From NCBI RefSeq assembly GCF_030546645.1, contig NZ_JAUOTO010000005.1, positions 806,001 to 870,000 on the forward strand: a stretch of DNA of 64,000 nucleotides, written 5' to 3'. This document shows, in pieces, positions 1-64,000 of the stretch (the first letter of the stretch is position 1; each line of letters begins with the position of its first letter). This stretch comes from Flavitalea plasmicola. GTDB taxonomy: Bacteria > Bacteroidota > Bacteroidia > Chitinophagales > Chitinophagaceae. Position numbers and translations under genes: made by a program. The notes under the pieces are model-generated. The model was not told where the DNA came from. It worked only from the letters and a program-made list of their open reading frames with translations, and made no database searches.

Positions 1-1214
1 GCCGCAGCGCCGCCCCTGGGTTTTTCGTAACCGGTGCCGGTGTGGGTGTGGGCAGCCTTAGATTTATTAGGTTCAGGAGTAAATGATTTCGTTTCATCAT
101 CCGCATCTTCCGGCCGGCTGTTGGATGGCGCTCCACTCTTGGAAGTAGACAGGGATCCCCTGAACGAGGAATTCAAATATTTTAATATACGAATCTCTTT
201 TTCAGTGAGCAGGCGCCAATGTCCGCGCTGTACGTTCTTCTTGGTAAGCCCTGCATACATCACGCGGTCCAGCCCTCTCACATCATAGCCCAGGTGTTCG
301 AATATGCGGCGTACGATACGATTGCGGCCGCTGTGGATCTCGAGACCCACCTGCGTCTTGTCTTTTGGATCGGCATAGGCGAGGACGTCCACATGGGCGA
401 GACCATCTTCCAGCTGTACGCCCGTAACGATCTGATCGAAGTCTGCCTTGGTCAGCGGCTTGTCCAGCGAGACGTGATAGATCTTTTTGATCTCATGTTT
501 CGGATGGGCCAGCTTTTGGGACAGGTCGCCGTCGTTGGTCAGCAACAGCACGCCGGAGGTATTCCGGTCCAGCCGGCCGACGGGGAACACGCGTTCCGTG
601 GTCGCCTGACGGATCAGGTCGAGGACAGTCTTGCGGCCCTGCGGGTCATCGGTGGTGGTGATATAATCCTTGGGCTTGTTGAGCAGTATATAAACGAAGT
701 TGCGGGATATGGTGACTTTTTTGCCATTGACCTTTACGAAGTCATCCGGAGAGACTTTCGTGCCGGGCTCAGTCACCAGCTTGCCATTGACCTCCACTTT
801 TCCCAGCCGGATCAGTTCGGCGGCATCACGACGGGAGCAGATGCCTCCATGGGCGATGTATTTGTTCAGGGGCAATGCATGGGGATCCTGGGGGGCGGCG
901 CCTTTGGGAGTTTGGACGGCGGGCGCTTTGGCTCCTGGTCCTGCAAGTGATTGGCTGGTGGGCTTCGATGGTGCGCCCGGGCCGGTGGCTTTCAGCACAC
1001 TGGTGGGCGGCTTTCTCTTGCCTGGGAGCTTTTTTGCCAGCTCTGCGTTGGCAATCTGCTCTTCGCGGGCCCTGCGCTTCTCTTCAAAATGTCTTTCGAT
1101 GGCCTCTTTGCGCTCCTTCTTGGCGGCTTTCTTTTCCTGGCGGAAGGCTTCTTTGATGGCAGCGTTGTTCTTCTTTGTGTAGAACTTGCTGAAATTATCC
1201 GTTTTGCGCTTCAT
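1..1214 (-). CDS. RsuA/RluB-family rRNA pseudouridine synthase (3' end beyond window)
   Basis: Probably isomerises one uridine of 23S (or 16S) rRNA to pseudouridine in the cytoplasm. Reading the minus strand from ATG at 1214 gives 404 open codons with no stop before the left edge. An unusual Lys/Glu/Arg-rich N-terminal extension of about 110 residues comes first. An S4 RNA-binding domain follows (about 113-160, with CSRRDAAELI and KVEVNG), then the catalytic core, with the family motif GRLDRNTSGVLLLTNDGDL around residue 214. The Asp in GRLD is the catalytic residue known for the family. The core ends near residue 345. A low-complexity Ser/Thr/Lys/Pro tail then continues off the window, so the full length is unknown. 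Whether it modifies the RluB, RluE or RluF site cannot be told from sequence alone. It is divergent from the SusC gene at 1430. Confidence 0.88.
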   Translation of the reverse strand, partial: MKRKTDNFSKFYTKKNNAAIKEAFRQEKKAAKKERKEAIERHFEEKRRAREEQIANAELAKKLPGKRKPPTSVLKATGPGAPSKPTSQSLAGPGAKAPAVQTPKGAAPQDPHALPLNKYIAHGGICSRRDAAELIRLGKVEVNGKLVTEPGTKVSPDDFVKVNGKKVTISRNFVYILLNKPKDYITTTDDPQGRKTVLDLIRQATTERVFPVGRLDRNTSGVLLLTNDGDLSQKLAHPKHEIKKIYHVSLDKPLTKADFDQIVTGVQLEDGLAHVDVLAYADPKDKTQVGLEIHSGRNRIVRRIFEHLGYDVRGLDRVMYAGLTKKNVQRGHWRLLTEKEIRILKYLNSSFRGSLSTSKSGAPSNSRPEDADDETKSFTPEPNKSKAAHTHTGTGYEKPRGGAA

Positions 1215-1259
1215 GTGCGATGGGGGATTTGCTGTTTTACAACAGTAAGTGATAAACGG

Positions 1260-1290
1260 CGAAGATACTAAATAAAAGGCAAATAGTCAA
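1260..1290 (-). promoter_or_regulatory. Candidate promoter for the pseudouridine synthase
   Basis: On the minus strand TTG (1290-1288) is followed after 20 nt by TATCTTCG (1267-1260). This is one mismatch from the Bacteroidota -7 box TAnnTTTG with a TTG -33 element. It would give a leader of about 40 nt. Confidence 0.4.
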
Positions 1291-1384
1291 TTTAAGTAAT
1301 ACGGGCGCGGGTTTGAGCGAATAAGTACCCGATAAACCCTGATCCCTGCAATAAAAATATTAGTCTACTTAATATATAGGGTTA

Positions 1385-1392
1385 TATATTTG
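1385..1392 (+). promoter_or_regulatory. -7 box (TAnnTTTG) for the first SusC/SusD pair
   Basis: TATATTTG matches the Bacteroidota -7 consensus exactly and lies 38 nt before the SusC start in an AT-rich stretch. No TTG is seen at the expected -33 distance, so activator dependence is possible. Confidence 0.45.
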
Positions 1393-1429
1393 CAGTCGGA
1401 AAACAAATTGAGTCACTAAATGAACTGTT

Positions 1430-4400
1430 ATGAAGCAACTGCTAACCGGGACCATGCCGGAGAAGCATGGATTATGGATCGCCGGACTAATGCTTATCTT
1501 TTTTTCTTTCTCCTCTCCCGTACAAGGGCAATCTAACAAAGTAAATGGCGTCGTGATCAGTAAGGCCGATAGCCTGCCGTTGCAAGGCGTCACCGTTGCA
1601 GTGAAAGGGACCAAACGAGCCACCGTAACCAACATCGAAGGGAAATTCGAGATAACGGCTTCACCTGGAGAGGTCATTCAATTCAGCTTCATCGGGTATA
1701 CGCCCCTGGAATTGCCAGCCGGCGCAGAAGGACCGCTGCAAGTGTCGCTGGAACAGGCGAAGGGCGCCTTGAATGAAGTAGTGGTGACGGCGCTGGGGAT
1801 CAGCCGGCAAAAAAAGTCATTAGGATATGCCGTGCAGGAGCTGAAGTCGAAGGACATTTCCGAGACGTCCGAACCGAACCTGGTCAATACATTGGAAGGC
1901 AAGGTGGCCGGGGTTCGCGTGACGAACAGCCAGGGCGATATGGGGTCATCGCGCATCGTCATCAGGGGCGAGACTTCCATCTCGGGCTATAACCAACCCT
2001 TATTCGTCATCAACGGTTTCCCTGTCGACAATTCGCAACTGGGCGCGGGCGGATCGAGGGATTTTGCGAATTCCATCTCGGACGTCAATCCCAGCGATAT
2101 CGAGTCCATCAGTTTTTTGAAAGGACCGAATGCCGCGGCGCTGTATGGTTCCCGCGCCGCACATGGCGTGGTGCTGATCAAGACAAAGAGTGGCCGGAAG
2201 AAAAAAGGCCTGGGGATCACCGTGAATTCCAACACGACTTTCAGCAACCTGCTGACCTTGCCGAAATACCAGAATGTTTTTGGGCAGGGCGCCAATGGCG
2301 AGTTCAGCTATAAGGATGGCGCCGGCGGCGGCGTCAATGACAACGTGGATGAGAGCTGGGGACCGAAGATGAACGGACAGATGATCCCGCAGTTCTTTGA
2401 CGGTACGCCACAGCCTTTTGTGCCGCATCCCGACAATGTGAAGAGCTATTTCAAGACGGGGGTCAGCTATAACAATGGGGTGGCCTTCGGCGATGCGGGA
2501 GAGAAATATGACTATCGCTTCTCCGCGAATACGCAGAAGATGTACGGCGTCATTCCCAACAGCGACCTGGGAAGGAATAATTTTTCGCTGAATACGACCT
2601 TGAAGCTGGATCCAAAGCTGACCTTCACGGCCAATGTCAATTATGTGCAGACCAGCGCAGGGAATGTGCCCGGGTCCGGCGGCAAACGCGCCACCAGCAC
2701 CATGCTGCAATTCATCTGGATGGGAAGGCAGGTGGATATGAACAAGCTGCGGGACCATTACTATAGTACGGGCAGCCCATTGAACTGGAATAATTCTTAT
2801 TACAGCAATCCTTTCTTTGTTGCTGAGCAGAACACGGTGGGTCAACGCCGGGACAGGATCATCGGCAATGTCGGTCTGAGCTATAAGATCACCAGCGAGC
2901 TGACGGCCAACCTGAAGGCGGCTACCGATTATTACACGGACCGCCGCAAGCTGCGGATCGCGTATGGCACCAGCGGCACGCCGTTCGGGTCTTACGAAGA
3001 GGACGCCTATACCGTGAGAGAGGCCAATACGGAATTCACATTGAACTACAACAAGAAGCTCAGCAGCGACTTCGCGCTGGAAGTGCTGGGCGGTACGAAT
3101 ATACGCACTGCCTCTGTAGAGCAGAATGACCAGAAGGCGCCCAAGCTGGCGGTGGCAGGACTATATACCCTCACCAATTCCCGGGACCCCCTGGTGTCGC
3201 TGAATAATTTTTCCAAGCTGAAGACCTATAGCATCTTCGGATCGGCGCAGCTGAGCTTCCGCAATTATGCATTCCTGAATTTCACCAGCCGCAACGATTG
3301 GGCTTCCACCTTACCTATTCAGAACCTGTCCTATTTTTATCCGTCGGTGAGCGCCAGCCTGGTGCTGTCGGATGCATTCGATATCAAGAGCGATGTGCTC
3401 AGCTATGCGAAGATCCGTGGCGGCTGGTCGAAAGTCGGGGCGGAGGCGGGAGCTTATCAGCTGAACAATACCTTTCCCTTTATCACACCTACTTTCGGCA
3501 CCTATCCTCAGCTGACGGCAGGCGCAGTGGATCTCAACTCCACGCTGAAGCCCGAGATGACGACGGCTTCAGAAATAGGTGCGGAAGCGGGCTTCTTCAA
3601 CAACCGCGTACGGCTGGACCTCAGCCTGTACCACAGCAGCAGCTACAACCAGATCCTGAATGTGGATGTCAGCACCACCACGGGCTACAAACAAAAGCTC
3701 ATCAATGGCGGTCGCCTGAACAACAAAGGCATCGAAGTACAATTGGGCGTCACACCCGTGAAGACGGCGCATTTCACCTGGGACATCAATGCGAACTATG
3801 CGTCCAACCGCAGCAAGCTGATCTCCCTGGACGAGCAGGGAAAGCTGCAGACCTATTCCCTGGGCAATGACGGCACGATCCAGGTGGTGGCGCCAGTAGG
3901 AGGCGCTTATGGCAGCCTGTATGGTACGGCGTTCCTGCGGAATGCACAGGGCCAGATCATCGTGAATGACGACGGGTCGCCCGCCGCCAATCCCACCAAC
4001 AAGATCCTGGGTAAGTATACACCGGACTGGCTGGGCGGCGTCACCAATACTTTTACCTATGATCATCTTTCGCTGAGCGTGCTCATTGACGGCAGCTTTG
4101 GCGGATCGCAATATTCTTCCACCAATGCGACCGGATCTTATACGGGCGTGCTGGCTTCGACCCTGCCGGGCAGGGATGCCGCACATGGCGGACTGTCCTA
4201 CTATTATCCCGGGAATGACAATTCGGTCGCGCCCGTGGCAGGGACGGCAGGTCCCGCGGGTGAGAAGGTGTATGATGACGGCATCATCTTCAAAGGCGTG
4301 ACCCAGGATGGGAAAGCGAATAAGTCTATTACGCCGGCTTCGCAGTATTATAAGAACCTCAACAATTTCGACGAGGCGTGGATCTACAGCTCTTCCTTTA

Positions 4401-4633
4401 TCAAGCTGCGGGAAGTCAGGCTGGGCTACGACTTACCGGCCAGGTGGCTGCAGCCGATCGGGTTTGCCGGAGCCACGGTGACATTGGTGGGACGCAACCT
4501 TTGGATCATCCATAAGAAAGTACCCAATGTGGATCCCGAGACGGCGTTCAATACGGGGAATGCACAGGGCCTGGAGGACCTTAGCCTTCCTGGTACCCGG
4601 AGCTATGGAATCAATGTGAACTTTAAATTTTAA
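1430..4633 (+). CDS. SusC/RagA-family TonB-dependent outer-membrane transporter
   Basis: Outer-membrane barrel that would import an oligosaccharide or other ligand together with its SusD partner, powered by TonB. It has 1067 aa, normal for the family. A signal peptide ends near residue 34 (VQGQ). A carboxypeptidase-regulatory-like domain follows at about 37-115, then the SusC signature region NEVVVTALGISRQKKSLGYA and the plug domain to about 235, then the barrel. It ends in the aromatic GINVNFKF typical of outer-membrane proteins. There is no STN domain, so unlike the SusC at 10513 it is not expected to signal to a FecR. The next gene starts 6 nt after its stop. Met9 is an alternative start. 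The substrate is unknown because no enzyme gene is attached to this pair. Confidence 0.95.
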   Translation: MKQLLTGTMPEKHGLWIAGLMLIFFSFSSPVQGQSNKVNGVVISKADSLPLQGVTVAVKGTKRATVTNIEGKFEITASPGEVIQFSFIGYTPLELPAGAEGPLQVSLEQAKGALNEVVVTALGISRQKKSLGYAVQELKSKDISETSEPNLVNTLEGKVAGVRVTNSQGDMGSSRIVIRGETSISGYNQPLFVINGFPVDNSQLGAGGSRDFANSISDVNPSDIESISFLKGPNAAALYGSRAAHGVVLIKTKSGRKKKGLGITVNSNTTFSNLLTLPKYQNVFGQGANGEFSYKDGAGGGVNDNVDESWGPKMNGQMIPQFFDGTPQPFVPHPDNVKSYFKTGVSYNNGVAFGDAGEKYDYRFSANTQKMYGVIPNSDLGRNNFSLNTTLKLDPKLTFTANVNYVQTSAGNVPGSGGKRATSTMLQFIWMGRQVDMNKLRDHYYSTGSPLNWNNSYYSNPFFVAEQNTVGQRRDRIIGNVGLSYKITSELTANLKAATDYYTDRRKLRIAYGTSGTPFGSYEEDAYTVREANTEFTLNYNKKLSSDFALEVLGGTNIRTASVEQNDQKAPKLAVAGLYTLTNSRDPLVSLNNFSKLKTYSIFGSAQLSFRNYAFLNFTSRNDWASTLPIQNLSYFYPSVSASLVLSDAFDIKSDVLSYAKIRGGWSKVGAEAGAYQLNNTFPFITPTFGTYPQLTAGAVDLNSTLKPEMTTASEIGAEAGFFNNRVRLDLSLYHSSSYNQILNVDVSTTTGYKQKLINGGRLNNKGIEVQLGVTPVKTAHFTWDINANYASNRSKLISLDEQGKLQTYSLGNDGTIQVVAPVGGAYGSLYGTAFLRNAQGQIIVNDDGSPAANPTNKILGKYTPDWLGGVTNTFTYDHLSLSVLIDGSFGGSQYSSTNATGSYTGVLASTLPGRDAAHGGLSYYYPGNDNSVAPVAGTAGPAGEKVYDDGIIFKGVTQDGKANKSITPASQYYKNLNNFDEAWIYSSSFIKLREVRLGYDLPARWLQPIGFAGATVTLVGRNLWIIHKKVPNVDPETAFNTGNAQGLEDLSLPGTRSYGINVNFKF

Positions 4634-4639
4634 TCCAAG

Positions 4640-6067
4640 ATGAGAAAGATATATATAATCGTTGCGTTGGCCATTGGGTTCGCCTCCTGCAAGAAAGAGC
4701 TGGCAAAGGTCAACAAGAACCCTAACGGGACCGAGAACCCGCAGCCTGATTATCTGCTGACGGCCGCTGAAAAACTGACGGCGGACACCTACTGGGGCGT
4801 GGACAATAATATGAATGCTTCCCTCCTGTTCATCCAGCATTGGGCGAAGATCCAGTATACAGACCCCGATCGCTATATTTTGAACAACGGCAGCTTTGTC
4901 ACCTTGTGGAATACTTTGTACGGGCAGAGCATTACGGACCTCAACCAGGTGCTCTCCATTGCCGCCAACCAGCAGAACAACAACTACAAGGGCGTGGCGC
5001 TCACGCTGCGCGCCTGGGCTTTCCAGCTGCTGACGGACGCTTATGGGGATATCCCTTACAGGCAGGCGGGCAATATCGACAGTTTTGTAACCCCCGCCTA
5101 CGATACGCAGGAGGATGTATATAAGGGACTGCTGGCCGACCTGAAAACGGCGCAGGCAGCGCTGGATCCTTCGGGGCCCGCCATCCAGGGCGATCCTATC
5201 TACAGCGGGAAGATCGAACGCTGGAAGAAATTTGCCAACTCCCTGCGCCTCCGTATCGCGTTGCGTATTGCGGATCGTGATCCCGATGTGGCACAGCAGG
5301 TCTTTACGGACATACAGGCAGAGGGCGGCACGTATATCGCCAGCAATGACGAGATCGCACAGCTGGTGTACCTGAGCTCTCCCAACCAGAACCCTGTGAG
5401 CAATATTTTCGACACGCGCCAGGATTACCGCATCAGCAAAACCATCGTGGACAGGCTGGCGGCATTGAATGATCCCCGCCTTCCCGTATATGCCACCGTC
5501 ACGGACGATGCGCCGCATGGGTATGTAGGGGTACCCAATGGACTGCTGACGGCCGATGCCAATAGCCTGGGCCTTAGCAAGACGTCGAAGCCCGGCGCTT
5601 ATTTCCGCGCGCCATCCGCGCCTGCCGTCATCGTCAGCTATGCCGAAGTGCTGTTCGATCTTTCGGAAGCCGTCTCCCGTGGATTTATCACGGGTGATGC
5701 GGCGGACCTTTATAAGCAGGCGGTGCTGGCCAGTCTGGCGCAATACGGGATAACGGATGCCACCGTGACGGCCAACTATCTCGCGCAGGGTTCCGTGCAG
5801 TATGATGCGGGCAATTACAAGAAGTCCGTTGGCGAGCAGAAGTGGATCGCGTTGTTCGGGCAGGGATTGGAGGCTTTTGCAGAGTGGAGAAGGCTGGATT
5901 ACCCGCAGCTGGCGCCGGCCGTGGCAGGGACGCTGGGAGGGAAGATGCCTTTGCGGTTCATCTATCCGGGTTCCGAACAGTCACTGAATGGAGCGAACTA
6001 CACGAAGGCGGTGGAGCACCAGGGGGCTGACCTGCTGACGACGAAATTGTGGTTCGATAAGAACTAG
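4640..6067 (+). CDS. SusD/RagB-family lipoprotein (SusD-like_2 type)
   Basis: Surface lipoprotein forming the lid of the SusC channel encoded just upstream, so an operon partner. It has 475 aa, with a lipobox at GFASC (Cys17) followed by KK. The N-terminus KVNKNPNGTENPQPDYLLTA is typical of the SusD-like_2 (PF12771) branch, which is common in pairs not linked to glycoside hydrolases. The helical TPR-like scaffold continues through RAWAFQLLTDAYGDIPY. The 3' side is followed by two strong stem-loops before the sigma-factor gene. Ligand unknown; peptides, sugars or other nutrients are possible. Confidence 0.93.
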   Translation: MRKIYIIVALAIGFASCKKELAKVNKNPNGTENPQPDYLLTAAEKLTADTYWGVDNNMNASLLFIQHWAKIQYTDPDRYILNNGSFVTLWNTLYGQSITDLNQVLSIAANQQNNNYKGVALTLRAWAFQLLTDAYGDIPYRQAGNIDSFVTPAYDTQEDVYKGLLADLKTAQAALDPSGPAIQGDPIYSGKIERWKKFANSLRLRIALRIADRDPDVAQQVFTDIQAEGGTYIASNDEIAQLVYLSSPNQNPVSNIFDTRQDYRISKTIVDRLAALNDPRLPVYATVTDDAPHGYVGVPNGLLTADANSLGLSKTSKPGAYFRAPSAPAVIVSYAEVLFDLSEAVSRGFITGDAADLYKQAVLASLAQYGITDATVTANYLAQGSVQYDAGNYKKSVGEQKWIALFGQGLEAFAEWRRLDYPQLAPAVAGTLGGKMPLRFIYPGSEQSLNGANYTKAVEHQGADLLTTKLWFDKN

Positions 6068-6082
6068 TCAAGTACATAGATT

Positions 6083-6111
6083 ATACAAAAGAGCGGCCGA
6101 CCGGCCGCTCT
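6083..6111 (-). terminator. Stem-loop with minus-strand U-tract
   Basis: AGAGCGGCC (6090-6098) pairs with GGCCGCTCT (6103-6111) around a 4-nt loop. Read on the minus strand it is followed by TTTTGTATAA, the arrangement of an intrinsic terminator. The only minus-strand transcription that could use it comes from the hydrolase operon ending at 6761, across the sigma gene. Confidence 0.5.
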
Positions 6112-6148
6112 CTCCCAGATTGACGAAGTTAATCTGGACATAAATGGG

Positions 6149-6190
6149 AAAGAGGGTGTCTCGATTTTTTACCTTTGAGACACCCTCTTT
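6149..6190. terminator. Perfect 14-bp stem-loop between SusD and the sigma gene
   Basis: AAAGAGGGTGTCTC (6149-6162) and GAGACACCCTCTTT (6177-6190) are exact reverse complements around a 14-nt loop. Each side ends in a short T or A run, so it could act as a terminator in both directions. It would stop SusCD read-through on the plus strand. The loop and 3' arm also contain TACCTTTG (6170-6177), a -7-box match. Confidence 0.55.
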
Positions 6191-6201
6191 TCGTACCTTT
6201 A
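6170..6201 (+). promoter_or_regulatory. Two candidate -7 boxes before the sigma-factor gene
   Basis: TACCTTTG (6170-6177) matches TAnnTTTG exactly. TACCTTTA (6194-6201) has one mismatch and ends 6 nt before the ATG, which would give a nearly leaderless mRNA. No clear TTG -33 element is seen for either. Confidence 0.4.
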
Positions 6202-6207
6202 GGTTGC

Positions 6208-6774
6208 ATGGCGGAGGAAGGCATCCAAATAAAAGAATGGCAGCAACGGATTGCATTGTACGAGGACATGAAGGCCTATGGTCAGCTGTACGACCATTTA
6301 TTCGACGGGCTCCACCGCTTCTCCTATGCCTTTGTCAAATCCAGCGAAGTAGCCGAAGAGATCGTATCGGATGTATTCATCAAGCTGTGGCAGATACGCA
6401 ATCGCCTCCATGAGATAGCCAACCTGAAAGTATACCTGTATGCCATTGCCCGCAACCTTTGCCTGAACTATATCAACCGCGACTATAAGAGCCCGGCCAT
6501 CAGCCTGGACGAGGTCGAACCCGAGACGATGATCGAGGTGGGAGATCCCGAAGAGATCTGCATTTCGGCCGACACGCTGGAGGCTATCCGCGCGGTGATC
6601 CGGCAGTTGCCCCCGCAATGCCGCGTCATTTTCCAGTTGGTGAAGGAGGAAGGGATGAAATACAAAGAGGTGGCGGATGTGCTGCATATCTCTCCCCTGA
6701 CCGCCCGCAACCAGGTGGCTATCGCCACGAAAAAAATAATAGAATTGTTGCCGGCCTATCTCAATGTCCGGTGA
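6208..6774 (+). CDS. ECF-subfamily RNA polymerase sigma factor (FecI/sigma-70 family)
   Basis: Directs RNA polymerase to target promoters, probably after release by a FecR-type anti-sigma factor. It has 188 aa from ATG 6208. A TTG 33 nt upstream is in frame but would add residues encoded by the stem-loop, so the ATG is preferred. Sigma region 2 lies at about 28-90 (AEEIVSDVFIKLWQ, VYLYAIARNLCLNYI). Region 4 lies at about 130-180 (LPPQCRVIFQLVKEEGMKYK then a helix-turn-helix). No anti-sigma gene is adjacent. The nearest is the FecR at 14118-15287, at the other end of the convergent sugar locus. Its last 14 bp overlap the 3' end of the hydrolase gene on the opposite strand. Pairing with that FecR is inference from synteny. 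Confidence 0.92.
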   Translation: MAEEGIQIKEWQQRIALYEDMKAYGQLYDHLFDGLHRFSYAFVKSSEVAEEIVSDVFIKLWQIRNRLHEIANLKVYLYAIARNLCLNYINRDYKSPAISLDEVEPETMIEVGDPEEICISADTLEAIRAVIRQLPPQCRVIFQLVKEEGMKYKEVADVLHISPLTARNQVAIATKKIIELLPAYLNVR

Positions 6775-7813
6775 GCGACCGGATCAGGGCCGTCTCCTTT
6801 GGATCATAGGGTCTGCCATCGGGTCGGAAGATCTCATGGAACCATAATTTCGGCTCGGCCCCATCGGGCATGGGCGTATCCCAGGCATATTTTGTATTCG
6901 TCTTCCCTGCCACGAGGCCCCAGTTGATGGCGGCTATATGTTCCCGTTGTAACATGGGCATCGTATTGGCAAAGGTGCTGTTGCGGGGACGGGCCATGTA
7001 TTCCGTGCAGATCAGGGGGCGGCCATAGGGTTTCAGGGTATCGATGGTGCGTTGGTGTTCTTTCGGCGGCTGGTAATCATGATAGGTGATCACGTCCGAG
7101 CTGGCAAGCTGGTAAGTATTCAGCTCATGCAGGTCCTTGCTCCATACCCCAGCCGACAGGGGCTGGTCGGGACCCGCCTCCCGGGCCCATTGGAAGACTT
7201 TTTCCAGCAGGGGCAGGCTCTTATTGCCGTAGCCGGAGTTGCCGGGCTCATTGTAGAGATCCCACAGGAGAATGCGCTTGTCGTGCCGGAAAGTATTTAG
7301 TATGTCTTTGACGTAGGTTTCCAGGGTATCTGCGAGTTTTGGCTCGTCATACAGCAACTGGCCCGGGTCGCGGATCCAGCCGGAGTTGTGGATGCCGGGT
7401 TTGGGAGCGGGTTGGGCGCCGGCCTGATAGGTAGGGTTCCAGCAGTCATCGAAGAAAACGAAGATGGTGACGATATGATGACGGGCAGCGATCCGCAGGT
7501 ATTGGCCGATGCGGGCTTTGAAGCCTTGGGGGTCCTCCTGCCAGGCAACATGATGGAGGAATACGCGCATGCAGTTGAGCCCGATGGAGGCTGCCCAGCC
7601 TAGTTCCTTATTGATGGTGACCGTGTCGAAAGTAGGCGCCTGCCACATCTCCAGCTGGTTGATGGCCGTACTGGGAATGAAGTCGCAGCCGCGGAGCCAG
7701 GGTTTTGCGGCATACCAGGTATTGGCTTTGGCAGGCGACCAGGTGGGACGTTGGGCTTGAGTCGTGGTGGCCGCCACCAGTAGCGTAAAAAGAATGAGGT
7801 TTGTTATTTTCAT
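6761..7813 (-). CDS. Secreted GH-A clan glycoside hydrolase (cellulase/GH5-like)
   Basis: Likely cleaves beta-linked polysaccharide in the periplasm or at the surface. Proteins with this sequence pattern are often labelled 1,4-beta-xylanase or cellulase-family; the exact GH family is not certain. The start at 7813 gives a clean signal peptide (about 1-20, ending TTTQA) and 350 aa. A longer upstream open frame is ignored because it overlaps the GH43 gene. The TIM-barrel clan markers are visible: WDLYNEPGN with the acid/base Glu189, and ICTEYMAR with the nucleophile Glu271. It is the last gene of the minus-strand operon, 8 nt after the GH43 stop, and its 3' end overlaps the sigma gene by 14 bp with no terminator between. 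Confidence 0.85.
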   Translation of the reverse strand: MKITNLILFTLLVAATTTQAQRPTWSPAKANTWYAAKPWLRGCDFIPSTAINQLEMWQAPTFDTVTINKELGWAASIGLNCMRVFLHHVAWQEDPQGFKARIGQYLRIAARHHIVTIFVFFDDCWNPTYQAGAQPAPKPGIHNSGWIRDPGQLLYDEPKLADTLETYVKDILNTFRHDKRILLWDLYNEPGNSGYGNKSLPLLEKVFQWAREAGPDQPLSAGVWSKDLHELNTYQLASSDVITYHDYQPPKEHQRTIDTLKPYGRPLICTEYMARPRNSTFANTMPMLQREHIAAINWGLVAGKTNTKYAWDTPMPDGAEPKLWFHEIFRPDGRPYDPKETALIRSLTGH

Positions 7814-7821
7814 GCGTTTTA

Positions 7822-8883
7822 TTATTCGCCGGAAGGCTTGGTGATGGGTGTATTGATCTTTGCGGGCGTCCCAAAATTGGGCGTGCCGTCTGTATTCCAC
7901 GTGAAGGGCTGCATCCGGGGACTGCGTGCATCGCCACAGCCTTGACCTGCCTGCGCGTTGGCGTGGTAGAGGATCCATTGCTGTTTGCCGTCGCGGGACG
8001 TGAAGAAGCCGTTGTGGCCTGGCGCATAGGCGCCGTTGCTCACCTGGGAGCTGAATACGGGATTGGGAGATTTTGTCCAGTCGGCGGGGTTCAGCGGATC
8101 ACCACCGGTCTTCAGCGTCAGCAGGCCCAGGCAGTAATTGTCCGTCCAGCAGCCACTGGCCGAATAGGTGAGGAACAGCTGGCCGCTGGGGTTGATGAGG
8201 GCTTCCGGCCCTTCATTCACCGCGGGTGGGGCGCCGGCTTTTTCCCAGCTGAGTGTGGGCGAGGAGATGAGGACGCGCTTACCCGTGATGGTGACAGGAT
8301 CCGACAATTTTGCGATATAAAGATCCTGTTCCGTGTTGGCGCCGGCCTGCCATCCGGACCAGACGAGATACAGCTGACCGTTGTATTCGAAGGCGGAGGC
8401 GTCGATGGCCCATCGGTCGTCGGTGGTGTCGGCTACCTTGCCTTTAAAGGTCCAGGCGCCTTGTGTCGGGACGGCCGCGTCATTTTCCAGTACATAGATC
8501 CGGTGGTTGTCATTGTTGCCGTCATCCGCCGCGAAATACAGGTACCATTTATTCTGAAAGCGGTGCAGCTCCGGCGCCCAGAGCTCTTTGGAATAAGCGC
8601 CGGAAACGGGCGGTGTCCAAACAGTGGTGATGGTGGCTTTGGACAGGGCGGACATTTTAGACGTGGAATAGATCGCCAGGCGATTGCCCAGCGTATGCAT
8701 GTAATAATACATCGTGTCCTGCTGGATCACCCAGGGGTCGGGACCGCTGGACAGGAGCGGGTTGGTGAATGTAGTGTCAGGGTTGGTGGGCGGCGGGTTG
8801 TTGGTCGTTGAGCTGCCGCTCTTGCCACACGCTGTAATGGTTAGTGTGATGCTGATGATCAGGAGGCGGAATAAGATAGTCAT
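7822..8883 (-). CDS. GH43-family lipoprotein (arabinofuranosidase/xylosidase-like)
   Basis: Five-bladed beta-propeller hydrolase that probably removes arabinofuranose or xylose side groups. It is a lipoprotein of 353 aa with lipobox TITAC (Cys19) and a Pro/Thr-rich linker. The three acidic residues expected for the family are in place: Asp49 in SGPDPWV (base), Asp161 in WAIDASAFEYNG (pKa modulator) and Glu224 in VNEGPEAL (acid). The WAPELH motif is also present. It lies between the SusD gene and the GH-A hydrolase on one strand with short gaps, so all are probably one transcript. GH43 has many specificities and the exact substrate cannot be read here. Confidence 0.9.
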   Translation of the reverse strand: MTILFRLLIISITLTITACGKSGSSTTNNPPPTNPDTTFTNPLLSSGPDPWVIQQDTMYYYMHTLGNRLAIYSTSKMSALSKATITTVWTPPVSGAYSKELWAPELHRFQNKWYLYFAADDGNNDNHRIYVLENDAAVPTQGAWTFKGKVADTTDDRWAIDASAFEYNGQLYLVWSGWQAGANTEQDLYIAKLSDPVTITGKRVLISSPTLSWEKAGAPPAVNEGPEALINPSGQLFLTYSASGCWTDNYCLGLLTLKTGGDPLNPADWTKSPNPVFSSQVSNGAYAPGHNGFFTSRDGKQQWILYHANAQAGQGCGDARSPRMQPFTWNTDGTPNFGTPAKINTPITKPSGE

Positions 8884-8937
8884 ATGATGGGGTGTGATTA
8901 GGAGCGTGCGCTTTGGGGCGCACGCTCGCTTGATGGA

Positions 8938-10491
8938 TCAGTAACCAGGATTTTGTTTAAGGTTCGGGTTGATATCGAGGTCATATTGCGGGATGGGCAT
9001 AAACTCATCCCGATTCTTTTTGAAATTTGCGAAGCCGGCGTCGCGGGAGGAAAGGCCCGTGCCCAGGTCGCCCCAGCGGGCGAGGTCTTCGAAGCGATGG
9101 CCTTCGCCAGAGAGCTCCGTGATGCGTTCGTGCTTCAGCTGCAGAAGGAAATCGGATTGGCTGAGACCGGGTTTGGCGACCGTGAGCGTTGCCAGCCCTG
9201 CCCTTGCCCGCACAGCGTCGACATATTTATATGCGGCGCCCGTTTGGCCTTGTGCATTGAGGGCTTCGGCATACAGCAGCAGGACGTCGGCGTAGCGGAT
9301 ATAACGGTAGTTATTACCCGAATGGAAGACCTCGCCGGTCATGGTGGCGTCGTCCAGCTGTTTGCGAAAACAGACTTCGGTGATATTGCCGTGCTGGATG
9401 CTGGGGTCTGTCTGCAGGCCCAGCGAATTCCAGGTCCTCCCGAAAGCAAGGCTGAAATCGGGACCTTTTTCGTCCGTGCTGTCATACAGGTAGGTGGCCG
9501 CCAGCCGGGGATCGCGTTTGTTGTCAGTGGTCTTTTCCTGCAGGAACTCCCAGACCGTCCAACGGCGGGCTTGCCCGTCCGTGAAACCCACCGGCGAAGG
9601 AGCGAAGAAAGGAGGAATGGAAGTGCCATAGTTCAGGTTGTCCGATCCTGTGGCGGCATCGTCATCATGGTTGTCGTTTGGATTAGCCGCGTTCTGCCAT
9701 TCAAAAACGGATTCCGCGTTGTTTTCCGCCGTTTCGATGAAGTTGTTGCGATAGTCGGGAACGAGGCTGTACAGGTTCTTGCCATCCCCTTCCACCAGCC
9801 ATTGGAATGCCGCCTGGGCCTGAGCGTATTTCTTTTGCTGCATATAAGCCTTACCCAGCAGGGCATAGGCCGCGCCTTTTGTTACGCGACCGGCATTGCC
9901 AGCATCATAGGAGACGGGCAGGTTGGCGGCGGCATCGGCAAGATCCGCTTCGGCCCTTTCGAAGACGCTGTCCTGCGAAGACGTGGGCGGAAAGTCCTGC
10001 GGCGTGGGGGAGTGCAGCATGATGGGCACATTGCCGTAGATGGTAGCTAAGTTGTAATAGAAGAACCCCCGGAAGAATTTGGCTTCACCCAACAGCTGCT
10101 GTTTGAGGGCCGCGTCCATCGCGACACCGGGAACATTGTCCAGCACCTGGTTGGCCCGGTTGATGCCTACATAGTCGTCCTGGTACACGCTGGTGACCAG
10201 ATAGTCGTTGAAGTCAGTAATATTGAAAGCGTCGTAAATATTGATGATGGCCGGATTGGGGCTGGTGCTGTATCCTTCGTCGCTGCGGATCATGGTCATG
10301 AAATACAGCCAGCGGGAGAGCCCTTCGCGGTGAAGGGTGCTGTAGATGGAATTGACACCCTGCTGGGCATCGGCGGCGTTCTTCCAGAAATTCTGTTTGG
10401 TGACGTGGTTGGGATCGACGATGTCCAGGTCTTTTTTACAACCGGCCGCCAGGAAGCAGAGGAGTGATGTGAGATATATTAATTTTTTCAT
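8938..10491 (-). CDS. SusD/RagB-family nutrient-binding lipoprotein
   Basis: Surface lid of the SusC transporter encoded immediately upstream. From ATG 10491 the product has 517 aa, with signal peptide MKKLIYLTSLLCFLAAGC (lipid Cys18) and KKDLD after it. An in-frame ATG six codons earlier (10509), 3 nt from the SusC stop, is possible. The C-terminal SusD signature is clear: YRYIRYADVLLLYAEALNAQ, then LKHERITELSGEGHRFEDLA and the terminal NPNLKQNPGY. This is the classic SusD (PF07980/PF14322) type, unlike the SusD-like_2 protein at 4640. Its neighbours suggest a hemicellulose-derived ligand. Confidence 0.94.
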   Translation of the reverse strand: MKKLIYLTSLLCFLAAGCKKDLDIVDPNHVTKQNFWKNAADAQQGVNSIYSTLHREGLSRWLYFMTMIRSDEGYSTSPNPAIINIYDAFNITDFNDYLVTSVYQDDYVGINRANQVLDNVPGVAMDAALKQQLLGEAKFFRGFFYYNLATIYGNVPIMLHSPTPQDFPPTSSQDSVFERAEADLADAAANLPVSYDAGNAGRVTKGAAYALLGKAYMQQKKYAQAQAAFQWLVEGDGKNLYSLVPDYRNNFIETAENNAESVFEWQNAANPNDNHDDDAATGSDNLNYGTSIPPFFAPSPVGFTDGQARRWTVWEFLQEKTTDNKRDPRLAATYLYDSTDEKGPDFSLAFGRTWNSLGLQTDPSIQHGNITEVCFRKQLDDATMTGEVFHSGNNYRYIRYADVLLLYAEALNAQGQTGAAYKYVDAVRARAGLATLTVAKPGLSQSDFLLQLKHERITELSGEGHRFEDLARWGDLGTGLSSRDAGFANFKKNRDEFMPIPQYDLDINPNLKQNPGY

Positions 10492-10512
10492 GGTAATTTT
10501 TTTGGGCATTGT

Positions 10513-13500
10513 TTAAAAATCGAATTGTACGCCGGCGGAAAGCACGCGGTTGGGCGGCCAGTTGCCGTTGTCAAATCCTCTTTGCAGAATGCCATTGCCC
10601 TGAACGTCGGGGTCCATGCCTTTATAGCCAGTAAGCGTCAGCAGGTTCTGACCGCTGATGTATACCCTTGCGTTGGAGATGCCCGTGTTGCCCAGTGTTT
10701 TTTTCGGGAAGGAATAGCCCAGCTCGATATTACGGATGCGGACATAGCTGCCATTCTCCAGCCAGCGGCTGGTCTGCGCCATATTATTGATGGCGACGGT
10801 GGGATCGCTGGCTACGTCCACTGCCAGGCGGGGATCCTTGCCATTCACGTTGGTCGTGGACCAGGGATCGACGTCTTTCCTGAAGTTGGTGAGCTGGTAG
10901 CCGTCCAGCACGCGGCGGATGTCGTCATAGATCTTATAACCGAAGACGCCCACCACCTGGATGCCCAGCGTGAAGTGGTGGTAGCTGGCGTTGAACTGTA
11001 CGCCTGTCTGCAACGTGGGCCAGGGGCTGCCGATGTATTGCCTGTCCTTGTTGTCGATGGACCCGTCCCCATTGGCGTCCGCATATTTTACGTCGCCGGG
11101 TTTGGCATTGGGTTGGATCACCTGCCCTGCTTTGTTCTTATAGTTGTTGACCTCGTCCTGGCTGTGGAAGATGCCCAGGTCGCGGATCATGTACCACTGA
11201 CCGATGGAACGGCCCACCTGGGCGCGGATGAAGTTGGTGGGTTCCAGGTAGTCGACCTTATTGCCGGCGGCGTCCGTACCCTGGTTGCCAACGGAGAGCA
11301 CTTTGTTGCTGATGGTGGTCAGGTTGCCGGAGATCTGCCATTTGAAGGGGTGTTCATTACTGCGCCAGGTGGCGGAAAGCTCGATGCCCTGGTTGCGGAT
11401 GCTGGCGGCGTTGACGATGGTGCCTGCGTTAACGCCCAGGTAAAGGGGCGCCGGAATACTGACGATGATATCCTTTGATTGTGAATTGTACAAGTCCACA
11501 GACAGGGAAAGGCGGTTGTTCAGCATATTGGCGTCGAAGCCCACATTCTTTTCAATGCGTGTCTCCCAATGGATGTCGGGATTGGAGAGGATCGATTGAT
11601 ATTGGCCTACGAAGGGCGACTGGGCCGTGCCATAGATGGCGCGGGGGCTGTTGTTCAGCACGGCAAGGTAAGGCCAGGAAGTGTAGGCGTCCAGGCTGCT
11701 GCTGATGCCCAGCTTGCCATAGGAGCCCCGCAGCTTCAGGTCGTCGATCCACGAGACATTGAAAAAGCTTTCCTTGCTGATGCGCCAGGCGGCTGCCGCC
11801 GAGGGGAAGAAGCCGGTCCTGTCATTGGGCCCAAAACGGGAGTCCTGGTCCACGCGGCCCGTGAGGGTTAGCAGATATTTATCGTTATAGGCATAGTTGA
11901 TGCGGCCCAGGTAGCCGTGCTGCCGCCAGAATACGGAGGTGCCGCTGGCCGCGGTGGGAGTGCCATTGGCGGAAGAGATGGTGCCCAGGTACTGGCCATT
12001 GGCCAGCTGGAGATTGCTTCTGCCGGCGGTGGTGTATTCCCTTTGCTGCTGTGTGCGCGAGAAGCCCGCTACGGCGCTGATGGCGTGGGCGCCGAAGGTC
12101 TTGTTAAAGTTGAGGGTATGTTCCAGCAGGAAATTCGTGAAGGTCTCACGGTCTTCGCTCACGCTGGTATTGGGCGGCTGGTTATTATACCGCCAGATGC
12201 CCGTGTCCCGGAGCTCTTTTGTATAGTCGAAGCTCACTTCCGCGCCCATATTGAAGCGATAGGACAGCCAGTCTGTGAATTTCAGCTCCGCATAGGCATT
12301 GCCGATGACCTTTGCGAAATTGTTATGGGTTTTGTCGAGGGCGGCATTGGCGACATAGTTGCTGGCATAGGAGGGCAGGTCGTTGGTGCCCATGCCCCAG
12401 CCACCGGGGTTGGAAGGGATGCCTTTATACTGATCGCCCCGGATGCCGATGATGGGCAGCATGCTGGGGGACTCATAGAAAGCGTTGACGCCGCCGCCGG
12501 GATAATGACCCCAGCTGTTGCTGAGCACCATGTTCTCCCCGAAGGTGAAGCGGCCTTTGCGCGCCTCGGTATTGATGCGGAGGCTGGCGCGCTGGAAGTC
12601 ATTGCCGATGAGGATGCCTTCGTTCTTATAATAGCTGCCGGAAAGCAGATAGGAGCTGGTAGCCGAGCCGCCGGAGATGCCCAGGTTATAGTCCTGCCAG
12701 CTGCCTGTGCGGGTGACGGCGTCCTGCCAGTCCGTGTTGATGGTGTTGTTGGCTACCTGGGCGGCAACGCCGGAGGGGAGGTTGATACCGGAATTGGCAT
12801 ATTCTGTTTTTACTGTTTGCAGGTACTGAGGGGCGCCCATCACGTCCCATTTTTTCGGCAGGTTCTGCATACCATATTTAGCGGAGGCGGTGAATTTCGC
12901 GGGCCCTTCCTTTCCTTTTTTGGTCGTAATGATGATGACCCCGTTGCCTGCACGGGAGCCGTAGATGGCGGCGGCGCTCGCGTCCTTCAGGATCTGCACG
13001 CTGGCCACGTCGTCGGGGTTGACGGTGGTATTGGCATCTGCCAGCATGCCGTCGATGACATAGAGGGGGTCGCTGCTGGTGAAGCTGCCTACGCCCCGGA
13101 TCTCGACTTTGGAATTGGCGCCGGGGGAGCCGCTGTTGCGGACCGTGACGCCGGGGACCAGCCCCTGGATGGATTCGCCGACAGAACCTGCCGATACCTG
13201 TCGGGCGTCGGACATGTTGACCACGCCGGTGGCGCCTGTGAGGTCCTTTCTCTTCACCGTTTGGTAGCCGATGACGACGGCTTCGTTGAGATTGAAGATC
13301 TCTTCCTTGAGGCGGATGGTCCAGTCGGTGCGACCCCTGACCGGGATCTCCTGGGACTGATAGCCAATGTACGTGAATACGAGGGTAGCTTCCGCGCCGG
13401 TGACCTGGAGCGAGAAGGTGCCGTCATCCCGTGTGGCCGTGCCGTTGTTGGTGCCTTTTTCCAGGATAGTGACCCCGGACACGGGCTCGCCTTTGGCGTT

Positions 13501-13920
13501 GAGCACTTTACCGGTGATAGGCTGCGAGGCGGGCGGTTCGTCGTTTTTCGGGCTGGCGTCCGGCGTGATGACGACCAGGTTCTCGCTGAGCTGGCGATAG
13601 CGTAAAGGCGTGCTGGCCAGCAGGATATGCAGAACCTCGTCCAGGCTGGCATTCTGCACCTTGATGGTGATGCGCTGGTCTTTGGGGAGGATGTCCTCTT
13701 TGTATACAAAATGGAAGAAGCCCTGGTTTTCGATGGCTTTCAATGCTTTTTTGAGCCCCACATTCTCCAGCCGGAGGTCAATGCCTTTCTGACCGTAGGT
13801 TTTGGCAAGGGCCTGGGTGGAGAAAGCGAAAAGGAGGAGAATGGCAATTTTCGTCATCAGCAGGTATTTGATGAATGAGCTGTGCGCGCAGGAATGTGCG
13901 CAACATCTACAATTTTTCAT
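10513..13920 (-). CDS. SusC-type TonB-dependent transporter with N-terminal STN signalling domain
   Basis: Outer-membrane importer that also senses its ligand. It has 1135 aa: a signal peptide ending near residue 39 (STQALA), an STN (secretin/TonB N-terminal) domain at about 45-110, a carboxypeptidase-regulatory-like domain at about 130-210, the plug with the SusC motif (RKDLTGATGVVNMSDARQV), and the barrel ending in SAGVQFDF. In this family the periplasmic STN domain contacts FecR and thereby releases an ECF sigma factor. That fits the fecR gene 197 bp upstream on the same strand. A short Cys/His-rich stretch precedes the hydrophobic part of the signal, so a start at Met22 (MTKIAILLLF) is also possible. 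Confidence 0.94.
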   Translation of the reverse strand: MKNCRCCAHSCAHSSFIKYLLMTKIAILLLFAFSTQALAKTYGQKGIDLRLENVGLKKALKAIENQGFFHFVYKEDILPKDQRITIKVQNASLDEVLHILLASTPLRYRQLSENLVVITPDASPKNDEPPASQPITGKVLNAKGEPVSGVTILEKGTNNGTATRDDGTFSLQVTGAEATLVFTYIGYQSQEIPVRGRTDWTIRLKEEIFNLNEAVVIGYQTVKRKDLTGATGVVNMSDARQVSAGSVGESIQGLVPGVTVRNSGSPGANSKVEIRGVGSFTSSDPLYVIDGMLADANTTVNPDDVASVQILKDASAAAIYGSRAGNGVIIITTKKGKEGPAKFTASAKYGMQNLPKKWDVMGAPQYLQTVKTEYANSGINLPSGVAAQVANNTINTDWQDAVTRTGSWQDYNLGISGGSATSSYLLSGSYYKNEGILIGNDFQRASLRINTEARKGRFTFGENMVLSNSWGHYPGGGVNAFYESPSMLPIIGIRGDQYKGIPSNPGGWGMGTNDLPSYASNYVANAALDKTHNNFAKVIGNAYAELKFTDWLSYRFNMGAEVSFDYTKELRDTGIWRYNNQPPNTSVSEDRETFTNFLLEHTLNFNKTFGAHAISAVAGFSRTQQQREYTTAGRSNLQLANGQYLGTISSANGTPTAASGTSVFWRQHGYLGRINYAYNDKYLLTLTGRVDQDSRFGPNDRTGFFPSAAAAWRISKESFFNVSWIDDLKLRGSYGKLGISSSLDAYTSWPYLAVLNNSPRAIYGTAQSPFVGQYQSILSNPDIHWETRIEKNVGFDANMLNNRLSLSVDLYNSQSKDIIVSIPAPLYLGVNAGTIVNAASIRNQGIELSATWRSNEHPFKWQISGNLTTISNKVLSVGNQGTDAAGNKVDYLEPTNFIRAQVGRSIGQWYMIRDLGIFHSQDEVNNYKNKAGQVIQPNAKPGDVKYADANGDGSIDNKDRQYIGSPWPTLQTGVQFNASYHHFTLGIQVVGVFGYKIYDDIRRVLDGYQLTNFRKDVDPWSTTNVNGKDPRLAVDVASDPTVAINNMAQTSRWLENGSYVRIRNIELGYSFPKKTLGNTGISNARVYISGQNLLTLTGYKGMDPDVQGNGILQRGFDNGNWPPNRVLSAGVQFDF

Positions 13921-13990
13921 ACTTTAGTGTTGATAGTAAATGATGGGATGGATGACCCGGCGAGGGCTATCTGTTTCTGTTGTTTATCCG

Positions 13991-14024
13991 GCGGGGAATG
14001 GTTGCAACATTCTCCGCTTTTTTT
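13991..14024 (+). terminator. Stem-loop with plus-strand U-tract in the fecR-susC gap
   Basis: GCGGGGAATG (13991-14000) pairs with CATTCTCCGC (14008-14017) with one G.U pair and a 7-nt loop, followed by seven T. It has the form of an intrinsic terminator on the plus strand, yet no plus-strand gene precedes it. On the minus strand the hairpin sits in the leader between fecR and susC. Confidence 0.45.
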
Positions 14025-14117
14025 ATGGGTTGTGCTTAGGTGATGGTGGGCATATGGGCAATTTTGGGTTTATCAATCGTTGTTTTGGTATGGTTGCGGG
14101 CGATGGGCTGGGTCAGC

Positions 14118-15287
14118 CTATGGCCCGATGATGACTTCGTTCTTCCGGATCGTATATTTAAAGTTACCGGCGATGCTCAGGGCTTCCATCACCTGCCGCA
14201 GATTCTCCTTTTCGAAATAGGCATTCAGGCGGAGGCTTTTCAGCTTCTCATCAGGGATGGTGACCGTGATGCCAAACCAGCGCTGCATCTGGAGCGCCAC
14301 GTCCTCCAGGCTGGAGTTGTCGAAAGCCAGGCAGTTCTTTGTCCATAGGATCTCCGTGATACTGCTGTCCTTTTTCTGAAAATGTACTTTGCCCACGGTG
14401 ATCAGCGGCGCATCGGGGTTTCCGGCCGCTATGGGCTGGCTGGTGCTGAGATTGACCTGGTCATTGTGGACCGTCAGCTTTTCATTGGGTTTTAGAATAA
14501 TTCGTTTGTCGGGTGTGTTATGCAGCGTCACTTCGACGGCGCCCTGCAGGAGGTCTGTCTCGGTGGTTCTTTCATTATCATACGAGCGGACATTGAAGGC
14601 GGTGCCCAGTACTTTTATATCGATCGTTTTCGTGTGAATGAGGAAGGGACGATGCGGATCTTTTGCCACGTCGAAGTAAGCTTCTCCGGAGAGCTGGATG
14701 TCGCGGGTGTCGCCCGTGAAATCTTCGTTATAGGTGAGGCGGCTGTCTGCATTCAGGACGACGGAAGTGCCATCCGGCAGCGTGAGCCTGGAACGTGCGC
14801 CGGGGTTGGTGGTGACGGTTTTGGTGATGGGTGGGTTTTTCGGGGTGTTGATGACTGGGCGGATAAGGAGGATGGCCCCGGCCAGGGATGCGGCGACGGC
14901 GGAGGCGATGAATAGTTTGCGGAGGCGGGGCTTGCGGGTGGTTTTGGTTAGTGTGGTTTGTATGGTTTGTGTGGTGCTGGTAGTTTGTCCAGTGCTGGAG
15001 GTTTGTGCGGCGCTGGTGGTTTCTGCGGTTTGCCCGGCCTGTGTGGTATTGGTCGGCAAGGCATTGGCATCGATGTGGGCGGTAAGCCTTTGAAGATGCC
15101 GTTGATACGCATCTTCTTTTTTGGTCAGACCTTGTTGTTTTGAAAGCCAGATGCGGCGCAGGGCAGTCCATTTCGACTCCCATTCCGGATGGTTTCGGAG
15201 CAGCGCCTCCAGCTCTTCCCGTTCGGAAGGGGAGGCTTCTCCGGAGAGGTAGAGGCTGGCCAAAATAGTGAACCTTTCTTCCTGCAT
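14118..15287 (-). CDS. FecR-family anti-sigma factor
   Basis: Inner-membrane protein that holds an ECF sigma factor and transmits the STN signal from SusC. It has 389 aa: a cytoplasmic N-terminal sigma-binding part (about 1-75), a Thr/Gln/Ser-rich low-complexity linker (about 78-117), a basic RKPRLRK stop, one transmembrane helix (125-143), a periplasmic FecR domain (about 155-255, LTLPDGTSVVLNADSRLTYN), and a DUF4974 domain (about 315-385). The linker is unusual in length and bias and is encoded by imperfect direct repeats. It is first gene of the minus-strand sugar operon. Its usual upstream partner, the sigma gene, is missing here and may be the one at 6208. Confidence 0.93.
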   Translation of the reverse strand: MQEERFTILASLYLSGEASPSEREELEALLRNHPEWESKWTALRRIWLSKQQGLTKKEDAYQRHLQRLTAHIDANALPTNTTQAGQTAETTSAAQTSSTGQTTSTTQTIQTTLTKTTRKPRLRKLFIASAVAASLAGAILLIRPVINTPKNPPITKTVTTNPGARSRLTLPDGTSVVLNADSRLTYNEDFTGDTRDIQLSGEAYFDVAKDPHRPFLIHTKTIDIKVLGTAFNVRSYDNERTTETDLLQGAVEVTLHNTPDKRIILKPNEKLTVHNDQVNLSTSQPIAAGNPDAPLITVGKVHFQKKDSSITEILWTKNCLAFDNSSLEDVALQMQRWFGITVTIPDEKLKSLRLNAYFEKENLRQVMEALSIAGNFKYTIRKNEVIIGP

Positions 15288-15394
15288 ACGCTAAGTTGTA
15301 CAGGAAAAGACACCGTTTTGGAAGAGGGGGAACCAAGGGAAAGGAAATATTTTTTTGACGAGAGGGTGGGATGGGGTAAGTTGCGGGTTTTGAT

Positions 15395-15811
15395 ATGGAC
15401 CAGGAACTGTTGGATAATATTAAGGATTTGCTGTCGGACGTCCCGTCCGGCCGGGTGCTTTCGCCTTCCGAGGCGGAGGGGTTGTTGGCGCGGCTGGCAT
15501 CGGCGTACGAGCTGGAGGTGCAGGAGCTTTTTCCCTGGAAGCTGGCCGGCGCACGTGCAGTATATGCCTATGATCTGCCTTCCAGCTGGGAGCTGCTGTT
15601 TCCCCCTTTGCTGGATCTGTTCCAGGAGGAAGTGTACCTGGCGGTGACGAATGAAGAGGGGTACCCCTGGGCTGTGGTGGCGATGCCATTGGCGTATGTG
15701 GTGGAGTTGGTGCTGGAGCTGCCTTATTTCGAGTATTTTATTTTTGATGAGGGGATGGACCGGGTGGTGTATGATACGCATCAGGAGATGCTGGCAGTGT
15801 TTGGGAAGTAA
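15395..15811 (+). CDS. Conserved-looking acidic protein of unknown function
   Basis: 138 aa, strongly acidic and rich in Leu, Glu and aromatic residues (EYFIFDEGMDRVVYDTH near the C-terminus). It has no signal peptide or membrane helix, so is probably cytoplasmic. Codon use matches neighbouring genes, which supports a real gene. It is divergent from fecR (108 bp) and converges on the AAA ATPase gene with 15 bp between stops. I do not recognise the family. A small immunity-like or adaptor protein is conceivable from the composition, but nothing proves it. Confidence 0.6.
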   Translation: MDQELLDNIKDLLSDVPSGRVLSPSEAEGLLARLASAYELEVQELFPWKLAGARAVYAYDLPSSWELLFPPLLDLFQEEVYLAVTNEEGYPWAVVAMPLAYVVELVLELPYFEYFIFDEGMDRVVYDTHQEMLAVFGK

Positions 15812-15826
15812 AGCTTCGGGAAGGGT

Positions 15827-17293
15827 TTAAATATCCGGCGCTATCTCGTCAGGAAAAAGAAAAGAAGACGACCTGTTGATAAGGCTGTTTTTCCCTATTA
15901 CAAAACAATAGGTGGCTGCGGGGATATTGTAAAATGTCAACTCCTGCATTTGCACCCGTTCAAATTTATCGATGCTGGTGACCAACGCATTGTCCAAGCC
16001 GTTTTGTCTGCAATATCTTATTAAGGATTTGAGCTTTCCTGGTGACTTTACGTATTGATTACTCCATTTCACTTCCAATGCCCAATACGGCTTTTGCTCG
16101 GGACTTACCACGACAATGTCTACTTCGCCGCCTGTCCATGCTGCAAAATGCAATGGAATGTTGCCTTCATGAAGCCATTGGGCCACAATGGCTGTTTCCG
16201 CCATTTGTCCAAAATGATCATCTGTTGGTCCAATGGGAGCGAAAAGGGCACATCGCATGCTTGGATTGGTGAGATAGATCTTAAATCTGCTGGCACGTTG
16301 AAACTTTTTGGTATTTATTCCTACGGGATATAATATTTTTATCAAAAAGGCTGCTTCCAGGTATTCTATGTATTTGCGGATGGTGAGCTTGTCCACGCCT
16401 GATTCCTGCGATAATCCTTCCAGGTTAAATTCGTTACCGCTGTTGTAAGCGATGACATTAAAGAGGGAGTTCAATTCCTGGACATCTCTTATACCGTACA
16501 GACTGGGGAGATCTCTTAATAAAACTTTATCAATGATATCACTTCGTACGAACTTTCCCGGGTCTTGCTGAATCTTCTCGTTTAAAACAACTTCAGGATA
16601 ACCCCCGAAATTGATATATTGAAGGAAATGTTCGTTTAGGGTTTGCCAGTCGCTTGTCGACGGGAATACCGGGGCGTCACTTTCTTCTGCAGCAGGGAAT
16701 GTGATCAAATAGGATAGGTCCTTAAGATGTAAATACTCCTGAAAAGTGAGGGGAGGAAGCATGAACTCTGTGAACCGACCGGCGCCAGATTCATTGCTTT
16801 TGAGTTTTAAGGCGGCAGCTGCGGAGCCTGACACGATAAATCGATTGGAAGATGGGTATACATCCACCATCGACTTTAAATGTATTTCCCAGTTCTTCAG
16901 GTATTGTATCTCATCGAAGATGATATAAAAATCGTTGTTGCTTCTGTCATTTAATGCCTTCTGGCATAGACCGAATAATTCTTCTAAAGCAATGTTATTA
17001 TATATAGGAGCATCAATGCTTAAGAAACAGATCTTTTTTGCGGGTGTTCCTTCATTGATCAGGCGCTGTACCAATTGAAGCAACATGACCGTTTTTCCTA
17101 CCCTTCGTGTCCCCATCAAAACGGTGGCTCTTTTGATCTGCCGTTGCGTATTTAGCCGATAAAAAAGCTCAAAATAAAGTCTGGGCTTATATCCTTGAAA
17201 GTCCGAAGGAATAAGGCCCGTATCCCACCATGGGTTTTCCAGGCGGATACGCTTAATGATCAGATCTTCAGCAAATGAGCGAAGTTTTGCCAT
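15827..17293 (-). CDS. AAA-family ATPase with DUF4143 (nuclease-like) C-terminal domain
   Basis: Predicted ATPase of the AAA_14/DUF4143 type, whose cellular role is generally unknown. It has 488 aa. Walker A is GTRRVGKT (61-68), Walker B is FYIIFDEIQ (Asp127, Glu128), and sensor-like IVSGSAAAALK follows. The C-terminal part has a PD-(D/E)xK-like arrangement: GGEVDIVVV (Asp392) then ALEVKWS (Glu407, Lys409). The gene and its flanks are clearly more AT-rich than both neighbours, which suggests recent acquisition. It is monocistronic with an AT-rich upstream region containing inverted repeats at 17304-17340. Such proteins are widespread and patchy; a role in defence or mobile-element biology is only a guess. 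Confidence 0.88.
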   Translation of the reverse strand: MAKLRSFAEDLIIKRIRLENPWWDTGLIPSDFQGYKPRLYFELFYRLNTQRQIKRATVLMGTRRVGKTVMLLQLVQRLINEGTPAKKICFLSIDAPIYNNIALEELFGLCQKALNDRSNNDFYIIFDEIQYLKNWEIHLKSMVDVYPSSNRFIVSGSAAAALKLKSNESGAGRFTEFMLPPLTFQEYLHLKDLSYLITFPAAEESDAPVFPSTSDWQTLNEHFLQYINFGGYPEVVLNEKIQQDPGKFVRSDIIDKVLLRDLPSLYGIRDVQELNSLFNVIAYNSGNEFNLEGLSQESGVDKLTIRKYIEYLEAAFLIKILYPVGINTKKFQRASRFKIYLTNPSMRCALFAPIGPTDDHFGQMAETAIVAQWLHEGNIPLHFAAWTGGEVDIVVVSPEQKPYWALEVKWSNQYVKSPGKLKSLIRYCRQNGLDNALVTSIDKFERVQMQELTFYNIPAATYCFVIGKNSLINRSSSFLFPDEIAPDI

Positions 17294-17303
17294 ATAAGAC
17301 TAA

Positions 17304-17340
17304 ATAAATAAACTTATTTATGAGTAAAAATAATAAATAA
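17304..17340. promoter_or_regulatory. Inverted ATAAATAA repeats upstream of the AAA ATPase
   Basis: ATAAATAA (17304-17311) and TTATTTAT (17314-17321) are exact reverse complements 2 nt apart. A third ATAAATAA lies at 17333-17340. They lie 11-48 nt before the minus-strand start, as an operator would. Low complexity makes chance occurrence possible. Confidence 0.3.
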
Positions 17341-17430
17341 GCATATATTTTTATTCTTATTTTGACTTTTCTTTGTAAGAAATTGATTATAAGATAAGTA
17401 AAGCCTTTAAATAATGCGATTTGCCCTGCG

Positions 17431-17462
17431 AAAAACAAAAAGGCCAGCTTTTCGGCCGGCCT
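17431..17462 (-). terminator. Intrinsic terminator of the Spy-like gene
   Basis: On the minus strand an 8-bp stem (17462-17455 with 17448-17441, one G.U pair) and 6-nt loop are followed by TTTTTGTTTTT. It lies 30 nt after the stop of the gene at 17492. Confidence 0.8.
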
Positions 17463-17491
17463 CGGGATACTATTTTTTATCTATAAAATGA

Positions 17492-18298
17492 TCAGATCGC
17501 AGTGACATTTTCCCCTTCAGGACCATCCCCTTCCGCTGCATGACGCCCTCTGTCCCATCCCTGCCGTCCACCAGGACCTTCATGACCTTCGCGGCCTTCG
17601 TGTCCAAATCCATGCCTGTGCTGCATCATCTGCTCGAACTGGGTGTATTGCCCGGGGGTAAGCACTGACTTGAAGACATCCCTGCGCTTAGCCATCAATC
17701 CCTTCAGCTGCTCCATTTTTTCCTGCGGCAGCAGGTTGTCATTTTCATGAATGGATCTCAACTGCGTGCGGAGTCCTTCCTGGCCTGTCTTGATCTTCGA
17801 GACCTGGTCGTCACTGAGCTGGAGCCGGATCTTCAGTCTTTCCATGCGGGCGGCCTCTGCAACCTGCCTGTTCTCTTCGGCCATTTTTTTCCGGCGGGCT
17901 ATCTGGTCTTTTTGTTGTGGCGTCAGCAGGGCTGCTGTTTTGGCGCGCTTGTCCTTTTGCAATGCGAGGAGGCCGGCCTTGTATTCCCGAAGGGTGATAT
18001 TGTCTTTTTTGAAGAGGTCGGCCGACTTGTCATGGTATTCTTTATCAATGGCCATCAGCTGACGGCGTTGCCCGGGCGTATAGTGGATACCGTTGCCGTG
18101 ACGACCGCGCCTGAAGCTGCCATGTTCCTGTCCGCCGAATGCCTGGCGTTCGCCGCCCTGGCCGGGGCCCCGGTGATGTATGCGATGCTGGGCAGAGTCG
18201 TTATTGCCGCTGGATTGGGCCTGGGCCATCCCGCAGGTGAGCAGGATCCCCGCTGCGAGCAGGGATGTTGTAATGAGATGTTGGGATTTTGTATGCAT
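17492..18298 (-). CDS. Spy/CpxP-like periplasmic protein with LTPxQ motifs
   Basis: 268 aa with signal peptide ending AQAQ (about residue 28). A His/Gly/Arg-rich segment follows (29-70), then a long helical region with repeated LTP-type motifs (YTPGQRRQL, LTPQQKDQIA, LTPGQYTQFE), and a second Gly/His/Arg/Glu-rich tail. The Spy/CpxP family comprises periplasmic chaperones or metal/stress sensors built of such helices. The His-rich ends hint at metal binding, which is inference. It is a single gene with its own terminator at 17431-17462. Confidence 0.75.
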   Translation of the reverse strand: MHTKSQHLITTSLLAAGILLTCGMAQAQSSGNNDSAQHRIHHRGPGQGGERQAFGGQEHGSFRRGRHGNGIHYTPGQRRQLMAIDKEYHDKSADLFKKDNITLREYKAGLLALQKDKRAKTAALLTPQQKDQIARRKKMAEENRQVAEAARMERLKIRLQLSDDQVSKIKTGQEGLRTQLRSIHENDNLLPQEKMEQLKGLMAKRRDVFKSVLTPGQYTQFEQMMQHRHGFGHEGREGHEGPGGRQGWDRGRHAAEGDGPEGENVTAI

Positions 18299-18581
18299 AT
18301 TATTTATTTTATAGGATAAGACACCCGGGGTATCTGAACGTTTAAGTGTCCTGAGTCGTAAATACCGTGAAAATGGGAAGGTTCACCGAAAAAGAGAGGT
18401 GTGGTAAGCGGGTGAAATGTAGCGCTATGTAGGGCGAGACGTGTGCAACTGTGAACAGCGATAGTATCAATTCCGGACAGATGAAGCACGGAGGTTGTAA
18501 AATATGTCATTGACAGTCAATTGCATGAGAATCTGGCAAATAGATTGATCGAATGTTGGACACACCACATAAAAGTACCGC

Positions 18582-20954
18582 ATGCTGATAAACTATTTAA
18601 AAACGACGATCCGGGCTATCCGGAAGAGCCCCATTTATGGTTTATTGAATATCGCAGGTCTTGCCCTGGGCATCGCCTGCGCGGCCATGATCTTTTTATG
18701 GGTCGAAGATGAGCTGGCGTTCGACCACGCGGTGGCGAAACGGAACGAGCTGTACTCGATCCGGATGAACATCGATTATTCGGGCAGGGTCGAGAGCTTT
18801 ACTTCGGTGCCTGGTCCTATGTCCAATGCCATCCGGGGGACCATACCGGGGATCGTCAATACGACCCGTCTTGGCATCGGCCGCGAGCTTTTTGGCCTGA
18901 AGGATAAAACCACGTATGAGCACGGCTTTTATGTCGACACGAGCTATTTCTCCATGACGCAGCCGACCTTTGTCAAAGGGAGCGCCGCTGGTTTTAACAA
19001 TCCGCACAGCCTGGTGCTTTCGGAAACAATGGCCAGGAAGTTCTTTGGCGAGGCGGATCCGGTGGGGAAGACCCTGCGGGTCAGTAACCAGGAGGATTAT
19101 ACGGTACTAGGAGTGGTTAAAGATCCTTTGCAGAATGTTTCCCTTCAGTTTAGCTTTCTGGCGCCTGTAGCCAATTTTTTTGAGAAGAATGAATGGCTGA
19201 ATTTCTGGGGTACCTGGGGTATTACCACCCTGGTGGAACTACAGCCCGGCACAGACGTAAACAAAGTCAATCAACAACTGACGGCCGTACTCCGGTCGAA
19301 GAACAAAGTGTATACAAATGGCGGCTGCCTCCTCTGGAGCATGAACGACTGGCATCTGTACGACAATTATACCAATGGCCAACCTGACGGAGGCGGGATC
19401 CGGTTTGTCAAACTCTTCTCTGCGATCGCGTGGATCATCCTGTTCATCGCGTGTATCAACTTTATGAACCTGGCAACGGCCAGGGCGGGGCAGCGTGTGA
19501 AGGAGATCGGGGTAAGGAAAACCCTCGGCGCGCTGAAAAATGGATTGATCGGCCAGTTCATACTGGAAGCGTTGCTCATGTCGTTTGTTGCCGTGTTGCT
19601 GGCCATTCTGCTGGTGTACCTTTTCCTGCCGGGTTTTAATGTGCTGTTCGATAAACAGCTGCGCTTCGATGTCTTCAAGCCCGCCCATCTTTACGGCCTG
19701 CTGGCCCTCGGTGTCTTTTGCGGCCTGATCGCGGGCGCCTACCCGGCTTTTTATCTTTCTTCCTTTCAGCCCGTGGCGGTCCTGAAAGGGCAGCGGATAA
19801 GTCCGGGCACAGGGGCGAGCTTTATCCGGAAGGGACTGGTGGTGGTCCAGTTTACCATCTCGGTCGCCCTGATCGTTTGTACGGTGATCATTTATCAGCA
19901 GGTGCAGCATATCAAGGACCGTGACCTGGGCTATAATAAGCAGCGGCTGCTATATATGGAAGTTCAGGGAAACATGGCAGAGCATTTTAACGCTATCAAG
20001 TCACAGCTCCTGCAGACGGGCGCCGTGGAGAACGCGGCGCTTAGCGGCAGCCCTGCACTAGCGATGTGGGGCACGGTCCCTTCCAGCCGGCTTACCTGGG
20101 AAGGCAGCGATCCGGACAATAAAATTAAGATCCATTGGGAAAGCGCTTCCCCTGAATATATTTCCACGATGGGGCTACAGTTGAAGGAAGGAAGGAATTT
20201 CAATACCGACGTATCATCAGACAGCGGGAATGTCATCATTAATGAAAGCCTGGCAAAGCTGATGGGAAAAGCCGGCCGGTTGGGGGGCATCCTTACCTAT
20301 AGTGGGACGAATGTTTACCACGTGGTCGGGATCGTAAGAGATTACTTATTCAATAACATGTATGAGCAGGTCAACCCCCTGGTGTTAGCCTGCGATCCCG
20401 AGAAAAAAGGGGCCTATGGTTTTCTTGCTATCCGGCTGAGGTCCGGTGGTGATCTTTCTTCCCGTCTTGCGAAGGTGGAAGCTGTCATGAAAGCGAATAA
20501 CCCGGGCTTTCCTTTCGACTATCAATTTGCCGATGAGCAGTTCGACCGGCTGTTCCGGGGCGAAAGCCGGCTCGGAGAGCTGGCGGGAGTATTCGCCGGG
20601 CTGGCGATCCTTATTTCCTGTATTGGGTTGTTTGGCCTGGCGGCCTATACGGCCGAGCGAAGGACGAAGGAATTGGGGATACGTAAGGTGTTGGGCGCTT
20701 CTGTTGCCAACCTGACTTCCCTGCTGTCAAAGGAATTCCTGCAACTAGTGGTCCTATCCTGTCTGATCGCCTTTCCCCTGGCCTGGTGGATGATGAATGT
20801 CTGGCTGGCCAACTATGCCTATCGCACGGAGATCCATTGGTGGGTATTTGGTATAGCGGGCGTCGTAGCATTGACGATCGCCATGTTGACGGTGACCTCC
20901 CAGGCGGTGAGGGCGGCCCTTTCGGATCCGGTGGAGACGCTGCGGTCTGAATGA
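18582..20954 (+). CDS. MacB/FtsX-type ABC transporter permease (large, 790 aa)
   Basis: Inner-membrane permease of the MacB/FtsX superfamily, in the doubled Bacteroidota form with two FtsX units in one chain. The N-terminal helix is in LNIAGLALGIACAAMIFLWV, followed by a MacB periplasmic core. A first FtsX domain follows, marked by RVKEIGVRKTLGA around residue 305, and a second with RTKELGIRKVLGASVANLTS near residue 695. ABC permeases of this kind need an ATPase subunit, but none is adjacent. They export peptides or lipoproteins or act in stress responses; the substrate is unknown. Two related genes lie at 35182 and 37611. Its stop codon lies in the first copy of a 24-bp tandem repeat. Confidence 0.9.
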   Translation: MLINYLKTTIRAIRKSPIYGLLNIAGLALGIACAAMIFLWVEDELAFDHAVAKRNELYSIRMNIDYSGRVESFTSVPGPMSNAIRGTIPGIVNTTRLGIGRELFGLKDKTTYEHGFYVDTSYFSMTQPTFVKGSAAGFNNPHSLVLSETMARKFFGEADPVGKTLRVSNQEDYTVLGVVKDPLQNVSLQFSFLAPVANFFEKNEWLNFWGTWGITTLVELQPGTDVNKVNQQLTAVLRSKNKVYTNGGCLLWSMNDWHLYDNYTNGQPDGGGIRFVKLFSAIAWIILFIACINFMNLATARAGQRVKEIGVRKTLGALKNGLIGQFILEALLMSFVAVLLAILLVYLFLPGFNVLFDKQLRFDVFKPAHLYGLLALGVFCGLIAGAYPAFYLSSFQPVAVLKGQRISPGTGASFIRKGLVVVQFTISVALIVCTVIIYQQVQHIKDRDLGYNKQRLLYMEVQGNMAEHFNAIKSQLLQTGAVENAALSGSPALAMWGTVPSSRLTWEGSDPDNKIKIHWESASPEYISTMGLQLKEGRNFNTDVSSDSGNVIINESLAKLMGKAGRLGGILTYSGTNVYHVVGIVRDYLFNNMYEQVNPLVLACDPEKKGAYGFLAIRLRSGGDLSSRLAKVEAVMKANNPGFPFDYQFADEQFDRLFRGESRLGELAGVFAGLAILISCIGLFGLAAYTAERRTKELGIRKVLGASVANLTSLLSKEFLQLVVLSCLIAFPLAWWMMNVWLANYAYRTEIHWWVFGIAGVVALTIAMLTVTSQAVRAALSDPVETLRSE

Positions 20955-21018
20955 GGTTAGTGATCCTTACCTGAATGAGGTCAATGATCCTTGCCTGAAT
21001 GAGGTCAGTGATCCTTAT
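20947..21018. repeat. Three tandem copies of a 24-bp unit at a convergent gene junction
   Basis: Copies at 20947-20970, 20971-20994 and 20995-21018 share CTGAATGAGGT then AGTGATCCTTA-like bases with only a few differences. The first copy contains the permease stop codon. The third contains the rlmN stop codon on the other strand and its last codons. Confidence 0.9.
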
Positions 21019-22051
21019 TGGCCAGCTGGCCACAGGCGGCGTCGATGTCCTTGCCGCGGCTTTTGCGCAGCCGAGCATTCACCTTATTTTTCTCCAGGTA
21101 GGCCATAAAGCGGGCGACCGTGTCATCGTCGGGTTTGGCGAAGAGGGCGGCCTCGATGGGATTGTATTCAATGATGTTGACGAGGTCGGCGGGCACCTGG
21201 CGGTAGATCTTCACCAGCTCATCGGCATCCTTCAGGCTGTCATTGAAGTCCTTAAAGAGGATGTATTCGAAAGTGATCTCATTGCCCGTCTGTTTGTAGA
21301 AATAGTTCAGCGCATCGATGAGTGCCTTGATATTATTGGTCTCGTTGATAGGCATGATCTCGTTGCGCTTGACGTCATTGGCGGCGTGAAGGGAAACGGC
21401 CAGCTTGAATTTGACCTTGTCGTCTCCCAGTTGGTGGATCATTTTGGCGACGCCTGCCGTGGAGACGGTGATACGGCGGGGGCTCATGCCCAGACCATCG
21501 GGGGCCGTGATACGTTCGATCGCCTTTAATACATTGCGGTAGTTGAGCAGGGGTTCGCCCATGCCCATGAATACGATGTTGGACAGCTTCTTCTCATACA
21601 CGCGTTCCGACTGCTGGTTGATCAGCACTACTTCGTCATAGATCTCATCATAGTCGAGGTTGCGTTTGCGCTGCATATAGCCCGTGGCGCAGAATTTACA
21701 GCTGAGCGAGCAGCCAATCTGCGAAGAAACGCAGGCCGTCTTACGTTCGTCGGTGGGGATGAGGACGCCTTCGACCAGGTGACCGTCCACCGTCCGGAAG
21801 CGGCTTTTGATGGTGCCGTCCGCCGAATATTGGGTGGCGTCGACACCCAGGGCGGGATAGCTGAAATTATCTTCCAGCAGCTGGCGGAGCTCCTTGCTGA
21901 GATTGGTCATGGCCGCAAAACCGGCGGCATGCTTTAGCCAGATCCACTCATAGACCTGCCGGGCCCTGAATTTTTTCTCTCCAAGACTTTCAAAATATTG
22001 CTCTAACTCACTGAGGCTCAGGTGTCGTATGTTCTTTTTGCCCGTATTCAT
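21005..22051 (-). CDS. rlmN: 23S rRNA (adenine2503-C2)/tRNA (adenine37-C2) methyltransferase RlmN
   Basis: Radical-SAM enzyme that methylates C2 of A2503 in 23S rRNA and A37 of some tRNAs. It has 348 aa, full length. The radical-SAM cluster CxxxCxxC is Cys114, Cys118 and Cys121 (GCSLSCKFC). The two mechanistic cysteines fit as Cys107 (ACVSSQIGC) and the methyl-carrying Cys340 near the C-terminus (DAACGQLA). SAM-contact motifs GMGEPLLNY, STAGV and SLHA are present. The start at 22051 follows a consensus -7 box by 7 nt. The last codons lie within a 24-bp repeat shared with the convergent gene, so the C-terminus (NKDH) may have been altered by the duplication. Confidence 0.97.
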   Translation of the reverse strand: MNTGKKNIRHLSLSELEQYFESLGEKKFRARQVYEWIWLKHAAGFAAMTNLSKELRQLLEDNFSYPALGVDATQYSADGTIKSRFRTVDGHLVEGVLIPTDERKTACVSSQIGCSLSCKFCATGYMQRKRNLDYDEIYDEVVLINQQSERVYEKKLSNIVFMGMGEPLLNYRNVLKAIERITAPDGLGMSPRRITVSTAGVAKMIHQLGDDKVKFKLAVSLHAANDVKRNEIMPINETNNIKALIDALNYFYKQTGNEITFEYILFKDFNDSLKDADELVKIYRQVPADLVNIIEYNPIEAALFAKPDDDTVARFMAYLEKNKVNARLRKSRGKDIDAACGQLANKDH

Positions 22052-22058
22052 CCGGCCG

Positions 22059-22066
22059 CAAAGGTA
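22059..22066 (-). promoter_or_regulatory. -7 box of rlmN
   Basis: TACCTTTG on the minus strand matches TAnnTTTG exactly and ends 7 nt before the rlmN ATG, implying a very short leader. No TTG is seen at the -33 distance. Confidence 0.5.
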
Positions 22067-22106
22067 CGACGAAGCGGGGAAATCGACATGTTAAAAATAA
22101 GAGGGC

Positions 22107-23015
22107 TTAAACGACCTTTCGCAGCCATATACTGCCTGGCCTGTCTTTGAAGAACAGGGGGATCTTGTCAGCATAGGTCGCCTTCATTTTTTGCTGCATA
22201 TAATCCGAGAAGAACACGATCTCGAATGCATTATTGAAGAGGAGGAAATTATGGACGACATAGATCTCGTTCCAGTTGAGGCGGTGCTCGAACACCCAGT
22301 CCTGCGGGTATTCAAAAGGATAGAAGATATCGTGAATATGGATCAGGACCCCTTTGTTCAGTCGTGGCAGAACCTCCGTCATCAAATAATTTACATCGCT
22401 GCCTGTCTTGGAAACATGTGAATTATCAATGAGCAGGATATCGTTCTCTTTTAATGTGCTGAAGATCTGGGGATCCACATCCTGGACAAGATTGACCTTT
22501 ACGTCCGTATTCTGATAATCCTCTTTTCGCAGGAGGCTGTTGAGGGTCATGTCCGGGTTGGGCTCGATGAAAGTAAAATGAATGCTGTTGTTCAGCAATG
22601 TATCATTGGTATCCAGCATCAGCGAAGAAGAAAATCCGGAGCCTACTTCAATAACCCTTTTAGGCCTGAAGTGCATTAATATCGAGAACAATACGAGGCC
22701 ATCCGCGTGGGCATAGGTCTTGTTGTCGAAATAATATCTGTGCGAGGTCTGGTTGGGCTGGGACTTGAAAGGGATCAGTGCCGCGGCATCGCTCAGCGGC
22801 TGGATGAAGGTTTCCTGTTCGGCGTCATTGAGGTTGATACCGGGCAGTTCTTTTTTGCTATTCCAGATCTGGGCTTTCCTGGATGCTATTTCGTCGAGGT
22901 TGATCACCGGTGAATAGTAGTGTCCGGGCCTATGAAGGGAGTATCTCCTATAATAATAGGCGTAGCGGATATACGGTATTTTTGACAGGATCTTTCCCAG
23001 GAGACCTTCTTTCAT
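22107..23015 (-). CDS. Class I SAM-dependent methyltransferase
   Basis: 302 aa, cytoplasmic. The Rossmann-type SAM motif is RVIEVGSGFSSS (about 120-130). An acidic ribose-binding position follows in FIEPNPDM, then DILLIDNSHVSKTGSDVNY as motif IV, then GVLIHIHDIF. This is the Methyltransf_24-like pattern common among small-molecule or polysaccharide-modifying methyltransferases. The N-terminal 45 residues are rich in Tyr and Arg. The gene stands alone between the CHU_C protein gene and rlmN, and the substrate cannot be inferred from neighbours. Confidence 0.85.
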   Translation of the reverse strand: MKEGLLGKILSKIPYIRYAYYYRRYSLHRPGHYYSPVINLDEIASRKAQIWNSKKELPGINLNDAEQETFIQPLSDAAALIPFKSQPNQTSHRYYFDNKTYAHADGLVLFSILMHFRPKRVIEVGSGFSSSLMLDTNDTLLNNSIHFTFIEPNPDMTLNSLLRKEDYQNTDVKVNLVQDVDPQIFSTLKENDILLIDNSHVSKTGSDVNYLMTEVLPRLNKGVLIHIHDIFYPFEYPQDWVFEHRLNWNEIYVVHNFLLFNNAFEIVFFSDYMQQKMKATYADKIPLFFKDRPGSIWLRKVV

Positions 23016-23052
23016 AAAAGATAAAATAGGAGGCGAAAATAGGTAATTTGAA

Positions 23053-25587
23053 TCATCTAATGAGCATTACCGTACCCTTTTTGAAGATTTCGCCTGTGCA
23101 TGGAGTCCACGCCCTGACGAACCAGACAAAGATATCGGCCTTTTGGGGGACCCCGTTGAAATAGCCATCCCAGCCTTTGGATGGATCGGTGGTAGTGAAG
23201 ACCCTTGCGCCCCACCTGTCATATACCGAGAACTCGTACAATTTCAGCGTGCTCCTGGTGTCGATCCTGAACAGATCGTTGTGACCATCTCCATTAGGGC
23301 TGAATGCATTCGGTAAATAAAACGAAGGGTCGCCTGTTTTGGAGAAAACGACAGTGATCGAATCAAGGGCAGCGCATCCAAGGGAATTGAACGCCTTGAC
23401 CGTGTAGGTGGTCGTTTCGATGGGGATGGCGATAGGGCTGGAAGTATTAGGATTATCCAGGCTGGCAGCGGGTGTCCATTGATAAGTGCTGCCGCCTGTG
23501 GCTGCAAGATGTGTAGTGCCGCTGAGGCAATCCACGTCATTCGACTTGGAAAGCCTGATCGTGGGAAGCGGGTCTATGAATAGATTGACGAAGCGATCGG
23601 TCGACCAGTTACAAACGGTATCCGAGATCTTCACCGAATATAGAACAGACGCGCCGGGGGTAGCAATTGGATTGCTGATGGTGGGATCACTAAGCCCTGC
23701 AGCCGGTGTCCATACATACGTATCTCCGCCTTTGGAGCGCAGCTGAACAGGAGATGGTATGCAATAGGAAGTATCATCCGGGCTGGCCACCGCGCTGTCC
23801 TGCGAGTGAAAAGATATCTGAATGGTGTCCTTACGTATCTCGTTACAGTAGTCGGTCGCCTGGACGAAATAAACACCGGAGCGGGAGGTGGAGTAAGTTT
23901 GTAACTGGCTATTGTCCTGCCAGCGGTAATCTTTAAATATCGTTCCTGCATCCAACACGACATTAGCAGGATGGCATAGGATGGTATCGTTACCGAGGTG
24001 GATGGAATCCGGGGACGGCGCGACAAATACTTCAACGGAATCCGACAAGAGGGAGCAGACCGCGTTCTTCGTGGCTTTTATTTTAAAGTGACCGCCTGCC
24101 TGGAAGTTAACCCTTGCAAATGTATCGTTCACCATTCTCACATTCGTACCTGGCGGAAATGCCCAGTTGATGGTCCCGTTGCAGAGATTAGCCAGCGAGA
24201 TCTTATAGTCGGATGTATCCCTGGTGCTGCAGATCGTGTCCTTTCCGCTGAGGAGGATCTGTTTGCAGACGGGGGCAAAACAAAGCGAATCTATGAGAAA
24301 GTTAAAGCCGGTGGTATTTACTACAATAGGCGGGGAGACAAAATTATAAGCGTTGACATTGGTCCATGTAAAGGGCGCCTGCGAAGAGGACATCGCCTGG
24401 GTGGAAGCGGTTACGGGCTGGTTGTTACAATATTCAAACTCACCGTCGGCGTTTAATTTTATGACCAGGGCATGATTGTTTTCGCTGCCCACGAGCCAGA
24501 TGGTGGAATCGGCTGCTTCGATGGCCGAGTATAGGAGAAAAGGGTTGGTTGAATTGAACCTATGGGTAGCCAAAAGATTGTTGTTCTTATCAAAACGATA
24601 CAGGTATCCCTCATTGCCCCCGGCGGAGGAGCCAGATACAATATAACCACTGTCATGCGTCAGCCACAGGCCGTTGAAATAAAAATTATTATAGGGCGTA
24701 ATGTTTATTTTAAATGCGCCGGCAATATTGAAGAAGGTATCCACCATGAGAAAGCCTTCCTGCATCAGTCCATAGGAGGAGAAGTCGATGATGTGCATGC
24801 CTATGCGATACTGGTCGAGGGTGGGTTGTATCTTAGGAGCGAAAAACCCTCTTCCGTCGACATTGTAAGCGGCGGAGCTATAAATGGCGCCCGTCGGCAG
24901 GGAAAATTTAACAATGATACCCGAGTATTGCCCTGGATTTTGTGAGTCTCCGCAAACGACGACCGTATCTCCCTTCTGGAAGAGGGAGAATGCGTCTTCA
25001 TTGATGGAAAAATCCAGCCGTTGGCTCCATTGGATATTTCCGGTGGTTCCCAGTTTTGTGACCATCCAATCAGAAGTGCCCAGTCCTGAATAATTCGATC
25101 CGCAGACAACAAATCCATTGTCACTGGTGCTCATGATGTCCAGTCCCAGGCTGTAGCCGCTGCTCTCCCCCAATTTCACCGACCATTGCAGGACGCCCGA
25201 CGGATCGATGTTCATCGCGATCGTTTCTCCCGCGGGGTTGCCATAGGATCTTGTGCTGCCTGTGATCAGGATATTGCCATTGCCGGCCAGCCTGATCTTC
25301 CTGATCTCCTCATCTCCCCCTCCGCCGTAGGTTTTATTCCAGAGGATCGTGCCGTCATTTTTCATCCTTGTCAAAAAGATATCCCAACCCCCGGCTCCCA
25401 CGCTGTAGATCTGTCCGGCCAGTATCTTATCTCCTCCGGGCAATTGGACAATATCATAAATGAATTCGCTACCCGGGCCTTTGAGGGAAAACTTAAAGGT
25501 TTTTTGACATTGAGCCTGAACTTTTGCAGCAGCGGCAGTGATGAGTAAGAATATGCAGAATAGGAGACGGTAGTTGGACCTGGTCAT
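23053..25587 (-). CDS. Type IX-secreted surface protein with gliding-motility C-terminal (CHU_C) domain
   Basis: 844 aa with signal peptide (to about residue 25, KVQAQ). The N-terminal half carries repeated beta-propeller-like motifs (LPGGDKILAGQIY, GNGNILITGSTRSYG, SDNGFVVCGSNY). Several Ig/PKD-like segments follow, with repeated YxWTPAAxL patterns (TYVWTPAAGLSDPTI and TYQWTPAASLDNPNT). The C-terminus is a CHU_C domain (about 755-844: LPNAFSPNGDGHNDLFRI, YDRWGARVF, KADIFVWFVRA, KGTVMLIR). CHU_C domains direct export by the type IX system and surface anchoring in Bacteroidota. It is probably an adhesin-like or structural surface protein; no enzyme domain is seen. Confidence 0.88.
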   Translation of the reverse strand: MTRSNYRLLFCIFLLITAAAAKVQAQCQKTFKFSLKGPGSEFIYDIVQLPGGDKILAGQIYSVGAGGWDIFLTRMKNDGTILWNKTYGGGGDEEIRKIRLAGNGNILITGSTRSYGNPAGETIAMNIDPSGVLQWSVKLGESSGYSLGLDIMSTSDNGFVVCGSNYSGLGTSDWMVTKLGTTGNIQWSQRLDFSINEDAFSLFQKGDTVVVCGDSQNPGQYSGIIVKFSLPTGAIYSSAAYNVDGRGFFAPKIQPTLDQYRIGMHIIDFSSYGLMQEGFLMVDTFFNIAGAFKINITPYNNFYFNGLWLTHDSGYIVSGSSAGGNEGYLYRFDKNNNLLATHRFNSTNPFLLYSAIEAADSTIWLVGSENNHALVIKLNADGEFEYCNNQPVTASTQAMSSSQAPFTWTNVNAYNFVSPPIVVNTTGFNFLIDSLCFAPVCKQILLSGKDTICSTRDTSDYKISLANLCNGTINWAFPPGTNVRMVNDTFARVNFQAGGHFKIKATKNAVCSLLSDSVEVFVAPSPDSIHLGNDTILCHPANVVLDAGTIFKDYRWQDNSQLQTYSTSRSGVYFVQATDYCNEIRKDTIQISFHSQDSAVASPDDTSYCIPSPVQLRSKGGDTYVWTPAAGLSDPTISNPIATPGASVLYSVKISDTVCNWSTDRFVNLFIDPLPTIRLSKSNDVDCLSGTTHLAATGGSTYQWTPAASLDNPNTSSPIAIPIETTTYTVKAFNSLGCAALDSITVVFSKTGDPSFYLPNAFSPNGDGHNDLFRIDTRSTLKLYEFSVYDRWGARVFTTTDPSKGWDGYFNGVPQKADIFVWFVRAWTPCTGEIFKKGTVMLIR

Positions 25588-25743
25588 TTGTTGACTTGAA
25601 CGGTTAAAACGGGTTATCCGGCGTGAATATACAAGTGATATTCAGCTTATTAAAGAAAATTAGCATGAATATTTAATCTTGATTGATTTTCAGTAAATTA
25701 TATTGTAAGAAAAAACGCCGTCCGTGTGAGCTGTCCACAAAAG

Positions 25744-25777
25744 ATAAAAAAAAGGCCGCCAGGGTGAGCGGCGGCCT
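25744..25777 (-). terminator. Intrinsic terminator of the 93-aa gene
   Basis: AGGCCGCC (25753-25760) pairs with GGCGGCCT (25770-25777). On the minus strand the hairpin is followed by TTTTTTTTTATCTT. It lies about 95 nt downstream of the stop at 25871. Confidence 0.8.
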
Positions 25778-25870
25778 GCGACAGCGTTGTTTGTACATGG
25801 GTTCGTCGGAAGCACTAAAGGACAGGTCTGAAAGGATAGGTCGGCAATGGTAATGGTAAACAGGAAAAAT

Positions 25871-26152
25871 TTATGGATTTACTAATCTGCTCTTTGTATC
25901 CCGGTACTGTTTCATCACTAACCGAAGCATCGTCTCCTCGTCCAGTTCACAGAACTTGGCGATGAGAAACAGATCCTTCAGGATAAACTCTTCGACATTC
26001 GTCATCAGCTCATTAAAACGATCGACCTTCTTCCCAAGATCATTTGCGACCCTGGTCTTGGGAATGAATTTGAAAATGTCGCTGAACACTTCAATCTTTC
26101 CGGCTTCCACCATCGGCTTGACAAGTGAATAACGGTGATCGCGATGGGTCAT
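25871..26152 (-). CDS. Small helical protein, possible DNA-binding regulator
   Basis: 93 aa, no signal peptide, mostly helical by composition. IPKTRVANDLGKKVDRFNEL could form a helix-turn-helix, and LIAKFCELDEETMLRLVMKQ resembles the last helices of XRE-type proteins. I recall small proteins of this pattern as common in Bacteroidota genomes without known function. It has a strong terminator 95 nt downstream and an AT-rich upstream region, so it is its own unit. It is divergent from the DNA-damage gene cluster starting at 26555, which makes it a candidate local regulator; that is inference only. Confidence 0.7.
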   Translation of the reverse strand: MTHRDHRYSLVKPMVEAGKIEVFSDIFKFIPKTRVANDLGKKVDRFNELMTNVEEFILKDLFLIAKFCELDEETMLRLVMKQYRDTKSRLVNP

Positions 26153-26472
26153 AAAAAAGAAAAAGTTTATATATTTTTTTGTTATTTCAAAGGAATGGAT
26201 TTATTCGCTGATTTTGCCGCTTACTGAAATATACTCTTTTAAAAAAGCCCTATTATTCAGCAGGTCGCTCCTGATTATTCGGTTGTTCATTGCTGTTATC
26301 ATCCCTGCCGGCTAACTTTATTGCCTTATATTATACCTGATGACACAGCTGAAAAATCTTCTCCATTCTGCGGGTTGATCCGTTGTCCGGGGTTATCCAC
26401 ATCCACATATTCTTTTTTACTTATCCGATGTGGTTCATTCGCCTGAAATGTAAGAGCAGTGTACGTTCTGTC
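26153..26472. other. Intergenic region, AT-rich, no gene seen
   Basis: Between divergent genes. It contains one exact DnaA-box 9-mer (TTATCCACA, 26393-26401) and an inverted CCACATC/GATGTGG pair nearby. No open frame with coding character is seen. Confidence 0.5.
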
Positions 26473-26541
26473 GTTACAAAGATACTAATATATTTAGTAA
26501 CATAGTGCTAATATTTTTGGGATTCTCCCTAGCTTTGTAAC
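26473..26541. promoter_or_regulatory. Promoter and nested inverted repeats before the DnaE-like gene
   Basis: GTTACAAAG (26473-26481) and CTTTGTAAC (26533-26541) are exact reverse complements. Between them is TACTAATATATTTAGTA (26483-26499), a perfect TACTAA-N5-TTAGTA palindrome. TAGCTTTG (26530-26537) matches the -7 box, overlaps the right arm and lies 17 nt before the ATG. No good -33 TTG is seen. This layout suggests an operator, for example for a LexA-like repressor, but the Bacteroidota damage-box sequence is not something I can confirm. Confidence 0.45.
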
Positions 26542-26554
26542 ACAAGAACTTACG

Positions 26555-29479
26555 ATGTACCTCTGCAAGACCTATTTCAGTTTTAAGTACGGCACCTTCT
26601 CGACAGCGGAGGTGGTGAAGGCGGCAGTGGAAGCCGGCCTGTCTTCGCTGGCTTTGACCAATATCAACTCCACCTGCGATGCCTGGGACTTCGTGCAGTT
26701 CTGCCAGGAGCAGGGGATCCGGCCCATCGTCGGTGTGGAGATCCGCAATGGACCCCGGCTGTTGTATAGCTTGCTGGCGGCAAACAATAAGGGATTCAGA
26801 TGGATCAACGAATTCCTCTCGGAACATCTGACGCGGAAGAAACCATTTCCGGAAAACGCAGGTCCGATGGTCGATGGGTTTGTCATCTATCCGCTGGGCG
26901 GCAAAGCCCCGGAAGATCTGCTGGACAATGAGCGTATCGGCGTTCTGCCCTGCGAGGTGAATAAATTATTTCAGCTGCCCGTTGCCGTCTGTCCGGATAA
27001 GTGGATCATCCGGCAACCCGTGACGTTTCAGAACCGGGTCTATTATAATCTTCACCGGCTGTTGAGGGCAGTGGACCTGAATACCCTGCTGACAAAAGTC
27101 AAGCCGGAGGACCTGGCCGGCGAGGGGGAATATTTTCTTCCGCAGATGGAAGTGCTGGCCGCCTTCCGGCAGTATCCATTTATCATCACGAATACGTGCA
27201 GGCTATTCGACGCCTGCTCCATCGCGATGGAATTTGGCGGTGACAAGAATAAAAAGATCTACAGCGCCAGCCGGGAGGATGACCGGGTCCTGCTGGAAAA
27301 ATTGGCCAGGGACGGTTGTTTATTTCGCTATGGCGTCAGCAGCCAGGCCCGTGAAAGGCTTAATAAAGAGCTGCGGATCATCGATCAGATGGGCTTTACC
27401 GCTTATTTCCTCATCACCTGGGACATGATCCGCTATGCACAGAGCAGGGGGTTCTATCATGTGGGCAGAGGCAGCGGCGCCAATTCCATCGTGGCCTATT
27501 GCCTGCAGATCACCGACGTGGACCCCATTGAGCTGGAACTGTATTTTGAACGATTCCTCAATCCGCACCGGACCAGTCCGCCGGACTTCGATATCGACTT
27601 CTCCTATCGCGAGCGGGATGAGATGATCGACTATATGATGAAGCGTTATGGAAAGCGTCATGTGGCCTTGCTGGGCATGTATTCCACTTTTCAGCACAAC
27701 GCGATCATACGCGAGCTGGGAAAGGTGATGGGCCTACCCAAAGAGGAGATCGATCAGCTGTCGGCACGCGGATACGCCGGCGACAAGATCCACCGGGTGA
27801 TCCTTCAGTATGGTAAATTGTTGCTGAACTTCCCTGCCACACTCAGCATCCACCCCGGCGGGATCCTCATCTCGGAAGAGCCGATATCCTGCTACGGGAC
27901 CGTTCATATGCCGCCCAAGGGATTCTCCACGACCATGATGGATATGTTCGTCGCCGAGAACATCGGCCTGCACAAGCTGGATGTGCTGAGCCAGCGCGGC
28001 CTGGGGCATATCAAGGAATGTATGGAGCTGGTGAAGGCCAACAGAGGCGTCGATATCGATATACGCGCCATTGGAAAGTTCAAGCAGGACCCGGCGGTGA
28101 AGGAGCAACTGCGGAAAGGCCATACCATCGGCTGCTTCTATATAGAATCCCCGGCCATGCGTATGCTGATAAAAAAGCTGCGTTGTGACAACTATGAGAC
28201 GCTGGTGGCCGCCAGCTCTATCATCCGGCCGGGCGTGGGGCGCAGTGGCATGATGGGACAATACATCCACCGCTATAACAACCCCGGGTCTTTCGAATAT
28301 GCACATCCCAAGCTGAAAGAAGTGCTGGGATCCACCTATGGCGTCATGATCTACCAGGAACAGGTGATCCAGGTGGCGCACGAATGGGCAGGGCTGGACA
28401 TGGCGGATGCAGACCTGCTGCGAAGGGCCATGAGCGGCAAATACAGGGGGAAAGGCAACCTTCCGATGCTGAAGGAAAAGTTCTACGCCAACTGCCTGGG
28501 GTTCGCCTATCCGCAGGAAGTGGTGGACGATGTCTGGCGGCAGATTGAAAGCTTTGCCGACTATAGTTTCTGTAAGGCGCACTCCGCCAGCTATGCCGTG
28601 GAGAGTTACCAGAGCCTGTTCTTAAAAACGTATTACCCCATGGAATTTGCAGTGGCAGTGATCAATAATTTCGGAGGCTTCTACAGCCGCGAGCTTTATT
28701 TCTATGAGCTGATGAAAGCAGGCGCCCGGGTGCACCGGCCCTGTGTCAATCAGAGCGATCACTATACCAATATCCATGGGTCGGACGCCTTCGTTGGATT
28801 GATCCATGTGAAGGGACTGGAGCAGGCGGCCATAGAAAAGATCCTGGGGGAGCGTGTGCGGGGCGGACTGTATACTTCCCTGGACGACTTCATCTCCCGG
28901 AGCGAGGTCCTGCCAGAACAACTGGAGCTGCTGATCCGGGTGAATGCCCTGCGTTTTACGGGAAAGAGCAAAAAAGAATTGCTGTGGGAAGGGGATTACC
29001 TGCAACGAAAAACCAGGATGCACAGCGCCGCATGCCAGCCTTTGTTCATGACGGCTCCCCTGACTTTCTCGTTGCCTGTATTACCCGGCTACCCCCTGGA
29101 AGATTGCTATGATGACATAGAGCTGCTGGGATTCCCCGTCTGTGATCCCTTTATCCTCGCAGCCGATGATCCGGCCCGCTACCTGGCGGCGAAAGACCTG
29201 CCGGCGCATGTGGGCAAGCAGGTGACAGTAATGGGTTATCATATCACCCATAAGCCCGTGCAGACCGTGAAAGGAGAGATGATGAGCTTTGGAACATTTT
29301 TAGATAGGCATAAGGATTGGATCGATACGGTGCATTTTCCGCCCGTGCATGCCGCGTATCCACCCCGTTCCGGCTTTTACAGGATCACCGGCAAGGTGAC
29401 GGTGGAGTACGGCGTGTATAGCATCGAGGTGGAAAGGATGGAAAAGGTGGGGATCCGGAAAAGGAGTGAAAATTTGTAA
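26555..29479 (+). CDS. DnaE-like DNA polymerase III alpha subunit (accessory/error-prone type)
   Basis: C-family DNA polymerase, probably a second non-replicative copy used in damage tolerance. It has 974 aa against about 1160 for replicative DnaE. The catalytic aspartates are in PPDFDIDFS (around residue 345) and HKLDVLSQ (around 474). GRGSGANSIVAYCL and SIHPGGILI are also typical. A helix-hairpin-helix region and an OB-fold-like C-terminus (GKQVTVMGYHITHKP) are present, and the clamp-loader-binding tail is missing. The N-terminal PHP domain is degenerate: the usual HxH start is replaced by MYLCKTYFSFKYGTFS, so proofreading or pyrophosphatase activity is unlikely. The gene is followed after 8 nt by the 165-aa gene. 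No Y-family polymerase (ImuB-like) gene is nearby, which is unusual for such loci. Confidence 0.9.
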   Translation: MYLCKTYFSFKYGTFSTAEVVKAAVEAGLSSLALTNINSTCDAWDFVQFCQEQGIRPIVGVEIRNGPRLLYSLLAANNKGFRWINEFLSEHLTRKKPFPENAGPMVDGFVIYPLGGKAPEDLLDNERIGVLPCEVNKLFQLPVAVCPDKWIIRQPVTFQNRVYYNLHRLLRAVDLNTLLTKVKPEDLAGEGEYFLPQMEVLAAFRQYPFIITNTCRLFDACSIAMEFGGDKNKKIYSASREDDRVLLEKLARDGCLFRYGVSSQARERLNKELRIIDQMGFTAYFLITWDMIRYAQSRGFYHVGRGSGANSIVAYCLQITDVDPIELELYFERFLNPHRTSPPDFDIDFSYRERDEMIDYMMKRYGKRHVALLGMYSTFQHNAIIRELGKVMGLPKEEIDQLSARGYAGDKIHRVILQYGKLLLNFPATLSIHPGGILISEEPISCYGTVHMPPKGFSTTMMDMFVAENIGLHKLDVLSQRGLGHIKECMELVKANRGVDIDIRAIGKFKQDPAVKEQLRKGHTIGCFYIESPAMRMLIKKLRCDNYETLVAASSIIRPGVGRSGMMGQYIHRYNNPGSFEYAHPKLKEVLGSTYGVMIYQEQVIQVAHEWAGLDMADADLLRRAMSGKYRGKGNLPMLKEKFYANCLGFAYPQEVVDDVWRQIESFADYSFCKAHSASYAVESYQSLFLKTYYPMEFAVAVINNFGGFYSRELYFYELMKAGARVHRPCVNQSDHYTNIHGSDAFVGLIHVKGLEQAAIEKILGERVRGGLYTSLDDFISRSEVLPEQLELLIRVNALRFTGKSKKELLWEGDYLQRKTRMHSAACQPLFMTAPLTFSLPVLPGYPLEDCYDDIELLGFPVCDPFILAADDPARYLAAKDLPAHVGKQVTVMGYHITHKPVQTVKGEMMSFGTFLDRHKDWIDTVHFPPVHAAYPPRSGFYRITGKVTVEYGVYSIEVERMEKVGIRKRSENL

Positions 29480-29487
29480 ATTGAGGG

Positions 29488-29985
29488 ATGTATAACCCAT
29501 TCCCGCTGTTGACCAGGGGGCTGCTGACGGATCAGATCGCCAAAGGCAAACGCTGGTTTGTCAGGCAATCCTTTGCCCGGGGCATGGAGGCGCGGCTGAA
29601 GGCGGCTTTCCTGATAAGAGGCTATGACGCGGAAGAGAAAGAGCTGGCTGAAAAGCATTTGGCCACGCTAAGTCATGACGGGAATGCTTTTCTCTATGAT
29701 GGGGAAGTTGCTGCACATGTAGAGAAATTAGGCGTGGCGGCGGGACAGCCTTTTGGATATAAGATCTTTTATGCGGCTAAGAAAGGAGTGGATTGGCGGC
29801 CGCCTGCGGTTTACCAGCAGAAGATCCGGCGGTACATCGGGCGGTATCATCCGGGCTGGAGGGCTTCTAAAGAAGGGGATAAGATACAGGTAGGCTTGTA
29901 CGAGGAATTCGGGGAACTTTTTATTAAATTTAGTCATGGGGGGGAAGAGGAGGTGGTGGGTTTGGAGATGATTGAAGGGTTTTAG
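29488..29985 (+). CDS. Unknown 165-aa protein co-transcribed with the DnaE-like polymerase
   Basis: No family recognised. It is a soluble protein with a basic, helical N-terminal part (LLTDQIAKGKRWFVRQSFARG, up to about residue 45). The C-terminal half is mixed (PPAVYQQKIRRYIGRYHPGW, then an acidic end EEEVVGLEMIEGF). There is no signal or membrane helix. It starts 8 nt after the polymerase stop and is followed by a T-rich 257-bp gap and the SRAP gene, so translation coupling to the polymerase is likely. The position suggests a partner in DNA damage tolerance, perhaps replacing a missing mutasome subunit; this is inference. Basic and aromatic residues would suit nucleic-acid binding. Confidence 0.75.
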   Translation: MYNPFPLLTRGLLTDQIAKGKRWFVRQSFARGMEARLKAAFLIRGYDAEEKELAEKHLATLSHDGNAFLYDGEVAAHVEKLGVAAGQPFGYKIFYAAKKGVDWRPPAVYQQKIRRYIGRYHPGWRASKEGDKIQVGLYEEFGELFIKFSHGGEEEVVGLEMIEGF

Positions 29986-30242
29986 GTTTTTTGGTTTTTT
30001 GAGGTGTTTTAGGTTTTTTGTGGTGCCGGCAGCTATGTGCCTTTCAGCGCTGTACTTTGGGTACCACTGGGCCTCGGTTCTTTATTGTGCGGAAAGTACT
30101 ATCGGGCTATCGTACCTGAATCCGCTAGCCCAAAGATAAGGCGCTTCCAGGCCATAGCTGACCGGCGAGATTGTGCCCGCTGATTTGGCGGGGAGTGGCG
30201 CGATGGCGAGGTGAGACCATTTAATAATTTTAAAGTAGAATT

Positions 30243-31043
30243 ATGTGTTTAGATATAGCCTTTTATTCCGCCTTGCAGCTGATAGACGATTATTTCCCTG
30301 ACCTGGTCCATGACGGCGAGATCCGATTTGACCTGGACATGGGCATGCATTTCCTGGCGCTGGGGCATAACCGGTACCCCGTCGTTACTTTCGAGGACAA
30401 CCGCTACCACCGGAAGAATTTTGAATGGGGCATCATCGCCGAGTATATGGACACGCCGGAAAAGGTGAAGGCCATGCGCAAATCCATGGTGAATGCCAGG
30501 AGCGAGAAGATCCTCGAGGACAAACGCTCTTTCTGGAACAGGATCCGGAAGAAGCGTTGCCTGATACCAGTGACGGGGATCTATGAACACCGGGAGATCA
30601 AGGGCTGGAAGAACAAGGTGCCTTATCATATAACACTAAAGGACCGGAGCATGTTCTGCCTGCCGGGCCTGTACCATTACAATACTAAAATACCATCCGA
30701 CACCGAGACCGGGGAAGTGCGGGGCATGTTCACCCTCCTCACGCGGGCGGGCAATGAAGTGATGCGCCAGATCCATAATGGCGGGGCCAATGCTTTCCGG
30801 ATGCCCCTGTTCCTGCCGAAGGAGATGGAAATGGCATGGCTCCGGCCGGACCTGACGGATGAAGAGATGCAGCAGATCCTGGATTATGAGATGCCTTCGG
30901 ACCAGATCGTTCCCGTGCCGGTGTATAGCATACGCGGAAGGACGCCGCGGCCGGATGGGAAACCGAAGAATGCACCTTATAGTTATACGGACCTGCCGGC
31001 GTTGGGGAATGACCAGGGGCTGGTGCAGCAGGGGTTGTTTTAA
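30243..31043 (+). CDS. SOS response-associated peptidase (SRAP, HMCES/YedK family)
   Basis: Forms a covalent, protective cross-link with abasic sites in single-stranded DNA and may process itself. It has 266 aa. The catalytic Cys is residue 2, exposed after removal of Met1 as the mechanism requires. Asn84 in MVNARSEKI, Glu115 in TGIYEH and His178 in MRQIHNGGANAF match the active-site residues of the family. In the glutamate motif the common YEW is here YEH. A proline-rich, Arg-containing C-terminal region (RGRTPRPDGKPKNAPYSY) follows. It stands 257 bp after the unknown 165-aa gene and is probably part of the same damage-response region, maybe with its own promoter. Confidence 0.95.
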   Translation: MCLDIAFYSALQLIDDYFPDLVHDGEIRFDLDMGMHFLALGHNRYPVVTFEDNRYHRKNFEWGIIAEYMDTPEKVKAMRKSMVNARSEKILEDKRSFWNRIRKKRCLIPVTGIYEHREIKGWKNKVPYHITLKDRSMFCLPGLYHYNTKIPSDTETGEVRGMFTLLTRAGNEVMRQIHNGGANAFRMPLFLPKEMEMAWLRPDLTDEEMQQILDYEMPSDQIVPVPVYSIRGRTPRPDGKPKNAPYSYTDLPALGNDQGLVQQGLF

Positions 31044-31060
31044 GTGTGAATGGCAGCGCT

Positions 31061-31099
31061 AAAATAAATAAAACCCCCGGCACGTAGACGTGCCGGGGG
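31061..31099 (-). terminator. Intrinsic terminator of the secreted nuclease gene
   Basis: An 11-bp GC stem (CCCCCGGCACG at 31074-31084 with its complement at 31089-31099) has a 4-nt loop. On the minus strand it is followed by TTTTATTTATTTTAG. It lies 36 nt after the minus-strand stop and 30 nt after the SRAP stop, so it may work in both directions. Confidence 0.75.
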
Positions 31100-31134
31100 C
31101 CATCATCCAGGTTGTTTAAAACGTCCTTCTTCTA

Positions 31135-34100
31135 TTATCGCTTGATCAATTTCAAATTTCTTACAACATCCTCCTGCCTGACGGTGACAAAGTACATGCC
31201 TATGGGAAGGCTGCTGCCCAGCAACACAGTGCCATTGGCGGCTACATTCAGCCGGCGTTCAACCACCCTGCCTGCTACGTCCGTCACGACGATCGTAAGC
31301 GCCTTGTCGCTGCTGCTCCGCGTCACCAGTGTGAAATGATCGGAGGAAGGATTGGGCGTGGCCGTTACTTCGAGTTTGCCGGTGCTGGCCTTGTTATCGA
31401 TCACGTTGGCCTTTTCCATCGCAACGACAAAGTTCTGCGCCGTCTGACCCGGTGACGGATGGCTGTAAGGGGATATCCTGGTAGAAGGGATCGGTCCTTC
31501 ACCCACGCCATTGGGCATTACCCAGCCTACGGAAAGATAGTTGGCGCCTGCGCCTTGTTTGTGGAGGGTTTCGATATAGTAGCGTGCGCCCTGCACGAGC
31601 CGGATGGGGGCGGACTTTTGCGTGGGCGTGCTGGTCCAGTTGCGGAAGCCGGTGGGGGCCGCATTGTACGCTATCAGTACCTTGTGCGCCGTATCGTCGT
31701 CGGTGCTGAGATAGAGACCCGCCTGATCATCGGAGGCAATGTAAAAAGTGTAGTTGCCCGTCAGCGGCGCGCAGATGAAGCCGCTCACCCGGCCGCCGTA
31801 GTTGTCCCCGACATTGGCATATTCAAAAGTGCTGAGCTGTGCCGTGATGGAAGGATGATACGGATAAGCAGGGTTGCCGGTGAGATCCGCCACCTGGGTG
31901 CCGGGAATATTGGTATAACCTTCGCCCGTCAGCAGGCCCGTGGGCTTGCAGCCCGTAATGGTGACATGCACTGCGCCGGAGATGGCGGAGTCGCCGTTGC
32001 TGTCGAATGCTTTTGCCGTCAGCACATAGCTGCCGGGCGCCGCGTCGGAGTTGACGATGCTATAGGGAGCCGTGCTATCCGTGAGGAATTTCACGCCATG
32101 ATCATAAAACTCCACCCTCGTAATGACGCCGTTCGTGGCGGACGCATCGGCGCTCAACGTGATGGGGCTGCCGGCGGCGAAGACGCTGGTGTCGGCAGGG
32201 CTGGTGATCGTGACGGTGGGATGGATGGGACCCAGCTGTAATCCTACCAGCACGGGATCGTGATCGGATGAGCGGAAAGCATCGGGCGCGTAGAGATAGG
32301 GTTGGTTGAATTCCTGGTTGTAGTCCTTTGCCACCGGCTCTTCCGCGTTGATGTTCCATTTACCCGCACCCGTCACCTGGGGAGCCAGGGAAGGCGTGGC
32401 GAAAGCATAATCCAATGCGCCGGACTGGCCGTCGAAGACATAGGAGAAAAGCCCGAAAGTGAGGTCCACTAATCCGCCTGCGCGGAGGATGTCGATGGGG
32501 TCTTCCTCTTCATAGGCATTGTAGTCGCCAACGCTGACAATGTCAGGGTCGCCCGACCGGCTCTTCACCGTATCGAGGAAGCTCAGCAGGGCAATGGCTT
32601 GTTGCTTACGGGTGGCATTGAAGCAGCTCTGTCCATCCAGCTGATCTGTATTAGCGCCCGAGGCGCCGCTGCAGCCTTTGGATTTGAAGTGGTTGATGAC
32701 CAGGGAAAATTTCTCGCCTGTGCCGATGGCATTGAAAGTTTGTGCGAGGGGCGGCCTGTTATGGATGGGGTTGACATCTGCGAATGAAAGACCAACGGGA
32801 GTCACTTTACCCGGCTTGTAGATCATGGCCACTTTTATTTCGTCCGTGCCGGTGGTGCCATTGGCGCCGCCGGTGGGCGAGGGAACGATGGCATACGTGC
32901 CGGGCGCCGTGGCGGCATTCAGGCCGCTCACCAGGTCTGCGATCGCTGAAGTGGGACCGTCGCCATCGTTCTCGATCTCCGTCAATCCCAGCACGTCCGC
33001 ATCCAATGCAACGATGGCGGCAATGATCTTGGCGCGCTGTCTGTTGAATTCCGCAAGGGTAGTGGCGCCCCTGGAAGTGGGAAATCCACCTCCCTGGCCG
33101 TCCCCGTTGAAATAGTTCAGTACGTTGAAGCTGCCTATTTTGATGCTGCCGGTTCCCACAGAAGGTACTGCCGGGCGGCGTGCGTAATGGAAGACCGGAG
33201 CGATCGAAGGTTGAAGACGATAGACGCTGAAATCAAAATCCAGCGCGCCCGTGAGGGCTGTCAATGTGCTGCCGATCCTGATCGTGTTGCCCGCGGAATC
33301 CAGGTAAGGGACGACGGGCGGATTTTGTACGTTGCTGCCATCATCCAGTAAGATCTGGCTCCGGAGGTTGAGGTCCGTCAGTGCGTTGACGGCAGCGAGA
33401 TTGCTCGTCCCTGTGCTGGAAGTACCGGAGGCAGGATTGTCATTGGGATCGACGATATTGGTGGGCGTTATGAGCCGGCCGTTGGCGGATAGAAGGACTT
33501 CTCCATACCTGCCGGTGGTGAAGGTTTCCGAGACCGTCAATGTCTGCGGGAAACGCACCAGCATGCCTTCATAGCGCTCCAGGTCCGCCACCGCATTCAC
33601 GGGCAGCGAAATGTCCACGGGAGGCATCAGGGGGTAGTTGGAGCTCAACACCGTGAGCGACGTAACGCTGCTGATCTCCGTTTTGTTAAAGGCTTCCGCC
33701 ACCGTACCCGTGAGACGGACATGGTCGCCTACTTTCACAGGAAAGGAAGTATTAGAGATAAAGATCCCGTCAGAAGTGAGGATGTTGCCATCTCCGGAGG
33801 AGTCCTGGATAAAGAAGCCGCCCAGTTGCCCCGTCCCCTGGAAGTCCGCCGTAACGATGCCTTCCGTAGTAACGACGGCGCCAGTCAGGGGGCTGGCGTC
33901 CCCCGTGCCTTGAATGTCAAAGATGCGGGTGATCGCGCCAGTGCCGGTGGTGGCGCCTTGTACCGCGAGGCTGGTGGAAGCAGTGCCGCTGACGTGGGTG
34001 ATATTGCCCGATTGGGTACCCGCTGCCGTGGGATTGAAGGTCACGTAGATGGCGACATTCCCTGCATTGACTTGTGCGACAGGGATGGTGAGCGCGTTCG

Positions 34101-34872
34101 TGTAAGGGCCGCCCGGGGTCAGCGATAATCCAAAGTTGGACAGGGAAGGGATGGTGACCGTGACATCCTCCGTCAGGCTGCTGCCATGAATGGTATAGGA
34201 CTGTTCTGCAGCCGGCGTACCCACCGTCGTGGTGAAGCTCAGCGGAGAACCATTTACTATGATGGAAGGCCCTGCAGTGGCGCAAGCGGAAGTATGGACT
34301 CCCAGGCCGCTGAAATCATCCGTTGCAAATCCGTCCCACTGGGCTGCCGGGTCGAAAACGTCCGAAGGATTGGTGTCTCCTGCGCAGACGGAAGCTTTAC
34401 GCCTTAATGTATTGTCGGCGGTGGATACGAGGCCCGAGCCCCATTCCGTGCCCGGATCGACACCCACCTGCCCGATGGCGTCAACGATCGTGCCGCTGGC
34501 GCCGCCTTTGCGCAGCACGATGGCATCGTCCCCATTGTAAAAGCTGGCGGAGCTGGTCTGGTTCACAAAAGAGGAAGAAGCAAAGCTTGCCGAAGCCTGA
34601 GCAAGGACAAACACGCCGTTGGGGGCCACCGTACCTGTCAGCGAAATGGTGGTGCTGGCTGTGGTGGAACCATTGAAGTACATCTGTATCACGTAGTTCC
34701 CGGCGGTGAGGTCGATCGTCCCTCCCGTACCGTTGTAAAATTCGAGGGCTTTGTTATTGCTGCTGCCTTCCACGTACTCTGAAATGAAGAGGTCCGTGGG
34801 AGCTTGTGAAAAGGATCGGGTGATGGCAGCGAGAAAGAAGAAGAGAAACAGGGGCGTAAATTTCATTCTCAT
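31135..34872 (-). CDS. Large secreted ExeM/NucH-type nuclease with type IX sorting domain
   Basis: Extracellular DNA-degrading enzyme of 1245 aa, probably for nutrient DNA or biofilm turnover. Order of parts: signal peptide (to about residue 22, SFSQ); lamin-tail-like domain (about 23-190: LFISEYVEGSSNNKALEFYN); a beta-rich domain; an OB-like segment (TEGIVTADFQGTGQLGGFFI); an endonuclease/exonuclease/phosphatase domain (about 575-880: IKIGSFNVLNYFNG, GLTEIENDG, VINHFKSKG, GDYNAYEEEDP, SSDHDPVLVG). An Ig-like segment, a PA14-like domain (about 985-1130: YTNIPGTQVADL, YTFYIASDDQAGLYLS) and a type A sorting domain (about 1165-1245) complete it. The metal and phosphate residues of the nuclease fold (Asn, Glu, Asp-His) are present. 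A 7-bp hairpin sits just before the start. Confidence 0.92.
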   Translation of the reverse strand: MRMKFTPLFLFFFLAAITRSFSQAPTDLFISEYVEGSSNNKALEFYNGTGGTIDLTAGNYVIQMYFNGSTTASTTISLTGTVAPNGVFVLAQASASFASSSFVNQTSSASFYNGDDAIVLRKGGASGTIVDAIGQVGVDPGTEWGSGLVSTADNTLRRKASVCAGDTNPSDVFDPAAQWDGFATDDFSGLGVHTSACATAGPSIIVNGSPLSFTTTVGTPAAEQSYTIHGSSLTEDVTVTIPSLSNFGLSLTPGGPYTNALTIPVAQVNAGNVAIYVTFNPTAAGTQSGNITHVSGTASTSLAVQGATTGTGAITRIFDIQGTGDASPLTGAVVTTEGIVTADFQGTGQLGGFFIQDSSGDGNILTSDGIFISNTSFPVKVGDHVRLTGTVAEAFNKTEISSVTSLTVLSSNYPLMPPVDISLPVNAVADLERYEGMLVRFPQTLTVSETFTTGRYGEVLLSANGRLITPTNIVDPNDNPASGTSSTGTSNLAAVNALTDLNLRSQILLDDGSNVQNPPVVPYLDSAGNTIRIGSTLTALTGALDFDFSVYRLQPSIAPVFHYARRPAVPSVGTGSIKIGSFNVLNYFNGDGQGGGFPTSRGATTLAEFNRQRAKIIAAIVALDADVLGLTEIENDGDGPTSAIADLVSGLNAATAPGTYAIVPSPTGGANGTTGTDEIKVAMIYKPGKVTPVGLSFADVNPIHNRPPLAQTFNAIGTGEKFSLVINHFKSKGCSGASGANTDQLDGQSCFNATRKQQAIALLSFLDTVKSRSGDPDIVSVGDYNAYEEEDPIDILRAGGLVDLTFGLFSYVFDGQSGALDYAFATPSLAPQVTGAGKWNINAEEPVAKDYNQEFNQPYLYAPDAFRSSDHDPVLVGLQLGPIHPTVTITSPADTSVFAAGSPITLSADASATNGVITRVEFYDHGVKFLTDSTAPYSIVNSDAAPGSYVLTAKAFDSNGDSAISGAVHVTITGCKPTGLLTGEGYTNIPGTQVADLTGNPAYPYHPSITAQLSTFEYANVGDNYGGRVSGFICAPLTGNYTFYIASDDQAGLYLSTDDDTAHKVLIAYNAAPTGFRNWTSTPTQKSAPIRLVQGARYYIETLHKQGAGANYLSVGWVMPNGVGEGPIPSTRISPYSHPSPGQTAQNFVVAMEKANVIDNKASTGKLEVTATPNPSSDHFTLVTRSSSDKALTIVVTDVAGRVVERRLNVAANGTVLLGSSLPIGMYFVTVRQEDVVRNLKLIKR

Positions 34873-34874
34873 GA

Positions 34875-34895
34875 TAGGTCTGTTAGTTAGACCTA
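34875..34895 (-). promoter_or_regulatory. Hairpin just before the nuclease start codon
   Basis: TAGGTCT (34875-34881) and AGACCTA (34889-34895) form a perfect 7-bp inverted repeat with 7-nt spacing, ending 2 nt before the minus-strand ATG. It could be a translation-controlling hairpin or a regulator site. Confidence 0.3.
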
Positions 34896-34992
34896 AAACT
34901 AACCGGGCGATGTAATGGAATAGTTACCCGAAGATTATTTAAATGTGACTAATGGGGGTAGGAGATTGGCCACCGGGAGCATCCGTACCCCC

Positions 34993-35022
34993 TTGAAAAA
35001 TAAAAATAATGTCGTAACTTCA
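34993..35022 (+). promoter_or_regulatory. Candidate promoter of the orphan short ORF
   Basis: TTG (34993-34995) is followed after 19 nt by TAACTTCA (35015-35022), two bases from TAnnTTTG. The predicted start would lie just ahead of the strong Shine-Dalgarno at 35037. Confidence 0.3.
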
Positions 35023-35050
35023 TTACTCACCAAATGAAAAGGAGGTATTC

Positions 35051-35098
35051 ATGCAATCTACAGATAAATCATGGACACCCCGGGCTAATCTCTATTAG
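35051..35098 (+). CDS. Putative 15-codon ORF with a perfect Shine-Dalgarno
   Basis: ATG at 35051 encodes MQSTDKSWTPRANLY and a TAG stop. AAAAGGAGGT (35037-35046) lies 4 nt upstream and pairs with the 16S 3' end. Such a sequence is unusual in this window, where annotated genes lack a recognisable one. Two small hairpins (around 35099-35140) and a strong plus-strand terminator (35143-35177) follow. The peptide is not recognised. It could be a leader peptide, a micropeptide, or part of a small RNA. Only sequence layout supports it. Confidence 0.35.
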   Translation: MQSTDKSWTPRANLY

Positions 35099-35142
35099 TT
35101 GGGATCGCTCCAAAAAATAATCTGCTGGCAATAGCGCCAGAG

Positions 35143-35177
35143 GAAGGCTGTCTCACTGAGGCGGCCTTCTTTTTTTT
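35143..35177 (+). terminator. Strong plus-strand intrinsic terminator
   Basis: A 12-bp stem (GAAGGCTGTCTC at 35143-35154 with GAGGCGGCCTTC at 35158-35169, two G.U pairs) with a 3-nt loop is followed by eight T. No annotated plus-strand gene precedes it other than the 15-codon ORF. The next gene is convergent and stops 4 bp beyond. Confidence 0.8.
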
Positions 35178-35181
35178 AGTG

Positions 35182-37593
35182 CTATTCCGACCGCAAGCTC
35201 TTCACGGGATTCGCCGTGGCCGCCCGCATCGCCTGGTGGCTCACCGTCAGCAAAGCGATCAGCAGCGCCGAGGCACCTGCCAGCGCGAAGATCCACCAGG
35301 AGAGGGTTACCCTATAGGCAAAATCATGCAGCCAGGCATTCATGGCATACCAGGCCAGGGGACCGGCGATGAGGAATGCGATGGTCACCAGCTGCAGGAA
35401 ATCCCCGGCAAACAGGGAGATGATCTGTCCCAGCGAAGCGCCCAGCACTTTCCGGATGCCGATCTCCTTGACGCGCTGCTCCGCGGCAAACATCACCAGT
35501 CCCAGCAGGCCGAGACAGGAGATGACGATGGCCAGGAAGGCGAAGAGAATGGACAGCCGTGAAACGATCTGCTCGCTGGCATACATTTTTTTATATTCTT
35601 CATCCACAAACTGGTAGGCAAATGCATAGCCCGGGTTGATCTCCTTGTAGACTTTTTCCAGGCTGGCCAGGGCCACCGGTGTTTGACCGGGATAGGCGCG
35701 GGCCATGATGACGCCGAAGTATTCAAATTCTTTTACGTCCAGTATGACGGGCATGATGGGTTCATGGAGGCTACCGGTGTGATAGTCTTTCAGCACACCG
35801 ATGATATGGCCTTTCTTTTTCCAGGCGGAGACCCATTTGCCGATGGGATCCTTCATGCCCATCCGCCGGACGGCCTCTTCGTTGACCATGAAGGCGTCGG
35901 AAGAGTCGGTGGCATTGAGGCGGGAGAAGGGGCGGCCTTGCACTGTCGTCAGGTGCATCATTTTGACGAAGTCAAATCCCACGCTGGCAGGCTTGAAGCC
36001 CACCTGATCGTGGGGACCCTTGCCTTCCCAGTTGATGGCATCCGCTGTCAGGAAGTCCATGGAGTGGGGCGTTTCCGTGCTGCGGTCGATGACCTGGATG
36101 CCCGGCATGGTCGAGGCGCGCTGCTTGAAGAGCTGGTACTTGTCTATATTCGAAAGGGCGCCTTCGATCCGGATATAAATGAGGTTGTCACGATCATAGC
36201 CCAGGTTGGTATTTTGAACATAGCGGGTCTGCCGCACGATGACGATGGTAGCGATGAGGAAGACGATGCTGAGGACGAACTGGAAGATGGTGAGACCTTT
36301 GCGGAACCAGATAGCGCTTTGTGTAAACCGGAAGATGCCTTTCAACGTGCGGATGGGTTGCAGGGAGGAAAGGTAGAGGGCCGGGTAGGAGCCGGCGATG
36401 AGGCCCGTCGTCAGGGTGATGCCCAGCAAGGTGGTCCAGAAGGTAAGCTGGGAGAGGGGAAGGGTGATGTGTTTACCGGTGAATTGATTAAAGGCGGGCA
36501 GCAGCAGGAACAGTAATAAAAGGGATGTCAGCATGGCCAGCAGGGCGAAGAGCATGGATTCCCCGAAGAACTGACCCAGGAGATGGGCGCGGGTGGAGCC
36601 CACCACTTTGCGCAGGCCTACTTCCTTTGCCCGGCGAACGCTGCGGGCCGTCGCCAGGTTCATAAAATTAATACAGGCGATGAGCAGGATGAAGATGGCC
36701 ACGCTGCTGAATATGCGCACGTATTGGATACGGCCGGCGGACGGCTTGCCATTGACAAAGACGCTGTGAAGATACTGGTCGGCTACTGGCTGCAAACCTA
36801 CACGGATCGTGGTGCCTTTGTCCAGGGGACCCAGCCGGGTCTGTAAATGGCGATTGATATTCAACTCCGCCTTTGCAAGGTCTGCGCCCGGCTTCAGCTG
36901 TACATAGGTGTGAAATTCGTTGGAAGGAAATTCTATGTGCAGCTGTCTTTGCGCATCCCAGTTGATGAGATAATCGAATTTCATCTGGCTGTTGGAAGGC
37001 AGGTCTTCGAAGACGGCGGCGATGTTGAAATTTATTTTGTTCTCGAATCTGACCATCCTCCCCATGGCTTCGTGGGGACTGCCAAAGAAGAGACCGGCCA
37101 TTTTGCGGGAGATGGCGATGCTATAGATGTCTTTCAGCGCGGAAGAGGGACTGCCTTCAATCAGGGGGAAGCTGAACATGTGGAAGAAATCGGCTCCTGC
37201 GCGGGAGCCTTCCAGCTTCATGATCTTGTCACCCACCTGGAAGGTTTCGGCATGGCCCCAGGGCAGGATATAGCCCGCATTGTAAAAGGCGGCGTATTGA
37301 ACTTCCGGGACATTGCCTTTCACATCGTCCAGCAGGAGATGGGTCACGCTGTCATAACGGAGAGGCGTAGTATAAGTGCCGTAGACATTGCCGCTGGCGG
37401 TAGCTGTCTGATAAACGGCGAACAGCTCTTTCCCGTTGCGATGGAAATTGTCCACGCTCTTTTCATCCTGCACCCAGAGGAGGATGAAGAGACAGCAGGT
37501 GAGGCCCATGGCGATGCCGAGGACATTGATGGCGGCGTATCCTTTATGACGGATGATATTGCGCCAGGCGATCGTCAGATAGCTTTTAAGCAT
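35182..37593 (-). CDS. MacB/FtsX-type ABC transporter permease
   Basis: 803-aa inner-membrane permease with two FtsX units. An N-terminal helix lies in INVLGIAMGLTCCLFILLWV. A MacB-like periplasmic core has FHMFSFPLIEGSPSSALKDI. The first FtsX unit has RRAKEVGLRKVVGSTRAHLL, and the second has RVKEIGIRKVLGASLGQIIS. Its N-terminal Met is 17 bp from the stop of the related gene at 37611, so the two are a tandem operon. No ABC ATPase gene is seen in the window next to them. Probable efflux or envelope-stress role; substrate unknown. Confidence 0.9.
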   Translation of the reverse strand: MLKSYLTIAWRNIIRHKGYAAINVLGIAMGLTCCLFILLWVQDEKSVDNFHRNGKELFAVYQTATASGNVYGTYTTPLRYDSVTHLLLDDVKGNVPEVQYAAFYNAGYILPWGHAETFQVGDKIMKLEGSRAGADFFHMFSFPLIEGSPSSALKDIYSIAISRKMAGLFFGSPHEAMGRMVRFENKINFNIAAVFEDLPSNSQMKFDYLINWDAQRQLHIEFPSNEFHTYVQLKPGADLAKAELNINRHLQTRLGPLDKGTTIRVGLQPVADQYLHSVFVNGKPSAGRIQYVRIFSSVAIFILLIACINFMNLATARSVRRAKEVGLRKVVGSTRAHLLGQFFGESMLFALLAMLTSLLLLFLLLPAFNQFTGKHITLPLSQLTFWTTLLGITLTTGLIAGSYPALYLSSLQPIRTLKGIFRFTQSAIWFRKGLTIFQFVLSIVFLIATIVIVRQTRYVQNTNLGYDRDNLIYIRIEGALSNIDKYQLFKQRASTMPGIQVIDRSTETPHSMDFLTADAINWEGKGPHDQVGFKPASVGFDFVKMMHLTTVQGRPFSRLNATDSSDAFMVNEEAVRRMGMKDPIGKWVSAWKKKGHIIGVLKDYHTGSLHEPIMPVILDVKEFEYFGVIMARAYPGQTPVALASLEKVYKEINPGYAFAYQFVDEEYKKMYASEQIVSRLSILFAFLAIVISCLGLLGLVMFAAEQRVKEIGIRKVLGASLGQIISLFAGDFLQLVTIAFLIAGPLAWYAMNAWLHDFAYRVTLSWWIFALAGASALLIALLTVSHQAMRAATANPVKSLRSE

Positions 37594-37610
37594 AGGAAGT
37601 TTATTAAGAT

Positions 37611-39971
37611 CTATTCAGTTCTTAAGCTTTTCGAGGGGTTCATCGTCGCGGCGCGCAGGGACTGGAAGCTCACGGTCAGCAGGGTGACCAGGAGGATACC
37701 GATGCCGGAGGCAGCGAAGATCCACCAGGAGATCTTCGTGTGGTATACATAGCCTTCCAGCCATTTGTTCATGGCGTACCAGGCCACGGGCATCGCGATG
37801 CAGAAGGAAAGGACCACCAGTTTTAAGAAGTCCTTCGAAAGCAGGCCCCAGAGCCGGAAGACGCCGGCCCCCAGGACCTTTCGTACCCCGATCTCCTTGG
37901 TGCGTTGTTCCGCCACAAAAGAGGCCAGGCCGAACAGCCCGATGCAGGAGATGAAGATGGCCAGGGAGGTAAAGACGGATGCCAGGTTGCCGATGCGTCG
38001 CTCGCTCTCGAACTTGGCAGCGTATTCGTCATCGCTGAAATTATAGACGAAGGGATTGCCCGGGTTATATTTCTTGAAAACGGATTCCATGCCGGCGAGG
38101 GCCTGGCTGGTGGAAAGACCCGGCGCCAGGCGGGCTATGAGAATGTCCCGATACATATCGCCCAGGAAGATGGCAGGCTCCACCTTCTCGAACGGAGAGT
38201 TGGTGACCATATCGTTGACGACACCGATGACCGTATAGTTCTTCCCCCAGAATTTCACTCTTTCGCCGATGGGGTTGGGGATGCCCATGACCTTGGCGGC
38301 CGTATCGTTGAGGATCAGAGCGTTGGAATCCGTAGGGAAATCGCGGCTAAAGTCGCGGCCTTGCAGGACATGCCAGCCGATGGTCTTACCGAAATCCCGG
38401 GTCACGTTGACATTGCGGAAGAAGATGGCGTCCTGGTCAGGTGTTTTACCCCGCCAGTAGAGGCTGTTGTTATTGTTGAAATTCGTAGGCTTCATGGAGC
38501 TGGCCGCGACATTTACAACTACTCCTTTCTGTAAGAGATCCTCGCGGATGGCGTCATAGTGATCGTAGAGACTGGGAGTATTCATATACACCGTCACCAG
38601 TCCTTCCCGGGTATATCCTACGGGTCGATCTTGTGCAAAACTGATCTGCCGGAAGACGATGATGGTTCCGATGATGAGGGTGAGGGATACGGAGAACTGG
38701 AGCACCACCAGGACTTTGCGCGGCAGGGAGGCATAGCGACCGGCACGGAAGGTCCCTTTAAGCACCTGCACGGGGTCAAAGCGGGAAAGGTAGAAGGCAG
38801 GGTAGCTGCCGGCAATGATGCCGGTGAAAAGGATAAAGGCGGCGGCCGCCAGCCAGAAGGGCAGGCTGTTCCAGGGAAAGGTCATTTCTTTTGCGGCCAC
38901 AACATTAAAGAAAGGCAGGGAAAGGCTGGCCAGGAGGATGGAGAGGAGGAAGGCCAGAAAGGTGATGAGGATCGATTCGCTGAGGAACTGGGCGATGAGC
39001 TGTCTTTTCAGCGAGCCCATTGTTTTGCGGATCCCTACTTCTTTCGCTCTTTTTTCGCTGCGGGCCGTGGAGAGGTTCATGAAGTTGATGCAGGCCAGCA
39101 GCAGCACGAAGGAGCCGATGATGCCGAAGAGCCAGACGAACTGGATGCGGCCGCCATCGGGTCGGCCCTGCCTGTTGAACTCATTGTAAAGATGCGCTTT
39201 GTCCAGTGGATAGAGCATGGCTTCTTCTTTCCATTCCTTGACATGAGAAGTGGGTAAACTTTTGATCCGGGCGGTAGCCTGCCCGGCCGTGACGCCATCG
39301 GCCAGCTCGACATAGAGGCTGCCGTTGTGGTCGGCCCAGTTGGTATTGGTGACGCGGTAGTTATTTTCCTTATTATACCAGGGCATTACCAGCTTGACGC
39401 CGGCAAAGGAGGTATTATGCGGCAGGTCCTGATAGACACCGCCTACCCTGAACTGGAGCCTGTTGTTGATCTGAATGTTCTTGTTGATAGGATCGTCATT
39501 GCCAAACAGTGCCGTGGCCAGGGACTGGGAGATCAGCGCTGTAGAAGGGTCGTCAGCCGCGGCGATGGAGCCTTTCACCATTTGAAAGGTGAACATTTCA
39601 GGCAGCTCTTTCTGGGCCCAGATGCCTTGGATGTTCAATTTCTTGTCACCGTAGCCGACGAGCCGATCGCCTGACCAGCACATGAGCGCTGTCCTTGTGA
39701 AGAGGTCTTTATAGGTGTTCAATGCATATCCCAGGGGCATGGTGACTGTTTCTCCGACGTAGGTCTCTCCCCGGGCCGATTGGACAGCCATGCCCTGGGC
39801 GATGCGGCTGTGGCGGGTGTGGTAGTGGTCGAAAGACAGCTCATCTGCGATCCAGAGACCGATGACGAGGGCGATGGCCAGGCCTGTGGCGAGGCCTGCG
39901 ATATTGATGATGGAGGAGGTCCTGTTCTTCAGGAGATTGCGCCAGGCGATGCGGAAATAGTTTTTGAGCAT
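37611..39971 (-). CDS. MacB/FtsX-type ABC transporter permease (upstream copy)
   Basis: 786 aa, first gene of a tandem pair with 35182. It has the same double-FtsX layout: IINIAGLATGLAIALVIGLW as the first helix, RAKEVGIRKTMGSLKRQLIA in the first unit and RTKEIGVRKVLGAGVFRLWG in the second. Sequence is clearly related to the permeases at 18582 and 35182 but diverged. Two adjacent paralogues may form a heterodimer. It reads away from a long AT-rich intergenic region (39972-40641). Confidence 0.9.
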   Translation of the reverse strand: MLKNYFRIAWRNLLKNRTSSIINIAGLATGLAIALVIGLWIADELSFDHYHTRHSRIAQGMAVQSARGETYVGETVTMPLGYALNTYKDLFTRTALMCWSGDRLVGYGDKKLNIQGIWAQKELPEMFTFQMVKGSIAAADDPSTALISQSLATALFGNDDPINKNIQINNRLQFRVGGVYQDLPHNTSFAGVKLVMPWYNKENNYRVTNTNWADHNGSLYVELADGVTAGQATARIKSLPTSHVKEWKEEAMLYPLDKAHLYNEFNRQGRPDGGRIQFVWLFGIIGSFVLLLACINFMNLSTARSEKRAKEVGIRKTMGSLKRQLIAQFLSESILITFLAFLLSILLASLSLPFFNVVAAKEMTFPWNSLPFWLAAAAFILFTGIIAGSYPAFYLSRFDPVQVLKGTFRAGRYASLPRKVLVVLQFSVSLTLIIGTIIVFRQISFAQDRPVGYTREGLVTVYMNTPSLYDHYDAIREDLLQKGVVVNVAASSMKPTNFNNNNSLYWRGKTPDQDAIFFRNVNVTRDFGKTIGWHVLQGRDFSRDFPTDSNALILNDTAAKVMGIPNPIGERVKFWGKNYTVIGVVNDMVTNSPFEKVEPAIFLGDMYRDILIARLAPGLSTSQALAGMESVFKKYNPGNPFVYNFSDDEYAAKFESERRIGNLASVFTSLAIFISCIGLFGLASFVAEQRTKEIGVRKVLGAGVFRLWGLLSKDFLKLVVLSFCIAMPVAWYAMNKWLEGYVYHTKISWWIFAASGIGILLVTLLTVSFQSLRAATMNPSKSLRTE

Positions 39972-40347
39972 GGTGATGGCTGGTTATGGAATCTCCGCGG
40001 CGAAAAAGATGCCGGAATGGTAAGCGATTGATAATTATTTGGTTAGGGGTGAGGTTGCGCTGAGCACTGTACGTTTTCGATACTATTGGCGTCCGTCTGT
40101 GTGAAGGTGGGCGGTTTTTGGGGGGTTAAAAAGGGCATAAAATAAAGAAGCATCAAGCCTTTTTCGGTATTTCAACTTTCGTTGTTGTACTTACTGACCC
40201 GATGCTCCTGTGAGTTGTTTCCATCTTTTTATAGATTTCCACTTCTCAAATTGATCTGCTTCTTTCGGTTGATTGATTTCTGCTTCTCAATTTCTATATC
40301 TAAGATACATCACTGAAGATACCTTTTCCAAATTTTTCTTGTCTTCG

Positions 40348-40379
40348 TTATACACCCGTTATGCACTTAGTTATGCACA
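40348..40379 (+). repeat. Three phased DnaA-box-like repeats
   Basis: TTATACACC (40348-40356), TTATGCACT (40359-40367) and TTATGCACA (40371-40379) are direct repeats with starts 11 and 12 bp apart. The third matches the general DnaA box TTATNCACA; the others differ at one base each. They adjoin an AT-rich stretch. Confidence 0.55.
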
Positions 40380-40439
40380 TAATCCTTTGCTGGCAAGGGT
40401 TTTCAGTGATTTATTGAAATGTTCGAATGAGAGAATGCT

Positions 40440-40598
40440 TTAGGGAGCAACGCCCAAAAGACCGGCGCTGACCGGGAGGTCGCGGCGCTCGTCCAGGGTG
40501 GAAGGGTTGACAGGGTAGGCAAGGTCTTTGCGTTGCAGGTAGGCGGGGTCGTTAGCTGCTTCGGAAAGCGTATTCACCCATTGGAGTAGTCGCTTTCC
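40440..40598 (-). pseudogene. C-terminal remnant of an unidentified protein gene
   Basis: The minus strand reads 52 codons and TAA with coding-like codon use and a GC content above its AT-rich surroundings. The peptide includes LLQWVNTLSEAANDPAYLQR and ends in DERRDLPVSAGLLGVAP. No convincing start exists upstream, because the frame would run into the antisense of the DUF4142 gene. It looks like the tail of a deleted gene, with the rest lost. I do not recognise the family. Confidence 0.5.
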
Positions 40599-40641
40599 TT
40601 TTGCTGGTATATGTTTTGAATAAGCTATTGTAAAACATGCT

Positions 40642-41274
40642 ATGAAAAGACTATATCAATTCGGGGCCGGGCTGGGTATCCTGGTAGCTTTGGCCTGCAA
40701 CTCCTCACCCGACAGCGTGAAGGAGGCCCGGAAGGCGAACGATTCCATTACGGATACCCTGTCGAAGAAGCAATCTGTCACGGACTCCTCTATGGCCGTG
40801 CCTTCCAAACAGGACGCCGACTTTATGGTGAAGGCGGCCAGTGGAGGGATGCTGGAAGTCGAGCTGGGGAAACTGGCGCAGTCCAATGGCGGTAGACAAG
40901 GCGTGAAGGATTTCGGCGCGATGATGGTGCAGGATCATGGGAAAGGTGGGGAGACATTGAAGTCGCTGGCTGCCGGCAAGCGGATCGTTCTGCCGGATTC
41001 CGTTTCCAACGATCAGAAGAAGGAACGGGAAGACCTGATGAAAAAGCAGGGGAGCGAATTCGACCGGAGCTATATCACGTTGATGGTGAAAGATCATAAG
41101 GAGGATATCGACGAGTTTGAAAAGGCGGCTAAAAATGCAAACGATCCGGACATCAGGGCTTTTGCACAAAATGCGCTGCCGATGCTGCATCATCACCTGG
41201 ATTCCGCACAGCGCCTGGATAAGAAGATCGGCAGAAAGCTTTCAGGACCGAAGACTGCGCCGCCATATCAGTGA
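40642..41274 (+). CDS. DUF4142-family lipoprotein
   Basis: 210 aa, with lipoprotein signal (lipobox VALAC, Cys19) followed by a Ser/Asp/Lys-rich linker to about residue 55. The DUF4142 core is helical and ferritin-like in fold (DADFMVKAASGGMLEVELGK, FGAMMVQDHGKGGETLKSLA, SYITLMVKDHKEDIDEFEKA, HHHLDSAQRL). Paired Glu and His residues in the helices are family features; the function is unknown. The start at 40642 gives a normal signal peptide. A clear terminator follows at 41295. Confidence 0.9.
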   Translation: MKRLYQFGAGLGILVALACNSSPDSVKEARKANDSITDTLSKKQSVTDSSMAVPSKQDADFMVKAASGGMLEVELGKLAQSNGGRQGVKDFGAMMVQDHGKGGETLKSLAAGKRIVLPDSVSNDQKKEREDLMKKQGSEFDRSYITLMVKDHKEDIDEFEKAAKNANDPDIRAFAQNALPMLHHHLDSAQRLDKKIGRKLSGPKTAPPYQ

Positions 41275-41294
41275 TGGATCAGCGAAAATATGAG

Positions 41295-41320
41295 GGGTCT
41301 TCCGGCTGGAAGACCCTTTT
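41295..41320 (+). terminator. Intrinsic terminator of the DUF4142 gene
   Basis: GGGTCTTCC (41295-41303) pairs with GGAAGACCC (41308-41316) around a 4-nt loop, then TTTT. It lies 20 nt after the stop and just before the convergent small gene, which it may also serve. Confidence 0.75.
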
Positions 41321-41339
41321 ACATTGGTGTAGTGTTGGT

Positions 41340-41576
41340 TTATTGCCCGTGATAATCCCCCAGCTCATTGGGATAGTACGTGCCATTTTCAAGAGTGTAC
41401 GAGCACGTATCATACGACGTCGTGCAATAGTAACCGGGTGAGACAGGTGCGAATCCTCCGCCAGAGCGATGATACAGCGATTGCTTGTGTAGAGGCTTTT
41501 TGGGGCTGGTTGCAAATGCGGCGATGGTGGCAACGATGACGGCTGTCGACAAAGTGAAGGCCTTTACTTTTTTCAT
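41340..41576 (-). CDS. Small secreted protein (DUF6520-like)
   Basis: 78 aa with a signal peptide (MKKVKAFTLSTAVIVATIAA, cleavage near residue 22-24). The mature part is short, with two cysteines that could form a disulfide (YYCTTSYDTCSY) and aromatic residues. Small exported proteins of this kind, sometimes called DUF6520, are frequent in Bacteroidota; my assignment to that family is tentative. Function unknown. Confidence 0.6.
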   Translation of the reverse strand: MKKVKAFTLSTAVIVATIAAFATSPKKPLHKQSLYHRSGGGFAPVSPGYYCTTSYDTCSYTLENGTYYPNELGDYHGQ

Positions 41577-41685
41577 GATAACAAGATTTGGTTTGAAATA
41601 AAAAGTTACGAAGACCGGCGGGAATGGCCTCGGTATAAGCGTTTACCCTAGGGTGAGGGCCTGGGAGGAGGTAAGTAATAATTAA

Positions 41686-41994
41686 TTACGGAGCAGGAAA
41701 AGCGGTGGTGGGGGACGGATTTTTCTTCTGGGTTGGTTTGGATGCTGTCCTGCTGAAGAGCCCGGGAAGAAGGAAGGCTGCCTTGACCATGGTCTTCATC
41801 ATGAACCAGGTGGCTTTGGCGGTGAATTTCAGTACCTTTTTCATGGGAGGGATCAGATGGTCATATTGGTGGAGGTCGGTCTTTTGCGTTTTTTGTTCGT
41901 GGTCCAGCTGGTGGGGATCGAAATAACCCTGTCCGCTGTTGTGGTGGATATACCTGGATCTGGAGTCGTTGGACGTTGCTGTCTGTGGGATCAT
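41686..41994 (-). CDS. Small protein with hydrophobic segment, unknown
   Basis: 102 aa. The N-terminal half is polar and His/Gln-rich. The second half has an amphipathic or membrane-active stretch (KVLKFTAKATWFMMKTMVKA, then AFLLPGLFS) and a Pro/Lys/Thr tail. No family recognised. A shorter product starting at the Met before KKVLKF is possible. Support is the open frame with plausible codon use. Confidence 0.45.
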   Translation of the reverse strand: MIPQTATSNDSRSRYIHHNSGQGYFDPHQLDHEQKTQKTDLHQYDHLIPPMKKVLKFTAKATWFMMKTMVKAAFLLPGLFSRTASKPTQKKNPSPTTAFPAP

Positions 41995-42210
41995 AATGGT
42001 AGTGCTTTGGTTAGGTGAATGTGAAAATAATGCCAGGGTGAAAGGATTGATTTTTAATCACTTGAAAAGCGGAAGGCCCCGGGTAAGTGGAAGGAATTAC
42101 CCAGGTGGGGAACGAGGTGGTATAGGCGTGGAGAGCGTTAGGCCGTCAGAACAGGCCGTTGGTGTGTTGAGACTGGGGGAATCTCTTGAAAATCTTAACT
42201 TGCGACCCTT

Positions 42211-43407
42211 ATGAATAAAGCCTATGTCATCGATGCCATCCGGACGCCTGTAGGGAAGTACGGGGGCGGTCTCAGCTCTATCCGGCCGGACGACCTGCTG
42301 GCCCATGTAGTTCGTCAATTGCTGGTGCGTAATCCGGGGATCGACCCTGCCGCGATCGAAGACCTCATCGCCGGGGACGCCAACCAGGCGGGGGAGGACA
42401 ATCGCAATGTGGCCCGTATGGCGGCCCTGCTGGCGGGCCTTCCCGTGACGGTCGCCGGGAATACCGTGAACCGGCTGTGCGCTTCGGGACTGCAGGCCAT
42501 CATGGATGCTGCCCGGGCGATCATGTGTGACGAAGGGGAGCTGTATATCGCCGGGGGGGTGGAAAGTATGACCCGGGCGCCGTTTGTGATGGGTAAATCG
42601 ACCCATGCTTTCAATCGCAATGCAGAGATCTTCGACTCGACCATCGGATGGCGATTTGTGAATAAGAAGCTGACCGATCAATATTACCCTTACTCGATGG
42701 GCGAGACGGCGGAGAATATCGCCAGGCAGTGGAAGATCGGAAGGGAGGAGCAGGATGCTTTCGGGCTGGCGTCCCAGGAGAAATATTTTACGGCCCTGGC
42801 GGCCGGCTTGTGGAAGGAGGAGATTGCCCCGGTGGAGGTTTTGGGCGGCAAGGAAGAGAAGATCTTTTTTGAAAGGGACGAACAGCCAAGGATTACGTCG
42901 ATGGAGAAGATGGCAGCCCTCCGGCCCGCTTTTGCGAAGGATGGGTCGGTGACGGCTGGTAATTCCTCGGGCATCAATGACGGGGCGGCGGCCATGCTGC
43001 TGGCCAGCGAGGCAGCTGTTCGCAAATACCATTTAAAACCCATTGCCCGGATCGTCAGCATGGCGGTGGCGGGTGTGGACCCCTCCATCATGGGGATCGG
43101 TCCTGTGCCGGCTACGCAGAAAGCGTTGCAGCGTGCGGGGCTTTCCGTAAAGGACCTGGACCTGATAGAGCTGAATGAAGCTTTTGCCGTACAGGCCCTG
43201 GCTTGCATCCGCGACCTGGGGCTGGATACGTCCAGGATCAATGTCAATGGGGGCAGTATTGCCATTGGTCACCCGCTGGGTTGCAGCGGTGTACGCATTT
43301 CCACCACCTTGCTGCACGAAATGCGGCGGCGGGATGTCCGCTATGCGCTGGCCACCATGTGCGTAGGCGTGGGCCAGGGGGCGGCGGTGGTGTATGAGAA
43401 AATATAG
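42211..43407 (+). CDS. pcaF: 3-oxoadipyl-CoA thiolase
   Basis: Thiolase that splits 3-oxoadipyl-CoA into succinyl-CoA and acetyl-CoA in aromatic-acid degradation (beta-ketoadipate or phenylacetate route). It has 398 aa. The active-site Cys90 is in VNRLCASGLQA, His353 in GGSIAIGHPLGCSG, and the base Cys384 in ATMCVGVGQG. The segments AGEDNRNVARMAALLAGLP, RAPFVMGK and TIGWRFVN agree well with what I recall of E. coli PaaJ. No other aromatic-degradation gene is next to it, so a general acetyl-CoA acyltransferase role remains possible. It starts after a 216-bp gap and precedes the paralogous membrane-protein pair. Confidence 0.85.
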   Translation: MNKAYVIDAIRTPVGKYGGGLSSIRPDDLLAHVVRQLLVRNPGIDPAAIEDLIAGDANQAGEDNRNVARMAALLAGLPVTVAGNTVNRLCASGLQAIMDAARAIMCDEGELYIAGGVESMTRAPFVMGKSTHAFNRNAEIFDSTIGWRFVNKKLTDQYYPYSMGETAENIARQWKIGREEQDAFGLASQEKYFTALAAGLWKEEIAPVEVLGGKEEKIFFERDEQPRITSMEKMAALRPAFAKDGSVTAGNSSGINDGAAAMLLASEAAVRKYHLKPIARIVSMAVAGVDPSIMGIGPVPATQKALQRAGLSVKDLDLIELNEAFAVQALACIRDLGLDTSRINVNGGSIAIGHPLGCSGVRISTTLLHEMRRRDVRYALATMCVGVGQGAAVVYEKI

Positions 43408-43446
43408 GCCCGGGTTTAGGCGTTATAGATGGGCATAAAGCTGTCT

Positions 43447-44022
43447 ATGGAATTCCGAGCCCCGACTGTATACTATAAAAAGAACCCAAAGGCCAGGATC
43501 TCCGGCGTGGGGGCGGTCCTGCTGGTAGCGGCTGTTTTCCTCACATTGATGGACGGCTACGAGAAATTTGCGCTCTGGACCTTTGGAGCCTCCATTCTTA
43601 TCTTCTTCATCGGCGTTGTTGTAACAAAAGGCGATCTGACGAATGTCGGGGTTGCCAATGCCATTCAGCTGGCGGTGAGCACTGAAGGCATTCGGATAGG
43701 GAATGCCTATTACCCAATGGGTCAGATCAACAATATTGAGTTTGATATTGAAGGATATGCCGGCATGCATGCTCCGAGCATTGCAATAGTCGGCGCGGAG
43801 TCGGATGGAATGGGTAATCATTTGCGGTTTGAGCATACAGGCCAGCCCGTCGAGTGCAGGTTTTATCTCGGTGGACTGCAGCATGCGCAGCAACTGGGAA
43901 TGTTATTCCGGACCTTTTACGAACAGCATGTTCCCTTTGTCGAAAGGAGGGGCCTTTACCGGACCTTTCTGCTGGAGCGGATGTCGGAAAAGGAATTGAA
44001 GGAAAACCTTTTAAAATTTTAG
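43447..44022 (+). CDS. Two-helix membrane protein, first of a tandem paralogous pair
   Basis: 191 aa from ATG 43447, chosen because the second copy begins the same way (MEFR). It has two transmembrane helices near residues 20-60 (ARISGVGAVLLVAAVFLTLM, then LWTFGASILIFFIGVVV). A soluble C-terminal domain follows (about 80-191), with motifs shared with its neighbour (IRIGNAYYPMGQINNIEFDI, EGYAGM, HVPFVERRG). The layout resembles small bacterial PH-like membrane proteins, but I cannot assign a family. The second copy begins 7 nt after its stop. Confidence 0.8.
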   Translation: MEFRAPTVYYKKNPKARISGVGAVLLVAAVFLTLMDGYEKFALWTFGASILIFFIGVVVTKGDLTNVGVANAIQLAVSTEGIRIGNAYYPMGQINNIEFDIEGYAGMHAPSIAIVGAESDGMGNHLRFEHTGQPVECRFYLGGLQHAQQLGMLFRTFYEQHVPFVERRGLYRTFLLERMSEKELKENLLKF

Positions 44023-44029
44023 GATAACT

Positions 44030-44602
44030 ATGGAATTCCGTACCAAGATGGTGATCATGGTCACCAAGAAAAAAGCGACCCTGGCTTATGTCGGATTGGG
44101 GATCGCCGTCATTTCTCTCTTTCTCCTGCTGATACCTTCCATGCGTGTATTCGTCACGCCAGCCTTTGTCATCGGGGTGGTGACGGTGCTGATCGGGGCC
44201 TATATCGCAAAGGGAGATATAGCGGCCTTCGGGCTTTCCGACGGGGACCTGGTGCTGACCGAGCAGGCGATCCGGCTGGGAGAGGAGTATTATTCTCTCC
44301 GGGAGGTGAAGCAACTGGATTTCGACATAAACGGGTATGCGGGAATGAAAGACCCCGCCTCGGCCTATGAATTGGATGGCATGAGCAACCGGGTGTCCTT
44401 CAAGTGCAAGGGGCAAACGATCGAGCGCATGTTCTATCTCAACAGCAAGGAGCATGTAAGACAGCTGGGGGAGGTCTTCAAACTGCTGTATGAAAAGCAT
44501 ATACCTTTTGTGGAAAGGACGGGACGCACGAGGACGTACCTGTTCCGGGACCTGGACGCGGCAGGCCTGGCGGACTTCAAGAAGAAGTACGGGTATATGT
44601 AA
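44030..44602 (+). CDS. Two-helix membrane protein, second of the pair
   Basis: 190 aa, paralogue of the gene just upstream. Two transmembrane helices lie near residues 18-60. The C-terminal domain shares IRLGEEYYSLREVKQLDFDI, NGYAGM, FYLNSKEHVRQLGEVFKLLY and HIPFVERTG with the first copy. The pair probably arose by tandem duplication and may act as a heteromer. It ends 11 bp before the convergent DUF4836 gene. Confidence 0.82.
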   Translation: MEFRTKMVIMVTKKKATLAYVGLGIAVISLFLLLIPSMRVFVTPAFVIGVVTVLIGAYIAKGDIAAFGLSDGDLVLTEQAIRLGEEYYSLREVKQLDFDINGYAGMKDPASAYELDGMSNRVSFKCKGQTIERMFYLNSKEHVRQLGEVFKLLYEKHIPFVERTGRTRTYLFRDLDAAGLADFKKKYGYM

Positions 44603-44613
44603 GGGTTACCCTT

Positions 44614-46221
44614 CTAATGCAGCAGTTTAAAGATGCTGCGCAGGCTGTTCTCCGACGCGTCAGCCATTTTCAACTCAATATAAGTTTCCGACTTTGTGCC
44701 GTCCACCAGGCGGCCACCGGCGATGGTCAGCCGATCCAGTGCATTCATGAAGTGCAGCATTTGCTGTGTCTTGGACGAGGGCTGGGCGCTCATTCCCTGT
44801 AAGTAAGCCGCTACGGCCTTGATGTCCACCACAACGCTGACGGGTGCGCCGGCAACGTGATCCGACACCAGCTCCGTACTTCTCCGGGTGGTGTTGCTGA
44901 AATAGCTGTCCGTCCGTTGTTTGTTGCTGCTGACCACCAGGATATTATCCTTTAAGGTATAGGCGGTCTTCATCTTGCCGAACATGCCTTTGCCGCCGGA
45001 TGCGGAGTCTTTTGACAGGGGCAGCTTGCTGGTCAGTTTCATGAAAGTACCCAGGTCATTGATGGTCGTAACAAAATAGACGAAGGGTTCTTTGTATTGC
45101 GTTGTATCGCCTGCCGGTGCGGAAGGCGCCACGGCTGCCAACAGGAAATCCCCTTTGAATGCTTTTGGTATGTCGGTGACAGCGAAGCCCAGGCTGGACA
45201 GTGCAGAGTCCGCCTTGTCACGGAGCTTATACTGCTCGAGCAGGTCTGTCAGGGCGGACAGATCCAAGTGAAGGTTGATCATTCCCAGCAGGTCCTTACC
45301 GGGCAGGCGGGCTATCAGGTCGGTATTGAGGGGGCGGCTGTTGAATTTTTTGAGGAGGGCCACGGAGTCCTTCTCCATGGTGATGAGGGTGCGCATGACG
45401 ATCTTGCCGGCGTCAAAGCGGATGGCCGTGAGTAAATGGCGCTGCGAGGTCTTCGATCTGCCGGTCAGCGCATCGGACATGCCCTGGTTCTTCTTGCCCA
45501 TCGTCTTTAGCATCGTAGCGAGTCCGGAGCCCTGGGGCGCCCAAATGTGGAAGTCGGCGTCGTCGGAGAAGCCGGCCAGGAAATCAGGATCGGTGGTGTA
45601 GATGGAGCTGGGAAAACCCTGGAGGGCGGCGACGCTTCTTCTGGCGGCAAACAGCGCGGAGTTGAAGGAAGGCGCAACGGTCACCGCTTTTTTGTCGCCG
45701 GGGGCCGTTTTCGCGGCATCTGCTGCGGGCTTGTCAAGCGTCACGATCGTAAAGACGGCCAGCTTATTGTCGTAGGCGACGGACATTTTATCCTTGCCGA
45801 CCGCGCGGCCCTGGGGAAGGCGGAAGGTGCGGATGTCGGTTCCTTTGCGGACGAGCGCACCGAATTTTCCGGAATCGGCGAGATGCAGGATGACGGTGAT
45901 AAAGCTGGCGCTGTCGGCTTTGGCGACTTTGCCGCTGTGTGCGACGAAGATGTCCTGGTTGATGTCAATGCCAGCCTCTGCCGGGGCTTTCAGCAAGCCC
46001 ATCATTTCCTGGTCGCTGCCGGACTTGGAAGGGGGGATATTCGAGATGATCTCGTTCCAGCTGAGCTTGGATGTGAGGACGGGCAGGTTGATATGGTAGA
46101 TCTCTTTGGCATTCGGTGGGAGATGCCGGAAGAGGGGGTTAATGGTCTGGGCGGAGGCGGAAGTTGCGATGAAAAACAAAAGGATTGCTAACGGGCGATA
46201 AGGGGATAGAGATCTTTTCAT
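44614..46221 (-). CDS. DUF4836-family exported protein
   Basis: 535 aa with signal peptide (to about residue 25, ATSASAQ). The opening LFRHLPPNAKEIYHINLPVL is typical of the Bacteroidota DUF4836 family. A long alpha/beta region follows, and the end is SETYIELKMADASENSLRSI. No catalytic motif is visible. The family is envelope-associated with unknown function. It is preceded on the minus strand by hisS and a palindromic repeat pair. Confidence 0.82.
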   Translation of the reverse strand: MKRSLSPYRPLAILLFFIATSASAQTINPLFRHLPPNAKEIYHINLPVLTSKLSWNEIISNIPPSKSGSDQEMMGLLKAPAEAGIDINQDIFVAHSGKVAKADSASFITVILHLADSGKFGALVRKGTDIRTFRLPQGRAVGKDKMSVAYDNKLAVFTIVTLDKPAADAAKTAPGDKKAVTVAPSFNSALFAARRSVAALQGFPSSIYTTDPDFLAGFSDDADFHIWAPQGSGLATMLKTMGKKNQGMSDALTGRSKTSQRHLLTAIRFDAGKIVMRTLITMEKDSVALLKKFNSRPLNTDLIARLPGKDLLGMINLHLDLSALTDLLEQYKLRDKADSALSSLGFAVTDIPKAFKGDFLLAAVAPSAPAGDTTQYKEPFVYFVTTINDLGTFMKLTSKLPLSKDSASGGKGMFGKMKTAYTLKDNILVVSSNKQRTDSYFSNTTRRSTELVSDHVAGAPVSVVVDIKAVAAYLQGMSAQPSSKTQQMLHFMNALDRLTIAGGRLVDGTKSETYIELKMADASENSLRSIFKLLH

Positions 46222-46295
46222 AGATAGATGAACTTTGGTTGTAAAAGTTGAGGGTAAAGATAAAAATCTTAATGGTCTGTGAAAGTTTTTTGGGA

Positions 46296-46356
46296 CAACT
46301 ATCCGGAAATTCCGGATAGTTGGTCCTTTATAGGTGAGCAGTTCGAAATTTTCGAA
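46296..46356. repeat. Two related palindromes between hisS and the DUF4836 gene
   Basis: CAACTATCCGGAA, one A, then its exact complement TTCCGGATAGTTG form a perfect 27-bp palindrome at 46296-46322. A second palindrome, TTCGAAATTTTCGAA (46342-46356), is followed by TAGTTGGA. The right halves share the pattern AAATT-CGNATAGTTGG, so they look like two diverged copies of one element. Confidence 0.7.
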
Positions 46357-46385
46357 TAGTTGGACTGGGTGGGCGGTATCCCGGA

Positions 46386-47807
46386 TTAGAAGCCGAACTG
46401 CAACAGCTCTTCAAAGCTGTAGGTCGTCTGCTGGCCATTGCTGAGGTCTTTTAGTTTGCATTGGCGGCTGGCCAGCTCTTCGCTGCCGAGGATGGCGACA
46501 TACCGGATGCCTTTCTTTTCGGCGTATTTGAATTGTTTGTCGAATTTGGCATGTTCGTGATAGAGTTCAGCGGGGATGCCTTTTGCCCGGATCTGCTGAA
46601 GCAGGCCGAAGGCGGTGCGGGATTCGGCGTCGCCCAGGTTGAAGAAGAGCAGTTTTGTGCCTGCGTGCACGTCGTTGGGGAAAAGCTGCAGCTCTTCCAT
46701 CACGTCATAGATGCGGTCCACTCCGAAAGAAATGCCTACGCCCGGGATATTGGGTACGCCGAAGAGGCCGGTGAGGTCGTCATAGCGGCCGCCGCCGCCG
46801 ATGCTGCCCATTTTGGCGGTGGTAGCTTTTACCTCGAAAATGGTGCCTGTGTAGTAGTTCAGGCCCCGGGCGAGGGTGAGATCGATGTTTAGAGCTGCGA
46901 GCGGCGAGCTTTGAGCTTCGAGCTGGGAGTTTTGAGCTGTGAGCTCTGAGCTGTGAGCTTCGAGGGGGTATTTTAAGAGATATTCGAGTTCGGCGATGCC
47001 TTTCAGGCCCGTTTCGTTGTTGGCGAAGAGGGTTTTCAGGGTTTCGAGCTTGGTTTGGTTATCGCCGGCGATGTTCAGGTATTGTTCGATGGCTGCGATC
47101 TGGTCGTTGAGAAGGCCCCGTTGGGCCAGCTCTTCCTTCACCTTTTCCAGTCCGATCTTGTCGAGCTTGTCGATGGCGACGGTGATGTCCGTCATTTTTT
47201 CGGGTCCGCCGCAGACTTCGGCCAGGGCGGCCAGGATCTTGCGGTTGTTGATCCTGATCTCGACGGGGATGCCCAGCAGCTGGAAGGATTGGCGGTAGAT
47301 GGCCGCCAGCTCGACCTCGTTGAGGAGGGACTGGCTGCCTACCACGTCGGCGTCGCACTGGTAGAATTCGCGGTAGCGGCCTTTCTGGGGTTTGTCGGCG
47401 CGCCAGACGGGCTGCATCTGGAAGCGTTTGAAAGGAAAGGTCAGCTGTCCGTGGTTCATGGCGACCCATCGGGCGAAAGGGATGGTGAGGTCATAGCGGA
47501 GGGCCCGCTCGGTGAGGTCTTTATCATTTTTGCCGTCGAGGACTTTCTCGAAGGCTTTGCGGGCCTTTTCTATGTTCTTGGGGTCGCCCAGGCCATTGTT
47601 GAGGATCTTGAAGATGAGCTTGTCGCCTTCGTCGCCATATTTACCCATGAGGGTTTCCAACTGTTCCATGGCGGGGGTCTCCAGGGGCTGGAAGCCATAG
47701 CGCTCGAAAACGGTGCGGATGGTATTGAAGATGTAGCTTCTTTTGCGGACGGTGGCGGGCCCGAAGTCACGGGTGCCCTGGGGCAGGGATGGTTTTAAGC
47801 TGCTCAT
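46386..47807 (-). CDS. hisS: Histidyl-tRNA synthetase
   Basis: Charges tRNA-His with histidine. It has 473 aa. Class II features are clear: PQGTRDFGP near the N-terminus, motif 2 region RYREFYQCDADVVG, the histidine-A signatures LARGLNYYTGTIFEV and GGGRYDDL, and the anticodon-binding domain ending AILGSEELASRQCKLKD. Residues about 282-305 (between KYPL and NIDLTLARGL) are encoded by an array of ten 7-bp repeats that keeps the frame. That gives a Ser/Ala/Gln/Leu-rich linker. Its start overlaps the phosphatase stop by 4 bp, so the two are translated as an operon. Confidence 0.97.
   Translation of the reverse strand: MSSLKPSLPQGTRDFGPATVRKRSYIFNTIRTVFERYGFQPLETPAMEQLETLMGKYGDEGDKLIFKILNNGLGDPKNIEKARKAFEKVLDGKNDKDLTERALRYDLTIPFARWVAMNHGQLTFPFKRFQMQPVWRADKPQKGRYREFYQCDADVVGSQSLLNEVELAAIYRQSFQLLGIPVEIRINNRKILAALAEVCGGPEKMTDITVAIDKLDKIGLEKVKEELAQRGLLNDQIAAIEQYLNIAGDNQTKLETLKTLFANNETGLKGIAELEYLLKYPLEAHSSELTAQNSQLEAQSSPLAALNIDLTLARGLNYYTGTIFEVKATTAKMGSIGGGGRYDDLTGLFGVPNIPGVGISFGVDRIYDVMEELQLFPNDVHAGTKLLFFNLGDAESRTAFGLLQQIRAKGIPAELYHEHAKFDKQFKYAEKKGIRYVAILGSEELASRQCKLKDLSNGQQTTYSFEELLQFGF
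46893..46962. repeat. Ten 7-bp repeats (AGCTNNG) inside hisS
   Basis: Units AGCTGCG, AGCGGCG, AGCTTTG, AGCTTCG, AGCTGGG, AGTTTTG, AGCTGTG, AGCTCTG, AGCTGTG and AGCTTCG run without gap on the plus strand. The same family appears at 53563 and 60520, and inverted at 60655. Because 7 is not a multiple of 3, three units are needed to add seven residues without a frame change. Confidence 0.9.
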
Positions 47808-48412
47808 AATTTGGGGGATTGGGAGGATCCGGGTCCTGTGGTGGATGAGGTAGTTCCCGATCCGGTGGAGGATGGGGTAGATCCCGATACGATGGATGGA
47901 GTACCGGATGAAGCGTTCTGTCCGTATTTTTCGATGATCTTGTCCGCGGCGGCGTCGATCATTTTATAGACTTCGTGATAGCCGGGCTCCGAGCCGTAGT
48001 AGGGATCGGGGACGTCCTCATTTTTGCCGGGGTGAAGCTCGTTCAATAAGAGTTCCACCTTAGATGGGTCGAAGGAACGGCCGGCGATGCGCCTCATTTC
48101 ATGGACCACGTCTTCGGCCATGGCATATATTTTGTCAAAACGTTGAAAATCATTGGCGTTGAATTTTCGGGCCCTTTGCTGACTGATGTCGATGCCTTTG
48201 GCCCGCGCCACTTTTTGAGAAAGAGGGTGCGGGGCTTCACCAATGTGATAGCCATTGGTGCCGGCGCTGTCCACTTTCCAGGTAAGGCCGGCGGCCCGGG
48301 CTTTTTCCTGGAGAATGCCTTCCGCCAGCGGGCTGCGGCAGATGTTGCCGAGACATACCATTAAAAAGGAGCTGGCCGGTGTGTTTAAAAGGGAGCTGGC
48401 CGGTGTGTTCAT
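47804..48412 (-). CDS. Low-molecular-weight protein-tyrosine phosphatase with unusual ends
   Basis: Dephosphorylates phosphotyrosine, probably in the cytoplasm. It has 202 aa against about 150 normally. The P-loop is CLGNICRS (Cys20, Arg26), and the general acid is Asp136 in DVPDPYYGSEPGY. The N-terminal MNTPASSLLNTPASSFL is an 8-codon duplication (DNA repeat 48363-48410) placed before the usual MVCLGN start. The C-terminal 37 residues (about 165-202) are a Ser/Thr/Gly/Pro low-complexity tail encoded by diverged repeats. The last four bases overlap the hisS start (ATGA), suggesting translational coupling. Confidence 0.93.
   Translation of the reverse strand: MNTPASSLLNTPASSFLMVCLGNICRSPLAEGILQEKARAAGLTWKVDSAGTNGYHIGEAPHPLSQKVARAKGIDISQQRARKFNANDFQRFDKIYAMAEDVVHEMRRIAGRSFDPSKVELLLNELHPGKNEDVPDPYYGSEPGYHEVYKMIDAAADKIIEKYGQNASSGTPSIVSGSTPSSTGSGTTSSTTGPGSSQSPKL
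48363..48410. repeat. 24-bp tandem duplication at the phosphatase start
   Basis: Two 24-bp copies (48363-48386, 48387-48410) differ at two bases. They encode NTPASSLL and NTPASSFL on the minus strand, next to the ATG at 48412. Confidence 0.9.
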
Positions 48413-48676
48413 GTAAGAATGGGCTTGTTCAAAAAAAGGCCAAAGGTAAGTTAAAAACCGTGTACAATGAAGGGGAAAGGTGCTGCAGGTTTGTGGAATA
48501 GAAGAAGGTAAGAATCTAATATAAGCGGGACAAAACCAGTGAATGAAAGTAGATATTAATAAGAAATTAATAAGTATTACACCTTATATAGTGGTCGCTT
48601 TTTAAGCTTAATTCATTAATTTGCCCGACCTGCCGGCCCCAAGGTCTGCATTATTCATTAAAACGATTGGTTAAAA

Positions 48677-48910
48677 ATGGCAAACGAGGGTTCTGACGGT
48701 GAAAGGCGGCGTTACGAGCTGCGGAGGTCCATCCAGGATTATGGCATAGGTGGGATCTGGTTTGGCTTTGGGATCTTTCTGCTGATAGCGCCAAAGATCG
48801 GTTTTACTTTGGCTGTCGACCCTTTTTTCCGCTATGCTTTTTCAGGCATCTGGTTGCTCTACGGGGGATGGCGGATCTATCGTGGGTATAAAAAAAATTA
48901 TTACCGTTGA
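48677..48910 (+). CDS. Small two-helix membrane protein
   Basis: 77 aa: a charged N-terminus (GERRRYELRRSIQDYG), two transmembrane helices (about 24-42 and 50-68) and a basic end RIYRGYKKNYYR. Its stop overlaps the next start by 1 bp, so it is coupled with the PstS-like lipoprotein gene. Function unknown; it may help in the envelope system encoded downstream. Confidence 0.75.
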   Translation: MANEGSDGERRRYELRRSIQDYGIGGIWFGFGIFLLIAPKIGFTLAVDPFFRYAFSGIWLLYGGWRIYRGYKKNYYR

Positions 48911-49848
48911 TGCAACTATCGCTCAGGCATATATTCATTAGTAGCAGTAAAGGCGCAATAACAGGATTAGGGCTTATTCTCCTGCTGGGGGGGTGTGGCG
49001 ACAATGGGAACAAAACTCCCCAGGAAACGCCCAGGTCCGGCAAGCTCACTATCAGCATTGACGAGTCTTTCAAGCCTGTGATCGACTCCCAGATCAAGGT
49101 GTTCAACTCCTCCAATCCCGACATAAAGATCGAAGCTAAGTATGAGCCAGAGGCACAGTGTCTGCGGGACCTGACCACCACCGGTACGCGGATGATCATC
49201 GTTACCCGGGGGCTCAGCACGGATGAGGAAAAATTCTACCAGGATTCTTTTCATCTCAAGCCCACCTGGATGCCTTTGGCCTATGATGCCATTGCTATTA
49301 TCGTCAACAATAGCTCGAAGGATTCCGTCTTCGAGATCAAGGACCTCCAGAATATGCTGGATGGGAGCGATACGGTACATCTGCCGGTGATGGATGGCAA
49401 GTCAGCAACCAGCACGGTGCGGTATGCCATGGACTCTCTTCTGAAAGGCAGACCGTTGAGCAAGCGGGTGACGGCTGCACGGTCCAGCGAGGAAGTGATC
49501 AATTATGTATCGGAGAATCCGCATGCGGTGGGCTTTGTCGGCGTGAACTGGATCGGGGAGGGGGCAGCCAACGACAACCTGTTTATCAAAAAAGTGAAGG
49601 TGGCCTCTATCCGGTGTACCAGCTGCCTCGGGCCGACTTATGTTAAGCCTTACCAGGCGAATATTGCCCTTCGGCGCTACCCCTTGGTGCGAAGTTTGTA
49701 TTACATATTAAAGGAAAATTTTTCCGGGGTGGGGAATAATTTTGCCAATTTCCTACAATATGAAAGGGGCCAGTTGATCTTCAGCAAGGCTTATTTGTGG
49801 CCTGCCAAGATGACTTTCTCCGTCCGGGACACTCAGATCAGTAATTAG
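48910..49848 (+). CDS. PstS-like substrate-binding lipoprotein
   Basis: 312 aa. ATG 48910 is used; a TTG one codon earlier is in frame. Lipobox LLLGGCGD (Cys29). The periplasmic-binding fold resembles PstS (ISIDESFKPVIDSQIKVFNS, PLAYDAIAIIVNN, AVGFVGVNWIG). Four cysteines are visible in total: the lipid Cys29, EAQC, and CTSC near the C-terminus. No permease genes follow; the next gene is a TPR protein. In Bacteroidota this pair is often seen near TonB/ExbBD systems, but those genes are absent here. A phosphate role is not certain. Confidence 0.8.
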   Translation: MQLSLRHIFISSSKGAITGLGLILLLGGCGDNGNKTPQETPRSGKLTISIDESFKPVIDSQIKVFNSSNPDIKIEAKYEPEAQCLRDLTTTGTRMIIVTRGLSTDEEKFYQDSFHLKPTWMPLAYDAIAIIVNNSSKDSVFEIKDLQNMLDGSDTVHLPVMDGKSATSTVRYAMDSLLKGRPLSKRVTAARSSEEVINYVSENPHAVGFVGVNWIGEGAANDNLFIKKVKVASIRCTSCLGPTYVKPYQANIALRRYPLVRSLYYILKENFSGVGNNFANFLQYERGQLIFSKAYLWPAKMTFSVRDTQISN

Positions 49849-49895
49849 CAACTAAACAATATATTTATATTTACACACATAAACAGCTAAAGTAC

Positions 49896-51602
49896 ATGAA
49901 GAATAAGTTCCGATCCATCTTTCTGGTAGTGGCTCTGGCCGGCTTCTGCGGTGGGGCGCTGGCTCAAACGGTAGACCAAGGGAAGAAATTCCTTTATTAT
50001 CAACGGTATAAGAGTGCAAAAGACGTATTCGATAAGATACTTGCATCCAATCCTAATAATATTGAAGCTATTTACTGGCAGGGACAGACTTTGCTGTCTA
50101 TGAAGGATTCCGTAGCTGCGGGGGACCTTTACTCTAAGGCATTGCAATCCAATGGCAATGCGCCTTTGCTCCTGGCCGGGATGGGCGAGGTTGAATTGCG
50201 TCAGGGTAAGACCACGGATGCCCGCCAGCGGTTTGAGACGGCGATCAGCCTGACCAAGGCCAAGGACATCGACGTGCTGAATGCGGTGGCCAATGCCAAT
50301 GTCGATACGAGGGCGGGTGATGCCACCTATGCCATCGAAAAGCTGAACATGGCTATCCAGGTGAAGAAGTTCAACAGTGCGGAGACTTATATTCTCTTGG
50401 GAGATGCTTACCGCAAGCTGATCGATGGTGGCAACGCTGTTCAAAGCTACCAGAAGGCGCTGACCATCGACCCCAAATATGCCGAAGCCAAATACAAGAT
50501 CGGCAAGATCTATCTGACGCAGAATAATAAGGAATATTTCCTTCCTGCTTTTGAAGAGGCTGTGCAGCTGGACCCGGCTTATGCGCCGGCTTATTTTGAG
50601 ATCTTCTATTATTATTACTACCATTGGGATGCTGCCAAAGCAACCGATGCGCTGGATAAGTACATCGCGAACTCCGATCCTGGTCCCGAGGTGGAATACC
50701 TGAGGACGGACTTCCTGGTTGCCAGCGGCAAATTCCCGGAAGCCAAGGCGAAGGCGCAGGGGCTGATCACTTCCCTTGGTGACAAGGTTGAACCCCGTAT
50801 GTACAAGCTCATCGCTTATGTATGTGATACGACGGGTGATGTAGCCTGTGCACAACAAAATATCGCTACTTATTTCCAGAAAGCGGATGCGGCAACGGTC
50901 ACCGGCGGTGACTTTGCCCTGCAGGCCAGCATCCAGTCGAAGGCGCCGGATTCTGCCGGAAAGGTGGCGGCTATCGAAACCTATAAAAAGGCTATTGCCA
51001 AGGATACTTTGCCTGAGAACAAGGCGAAATATCTCGCAAAGGGCCTGGAACTGGCAAAGAAGCTGAACTATAAACAAGGTGTGGCTGACCTGGCTGCCGT
51101 ACAGTACGCTACCAAGAAAGAGCCCAACCAGACGGATGTCTACAACTGGGGTTTTGCGAACTATTCTGCCGGTAACTATAAAACCGCCGACAGCATTTTT
51201 TGCAATATCTATGAGTCGAAATGGCCCAACGAGATCTTCGGTTATCTATGGTGTGCAAAGAGCAAGGTGGCCCAGGATGATTCCCTCAGCAGCCAGGGTA
51301 TTGCAGTCCAGGCATATGATAAGCTGGCTGCTATGGCGCGCAGCCTCGATTCCACGGCCAAGGCAGCGGGGAGCGCGGATTCCACGAAATATAAAGGACA
51401 GGCTGTGAACTCCTACCTGTACCTTGCAGGTTGGTATAACGACGTTAAAAAGGACAAGAATACGGCGATCGCTTACCTGCAGAAGGTGTTGGAAGTCGAT
51501 CCAACCAATGCGACAGCACCCCGGATCATTCAGATGCTCAGCAAGCCGCCTGCCCGTCAGCAGTCTGCCGGCGGCACCAAGCCCAAAACAGGGGCGAAGT
51601 AG
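49896..51602 (+). CDS. Periplasmic tetratricopeptide-repeat protein
   Basis: 568 aa with signal peptide (to about residue 23, GGALAQ). At least six TPR-like helix pairs are visible, such as FLYYQRYKSAKDVFDKILA, YILLGDAYRKLIDGGNAVQS and WYNDVKKDKNTAIAYLQKVL. A basic tail PPARQQSAGGTKPKTGAK ends it. It probably scaffolds an envelope complex. It lies 47 bp after the PstS-like lipoprotein gene, likely same operon, and has a terminator at 51768-51817. Confidence 0.85.
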   Translation: MKNKFRSIFLVVALAGFCGGALAQTVDQGKKFLYYQRYKSAKDVFDKILASNPNNIEAIYWQGQTLLSMKDSVAAGDLYSKALQSNGNAPLLLAGMGEVELRQGKTTDARQRFETAISLTKAKDIDVLNAVANANVDTRAGDATYAIEKLNMAIQVKKFNSAETYILLGDAYRKLIDGGNAVQSYQKALTIDPKYAEAKYKIGKIYLTQNNKEYFLPAFEEAVQLDPAYAPAYFEIFYYYYYHWDAAKATDALDKYIANSDPGPEVEYLRTDFLVASGKFPEAKAKAQGLITSLGDKVEPRMYKLIAYVCDTTGDVACAQQNIATYFQKADAATVTGGDFALQASIQSKAPDSAGKVAAIETYKKAIAKDTLPENKAKYLAKGLELAKKLNYKQGVADLAAVQYATKKEPNQTDVYNWGFANYSAGNYKTADSIFCNIYESKWPNEIFGYLWCAKSKVAQDDSLSSQGIAVQAYDKLAAMARSLDSTAKAAGSADSTKYKGQAVNSYLYLAGWYNDVKKDKNTAIAYLQKVLEVDPTNATAPRIIQMLSKPPARQQSAGGTKPKTGAK

Positions 51603-51767
51603 CGGGCCTTAATAACAACTGGAAGAAAATTGGCCGGAGGGGTAAGAGCGGTTAAGAATGGGTGGAAAGAGCACGGAAAAAGGTCAAAAGAAGCTGCATA
51701 CAACGTAAAAAGGATGCCATTATTGGGCTTCCTTCCCCTGAAATTTTTTAAATTTCAGGACATACAG

Positions 51768-51817
51768 AAAAAAAGTGGTCGCTCCGATTTTTTGCCATTC
51801 GGGACGGCCACTTTTTT
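51768..51817 (+). terminator. Intrinsic terminator before the nuo operon
   Basis: A long A-to-T hairpin (AAAAAAGTGGTCG at the left, CGGCCACTTTTTT at the right) with an inner bulged stem ends in a T-run. It separates the TPR gene, whose stop is 165 nt upstream, from the nuo promoter. Confidence 0.75.
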
Positions 51818-51837
51818 ATATTTTAATTCTCAATAAG

Positions 51838-51867
51838 TTGGAAATTCGGCCTGCTGGCTTAAATTTG
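51838..51867 (+). promoter_or_regulatory. Consensus promoter of the nuo operon
   Basis: TTG (51838-51840), 19 nt, then TAAATTTG (51860-51867). Both match the Bacteroidota sigma factor consensus (TTG -33, TAnnTTTG -7). Transcription would begin about 20 nt before the nuoA ATG at 51898. Confidence 0.7.
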
Positions 51868-51897
51868 CCTTTGGAGAATCACAGTAATCCTTTAAAA

Positions 51898-52311
51898 ATG
51901 GACATCTTTCTTTTACAAGCCAATACCCTTACGAGCGAATCTAATCTAAATAATTCCTTTAGTTATTTTCCAATTGGTGTCCAATTTATCTTCGCGATTG
52001 GTTTTGTACTGATGGTGCTGGGCGTCACCCATTTATTGGGTCCCAAGCGTAAGACTGCCGAAAAACTTCAGAATTTCGAGAGTGGTATCGAGGCTGTGGG
52101 CAATGCCCGGCAGCCGATGGCCGTTAAATATTTTTTAGTAGCTATCTTATTCGTACTGTTTGATGTGGAAGTGATCTTTTTCTACCCTTATGCGGTCAAT
52201 TTCAGGCAGCTGGGGTGGGGTGGGTTCACGGAGGTCTTATTGTTTGTCGTCTTTTTCCTGGCAGGGTTTTTTTATGTGATCAAGAAGGGAGCGCTGACCT
52301 GGGAAGATTAA
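51898..52311 (+). CDS. nuoA: NADH-quinone oxidoreductase subunit A
   Basis: Membrane subunit of complex I at the junction of membrane and peripheral arms. It has 137 aa from ATG 51898. An upstream in-frame extension through the terminator is not used. Three transmembrane helices are seen: IFAIGFVLMVLGVTHLL, FLVAILFVLFDVEVIFFYPY and VLLFVVFFLAGFFYVI. The conserved acidic loop FESGIEAVGNARQPMAVKY is present. First gene of the operon, after its own promoter. Confidence 0.95.
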   Translation: MDIFLLQANTLTSESNLNNSFSYFPIGVQFIFAIGFVLMVLGVTHLLGPKRKTAEKLQNFESGIEAVGNARQPMAVKYFLVAILFVLFDVEVIFFYPYAVNFRQLGWGGFTEVLLFVVFFLAGFFYVIKKGALTWED

Positions 52312-52347
52312 GCGTACGAATTATGATTTAGTTAAAATATTAAGATT

Positions 52348-52938
52348 ATGGCACGTCCGGTAAGGTTCAATGTACATCCCATCAAGGCTGACATCAATGA
52401 GAATGTCAGTATCGTCGATATGCCCCAGGGATATTCCGGCGAGGGCTTTTTCACGACCAAGCTCAGTAGCGTGGTAGGTCTGGCCCGGAAGAATTCCCTC
52501 TGGCCCATGCCTTTCGCCACCTCCTGCTGCGGCATCGAATTCATGGCTACCATGGCTTCCCACTACGATCTGGCCCGCTTTGGTGCGGAGAGGCTGGGTT
52601 TTTCGCCCCGTCAGTGTGACCTGTTGATGGTGATGGGAACGATCGCCAAGAAAATGGGTCCTATCGTGAAGCAGGTGTACCTGCAGATGGCGGAGCCCCG
52701 TTGGGTCATGGCGGTAGGCGCCTGTGCTTCCAGTGGCGGGATCTTCGATACCTATTCCGTATTGCAGGGGATCGACCAGGTGGTGCCGGTGGACGTTTAT
52801 GTACCGGGGTGCCCACCCCGGCCGGAAGCTATCCTGGATGGATTTATGCGTATCCAGGACCTGGTGGGGGCAGAGAGTGTCCGCCGGCGGAACAGCGACG
52901 AGTATAAAAATCTTTTACAGAGTTACGGAATTCAATAG
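52348..52938 (+). CDS. nuoB: NADH-quinone oxidoreductase subunit B
   Basis: Holds the last iron-sulfur cluster (N2) that passes electrons to quinone. 196 aa. The four cluster ligands fit as Cys60-Cys61 (TSCCGIEF), Cys126 (GACASSGG) and Cys155 (VPGCPPRPE). It begins 36 nt after nuoA and ends 4 nt before nuoC. Confidence 0.97.
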   Translation: MARPVRFNVHPIKADINENVSIVDMPQGYSGEGFFTTKLSSVVGLARKNSLWPMPFATSCCGIEFMATMASHYDLARFGAERLGFSPRQCDLLMVMGTIAKKMGPIVKQVYLQMAEPRWVMAVGACASSGGIFDTYSVLQGIDQVVPVDVYVPGCPPRPEAILDGFMRIQDLVGAESVRRRNSDEYKNLLQSYGIQ

Positions 52939-52942
52939 CGAC

Positions 52943-53557
52943 ATGGCATTAACCAACGAGACAATCAAAGAGCGGTTGAAGGCGAAATTCGGGGACGAGT
53001 TATCGAATTTCGAGGAGCCTTATGGTCTTCTCACCTTCGAAGCTCCGAAAGACCTCAATTTAAAAATAATGCAATTCCTTTTCGACGACGAGGAGTTGCG
53101 TTTTCAGTTTTTGACGGACCTGACTGCGGTGCATTATCCGGGGCAGGCCGGCCGGGAGCTGGCGGTGGTCTATCACCTGCATAACCTGACGGATAATATC
53201 CGTTTGCGAATGAAGGTATTTGCGCCGATCGCGCAGCCGGATGTATTTACGGCCACGCAGCTTTATTCTTCCGCGAACTGGATGGAGCGGGAGACTTTTG
53301 ACTTTTATGGGGTCAATTTTGTCGGTCACCCGAACCTCAAGCGCATCCTCAACGTGGATGAGATGACGTATTTCCCTATGCGGAAGGAGTTTCCGCTGGA
53401 AGATCAGACGAGGATCGATAAGGATGATGCGATGTTTGGGCGGGGTCCGGGAGGGATCGTTTCGCCTGTGGATGCGAAGGTGCGTACGTCTGTCGCCGGG
53501 CAGGCAGGGCCTTTGAATACGGCTGATCCCGGAGGGGCGACGAGCGACCAGCGTTGA
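52943..53557 (+). CDS. nuoC: NADH-quinone oxidoreductase subunit C
   Basis: 30-kDa peripheral-arm subunit, separate from NuoD here. 204 aa from ATG 52943. Signature REFDFYGVNF-like region is ERETFDFYGVNFVGHPNLKR. The end has a non-conserved tail after PLEDQTRIDKDDAMFG. Its 3' gap to nuoD (106 bp) contains a 7-bp repeat array. Confidence 0.95.
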   Translation: MALTNETIKERLKAKFGDELSNFEEPYGLLTFEAPKDLNLKIMQFLFDDEELRFQFLTDLTAVHYPGQAGRELAVVYHLHNLTDNIRLRMKVFAPIAQPDVFTATQLYSSANWMERETFDFYGVNFVGHPNLKRILNVDEMTYFPMRKEFPLEDQTRIDKDDAMFGRGPGGIVSPVDAKVRTSVAGQAGPLNTADPGGATSDQR

Positions 53558-53562
53558 GTGGA

Positions 53563-53620
53563 AAGCTGCAAGCTGCAAGCTACAAGCTGCAAGTGGGAGG
53601 GAATAGGTGTGAGAGGGATT
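53563..53620 (+). repeat. 7-bp repeat array with conserved flank, nuoC-nuoD gap
   Basis: Five units (AAGCTGC, AAGCTGC, AAGCTAC, AAGCTGC, AAGTGGG) are at 53563-53597. The flank AGGTGTGAGAGGGATT (53605-53620) occurs again at 60590-60605, after the array in the nuoJ-nuoK gap. Confidence 0.85.
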
Positions 53621-53663
53621 GTTTAGGTGTGATAAATGGGTCTAGGCCCTGAAAATATACAAT

Positions 53664-54890
53664 ATGAGTGTCGATCAACATATAAAGTTACCGGAAGGGA
53701 GCATCGAGAAAACGACCACTACGCTGAACCTGGGGCCTACGCACCCTGCTACGCATGGGGTTTTCCAGAATATCCTGGAGCTGGACGGGGAGCGGATCGT
53801 CTCTGCGGAACAGACGGTGGGCTATATTCACCGGGCTTTTGAGAAGCTGGCGGAGCGCCGGCCATTGTACCAGATCACGACGCTGACGGACCGGCTGAAC
53901 TACTGTAGCAGTCCTATCAATAATATGGGATGGCATATCACCTGCGAGAAGCTGCTGGGAGTGAAGACGCCCAAGCGGGTGGATTATCTCCGTGTCATCA
54001 TCATGGAGCTGTCCCGGATCTCCGATCACTTGATCTGTAATTCGGTGGTGGGAGTGGATTCCGGCGCTTTCACGGGATTCCTGTATGTGATGCAATACCG
54101 CGAGCTGATCTATGAGATCTATGAGGAAGTGTGCGGATCGCGTCTGACGACGAATATGGGCCGGATCGGGGGGTTTGAACGCAACTTTACCAATGCGGCT
54201 TTCGAGAAGTTAGAGAAATTCCTTGCTGAATATCCTGGTGTGCTGCGGGAGTTCGAGAATATGTTCACCCGGAACCGCATCTTTATGGAGCGGACGATCG
54301 GGGCGGGACCTATCAGCGCAGAAAGGGCTTTGAATTATGGGTTTACCGGTCCGAATCTTCGGGCTGCGGGAGTAGACTATGACGTGCGGGTGCATACTCC
54401 TTATTCCAGCTATGAGGATTTCCAGTTCGATATACCTGTGGGCAACACGGGTGATTGTTATGACCGGTTCCTGGTGCGTAACGGCGAGATGTGGCAGTCA
54501 TTGAAGATCATCGAAGATGCGTACCGTAAGGTGAAGGAGTTCAAGGGTACGGACGCGGATGTATATCATGCGGATGCACCGGCTTATTACCTGCCTGAAA
54601 AGAAAGATGTTTATACGAAGATGGAGGCGCTGATCTGGCATTTCAAGATCGTGATGGGGGAGACGGAGATCCCTCCGGGTGAGGTGTACCAGTCAGTGGA
54701 AGGAGGGAATGGAGAAGTAGGCTATTACCTTATCAGTGATGGGGGGCGTACGCCGTACAGGTTGCATTTCCGCCGGCCTTGTTTTATTTATTATCAGGCT
54801 TATTCGGAGTTGACGAAGGGGAGTATGTTGAGTGATGCGATCATTACGATGTCAAGCCTCAACCTCATTGCCGGAGAAATGGATGCCTAG
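53664..54890 (+). CDS. nuoD: NADH-quinone oxidoreductase subunit D
   Basis: 49-kDa subunit forming the quinone-binding site with NuoB. 408 aa, full length. Conserved segments include LGPTHPATHGVFQNILEL, YIHRAFEKLAE, FERNFTNAAFEKLE-like region and the C-terminus ending SLNLIAGEMDA. A short GC hairpin (CGGCGC-aca-GCGCCG at 54893-54907) follows the stop. Confidence 0.97.
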   Translation: MSVDQHIKLPEGSIEKTTTTLNLGPTHPATHGVFQNILELDGERIVSAEQTVGYIHRAFEKLAERRPLYQITTLTDRLNYCSSPINNMGWHITCEKLLGVKTPKRVDYLRVIIMELSRISDHLICNSVVGVDSGAFTGFLYVMQYRELIYEIYEEVCGSRLTTNMGRIGGFERNFTNAAFEKLEKFLAEYPGVLREFENMFTRNRIFMERTIGAGPISAERALNYGFTGPNLRAAGVDYDVRVHTPYSSYEDFQFDIPVGNTGDCYDRFLVRNGEMWQSLKIIEDAYRKVKEFKGTDADVYHADAPAYYLPEKKDVYTKMEALIWHFKIVMGETEIPPGEVYQSVEGGNGEVGYYLISDGGRTPYRLHFRRPCFIYYQAYSELTKGSMLSDAIITMSSLNLIAGEMDA

Positions 54891-54996
54891 GACGGCGCAC
54901 AGCGCCGATGATAGAAGAGATACCCTTGAACGGAGCGTCGCAACGGATGGTGAGGAGAGAAAAAATGCTGATAACAAGAAGATTACTTTTAGGTTT

Positions 54997-55497
54997 ATGA
55001 TAAAATTTTCAGACGAGAAGTTAAAGAAGGTGGACGAGATCGTCGCCAGATACCCCCAGGGAAAGCAGAAGAGCGCCTTGTTGCCTGTGCTGCACCTGGC
55101 GCAGGAAGAGTTTGGGGGATGGCTCAGCGCTGAAACGATGGACTATGTCGCCTCGCTGCTGAAGCTGGAGCCGATCGAAGTGTATGAGGTGGCGACCTTC
55201 TATTCCATGTATAACCTGAAGCCGGTGGGCAGATATATGTTCGAAGTTTGCCAGACGGGACCTTGCATGTTGCGGGGGAGTGACCAGATCATCGATTATA
55301 TCAAGCAGAAATTAAATATAGGTGTGGGTGAGACGACGGCGGATGGGCTTTTTACGCTGAAGACGGTGGAATGCCTGGGGGCGTGTGGATATGCGCCGAT
55401 GATGCAGCTGGGCAAGCATTTCCGGGAGCATCTGACGCCGGAAAAAGTGGATGCCATTATCGATGAGTGCCGGAAGAATGCGGCAGCGAATAATTGA
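54997..55497 (+). CDS. nuoE: NADH-quinone oxidoreductase subunit E
   Basis: 24-kDa subunit with a [2Fe-2S] cluster near the NADH site. 166 aa from ATG 54997; a longer upstream frame overlaps nuoD and is not used. Cluster ligands are Cys85 and Cys90 (CQTGPCML) and Cys126 and Cys130 (CLGACGYAPMM). The nuoD-nuoE gap is 106 bp. Confidence 0.96.
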   Translation: MIKFSDEKLKKVDEIVARYPQGKQKSALLPVLHLAQEEFGGWLSAETMDYVASLLKLEPIEVYEVATFYSMYNLKPVGRYMFEVCQTGPCMLRGSDQIIDYIKQKLNIGVGETTADGLFTLKTVECLGACGYAPMMQLGKHFREHLTPEKVDAIIDECRKNAAANN

Positions 55498-55533
55498 GGC
55501 GGCGGAGCTGAATAAGGATGTAAACCTGTCAAT

Positions 55534-55740
55534 ATGAATAAGCGCCGAAATTACAGGATACTATGGTGGACCCTGATATTGGGATCACTGGTCCTGGACC
55601 TGATCAGGGGCAGGATGGAGCCGGGTGCGGCCAGGGAGATCGTGAGATATATTGGAGTTGTAATGCTCGCCGTGGCTGTAGTACAATTGGTGGTTGTTCG
55701 GGCGAAGCCGAAAGTTTTGAAGGACGGAGAGCAGCAGTAA
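55534..55740 (+). CDS. Small membrane protein inserted in the nuo operon
   Basis: 68 aa: a basic N-terminus (MNKRRNYRILWW), two hydrophobic helices (about 10-24 and 36-55), and a charged end. It sits 36 nt after nuoE and 32 nt before nuoF, on the same strand. Not a standard complex I subunit. Could be a small assembly or stabilising protein, or an operon hitch-hiker. Confidence 0.6.
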   Translation: MNKRRNYRILWWTLILGSLVLDLIRGRMEPGAAREIVRYIGVVMLAVAVVQLVVVRAKPKVLKDGEQQ

Positions 55741-55772
55741 ATAAACAAGAGTTGAGTTAAACGCTATATAGC

Positions 55773-57128
55773 ATGGGTAGAAAATTATTATTGGAAAAGG
55801 CACATGTCGAAGGCATTCGCGGATACGATGTATACCGTCGTGAAGGCGGCTACCGCAGTGTCGAGAAGGCTTTGAAAACAATGACGCCGGACCAGGTGAC
55901 GGAAGAGGTGAAGAAGAGCGGCTTGCGGGGTCGTGGCGGTGCGGGTTTCCCTACGGGTATGAAGTGGAGCTTTCTGGCCAAGCCGGAAGGCGTGCCCCGT
56001 TACCTGGTGTGCAATGCGGATGAGTCGGAGCCGGGGACCTTTAAGGACCGGTATCTGATGGAGTTCCTGCCGCACCTGCTGATCGAGGGGTTGATCGTCA
56101 GTTCCTATGCACTGGGGAGCAAGAGCACCTATATCTATATCCGTGGTGAATATGCGTGGATCCCGGATATCCTGGAGCAGGCTATTGAAGAGGCGCGGGC
56201 TAATAACTTTTTAGGTAAGAATATACTGGGCACGGGCTTCGACTGTGAGATCTATGTGCATCGCGGTGCGGGCGCTTATATCTGCGGTGAAGAGACGGCG
56301 CTGATCGAATCGCTGGAAGGCAAGCGGGGTAATCCCCGGATCAAGCCTCCTTTCCCTGCTGTAAAGGGGGTATGGGATTGCCCGACGGTGGTGAACAATG
56401 TGGAGACGCTGGCGGCTGTCGTTCCCATCATCAATGAAGGGGGCGAAGCTTATTCTAAAATAGGTGTGGGCAAGTCGACGGGTACGAAGCTGTTGTCTGC
56501 CTGCGGCAATATCAATAAGCCGGGGGTGTATGAGATCGATATGACCATCTCCGTGGAAGAATTCATCTTCTCTGACGAATATTGCGGTGGCATTCCCAAC
56601 GGTAAGCGGCTGAAGGCCTGTATACCGGGCGGTTCTTCCGTGCCTATCCTGCCAGCGAACCTGCTGTTGAAGACGGCGAAAGGTGAGACGCGGATGATGA
56701 ACTACGAGAGCCTGGCGGATGGCGGCTTCCCGAAAGGGTCGATGATGGGCAGCGGAGGTTTTATCGTGCTGGACGAGGATCAGTGCGTGGTGCGCAATAC
56801 GCTGACGCTGGCGAGGTTCTATCGTCACGAGAGCTGCGGGCAGTGTTCGCCTTGCCGTGAGGGTACGGGTTGGATGGAGAAGATCTTAAAGAACATTGAG
56901 TACGGCAAAGGTAAATCAAGCGATATCGATCTGCTCTGGGATATCCAGCGTAAGATCGAGGGGAATACGATCTGTCCTTTGGGGGATGCGGCGGCGTGGC
57001 CGGTGGCGGCGGCGATCCGGCATTTCCGGGATGAATTTGAGTGGCATGTGAAGAACCCGGTGGAGTCGCAGCATAGGAATTTCGGACTGGCGCACTACGC
57101 GGATCCTCTTGAAGTCGTGCCTGCCTGA
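55773..57128 (+). CDS. nuoF: NADH-quinone oxidoreductase subunit F
   Basis: 51-kDa subunit that binds NADH and FMN and a [4Fe-4S] cluster. 451 aa. Nucleotide and flavin motifs GLRGRGGAGFPTGMKWS (about 50-66), YIYIRGEYAWIP and AYICGEETALIESLEGKRG. Cluster cysteines lie in ESCGQCSPCREGT (around 354) and CPLGDA (around 400). Confidence 0.97.
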   Translation: MGRKLLLEKAHVEGIRGYDVYRREGGYRSVEKALKTMTPDQVTEEVKKSGLRGRGGAGFPTGMKWSFLAKPEGVPRYLVCNADESEPGTFKDRYLMEFLPHLLIEGLIVSSYALGSKSTYIYIRGEYAWIPDILEQAIEEARANNFLGKNILGTGFDCEIYVHRGAGAYICGEETALIESLEGKRGNPRIKPPFPAVKGVWDCPTVVNNVETLAAVVPIINEGGEAYSKIGVGKSTGTKLLSACGNINKPGVYEIDMTISVEEFIFSDEYCGGIPNGKRLKACIPGGSSVPILPANLLLKTAKGETRMMNYESLADGGFPKGSMMGSGGFIVLDEDQCVVRNTLTLARFYRHESCGQCSPCREGTGWMEKILKNIEYGKGKSSDIDLLWDIQRKIEGNTICPLGDAAAWPVAAAIRHFRDEFEWHVKNPVESQHRNFGLAHYADPLEVVPA

Positions 57129-57167
57129 CGGCAGGCCGGGAACGGACTATTTATTAAATAAAAGATT

Positions 57168-58268
57168 ATGGCTGACGAAAAGAAGCTATTTAAGGTTACG
57201 ATCGACAATATCACCATCGAGGTGGAGCCGGGGACTTCTATCCTGCAGGCGGCCCGGAGGATCGGCGGCGATGTGGCGCCTCCTGCTATGTGCTATTACA
57301 CCAAGTTAAAGGGTAGCGGCGGTAAGTGCCGTACCTGCCTGGTGGAAGTGGCGGCGGGGTCTACGGCTGATCCGCGCCCGATGCCGAAGCTGGTGGCCAG
57401 CTGCCGGACGAATGTCATGGACGGCATGGTGGTGAAAAATATCACCAGCGAGAAGGTGATCGATGCGCGGAATGGGGTGGTGGAGATGTTGCTGATCAAT
57501 CATCCGCTGGACTGTCCCATCTGTGATCAGGCGGGGGAGTGCCATCTGCAGGACCTGAGCTATGAGCATGGGAAGGAGGGCACCCGTTATGAGTTCGAGC
57601 GCAGGACTTTTAAGAAGCATGATCTCGGTCCGTATATCCAACTGCACATGACACGTTGTATCCTTTGTTACCGCTGTGTCTTCACGGCGGATCAGTTGAC
57701 GGAGAAAAGGGTGCATGGGGTACTGGACAGGGGAGACCATTCGGAGATCGCTACCTATATCGAGAAGTCATTGGAGAATGATTTTATCGGCAATATCATC
57801 GACGTGTGCCCTGTAGGCGCCCTGACGGATAAGACGTTCAGGTTCAAGAACCGCGTTTGGTTCCTTAAGCCCGTGGATGCACATCGCAACTGCAATCACC
57901 CGAAATGTAACGGGAAGGCAACTTTATGGTACCGGGGGGATGAGGTGTTCCGTGTGACGGCCCGTAAGGACCAATGGGGTGAAGTGGAGGATTGGATCTG
58001 CAACGAGTGCCGGTTTGAGAAAAAGAAGACGTCGGATTGGGAGATCGAAGGACCTACAAAGGTGAACAGGCATTCTGTCATTTCGCAGGGGCATTATGTA
58101 GGGACGGTGCGGCCGCAGGAAGTGGTGTATGATGTGATGGGAGGAAGGGCGCCGAAGCTGCTGATGGATATTCATAATGTCAGTGAGGTGAACCGGCCGG
58201 AGATCGATCTGTCCAAGCTGGAAAGGCCGGCGCATTCGACGGATTTTAGTCCGCATGAAGAAAGATAA
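57168..58268 (+). CDS. nuoG: NADH-quinone oxidoreductase subunit G, short Bacteroidota form
   Basis: Electron-transfer subunit of complex I, 366 aa against about 700-900 in other phyla. Cluster ligands: [2Fe-2S] Cys42, Cys54, Cys57, Cys79; N5 His112, Cys116, Cys119, Cys125; N4 Cys164, Cys167, Cys170, Cys214. A further four cysteines (242, 247, 278, 281) could bind one more cluster or zinc. The large molybdopterin-like C-terminal domain is missing, as I recall for Bacteroidota NuoG. Confidence 0.94.
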   Translation: MADEKKLFKVTIDNITIEVEPGTSILQAARRIGGDVAPPAMCYYTKLKGSGGKCRTCLVEVAAGSTADPRPMPKLVASCRTNVMDGMVVKNITSEKVIDARNGVVEMLLINHPLDCPICDQAGECHLQDLSYEHGKEGTRYEFERRTFKKHDLGPYIQLHMTRCILCYRCVFTADQLTEKRVHGVLDRGDHSEIATYIEKSLENDFIGNIIDVCPVGALTDKTFRFKNRVWFLKPVDAHRNCNHPKCNGKATLWYRGDEVFRVTARKDQWGEVEDWICNECRFEKKKTSDWEIEGPTKVNRHSVISQGHYVGTVRPQEVVYDVMGGRAPKLLMDIHNVSEVNRPEIDLSKLERPAHSTDFSPHEER

Positions 58269-58296
58269 GAGAGGTAATTTTTAATAATTAGCAGGC

Positions 58297-59376
58297 ATGT
58301 ATTCAACGTTACTAAGTATCAATTTCGATTGGCTTTTATTGATCGAGAAGGCTGTGCTGATCGCCATTATCATCAGCGTTTCGCTGCTGGTGGCCATGTA
58401 TGAGACCTGGGGCGAGCGGAAGGTGGCGGCCTTTATGCAGGACCGTCGCGGACCGAACCGGGCGGGACCCGGAGGTTTGTTCCAGCCGCTGGCGGACGGG
58501 TTGAAGCTCTTTGCAAAGGAAGAGATCATTCCCAACAGCTCTAACCGGTTCTTGTTCGTGCTGGGTCCGGGCCTGGCCATGCTGACGGCGATGATGACCA
58601 GTGCGGTGGTGCCGTGGGGCAGTCATTTTGATCTTTTCGGCCGCCATATCTCGCTGCAGATAGCGGACATCAATATCGGCATCCTATACATCTTCGGCGT
58701 CGTGAGCATGGGCGTTTATGGCATCATGATCGGCGGCTGGGCTTCCAATAACAAATTTTCTCTGCTGGCGGCTATCCGCGGTGCATCGCAGATCATTTCC
58801 TACGAGCTGGCGATGGGCATTTCCATCATAGCCCTGCTGATGATCACGGGATCGCTGAGCCTGAAGACGATCGTGGAGCAGCAACAGACCGGTCATTATT
58901 ATGTGTTGCTGCAGCCTTTAGGCTTTCTCATCTTCCTCATCTGCGCCTTTGCGGAGTGTAACCGTACGCCTTTCGACCTCTCAGAGGCGGAGAATGAGCT
59001 GAACTTCGGTTATCACCAGGAGTATTCATCCATGAAACTGGGCTTTTATCTTTTTGCGGAATATGTCAACATGTTCATCAGCAGTGCGGTGATGGCGACG
59101 TTGTATTGGGGCGGGTATGACGTGCCTTTCCTGAATGACGCGACGTTCGGACAGGCGCACGGGCAGAACCTGCTGGCGACGCTGCAGGTGGTGAGCCTGT
59201 TTGTGAAGATCGTGGCCTTTATCTTCTTCTTTATGTGGGTGCGGTGGACGATACCGCGTTTCCGTTATGACCAGCTGATGAAGTTGGGGTGGAAGGTATT
59301 GATCCCGCTGGCTTTGTTCAATATGCTGGTGACGGGATTTTTAGTGTTGTTGAAGCAGAATCACTGGCATTTCTAG
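58297..59376 (+). CDS. nuoH: NADH-quinone oxidoreductase subunit H
   Basis: Membrane subunit at the quinone entry site. 359 aa with eight transmembrane helices. Conserved segments are YETWGERKVAAFMQDRRGPN, GLFQPLADGLKLFAKE, and AECNRTPFDLSEAENELNFG with the key acidic residues. It begins 28 nt after nuoG. Confidence 0.97.
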   Translation: MYSTLLSINFDWLLLIEKAVLIAIIISVSLLVAMYETWGERKVAAFMQDRRGPNRAGPGGLFQPLADGLKLFAKEEIIPNSSNRFLFVLGPGLAMLTAMMTSAVVPWGSHFDLFGRHISLQIADINIGILYIFGVVSMGVYGIMIGGWASNNKFSLLAAIRGASQIISYELAMGISIIALLMITGSLSLKTIVEQQQTGHYYVLLQPLGFLIFLICAFAECNRTPFDLSEAENELNFGYHQEYSSMKLGFYLFAEYVNMFISSAVMATLYWGGYDVPFLNDATFGQAHGQNLLATLQVVSLFVKIVAFIFFFMWVRWTIPRFRYDQLMKLGWKVLIPLALFNMLVTGFLVLLKQNHWHF

Positions 59377-59427
59377 TTGATTGAGAGATTTGGTAAGTTG
59401 AATCGATAAAAATACATTTGCGCAATT

Positions 59428-59970
59428 ATGCAACCATTAACAAGCAGAGCAAGGGCGGTAGAACGTAAGCCGATGACCATGTGGGAGAGGATGTACCTGC
59501 CTGCCATTGCGAAGGGGATGTCCATCACTTTTAGTCACATGTTCAAGAAGAAGCCTACGGTGAACTATCCGGAGAAGACCAGGCCCTTCAGCCCCGTTTT
59601 TCGCGGGCTGCATGTATTGAACCGTGACGAGCAGGGCAGGGAGCGTTGTACGGCCTGCGGACTTTGCGCCGTGGCGTGTCCGGCGGAGGCTATCACCATG
59701 GAAGGGGCCGAGCGGCTGCCGGGTGAAGAGAACCTGTACCGTGAGGAGAAGTATGCGGCGAAGTATGAGATCAATATGCTGCGCTGTATCTTTTGTGGAC
59801 TTTGTGAGGAGGCCTGCCCGAAGGATGCTATCTATCTTTCTGAAACGTTTGCGCCGGCTAACTATACGAGGAAGGGTTTTATTTATGGGAAGGAGGAGCT
59901 GCTGATACCCAACCCGGTGACGGAGCCGGAGGAGTTTGCGAAGGCACAAGGCGGGAGGGTGAAACAATAA
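59428..59970 (+). CDS. nuoI: NADH-quinone oxidoreductase subunit I
   Basis: Carries two [4Fe-4S] clusters (N6a, N6b). 180 aa. Ligand sets: Cys74, Cys77, Cys80, Cys84 (CTACGLCAVACPAEAI) and Cys120, Cys123, Cys126, Cys130 (CIFCGLCEEACPKDAI). Its N-terminal helix attaches it to the membrane arm. It is 51 nt after nuoH. Confidence 0.97.
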   Translation: MQPLTSRARAVERKPMTMWERMYLPAIAKGMSITFSHMFKKKPTVNYPEKTRPFSPVFRGLHVLNRDEQGRERCTACGLCAVACPAEAITMEGAERLPGEENLYREEKYAAKYEINMLRCIFCGLCEEACPKDAIYLSETFAPANYTRKGFIYGKEELLIPNPVTEPEEFAKAQGGRVKQ

Positions 59971-60020
59971 GAGTAAGAGCACAAATTCATCAAGATAGAA
60001 AAATTTAACTGTACTGCGCA

Positions 60021-60521
60021 ATGGGTATTACGCAAATTCTGTTCTGGGTCTTAAGCATACTGGCGCTGCTGAGCGCCATATTGGTGGTGATAAGTAAGAA
60101 TCCTGTACACAGCGTGTTGTGGCTTATTGCCGTATTTATTGCTATTTCCGGTCATTATATATTATTGAATGCCCAGTTCCTGGCCATTGTGAACCTGATC
60201 GTCTATGCAGGCGCCATCATGGTCCTGTTCCTTTTTGTGTTCATGCTGATGAACCTGAACTCGGACACGGAGCCGCAGAAGAACAAGTGGCTGAAGATCG
60301 CGGGCGTCGTGGCGGGCGGTTCGTTGCTGCTGGTGCTGGTGGCGGCGTTGAAGCAGGCGGATATGAAGGGGCAGCTGGCGGAGATGAACAAGGGGGATAT
60401 CGGGTTGATCAAGAACCTGGGGATGGTGCTGTTCCAGGATTATGTCGTGCCTTTCGAGATCAGCAGCGTGCTGTTCCTGAGCGCCATGGTGGGAGTGGTG
60501 GTGATAGGGAAGAAGGATTAG
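60021..60521 (+). CDS. nuoJ: NADH-quinone oxidoreductase subunit J
   Basis: Membrane-arm subunit of 166 aa with about five transmembrane helices. The conserved helix region is NLIVYAGAIMVLFLFVFMLM. Its stop codon TAG opens an array of 7-bp repeats that fills part of the 194-bp gap to nuoK. Confidence 0.93.
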   Translation: MGITQILFWVLSILALLSAILVVISKNPVHSVLWLIAVFIAISGHYILLNAQFLAIVNLIVYAGAIMVLFLFVFMLMNLNSDTEPQKNKWLKIAGVVAGGSLLLVLVAALKQADMKGQLAEMNKGDIGLIKNLGMVLFQDYVVPFEISSVLFLSAMVGVVVIGKKD

Positions 60522-60605
60522 CTTTGAGCTGCGAGCTGTGAGCCGTGAGCTGCAAGCTTCAAGCTGCAAGCTGCAAGCGGGGAGTTTGGAGGTGTGAGAG
60601 GGATT
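60520..60605 (+). repeat. 7-bp repeat array and flank after nuoJ
   Basis: About nine units at 60520-60582 (AGCTTTG, AGCTGCG, AGCTGTG, AGCCGTG, AGCTGCA and so on). The flank AGGTGTGAGAGGGATT follows at 60590-60605, identical to that at 53605-53620. Confidence 0.85.
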
Positions 60606-60654
60606 AATTGGTGTTTAAAGTAGTTATTTAAAATAAAAGGATTATTTAAGCCTG

Positions 60655-60689
60655 GCTTGTAGCTTGCAGCTCGCAGCTTGTGGCTGCCA
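60655..60689 (-). repeat. Inverted 7-bp repeat array before nuoK
   Basis: Five units in opposite orientation (GCTTGTA, GCTTGCA, GCTCGCA, GCTTGTG, GCTGCCA). Together with the array at 60520 it could fold into a long imperfect stem in the nuoJ-nuoK mRNA. Confidence 0.8.
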
Positions 60690-60715
60690 GTTTGAGCGAA
60701 GCGAAAACTAGTACC

Positions 60716-61045
60716 ATGCCGATCAATTATTACATATTTCTTGCGTTGGCCCTCTTTTGTATCGGGGTGGCCGGGGTGCTTACCCGTCGCAATGCGATCA
60801 TCATTTTCATGTGTATCGAGCTCATGTTGAATGCCGTCAACCTGCTGCTGGTGGCTTTCTCGAAGATGCACCAGCATGCGCTGGCCGTCACCAATCCCAA
60901 TGCGGGGATCGACGGGCAGCTGTTCGTGTTCTTTATCATGGTGGTGGCTGCCGCGGAAGTGAGCGTTGGACTGGCCATTATCGTGATGATGTATCGAAAT
61001 ACCCATTCGATAGATGTGAATTTCTTAAATCGACTGAAACATTGA
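60716..61045 (+). CDS. nuoK: NADH-quinone oxidoreductase subunit K
   Basis: 109-aa membrane subunit with three helices. Conserved Glu residues lie in helices 2 and 3 ([18 protein letters not shown] and [18 protein letters not shown]). Start ATG 60716; an upstream GTG in the repeat region is in frame but not typical. The nuoL start follows 1 nt after its stop. Confidence 0.95.
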
Positions 61046-61046
61046 T

Positions 61047-62945
61047 ATGATAAATTTAGTTTGGTTGGTCCCGGTGCTGCCGCTGGCAGGATTTCTGATC
61101 AACGGTCTTTTCCGCAACAGCTTGTCAAAAGGGATGACCGGGGTTGTCGGTTGTGGCGTTCTTCTTGGTTCCTTCATCCTGAGCCTGCTGATCTTCGGGC
61201 AGGTACGCCAGGAGGGTTTTGAGGCGGTGACGGTGACGCTGTTCGATTTTATCAGTGTAGACAAGCTGCATATCCCTTTCGCTTTCCAGGTGGACCAGCT
61301 GTCGGTGTTGTTCTCATTGATCATTACGGGAGTAGGGTTTCTCATTCATTTATACTCCACGTCCTATATGCATGAGGAGGAGGCTCCACATTTCGCCCGG
61401 TATTTCTCTTATCTGAACTTATTCGTTTTCTCCATGCTCCTGCTGGTGCTGGGCGCCAACTTCGTCATTCTCTTCATTGGATGGGAGGGGGTGGGGCTTT
61501 GTTCTTACCTGCTTATAGGCTATTGGTTTAAGAATATTGAGTATGGAAATGCGGCGAAGAAAGCCTTCATCATGAACAGGATCGGTGACCTGGGATTCCT
61601 CATTGCCATATTCTGGATGATCAACCAGTTCGGGTCTGTGACGTTCACGGAGGTGTTTGGCAGTGCCAAGGGCGCTTCGGTAGGGGTGATGACCGGCATT
61701 ACGTTGTTGCTTTTTGTAGGCGCCACGGGTAAGTCGGCGCAGATACCATTATATACCTGGCTGCCGGACGCCATGGCGGGTCCTACGCCTGTGTCGGCCC
61801 TGATCCATGCGGCGACGATGGTGACGGCGGGGATCTATATGATCGCCCGGAGCCATGTGCTGTATTCGCTGGCGCCTGTTACGCAGACGGTGGTGGCGGT
61901 GATCGGTCTGGCGACGGCGTTGTTTGCCGCGACCATTGCGCTGAAACAAAACGATATCAAGAAAGTGCTGGCCTACTCTACGGTGAGCCAGCTGGGCTAT
62001 ATGTTCCTGGGCCTGGGCGTAGGCGCCTATACGGGCGCGGTATTCCATGTCATGACGCACGCCTTTTTCAAGGCCCTGTTGTTCCTGGGCGCCGGCTCCG
62101 TCATTCATGCCATGGGCGGGGAGCAGGATATCCGTAAGATGGGCGGCCTGCGCAAGGCGTTGCCAGTGACCAGCCTTACCTTCCTCATCGGCTGTGTTGC
62201 CATCGCGGGTATCCCACCTTTCTCGGGATTTTTCTCCAAAGATGAGATCTTAGCGGCGGCTTATGCCAAGAGCCCGGTGTATTATAGCATCGGTCTTTTT
62301 ACGGCTATGCTGACGGCTTTTTATATGTTCCGGCTTTTTGCCACTACGTTCAGCGGCCAATTCCGCGGAACGCATGACCAGGAGCATCATTTGCACGAGA
62401 GCCCTTCGTCCATGACGATCCCATTGATCGTGCTGGCTATACTGGCGGCAGTGGCGGGCTTTCTGGGCATCCCCGAGGCGCTGATGCCGCATGCGCACGT
62501 GTTGGAGCATTTCCTGTCGCCTGTGCTGGCGGAGGGTGGTTCCGAGGCGCATGGTGCTGTTGAGATCAGCCGGGGAACGGAACTGGGCCTGATGGGGCTG
62601 TCGGCTGGGCTGGCATTGGTGGTTTCGTTGTGGGCCTGGAGCAAATTCAAAAGCAAGCCGGAAGTGGGAGAGCCTGCCGGTTTTGGCAAGGTGCTGGCCA
62701 ATAAATGGTATGTGGATGAGCTGTACAGGGCCATTATCATCCGGCCGATGAATGTATTGGGCAAGTTCTTTGTCTGGCTGGAAAAATGGGTCATCGACGG
62801 GGCTGTCAATGGAACGGGGAGGCTCGTACAATATGGCGGCAGGCAATTGCGGTTGCTGCAGAGCGGGCAGGTAGGCGGGTATGTGCTGCTGATGGTGATC
62901 GGCATCCTGGCCTTGTTCCTGGTGGAGTTATTCGTTAAGAAATAA
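61047..62945 (+). CDS. nuoL: NADH-quinone oxidoreductase subunit L
   Basis: Antiporter-like proton-pumping subunit at the end of the membrane arm. 632 aa with about 15-16 helices. Conserved blocks: FIGWEGVGLCSYLLIGYWF, SAQIPLYTWLPDAMAGPTPV, SALIHAATMVTAGIYM, and KKVLAYSTVSQLGYM. A His-rich loop (DQEHHLHESPSS) and a C-terminal lateral-helix region with KWYVDELYRAI are present. Confidence 0.97.
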   Translation: MINLVWLVPVLPLAGFLINGLFRNSLSKGMTGVVGCGVLLGSFILSLLIFGQVRQEGFEAVTVTLFDFISVDKLHIPFAFQVDQLSVLFSLIITGVGFLIHLYSTSYMHEEEAPHFARYFSYLNLFVFSMLLLVLGANFVILFIGWEGVGLCSYLLIGYWFKNIEYGNAAKKAFIMNRIGDLGFLIAIFWMINQFGSVTFTEVFGSAKGASVGVMTGITLLLFVGATGKSAQIPLYTWLPDAMAGPTPVSALIHAATMVTAGIYMIARSHVLYSLAPVTQTVVAVIGLATALFAATIALKQNDIKKVLAYSTVSQLGYMFLGLGVGAYTGAVFHVMTHAFFKALLFLGAGSVIHAMGGEQDIRKMGGLRKALPVTSLTFLIGCVAIAGIPPFSGFFSKDEILAAAYAKSPVYYSIGLFTAMLTAFYMFRLFATTFSGQFRGTHDQEHHLHESPSSMTIPLIVLAILAAVAGFLGIPEALMPHAHVLEHFLSPVLAEGGSEAHGAVEISRGTELGLMGLSAGLALVVSLWAWSKFKSKPEVGEPAGFGKVLANKWYVDELYRAIIIRPMNVLGKFFVWLEKWVIDGAVNGTGRLVQYGGRQLRLLQSGQVGGYVLLMVIGILALFLVELFVKK

Positions 62946-62962
62946 GAAACTGAAGTTATATT

Positions 62963-64000
62963 ATGATCCCTGTTTTACTAATAGCGATTCCTTTAGCAGG
63001 CGGATTGGCGGGTTTTTTCTTTAAAAATTCGCAAAGCGCCAGGGGATGGAGCCTTTTTGTATCCCTGCTCGCCCTGGTGGTCTCGCTGTGGGGACTATCG
63101 GTGGGCGCCAAGAGCCCCTTACTCAATGCCGACGTGGAATGGCTGCCGGGCCTTGGCAGCCGCTTTGCCGTGGGGCTGGATGGCATGGGGCAGATCCTCT
63201 GCCTGCTGACCGCCGTCAGTTTCCCGGTGATCTTCATCGCCACCTGGCGGAACGAGTATCGCAAGGGCTGGAATTTCTATGCGCTGATGCTCTTGTCGCA
63301 GGCGGGCCTGATGGGCGTTTTCCTGGCGATGGATGCCCTCCTGTTCTATTTCTTCTGGGAACTGGCGCTGATACCCGTTTATTTCCTTTGCAGCCAATGG
63401 GGCGGGGAAAAGAGGATCCAGGCTACTTTCAAGTTCTTTATCTATACGTTTGTGGGGTCCTTGCTGATGCTGATCGCCATCATCTGGCTGTATAGTCATA
63501 CGCCGGACCATAGCTTCTCCATCAAGAGCTTCTATGAACTGCGCAACCATATCGGAGGCGGGGAGCAGCTGTGGCTTTTCTGGCTCTTCTTTATCGCTTT
63601 TGCCATCAAGATGCCTATCTGGCCTCTGCATACCTGGCAGCCGGATGCGTATGAGCAATCGCCTACGGCCACTACGATGGTGCTGAGCGGCATCATGGTG
63701 AAAATGGGGCTTTTCGGGGTTATCCGCTGGCTGGCGCCTGTGCTGCCCGTGGGCACCTGGGCCTGGGGTGATACGGCTTCGGCCTTGTGTATCATCGGCA
63801 TGATCTACGCTTCCCTGGTGGCTATCCAGCAGGACGACCTGAAACGCCTGGTGGCTTACAGTTCCATCGCCCATATCGGGTTGATGTGCCTGGCGATCTT
63901 TGCCACGACGGCCAGTGGTATGCAGGGCGTGATGATCCAGATGTTCAACCACGGGATCAATATCATCGGCCTGTGGATCGTCATCGACCTGATCGAGCGC
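62963..64000 (+). CDS. nuoM: NADH-quinone oxidoreductase subunit M (3' end beyond window)
   Basis: Second antiporter-like proton-pumping subunit. 346 codons are open from ATG 62963 to the right edge. Conserved blocks: FYFFWELALIPVYFL with the key Glu, FAIKMPIWPLHTWQPDAY, and LKRLVAYSSIAHIGLM. It follows nuoL by 17 nt. nuoN probably lies outside the window. Confidence 0.96.
   Translation, partial: MIPVLLIAIPLAGGLAGFFFKNSQSARGWSLFVSLLALVVSLWGLSVGAKSPLLNADVEWLPGLGSRFAVGLDGMGQILCLLTAVSFPVIFIATWRNEYRKGWNFYALMLLSQAGLMGVFLAMDALLFYFFWELALIPVYFLCSQWGGEKRIQATFKFFIYTFVGSLLMLIAIIWLYSHTPDHSFSIKSFYELRNHIGGGEQLWLFWLFFIAFAIKMPIWPLHTWQPDAYEQSPTATTMVLSGIMVKMGLFGVIRWLAPVLPVGTWAWGDTASALCIIGMIYASLVAIQQDDLKRLVAYSSIAHIGLMCLAIFATTASGMQGVMIQMFNHGINIIGLWIVIDLIER

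Follow-up and report, generated by a model that had tools for sequence, protein, structure and literature searches.

The minus strand of the window, by which we mean the whole 64,000-nucleotide stretch of Flavitalea plasmicola DNA that was analysed, encodes at positions 46386..47807 the histidine--tRNA ligase HisRS (hisS, 473 aa), assigned on the basis of homologs up to 92% identity and of profile search giving 384.6 bits for TIGR00442 at a curated cut-off of 286.75; among the matches listed, homologs with names come from Puia and Chitinophagaceae. Positions 46893..46962 inside this gene are occupied by ten contiguous, indel-free 7-mers of the type AGCTNNG on the plus strand (CNNAGCT in the minus-strand reading), following in the order AGCTGCG, AGCGGCG, AGCTTTG, AGCTTCG, AGCTGGG, AGTTTTG, AGCTGTG, AGCTCTG, AGCTGTG and AGCTTCG, so that eight units are exact and two deviate by one base. 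The minus-strand translation of the array is LEAHSSELTAQNSQLEAQSSPLAA, corresponding to HisRS residues 282-305 a short distance before DLTLARGLNYYTG. The first-pass annotation, which described ten units encoding a linker just before LARGLNYYTG, was correct in coordinates and residue range. Tandem Repeats Finder (TRF) detects the array independently, with period 7 at 46906-46964 and period 21 at 46892-46964. An assembly or gene-calling artefact could be suspected, as tandem repeats assemble poorly, but all ten units are traversed by an open frame, a like linker is present in close homologs from other sequences and the contig extends over 882,917 bases; we rejected this option, whose probability appears negligible.

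The 14-mer AGCTNNGAGCTNNG, covering two units, occurs seven times in the window versus 0.11 expected from shuffles, and relaxed scanning of the whole window revealed three more arrays of the family. One of them (53536..53598, plus strand, best part 53563-53593) lies at the 3′ end of the upstream gene, while two others compose a hairpin-like pair, in which the left, intergenic arm (60520..60603, plus strand), which contributes with its first AG the last two bases of the TAG stop closing the upstream frame, is separated by an AT-rich stretch (60604..60650) from the inverted right arm (60651..60692, minus strand). The ORF caller placed the pair (60520-60692) within a minus-strand frame of 163 aa, which was judged spurious, and we take all three arrays as non-coding. 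Repeats of another kind are present in the low-molecular-weight phosphatase-like gene upstream of hisS, namely a 24-bp duplication at its start (48361-48409; NTPASSLL/NTPASSFL) and a tail of 27-bp repeats rich in Ser/Thr/Pro/Gly (47826-47900); neither is heptameric.

In the AlphaFold2 model of HisRS residues 285-301 have pLDDT below 50, the preceding block 271-280 averaging 94. Since the mean for the whole model is 75.5 and residues 41-150 are also weak, low pLDDT alone is no proof of disorder, and the loop has the low-confidence prediction typical of disordered segments. The solved HisRS that matches best (6nhi) has a linker 15 residues shorter in the alignment, and across 46 aligned homologs length varies mainly in this place (P0017, among the rows listed, has a second insert after CGG). 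Two homologs, P0001 and P0002 (92% identical), are 466 aa long versus 473 aa, and the seven missing residues fall within the array. They equal 21 nt, or three units, exactly the step predicted by the first-pass annotation for preservation of the frame.

The heptamer is not confined to hisS. In the 8.73-Mb assembly AGCTNNGAGCTNNG has 139 matches (85 + 54), its reversed control only two (1 + 1), and the three-unit pattern AGCTNNGAGCTNNGAGCT has 66 (40 + 26) with no match for the reversed control, which substantiates the description of the unit as dispersed and implies that an essential enzyme carries a peptide read from a genome-wide repeat. For detailed study 55 regions were taken, with two-unit arrays drawn from 100 of the 139 matches listed and the last contigs represented only via three-unit matches; some two-unit matches, such as L190, L200 and L209, may be chance occurrences in coding DNA. 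Strict scanning of these regions and the window gave at least 68 arrays of 2 to 43 units each. A 7-nt unit, tandem arrangement and many loci per genome are therefore all found in the AGCTNNG family. Relaxed scanning of the same regions and window positions 52001-62000 yielded 1017 units, with AGC at positions 1-3 (90-96% for each base), T at position 4 in 71% and variable bases, mostly D, Y and R, at positions 5-7, although detection favours conserved positions, somewhat inflating the contrast, and a few arrays were read on the wrong strand. The resulting profile AGC-T/G/C-D-Y-R contains no G-run and so, as read from sequence, is not of G-quadruplex type. In units beginning with AGC, positions 6-7 are CA in 250 cases, TG in 195, CG in 173 and TA in only four, versus about 81 TA estimated by hand under independence (one inside genes and none outside in the inside/outside comparison described below); this scarcity looks like CpG decay or a pairing constraint. 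Distribution of the family is patchy: an AGCTNNG 18-mer was found in 31 of 195 family genomes, our own included, and is absent from 164. In one genome, G060, 31 + 30 matches to the reversed control (a TCGANNG-like heptamer) stand beside 24 of AGCTNNG, perhaps representing a sister family.

The first-pass annotation placed the family, outside hisS, only in non-coding gaps of the window; this holds there and does not extend to the genome as a whole. According to a simple ORF caller, 31 of 69 array clusters (66 from fetched regions and three from the window, hisS among them) lie inside ORFs, some of which are spurious (16 and 12 clusters in the two senses, 3 mixed), 32 are intergenic (tandem gene pairs flank 19, convergent pairs 11 and divergent pairs 2) and 6 more fall at locus edges. 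Candidate frames were translated for 29 cases, and 20 array-bearing ORFs were scanned against Pfam, giving matches for 15: QueA (queuosine synthesis), Lhr-type helicase, ATP-dependent DNA ligase, S9 peptidase, a phage-integrase-family recombinase (XerC/D-type by reading), Mur ligase (MurF-like by reading), LptF/LptG, MerR, fatty acid hydroxylase, FecR, an ABC-permease/auxiliary protein, two glucoamylases, S41 peptidase and BatA. Five scanned ORFs (L189, L196, L198, L199 and L208) had no Pfam match. Consideration of HisRS as a unique case was accordingly rejected in view of in-frame arrays in other conserved genes.

Eight genus relatives were searched and their loci compared gene by gene. The recombinase insert is missing in all six loci compared (total gaps of 51-53 residues), that of Mur ligase in all four, two of them as split alignments, and that of QueA is shortened or missing in five of six, the exception, L246, showing no gap of 5 residues or more. 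These are thus lineage-specific inserts in conserved genes, and the idea of invasion put forward for hisS holds in a broader sense than was originally meant, since other genes were entered as well and the family shows repeated filling of this linker. MITEs are characterised by terminal inverted repeats plus a target-site duplication; filled and insert-free forms of the recombinase gene, compared at the DNA level by eye only, display no clear duplication. Within the insert itself (L195, 1151-1319) heptamer arrays are separated by G-rich spacers (GGGAGGGAGGGGG) and by a block that is repeated. At another locus (L202, 1187-1276) the reading frame runs through an entire hairpin element lying between ABC permease and ABC_transp_aux domains.

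If the linker peptide were selected as such, as a functional segment or a spacer, periodicity of DNA would be a by-product of repeated codons. The placement of the loop in an essential enzyme and the fact that 120 listed homologs stay full-frame proteins agree with this scenario, but a period of 7 nt is no codon multiple, many relatives have no array, the peptide differs between lineages and similar peptides are found in unrelated proteins of the source genome. Moreover, the unit is written nearly equally in both environments: comparison of 28 arrays in Pfam-supported ORFs plus hisS (237 units) with 57 arrays of the intergenic class (448 units) gave 0.82 vs 0.92 for C in position 3, 0.70 vs 0.72 for T in position 4 and 0.54 vs 0.50 for G in position 5, the largest difference being G in position 7 (0.72 vs 0.54), which means that protein does not shape the unit. 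A conserved functional linker peptide was rejected on the grounds of peptide variability and of this uniform profile; selection of the peptide seems very unlikely to us, and no function is indicated for it.

The linkers of relatives were further analysed at the DNA level using 118 distinct loci with full context (from L031-L169), and periodicity was accepted as significant if no more than one of 200 codon-order shuffles scored as high. By this measure a 7-nt period is significant in 20 of 118 linkers and in none of the upstream or downstream flanking segments (0/118 each). Other periods, 4, 5, 8, 10, 11 and 13, were registered in 5, 0, 2, 0, 0 and 1 linkers, respectively, and period 14 in 15. 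Shuffling of bases instead of codons returned 17 heptad linkers of 119 at p < 0.01. The remaining 98 of 118 are not significantly heptad, hence other processes also lengthen the loop, and most same-genus loci among the matches listed have other spacers. One linker, that of genome G312, is AGCTC-like by eye and not significant (p 0.11), with a single AGCTC match in its genome. Sixteen unit labels, some being mutual variants, were read from the linkers, including AGCTCNN, TCAAACG, GAGAAAC, CAAATCT, CTCACCA, CAACTGT, CTCCAGA, CGACTCC and ACGCAGA. The units differ between lineages, and so do the peptides (SSQLTA-, SQISNLK-, ETRNEK- and LTTHHS-types). The same linker peptide spelled by unrelated codons in distant HisRS proteins, the observation named by the first-pass annotation as fatal for its reading, was not encountered, as significant heptad linkers combine another heptamer with another peptide. 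Being placed on a HisRS tree built with the linker excluded, the heptad label requires at least 14 changes, seven of them forced by starred branches, where parsimony is blind to gain versus loss and the tree is a quick one (116 rows, 17 labelled heptad, 46 open forks), omitting L166 and counting L091 and L118, whose heptad unit is not nameable, as not heptad. Shuffled labels on the same tree average 16.1 changes, so the label is only slightly clustered.

What relates the unit inside hisS to the rest of the genome is seen from the search of six heptamers, out of the 16 labels, in 20 genomes chosen to include carriers, counts being overlapping matches with the hisS copy included. For all six, a genome carrying the unit in hisS ranks first or second of 20. 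CTCACCA is most frequent in its carrier G164 (154), followed by G325 (40), whose HisRS has a close variant; CAAATCT peaks in its carrier G324 (16, the next genome having 4); and TCAAACG was found only in G321 (14). CAACTGT leads in carrier G328 (53), then come G306 (47) and G312 (36), another carrier, G327, being fourth (17). Two units are outranked by a genome with a different hisS array: AGCTCNN, for which our own genome is second (50) after G327 (61, many of them in two long perfect satellites; its hisS carries CAACTGT), and GAGAAAC, for which carrier G322 (12) follows G329 (15; its hisS carries CTCCAGA). For CTCACCA and CAACTGT reversal of the array just yields a rotation of it, which makes the reversed-pattern control void. 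The satellites of G327 are long perfect runs of AGCTCGA in contigs C96 and C206, unlike the degenerate arrays elsewhere.

This correspondence bears on the possibility that a chance 7-mer gave rise to the array locally through polymerase slippage, other loci contributing nothing. Bacteria are reported to be rich in heptanucleotide repeats, for which slippage has been proposed (PMC4679880; PMC4692102); besides, adjacent units are somewhat more alike than units of different arrays, being identical in 16% vs 6.6% of cases in our own genome and 26% vs 18% in G164. Nevertheless, within-array shuffles already give 12% and 18%, respectively, and with so low an excess recent single-unit slippage is not the main process. 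Purely local growth also leaves aside both the rank of carrier genomes in all six tests and the presence of arrays of the hisS unit elsewhere in the genome, and we regard it as improbable. Insertion at hisS, as opposed to local growth, would be the inference drawn from the genome matrix; comparisons of filled and short forms cover the recombinase, Mur ligase and QueA genes.

Arrays of opposite orientation also follow a rule. Opposite neighbours separated by no more than 80 nt in our own genome are convergent, (GAGCTNN)n then (AGCTCNN)n, in 19 cases (GC) and never reverse (CG), seven overlapping calls having been dropped. In G164, with its unrelated unit, the ratio is 13 (GC) to 1 (CG) within 120 nt, counted in 20 regions, some of which were picked for facing pairs visible among matches. 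Five hand-picked elements fold as hairpins with z from -3.2 to -6.8. The intergenic pairs are palindromic, yet vary in unit and length, hisS having a single direct-repeat arm, and most intergenic arrays are found where the upstream gene ends, at stop codons. All this might be expected of a DNA- or RNA-level element under selection, a protein-binding array or a 3′-end hairpin/terminator, genic copies of which are tolerated spill-over or local regulators, and it is also favoured by unit positions being fixed or free in the same way in genic and intergenic arrays. On the other hand, arrays contain TGA and TAG and may supply stops themselves, so that an abutting stop is not independent evidence; array detection in itself favours conserved positions; and 164 of the 195 family genomes lack the pattern. 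No Rfam match at gathering threshold was obtained in 11 sources, and a known RNA family was rejected on this basis. Such a selected element remains in our estimation a doubtful, though serious, candidate.

Taken together, we consider it quite probable that the hisS array stems from a resident dispersed heptamer and is carried in frame in a permissive HisRS loop, which in Chitinophagaceae has been filled several times independently. The loop just before LARGLNYYTG would tolerate many lengths and sequences and has repeatedly taken up 7-nt arrays, their heptamer, in the cases tested, being common elsewhere in the same genome. Arrays may have been moved or seeded from existing ones, intergenic copies often adopting the convergent form (GAGCTNN)n - AT-rich core - (AGCTCNN)n where genes end, and genic ones presumably survive only if the loop is permissive and the array can be read without a stop. 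Any later change in hisS array length would then come in three-unit steps. More tentatively, and with more chances against than for, one might think of a class of selfish elements in Chitinophagaceae with identity residing in a degenerate heptamer: a genome-specific process would write arrays of fixed and free positions, typically as convergent arms round an AT-rich core at gene ends and also into ORFs, lineages would replace the unit, and the HisRS loop would serve as a landing pad recording the active heptamer.

Belonging to an enzyme both essential and universal, the HisRS loop therefore represents a replicated natural experiment, with at least 14 label changes, seven of them well supported, and 7-nt arrays accommodated in a frame not divisible by 7. 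As hisS is accessible to sequencing in every isolate, it can be tested directly how bacterial heptamers arose and spread, and repeat-derived peptides in recombinase, Mur ligase, QueA and other core proteins bear on the origin of new protein segments. In open-licence literature, among the matches listed and with AGCTNNG itself not queried, there was no paper on heptamer arrays in HisRS; nor, among the matches listed, was there one on heptamers of Chitinophagaceae. Heptamers near stop codons, a TAACTGA set in putative purC and REP/RPE insertions in housekeeping genes are already known, and what did not appear in the literature search is the combination of degenerate genome-specific heptamers with convergent arms and with recurrent invasion of a single HisRS loop.

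The closest analogues are the dispersed, G-quadruplex-forming heptameric repeats GGGAATC of Xanthomonas and GGGGA(C/T)T of Nostoc, which are intergenic by 89% and 93% in two xanthomonads and by 68% in a Nostoc strain (PMC4692102). Common features are the 7-nt unit differing by genus, dispersal, frequent position near or overlapping a stop codon, some intragenic copies and, for the Nostoc repeat, a degenerate position in the unit; unlike them, the family described here has no G-run, has about half of its classified clusters in ORFs and commonly forms convergent pairs (PMC4692102). TAACTGA direct repeats, known from Beggiatoaceae, Cyanobacteria and some Bacteroidetes, are likewise 7 nt long and patchy, with other heptamers alongside in Bacteroidetes, repeat-free intergenic regions in relatives and one set inside a putative purC, but in their main genome most sets sit immediately before start codons and the unit does not vary, while here 3′ ends and genes are occupied by degenerate, genome-specific units (PMC4679880).

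In-frame inserts in conserved genes having insert-free homologs, a trait of Rickettsia palindromic elements (RPEs) and REPs, are seen here as well (for QueA one of six relatives is without a gap of 5 residues or more), while a palindromic element of defined sequence is not what the hisS array represents. A REP-associated transposase (RAYT) is a feature of REP systems. In-frame repeats are documented in housekeeping genes, DNA ligase and tRNA synthetases included, and ends of REPs often supply TAG stops, convergent and tandem gaps being preferred, all of which resembles our case (PMC10969869; PMC3733652). REPs of 20-40 bp and RPEs of about 150 bp are, however, palindromes sorted by sequence family, whereas what hisS contains is one arm of a tandem array whose 7-nt unit changes from genome to genome (PMC10969869; PMC3733652).
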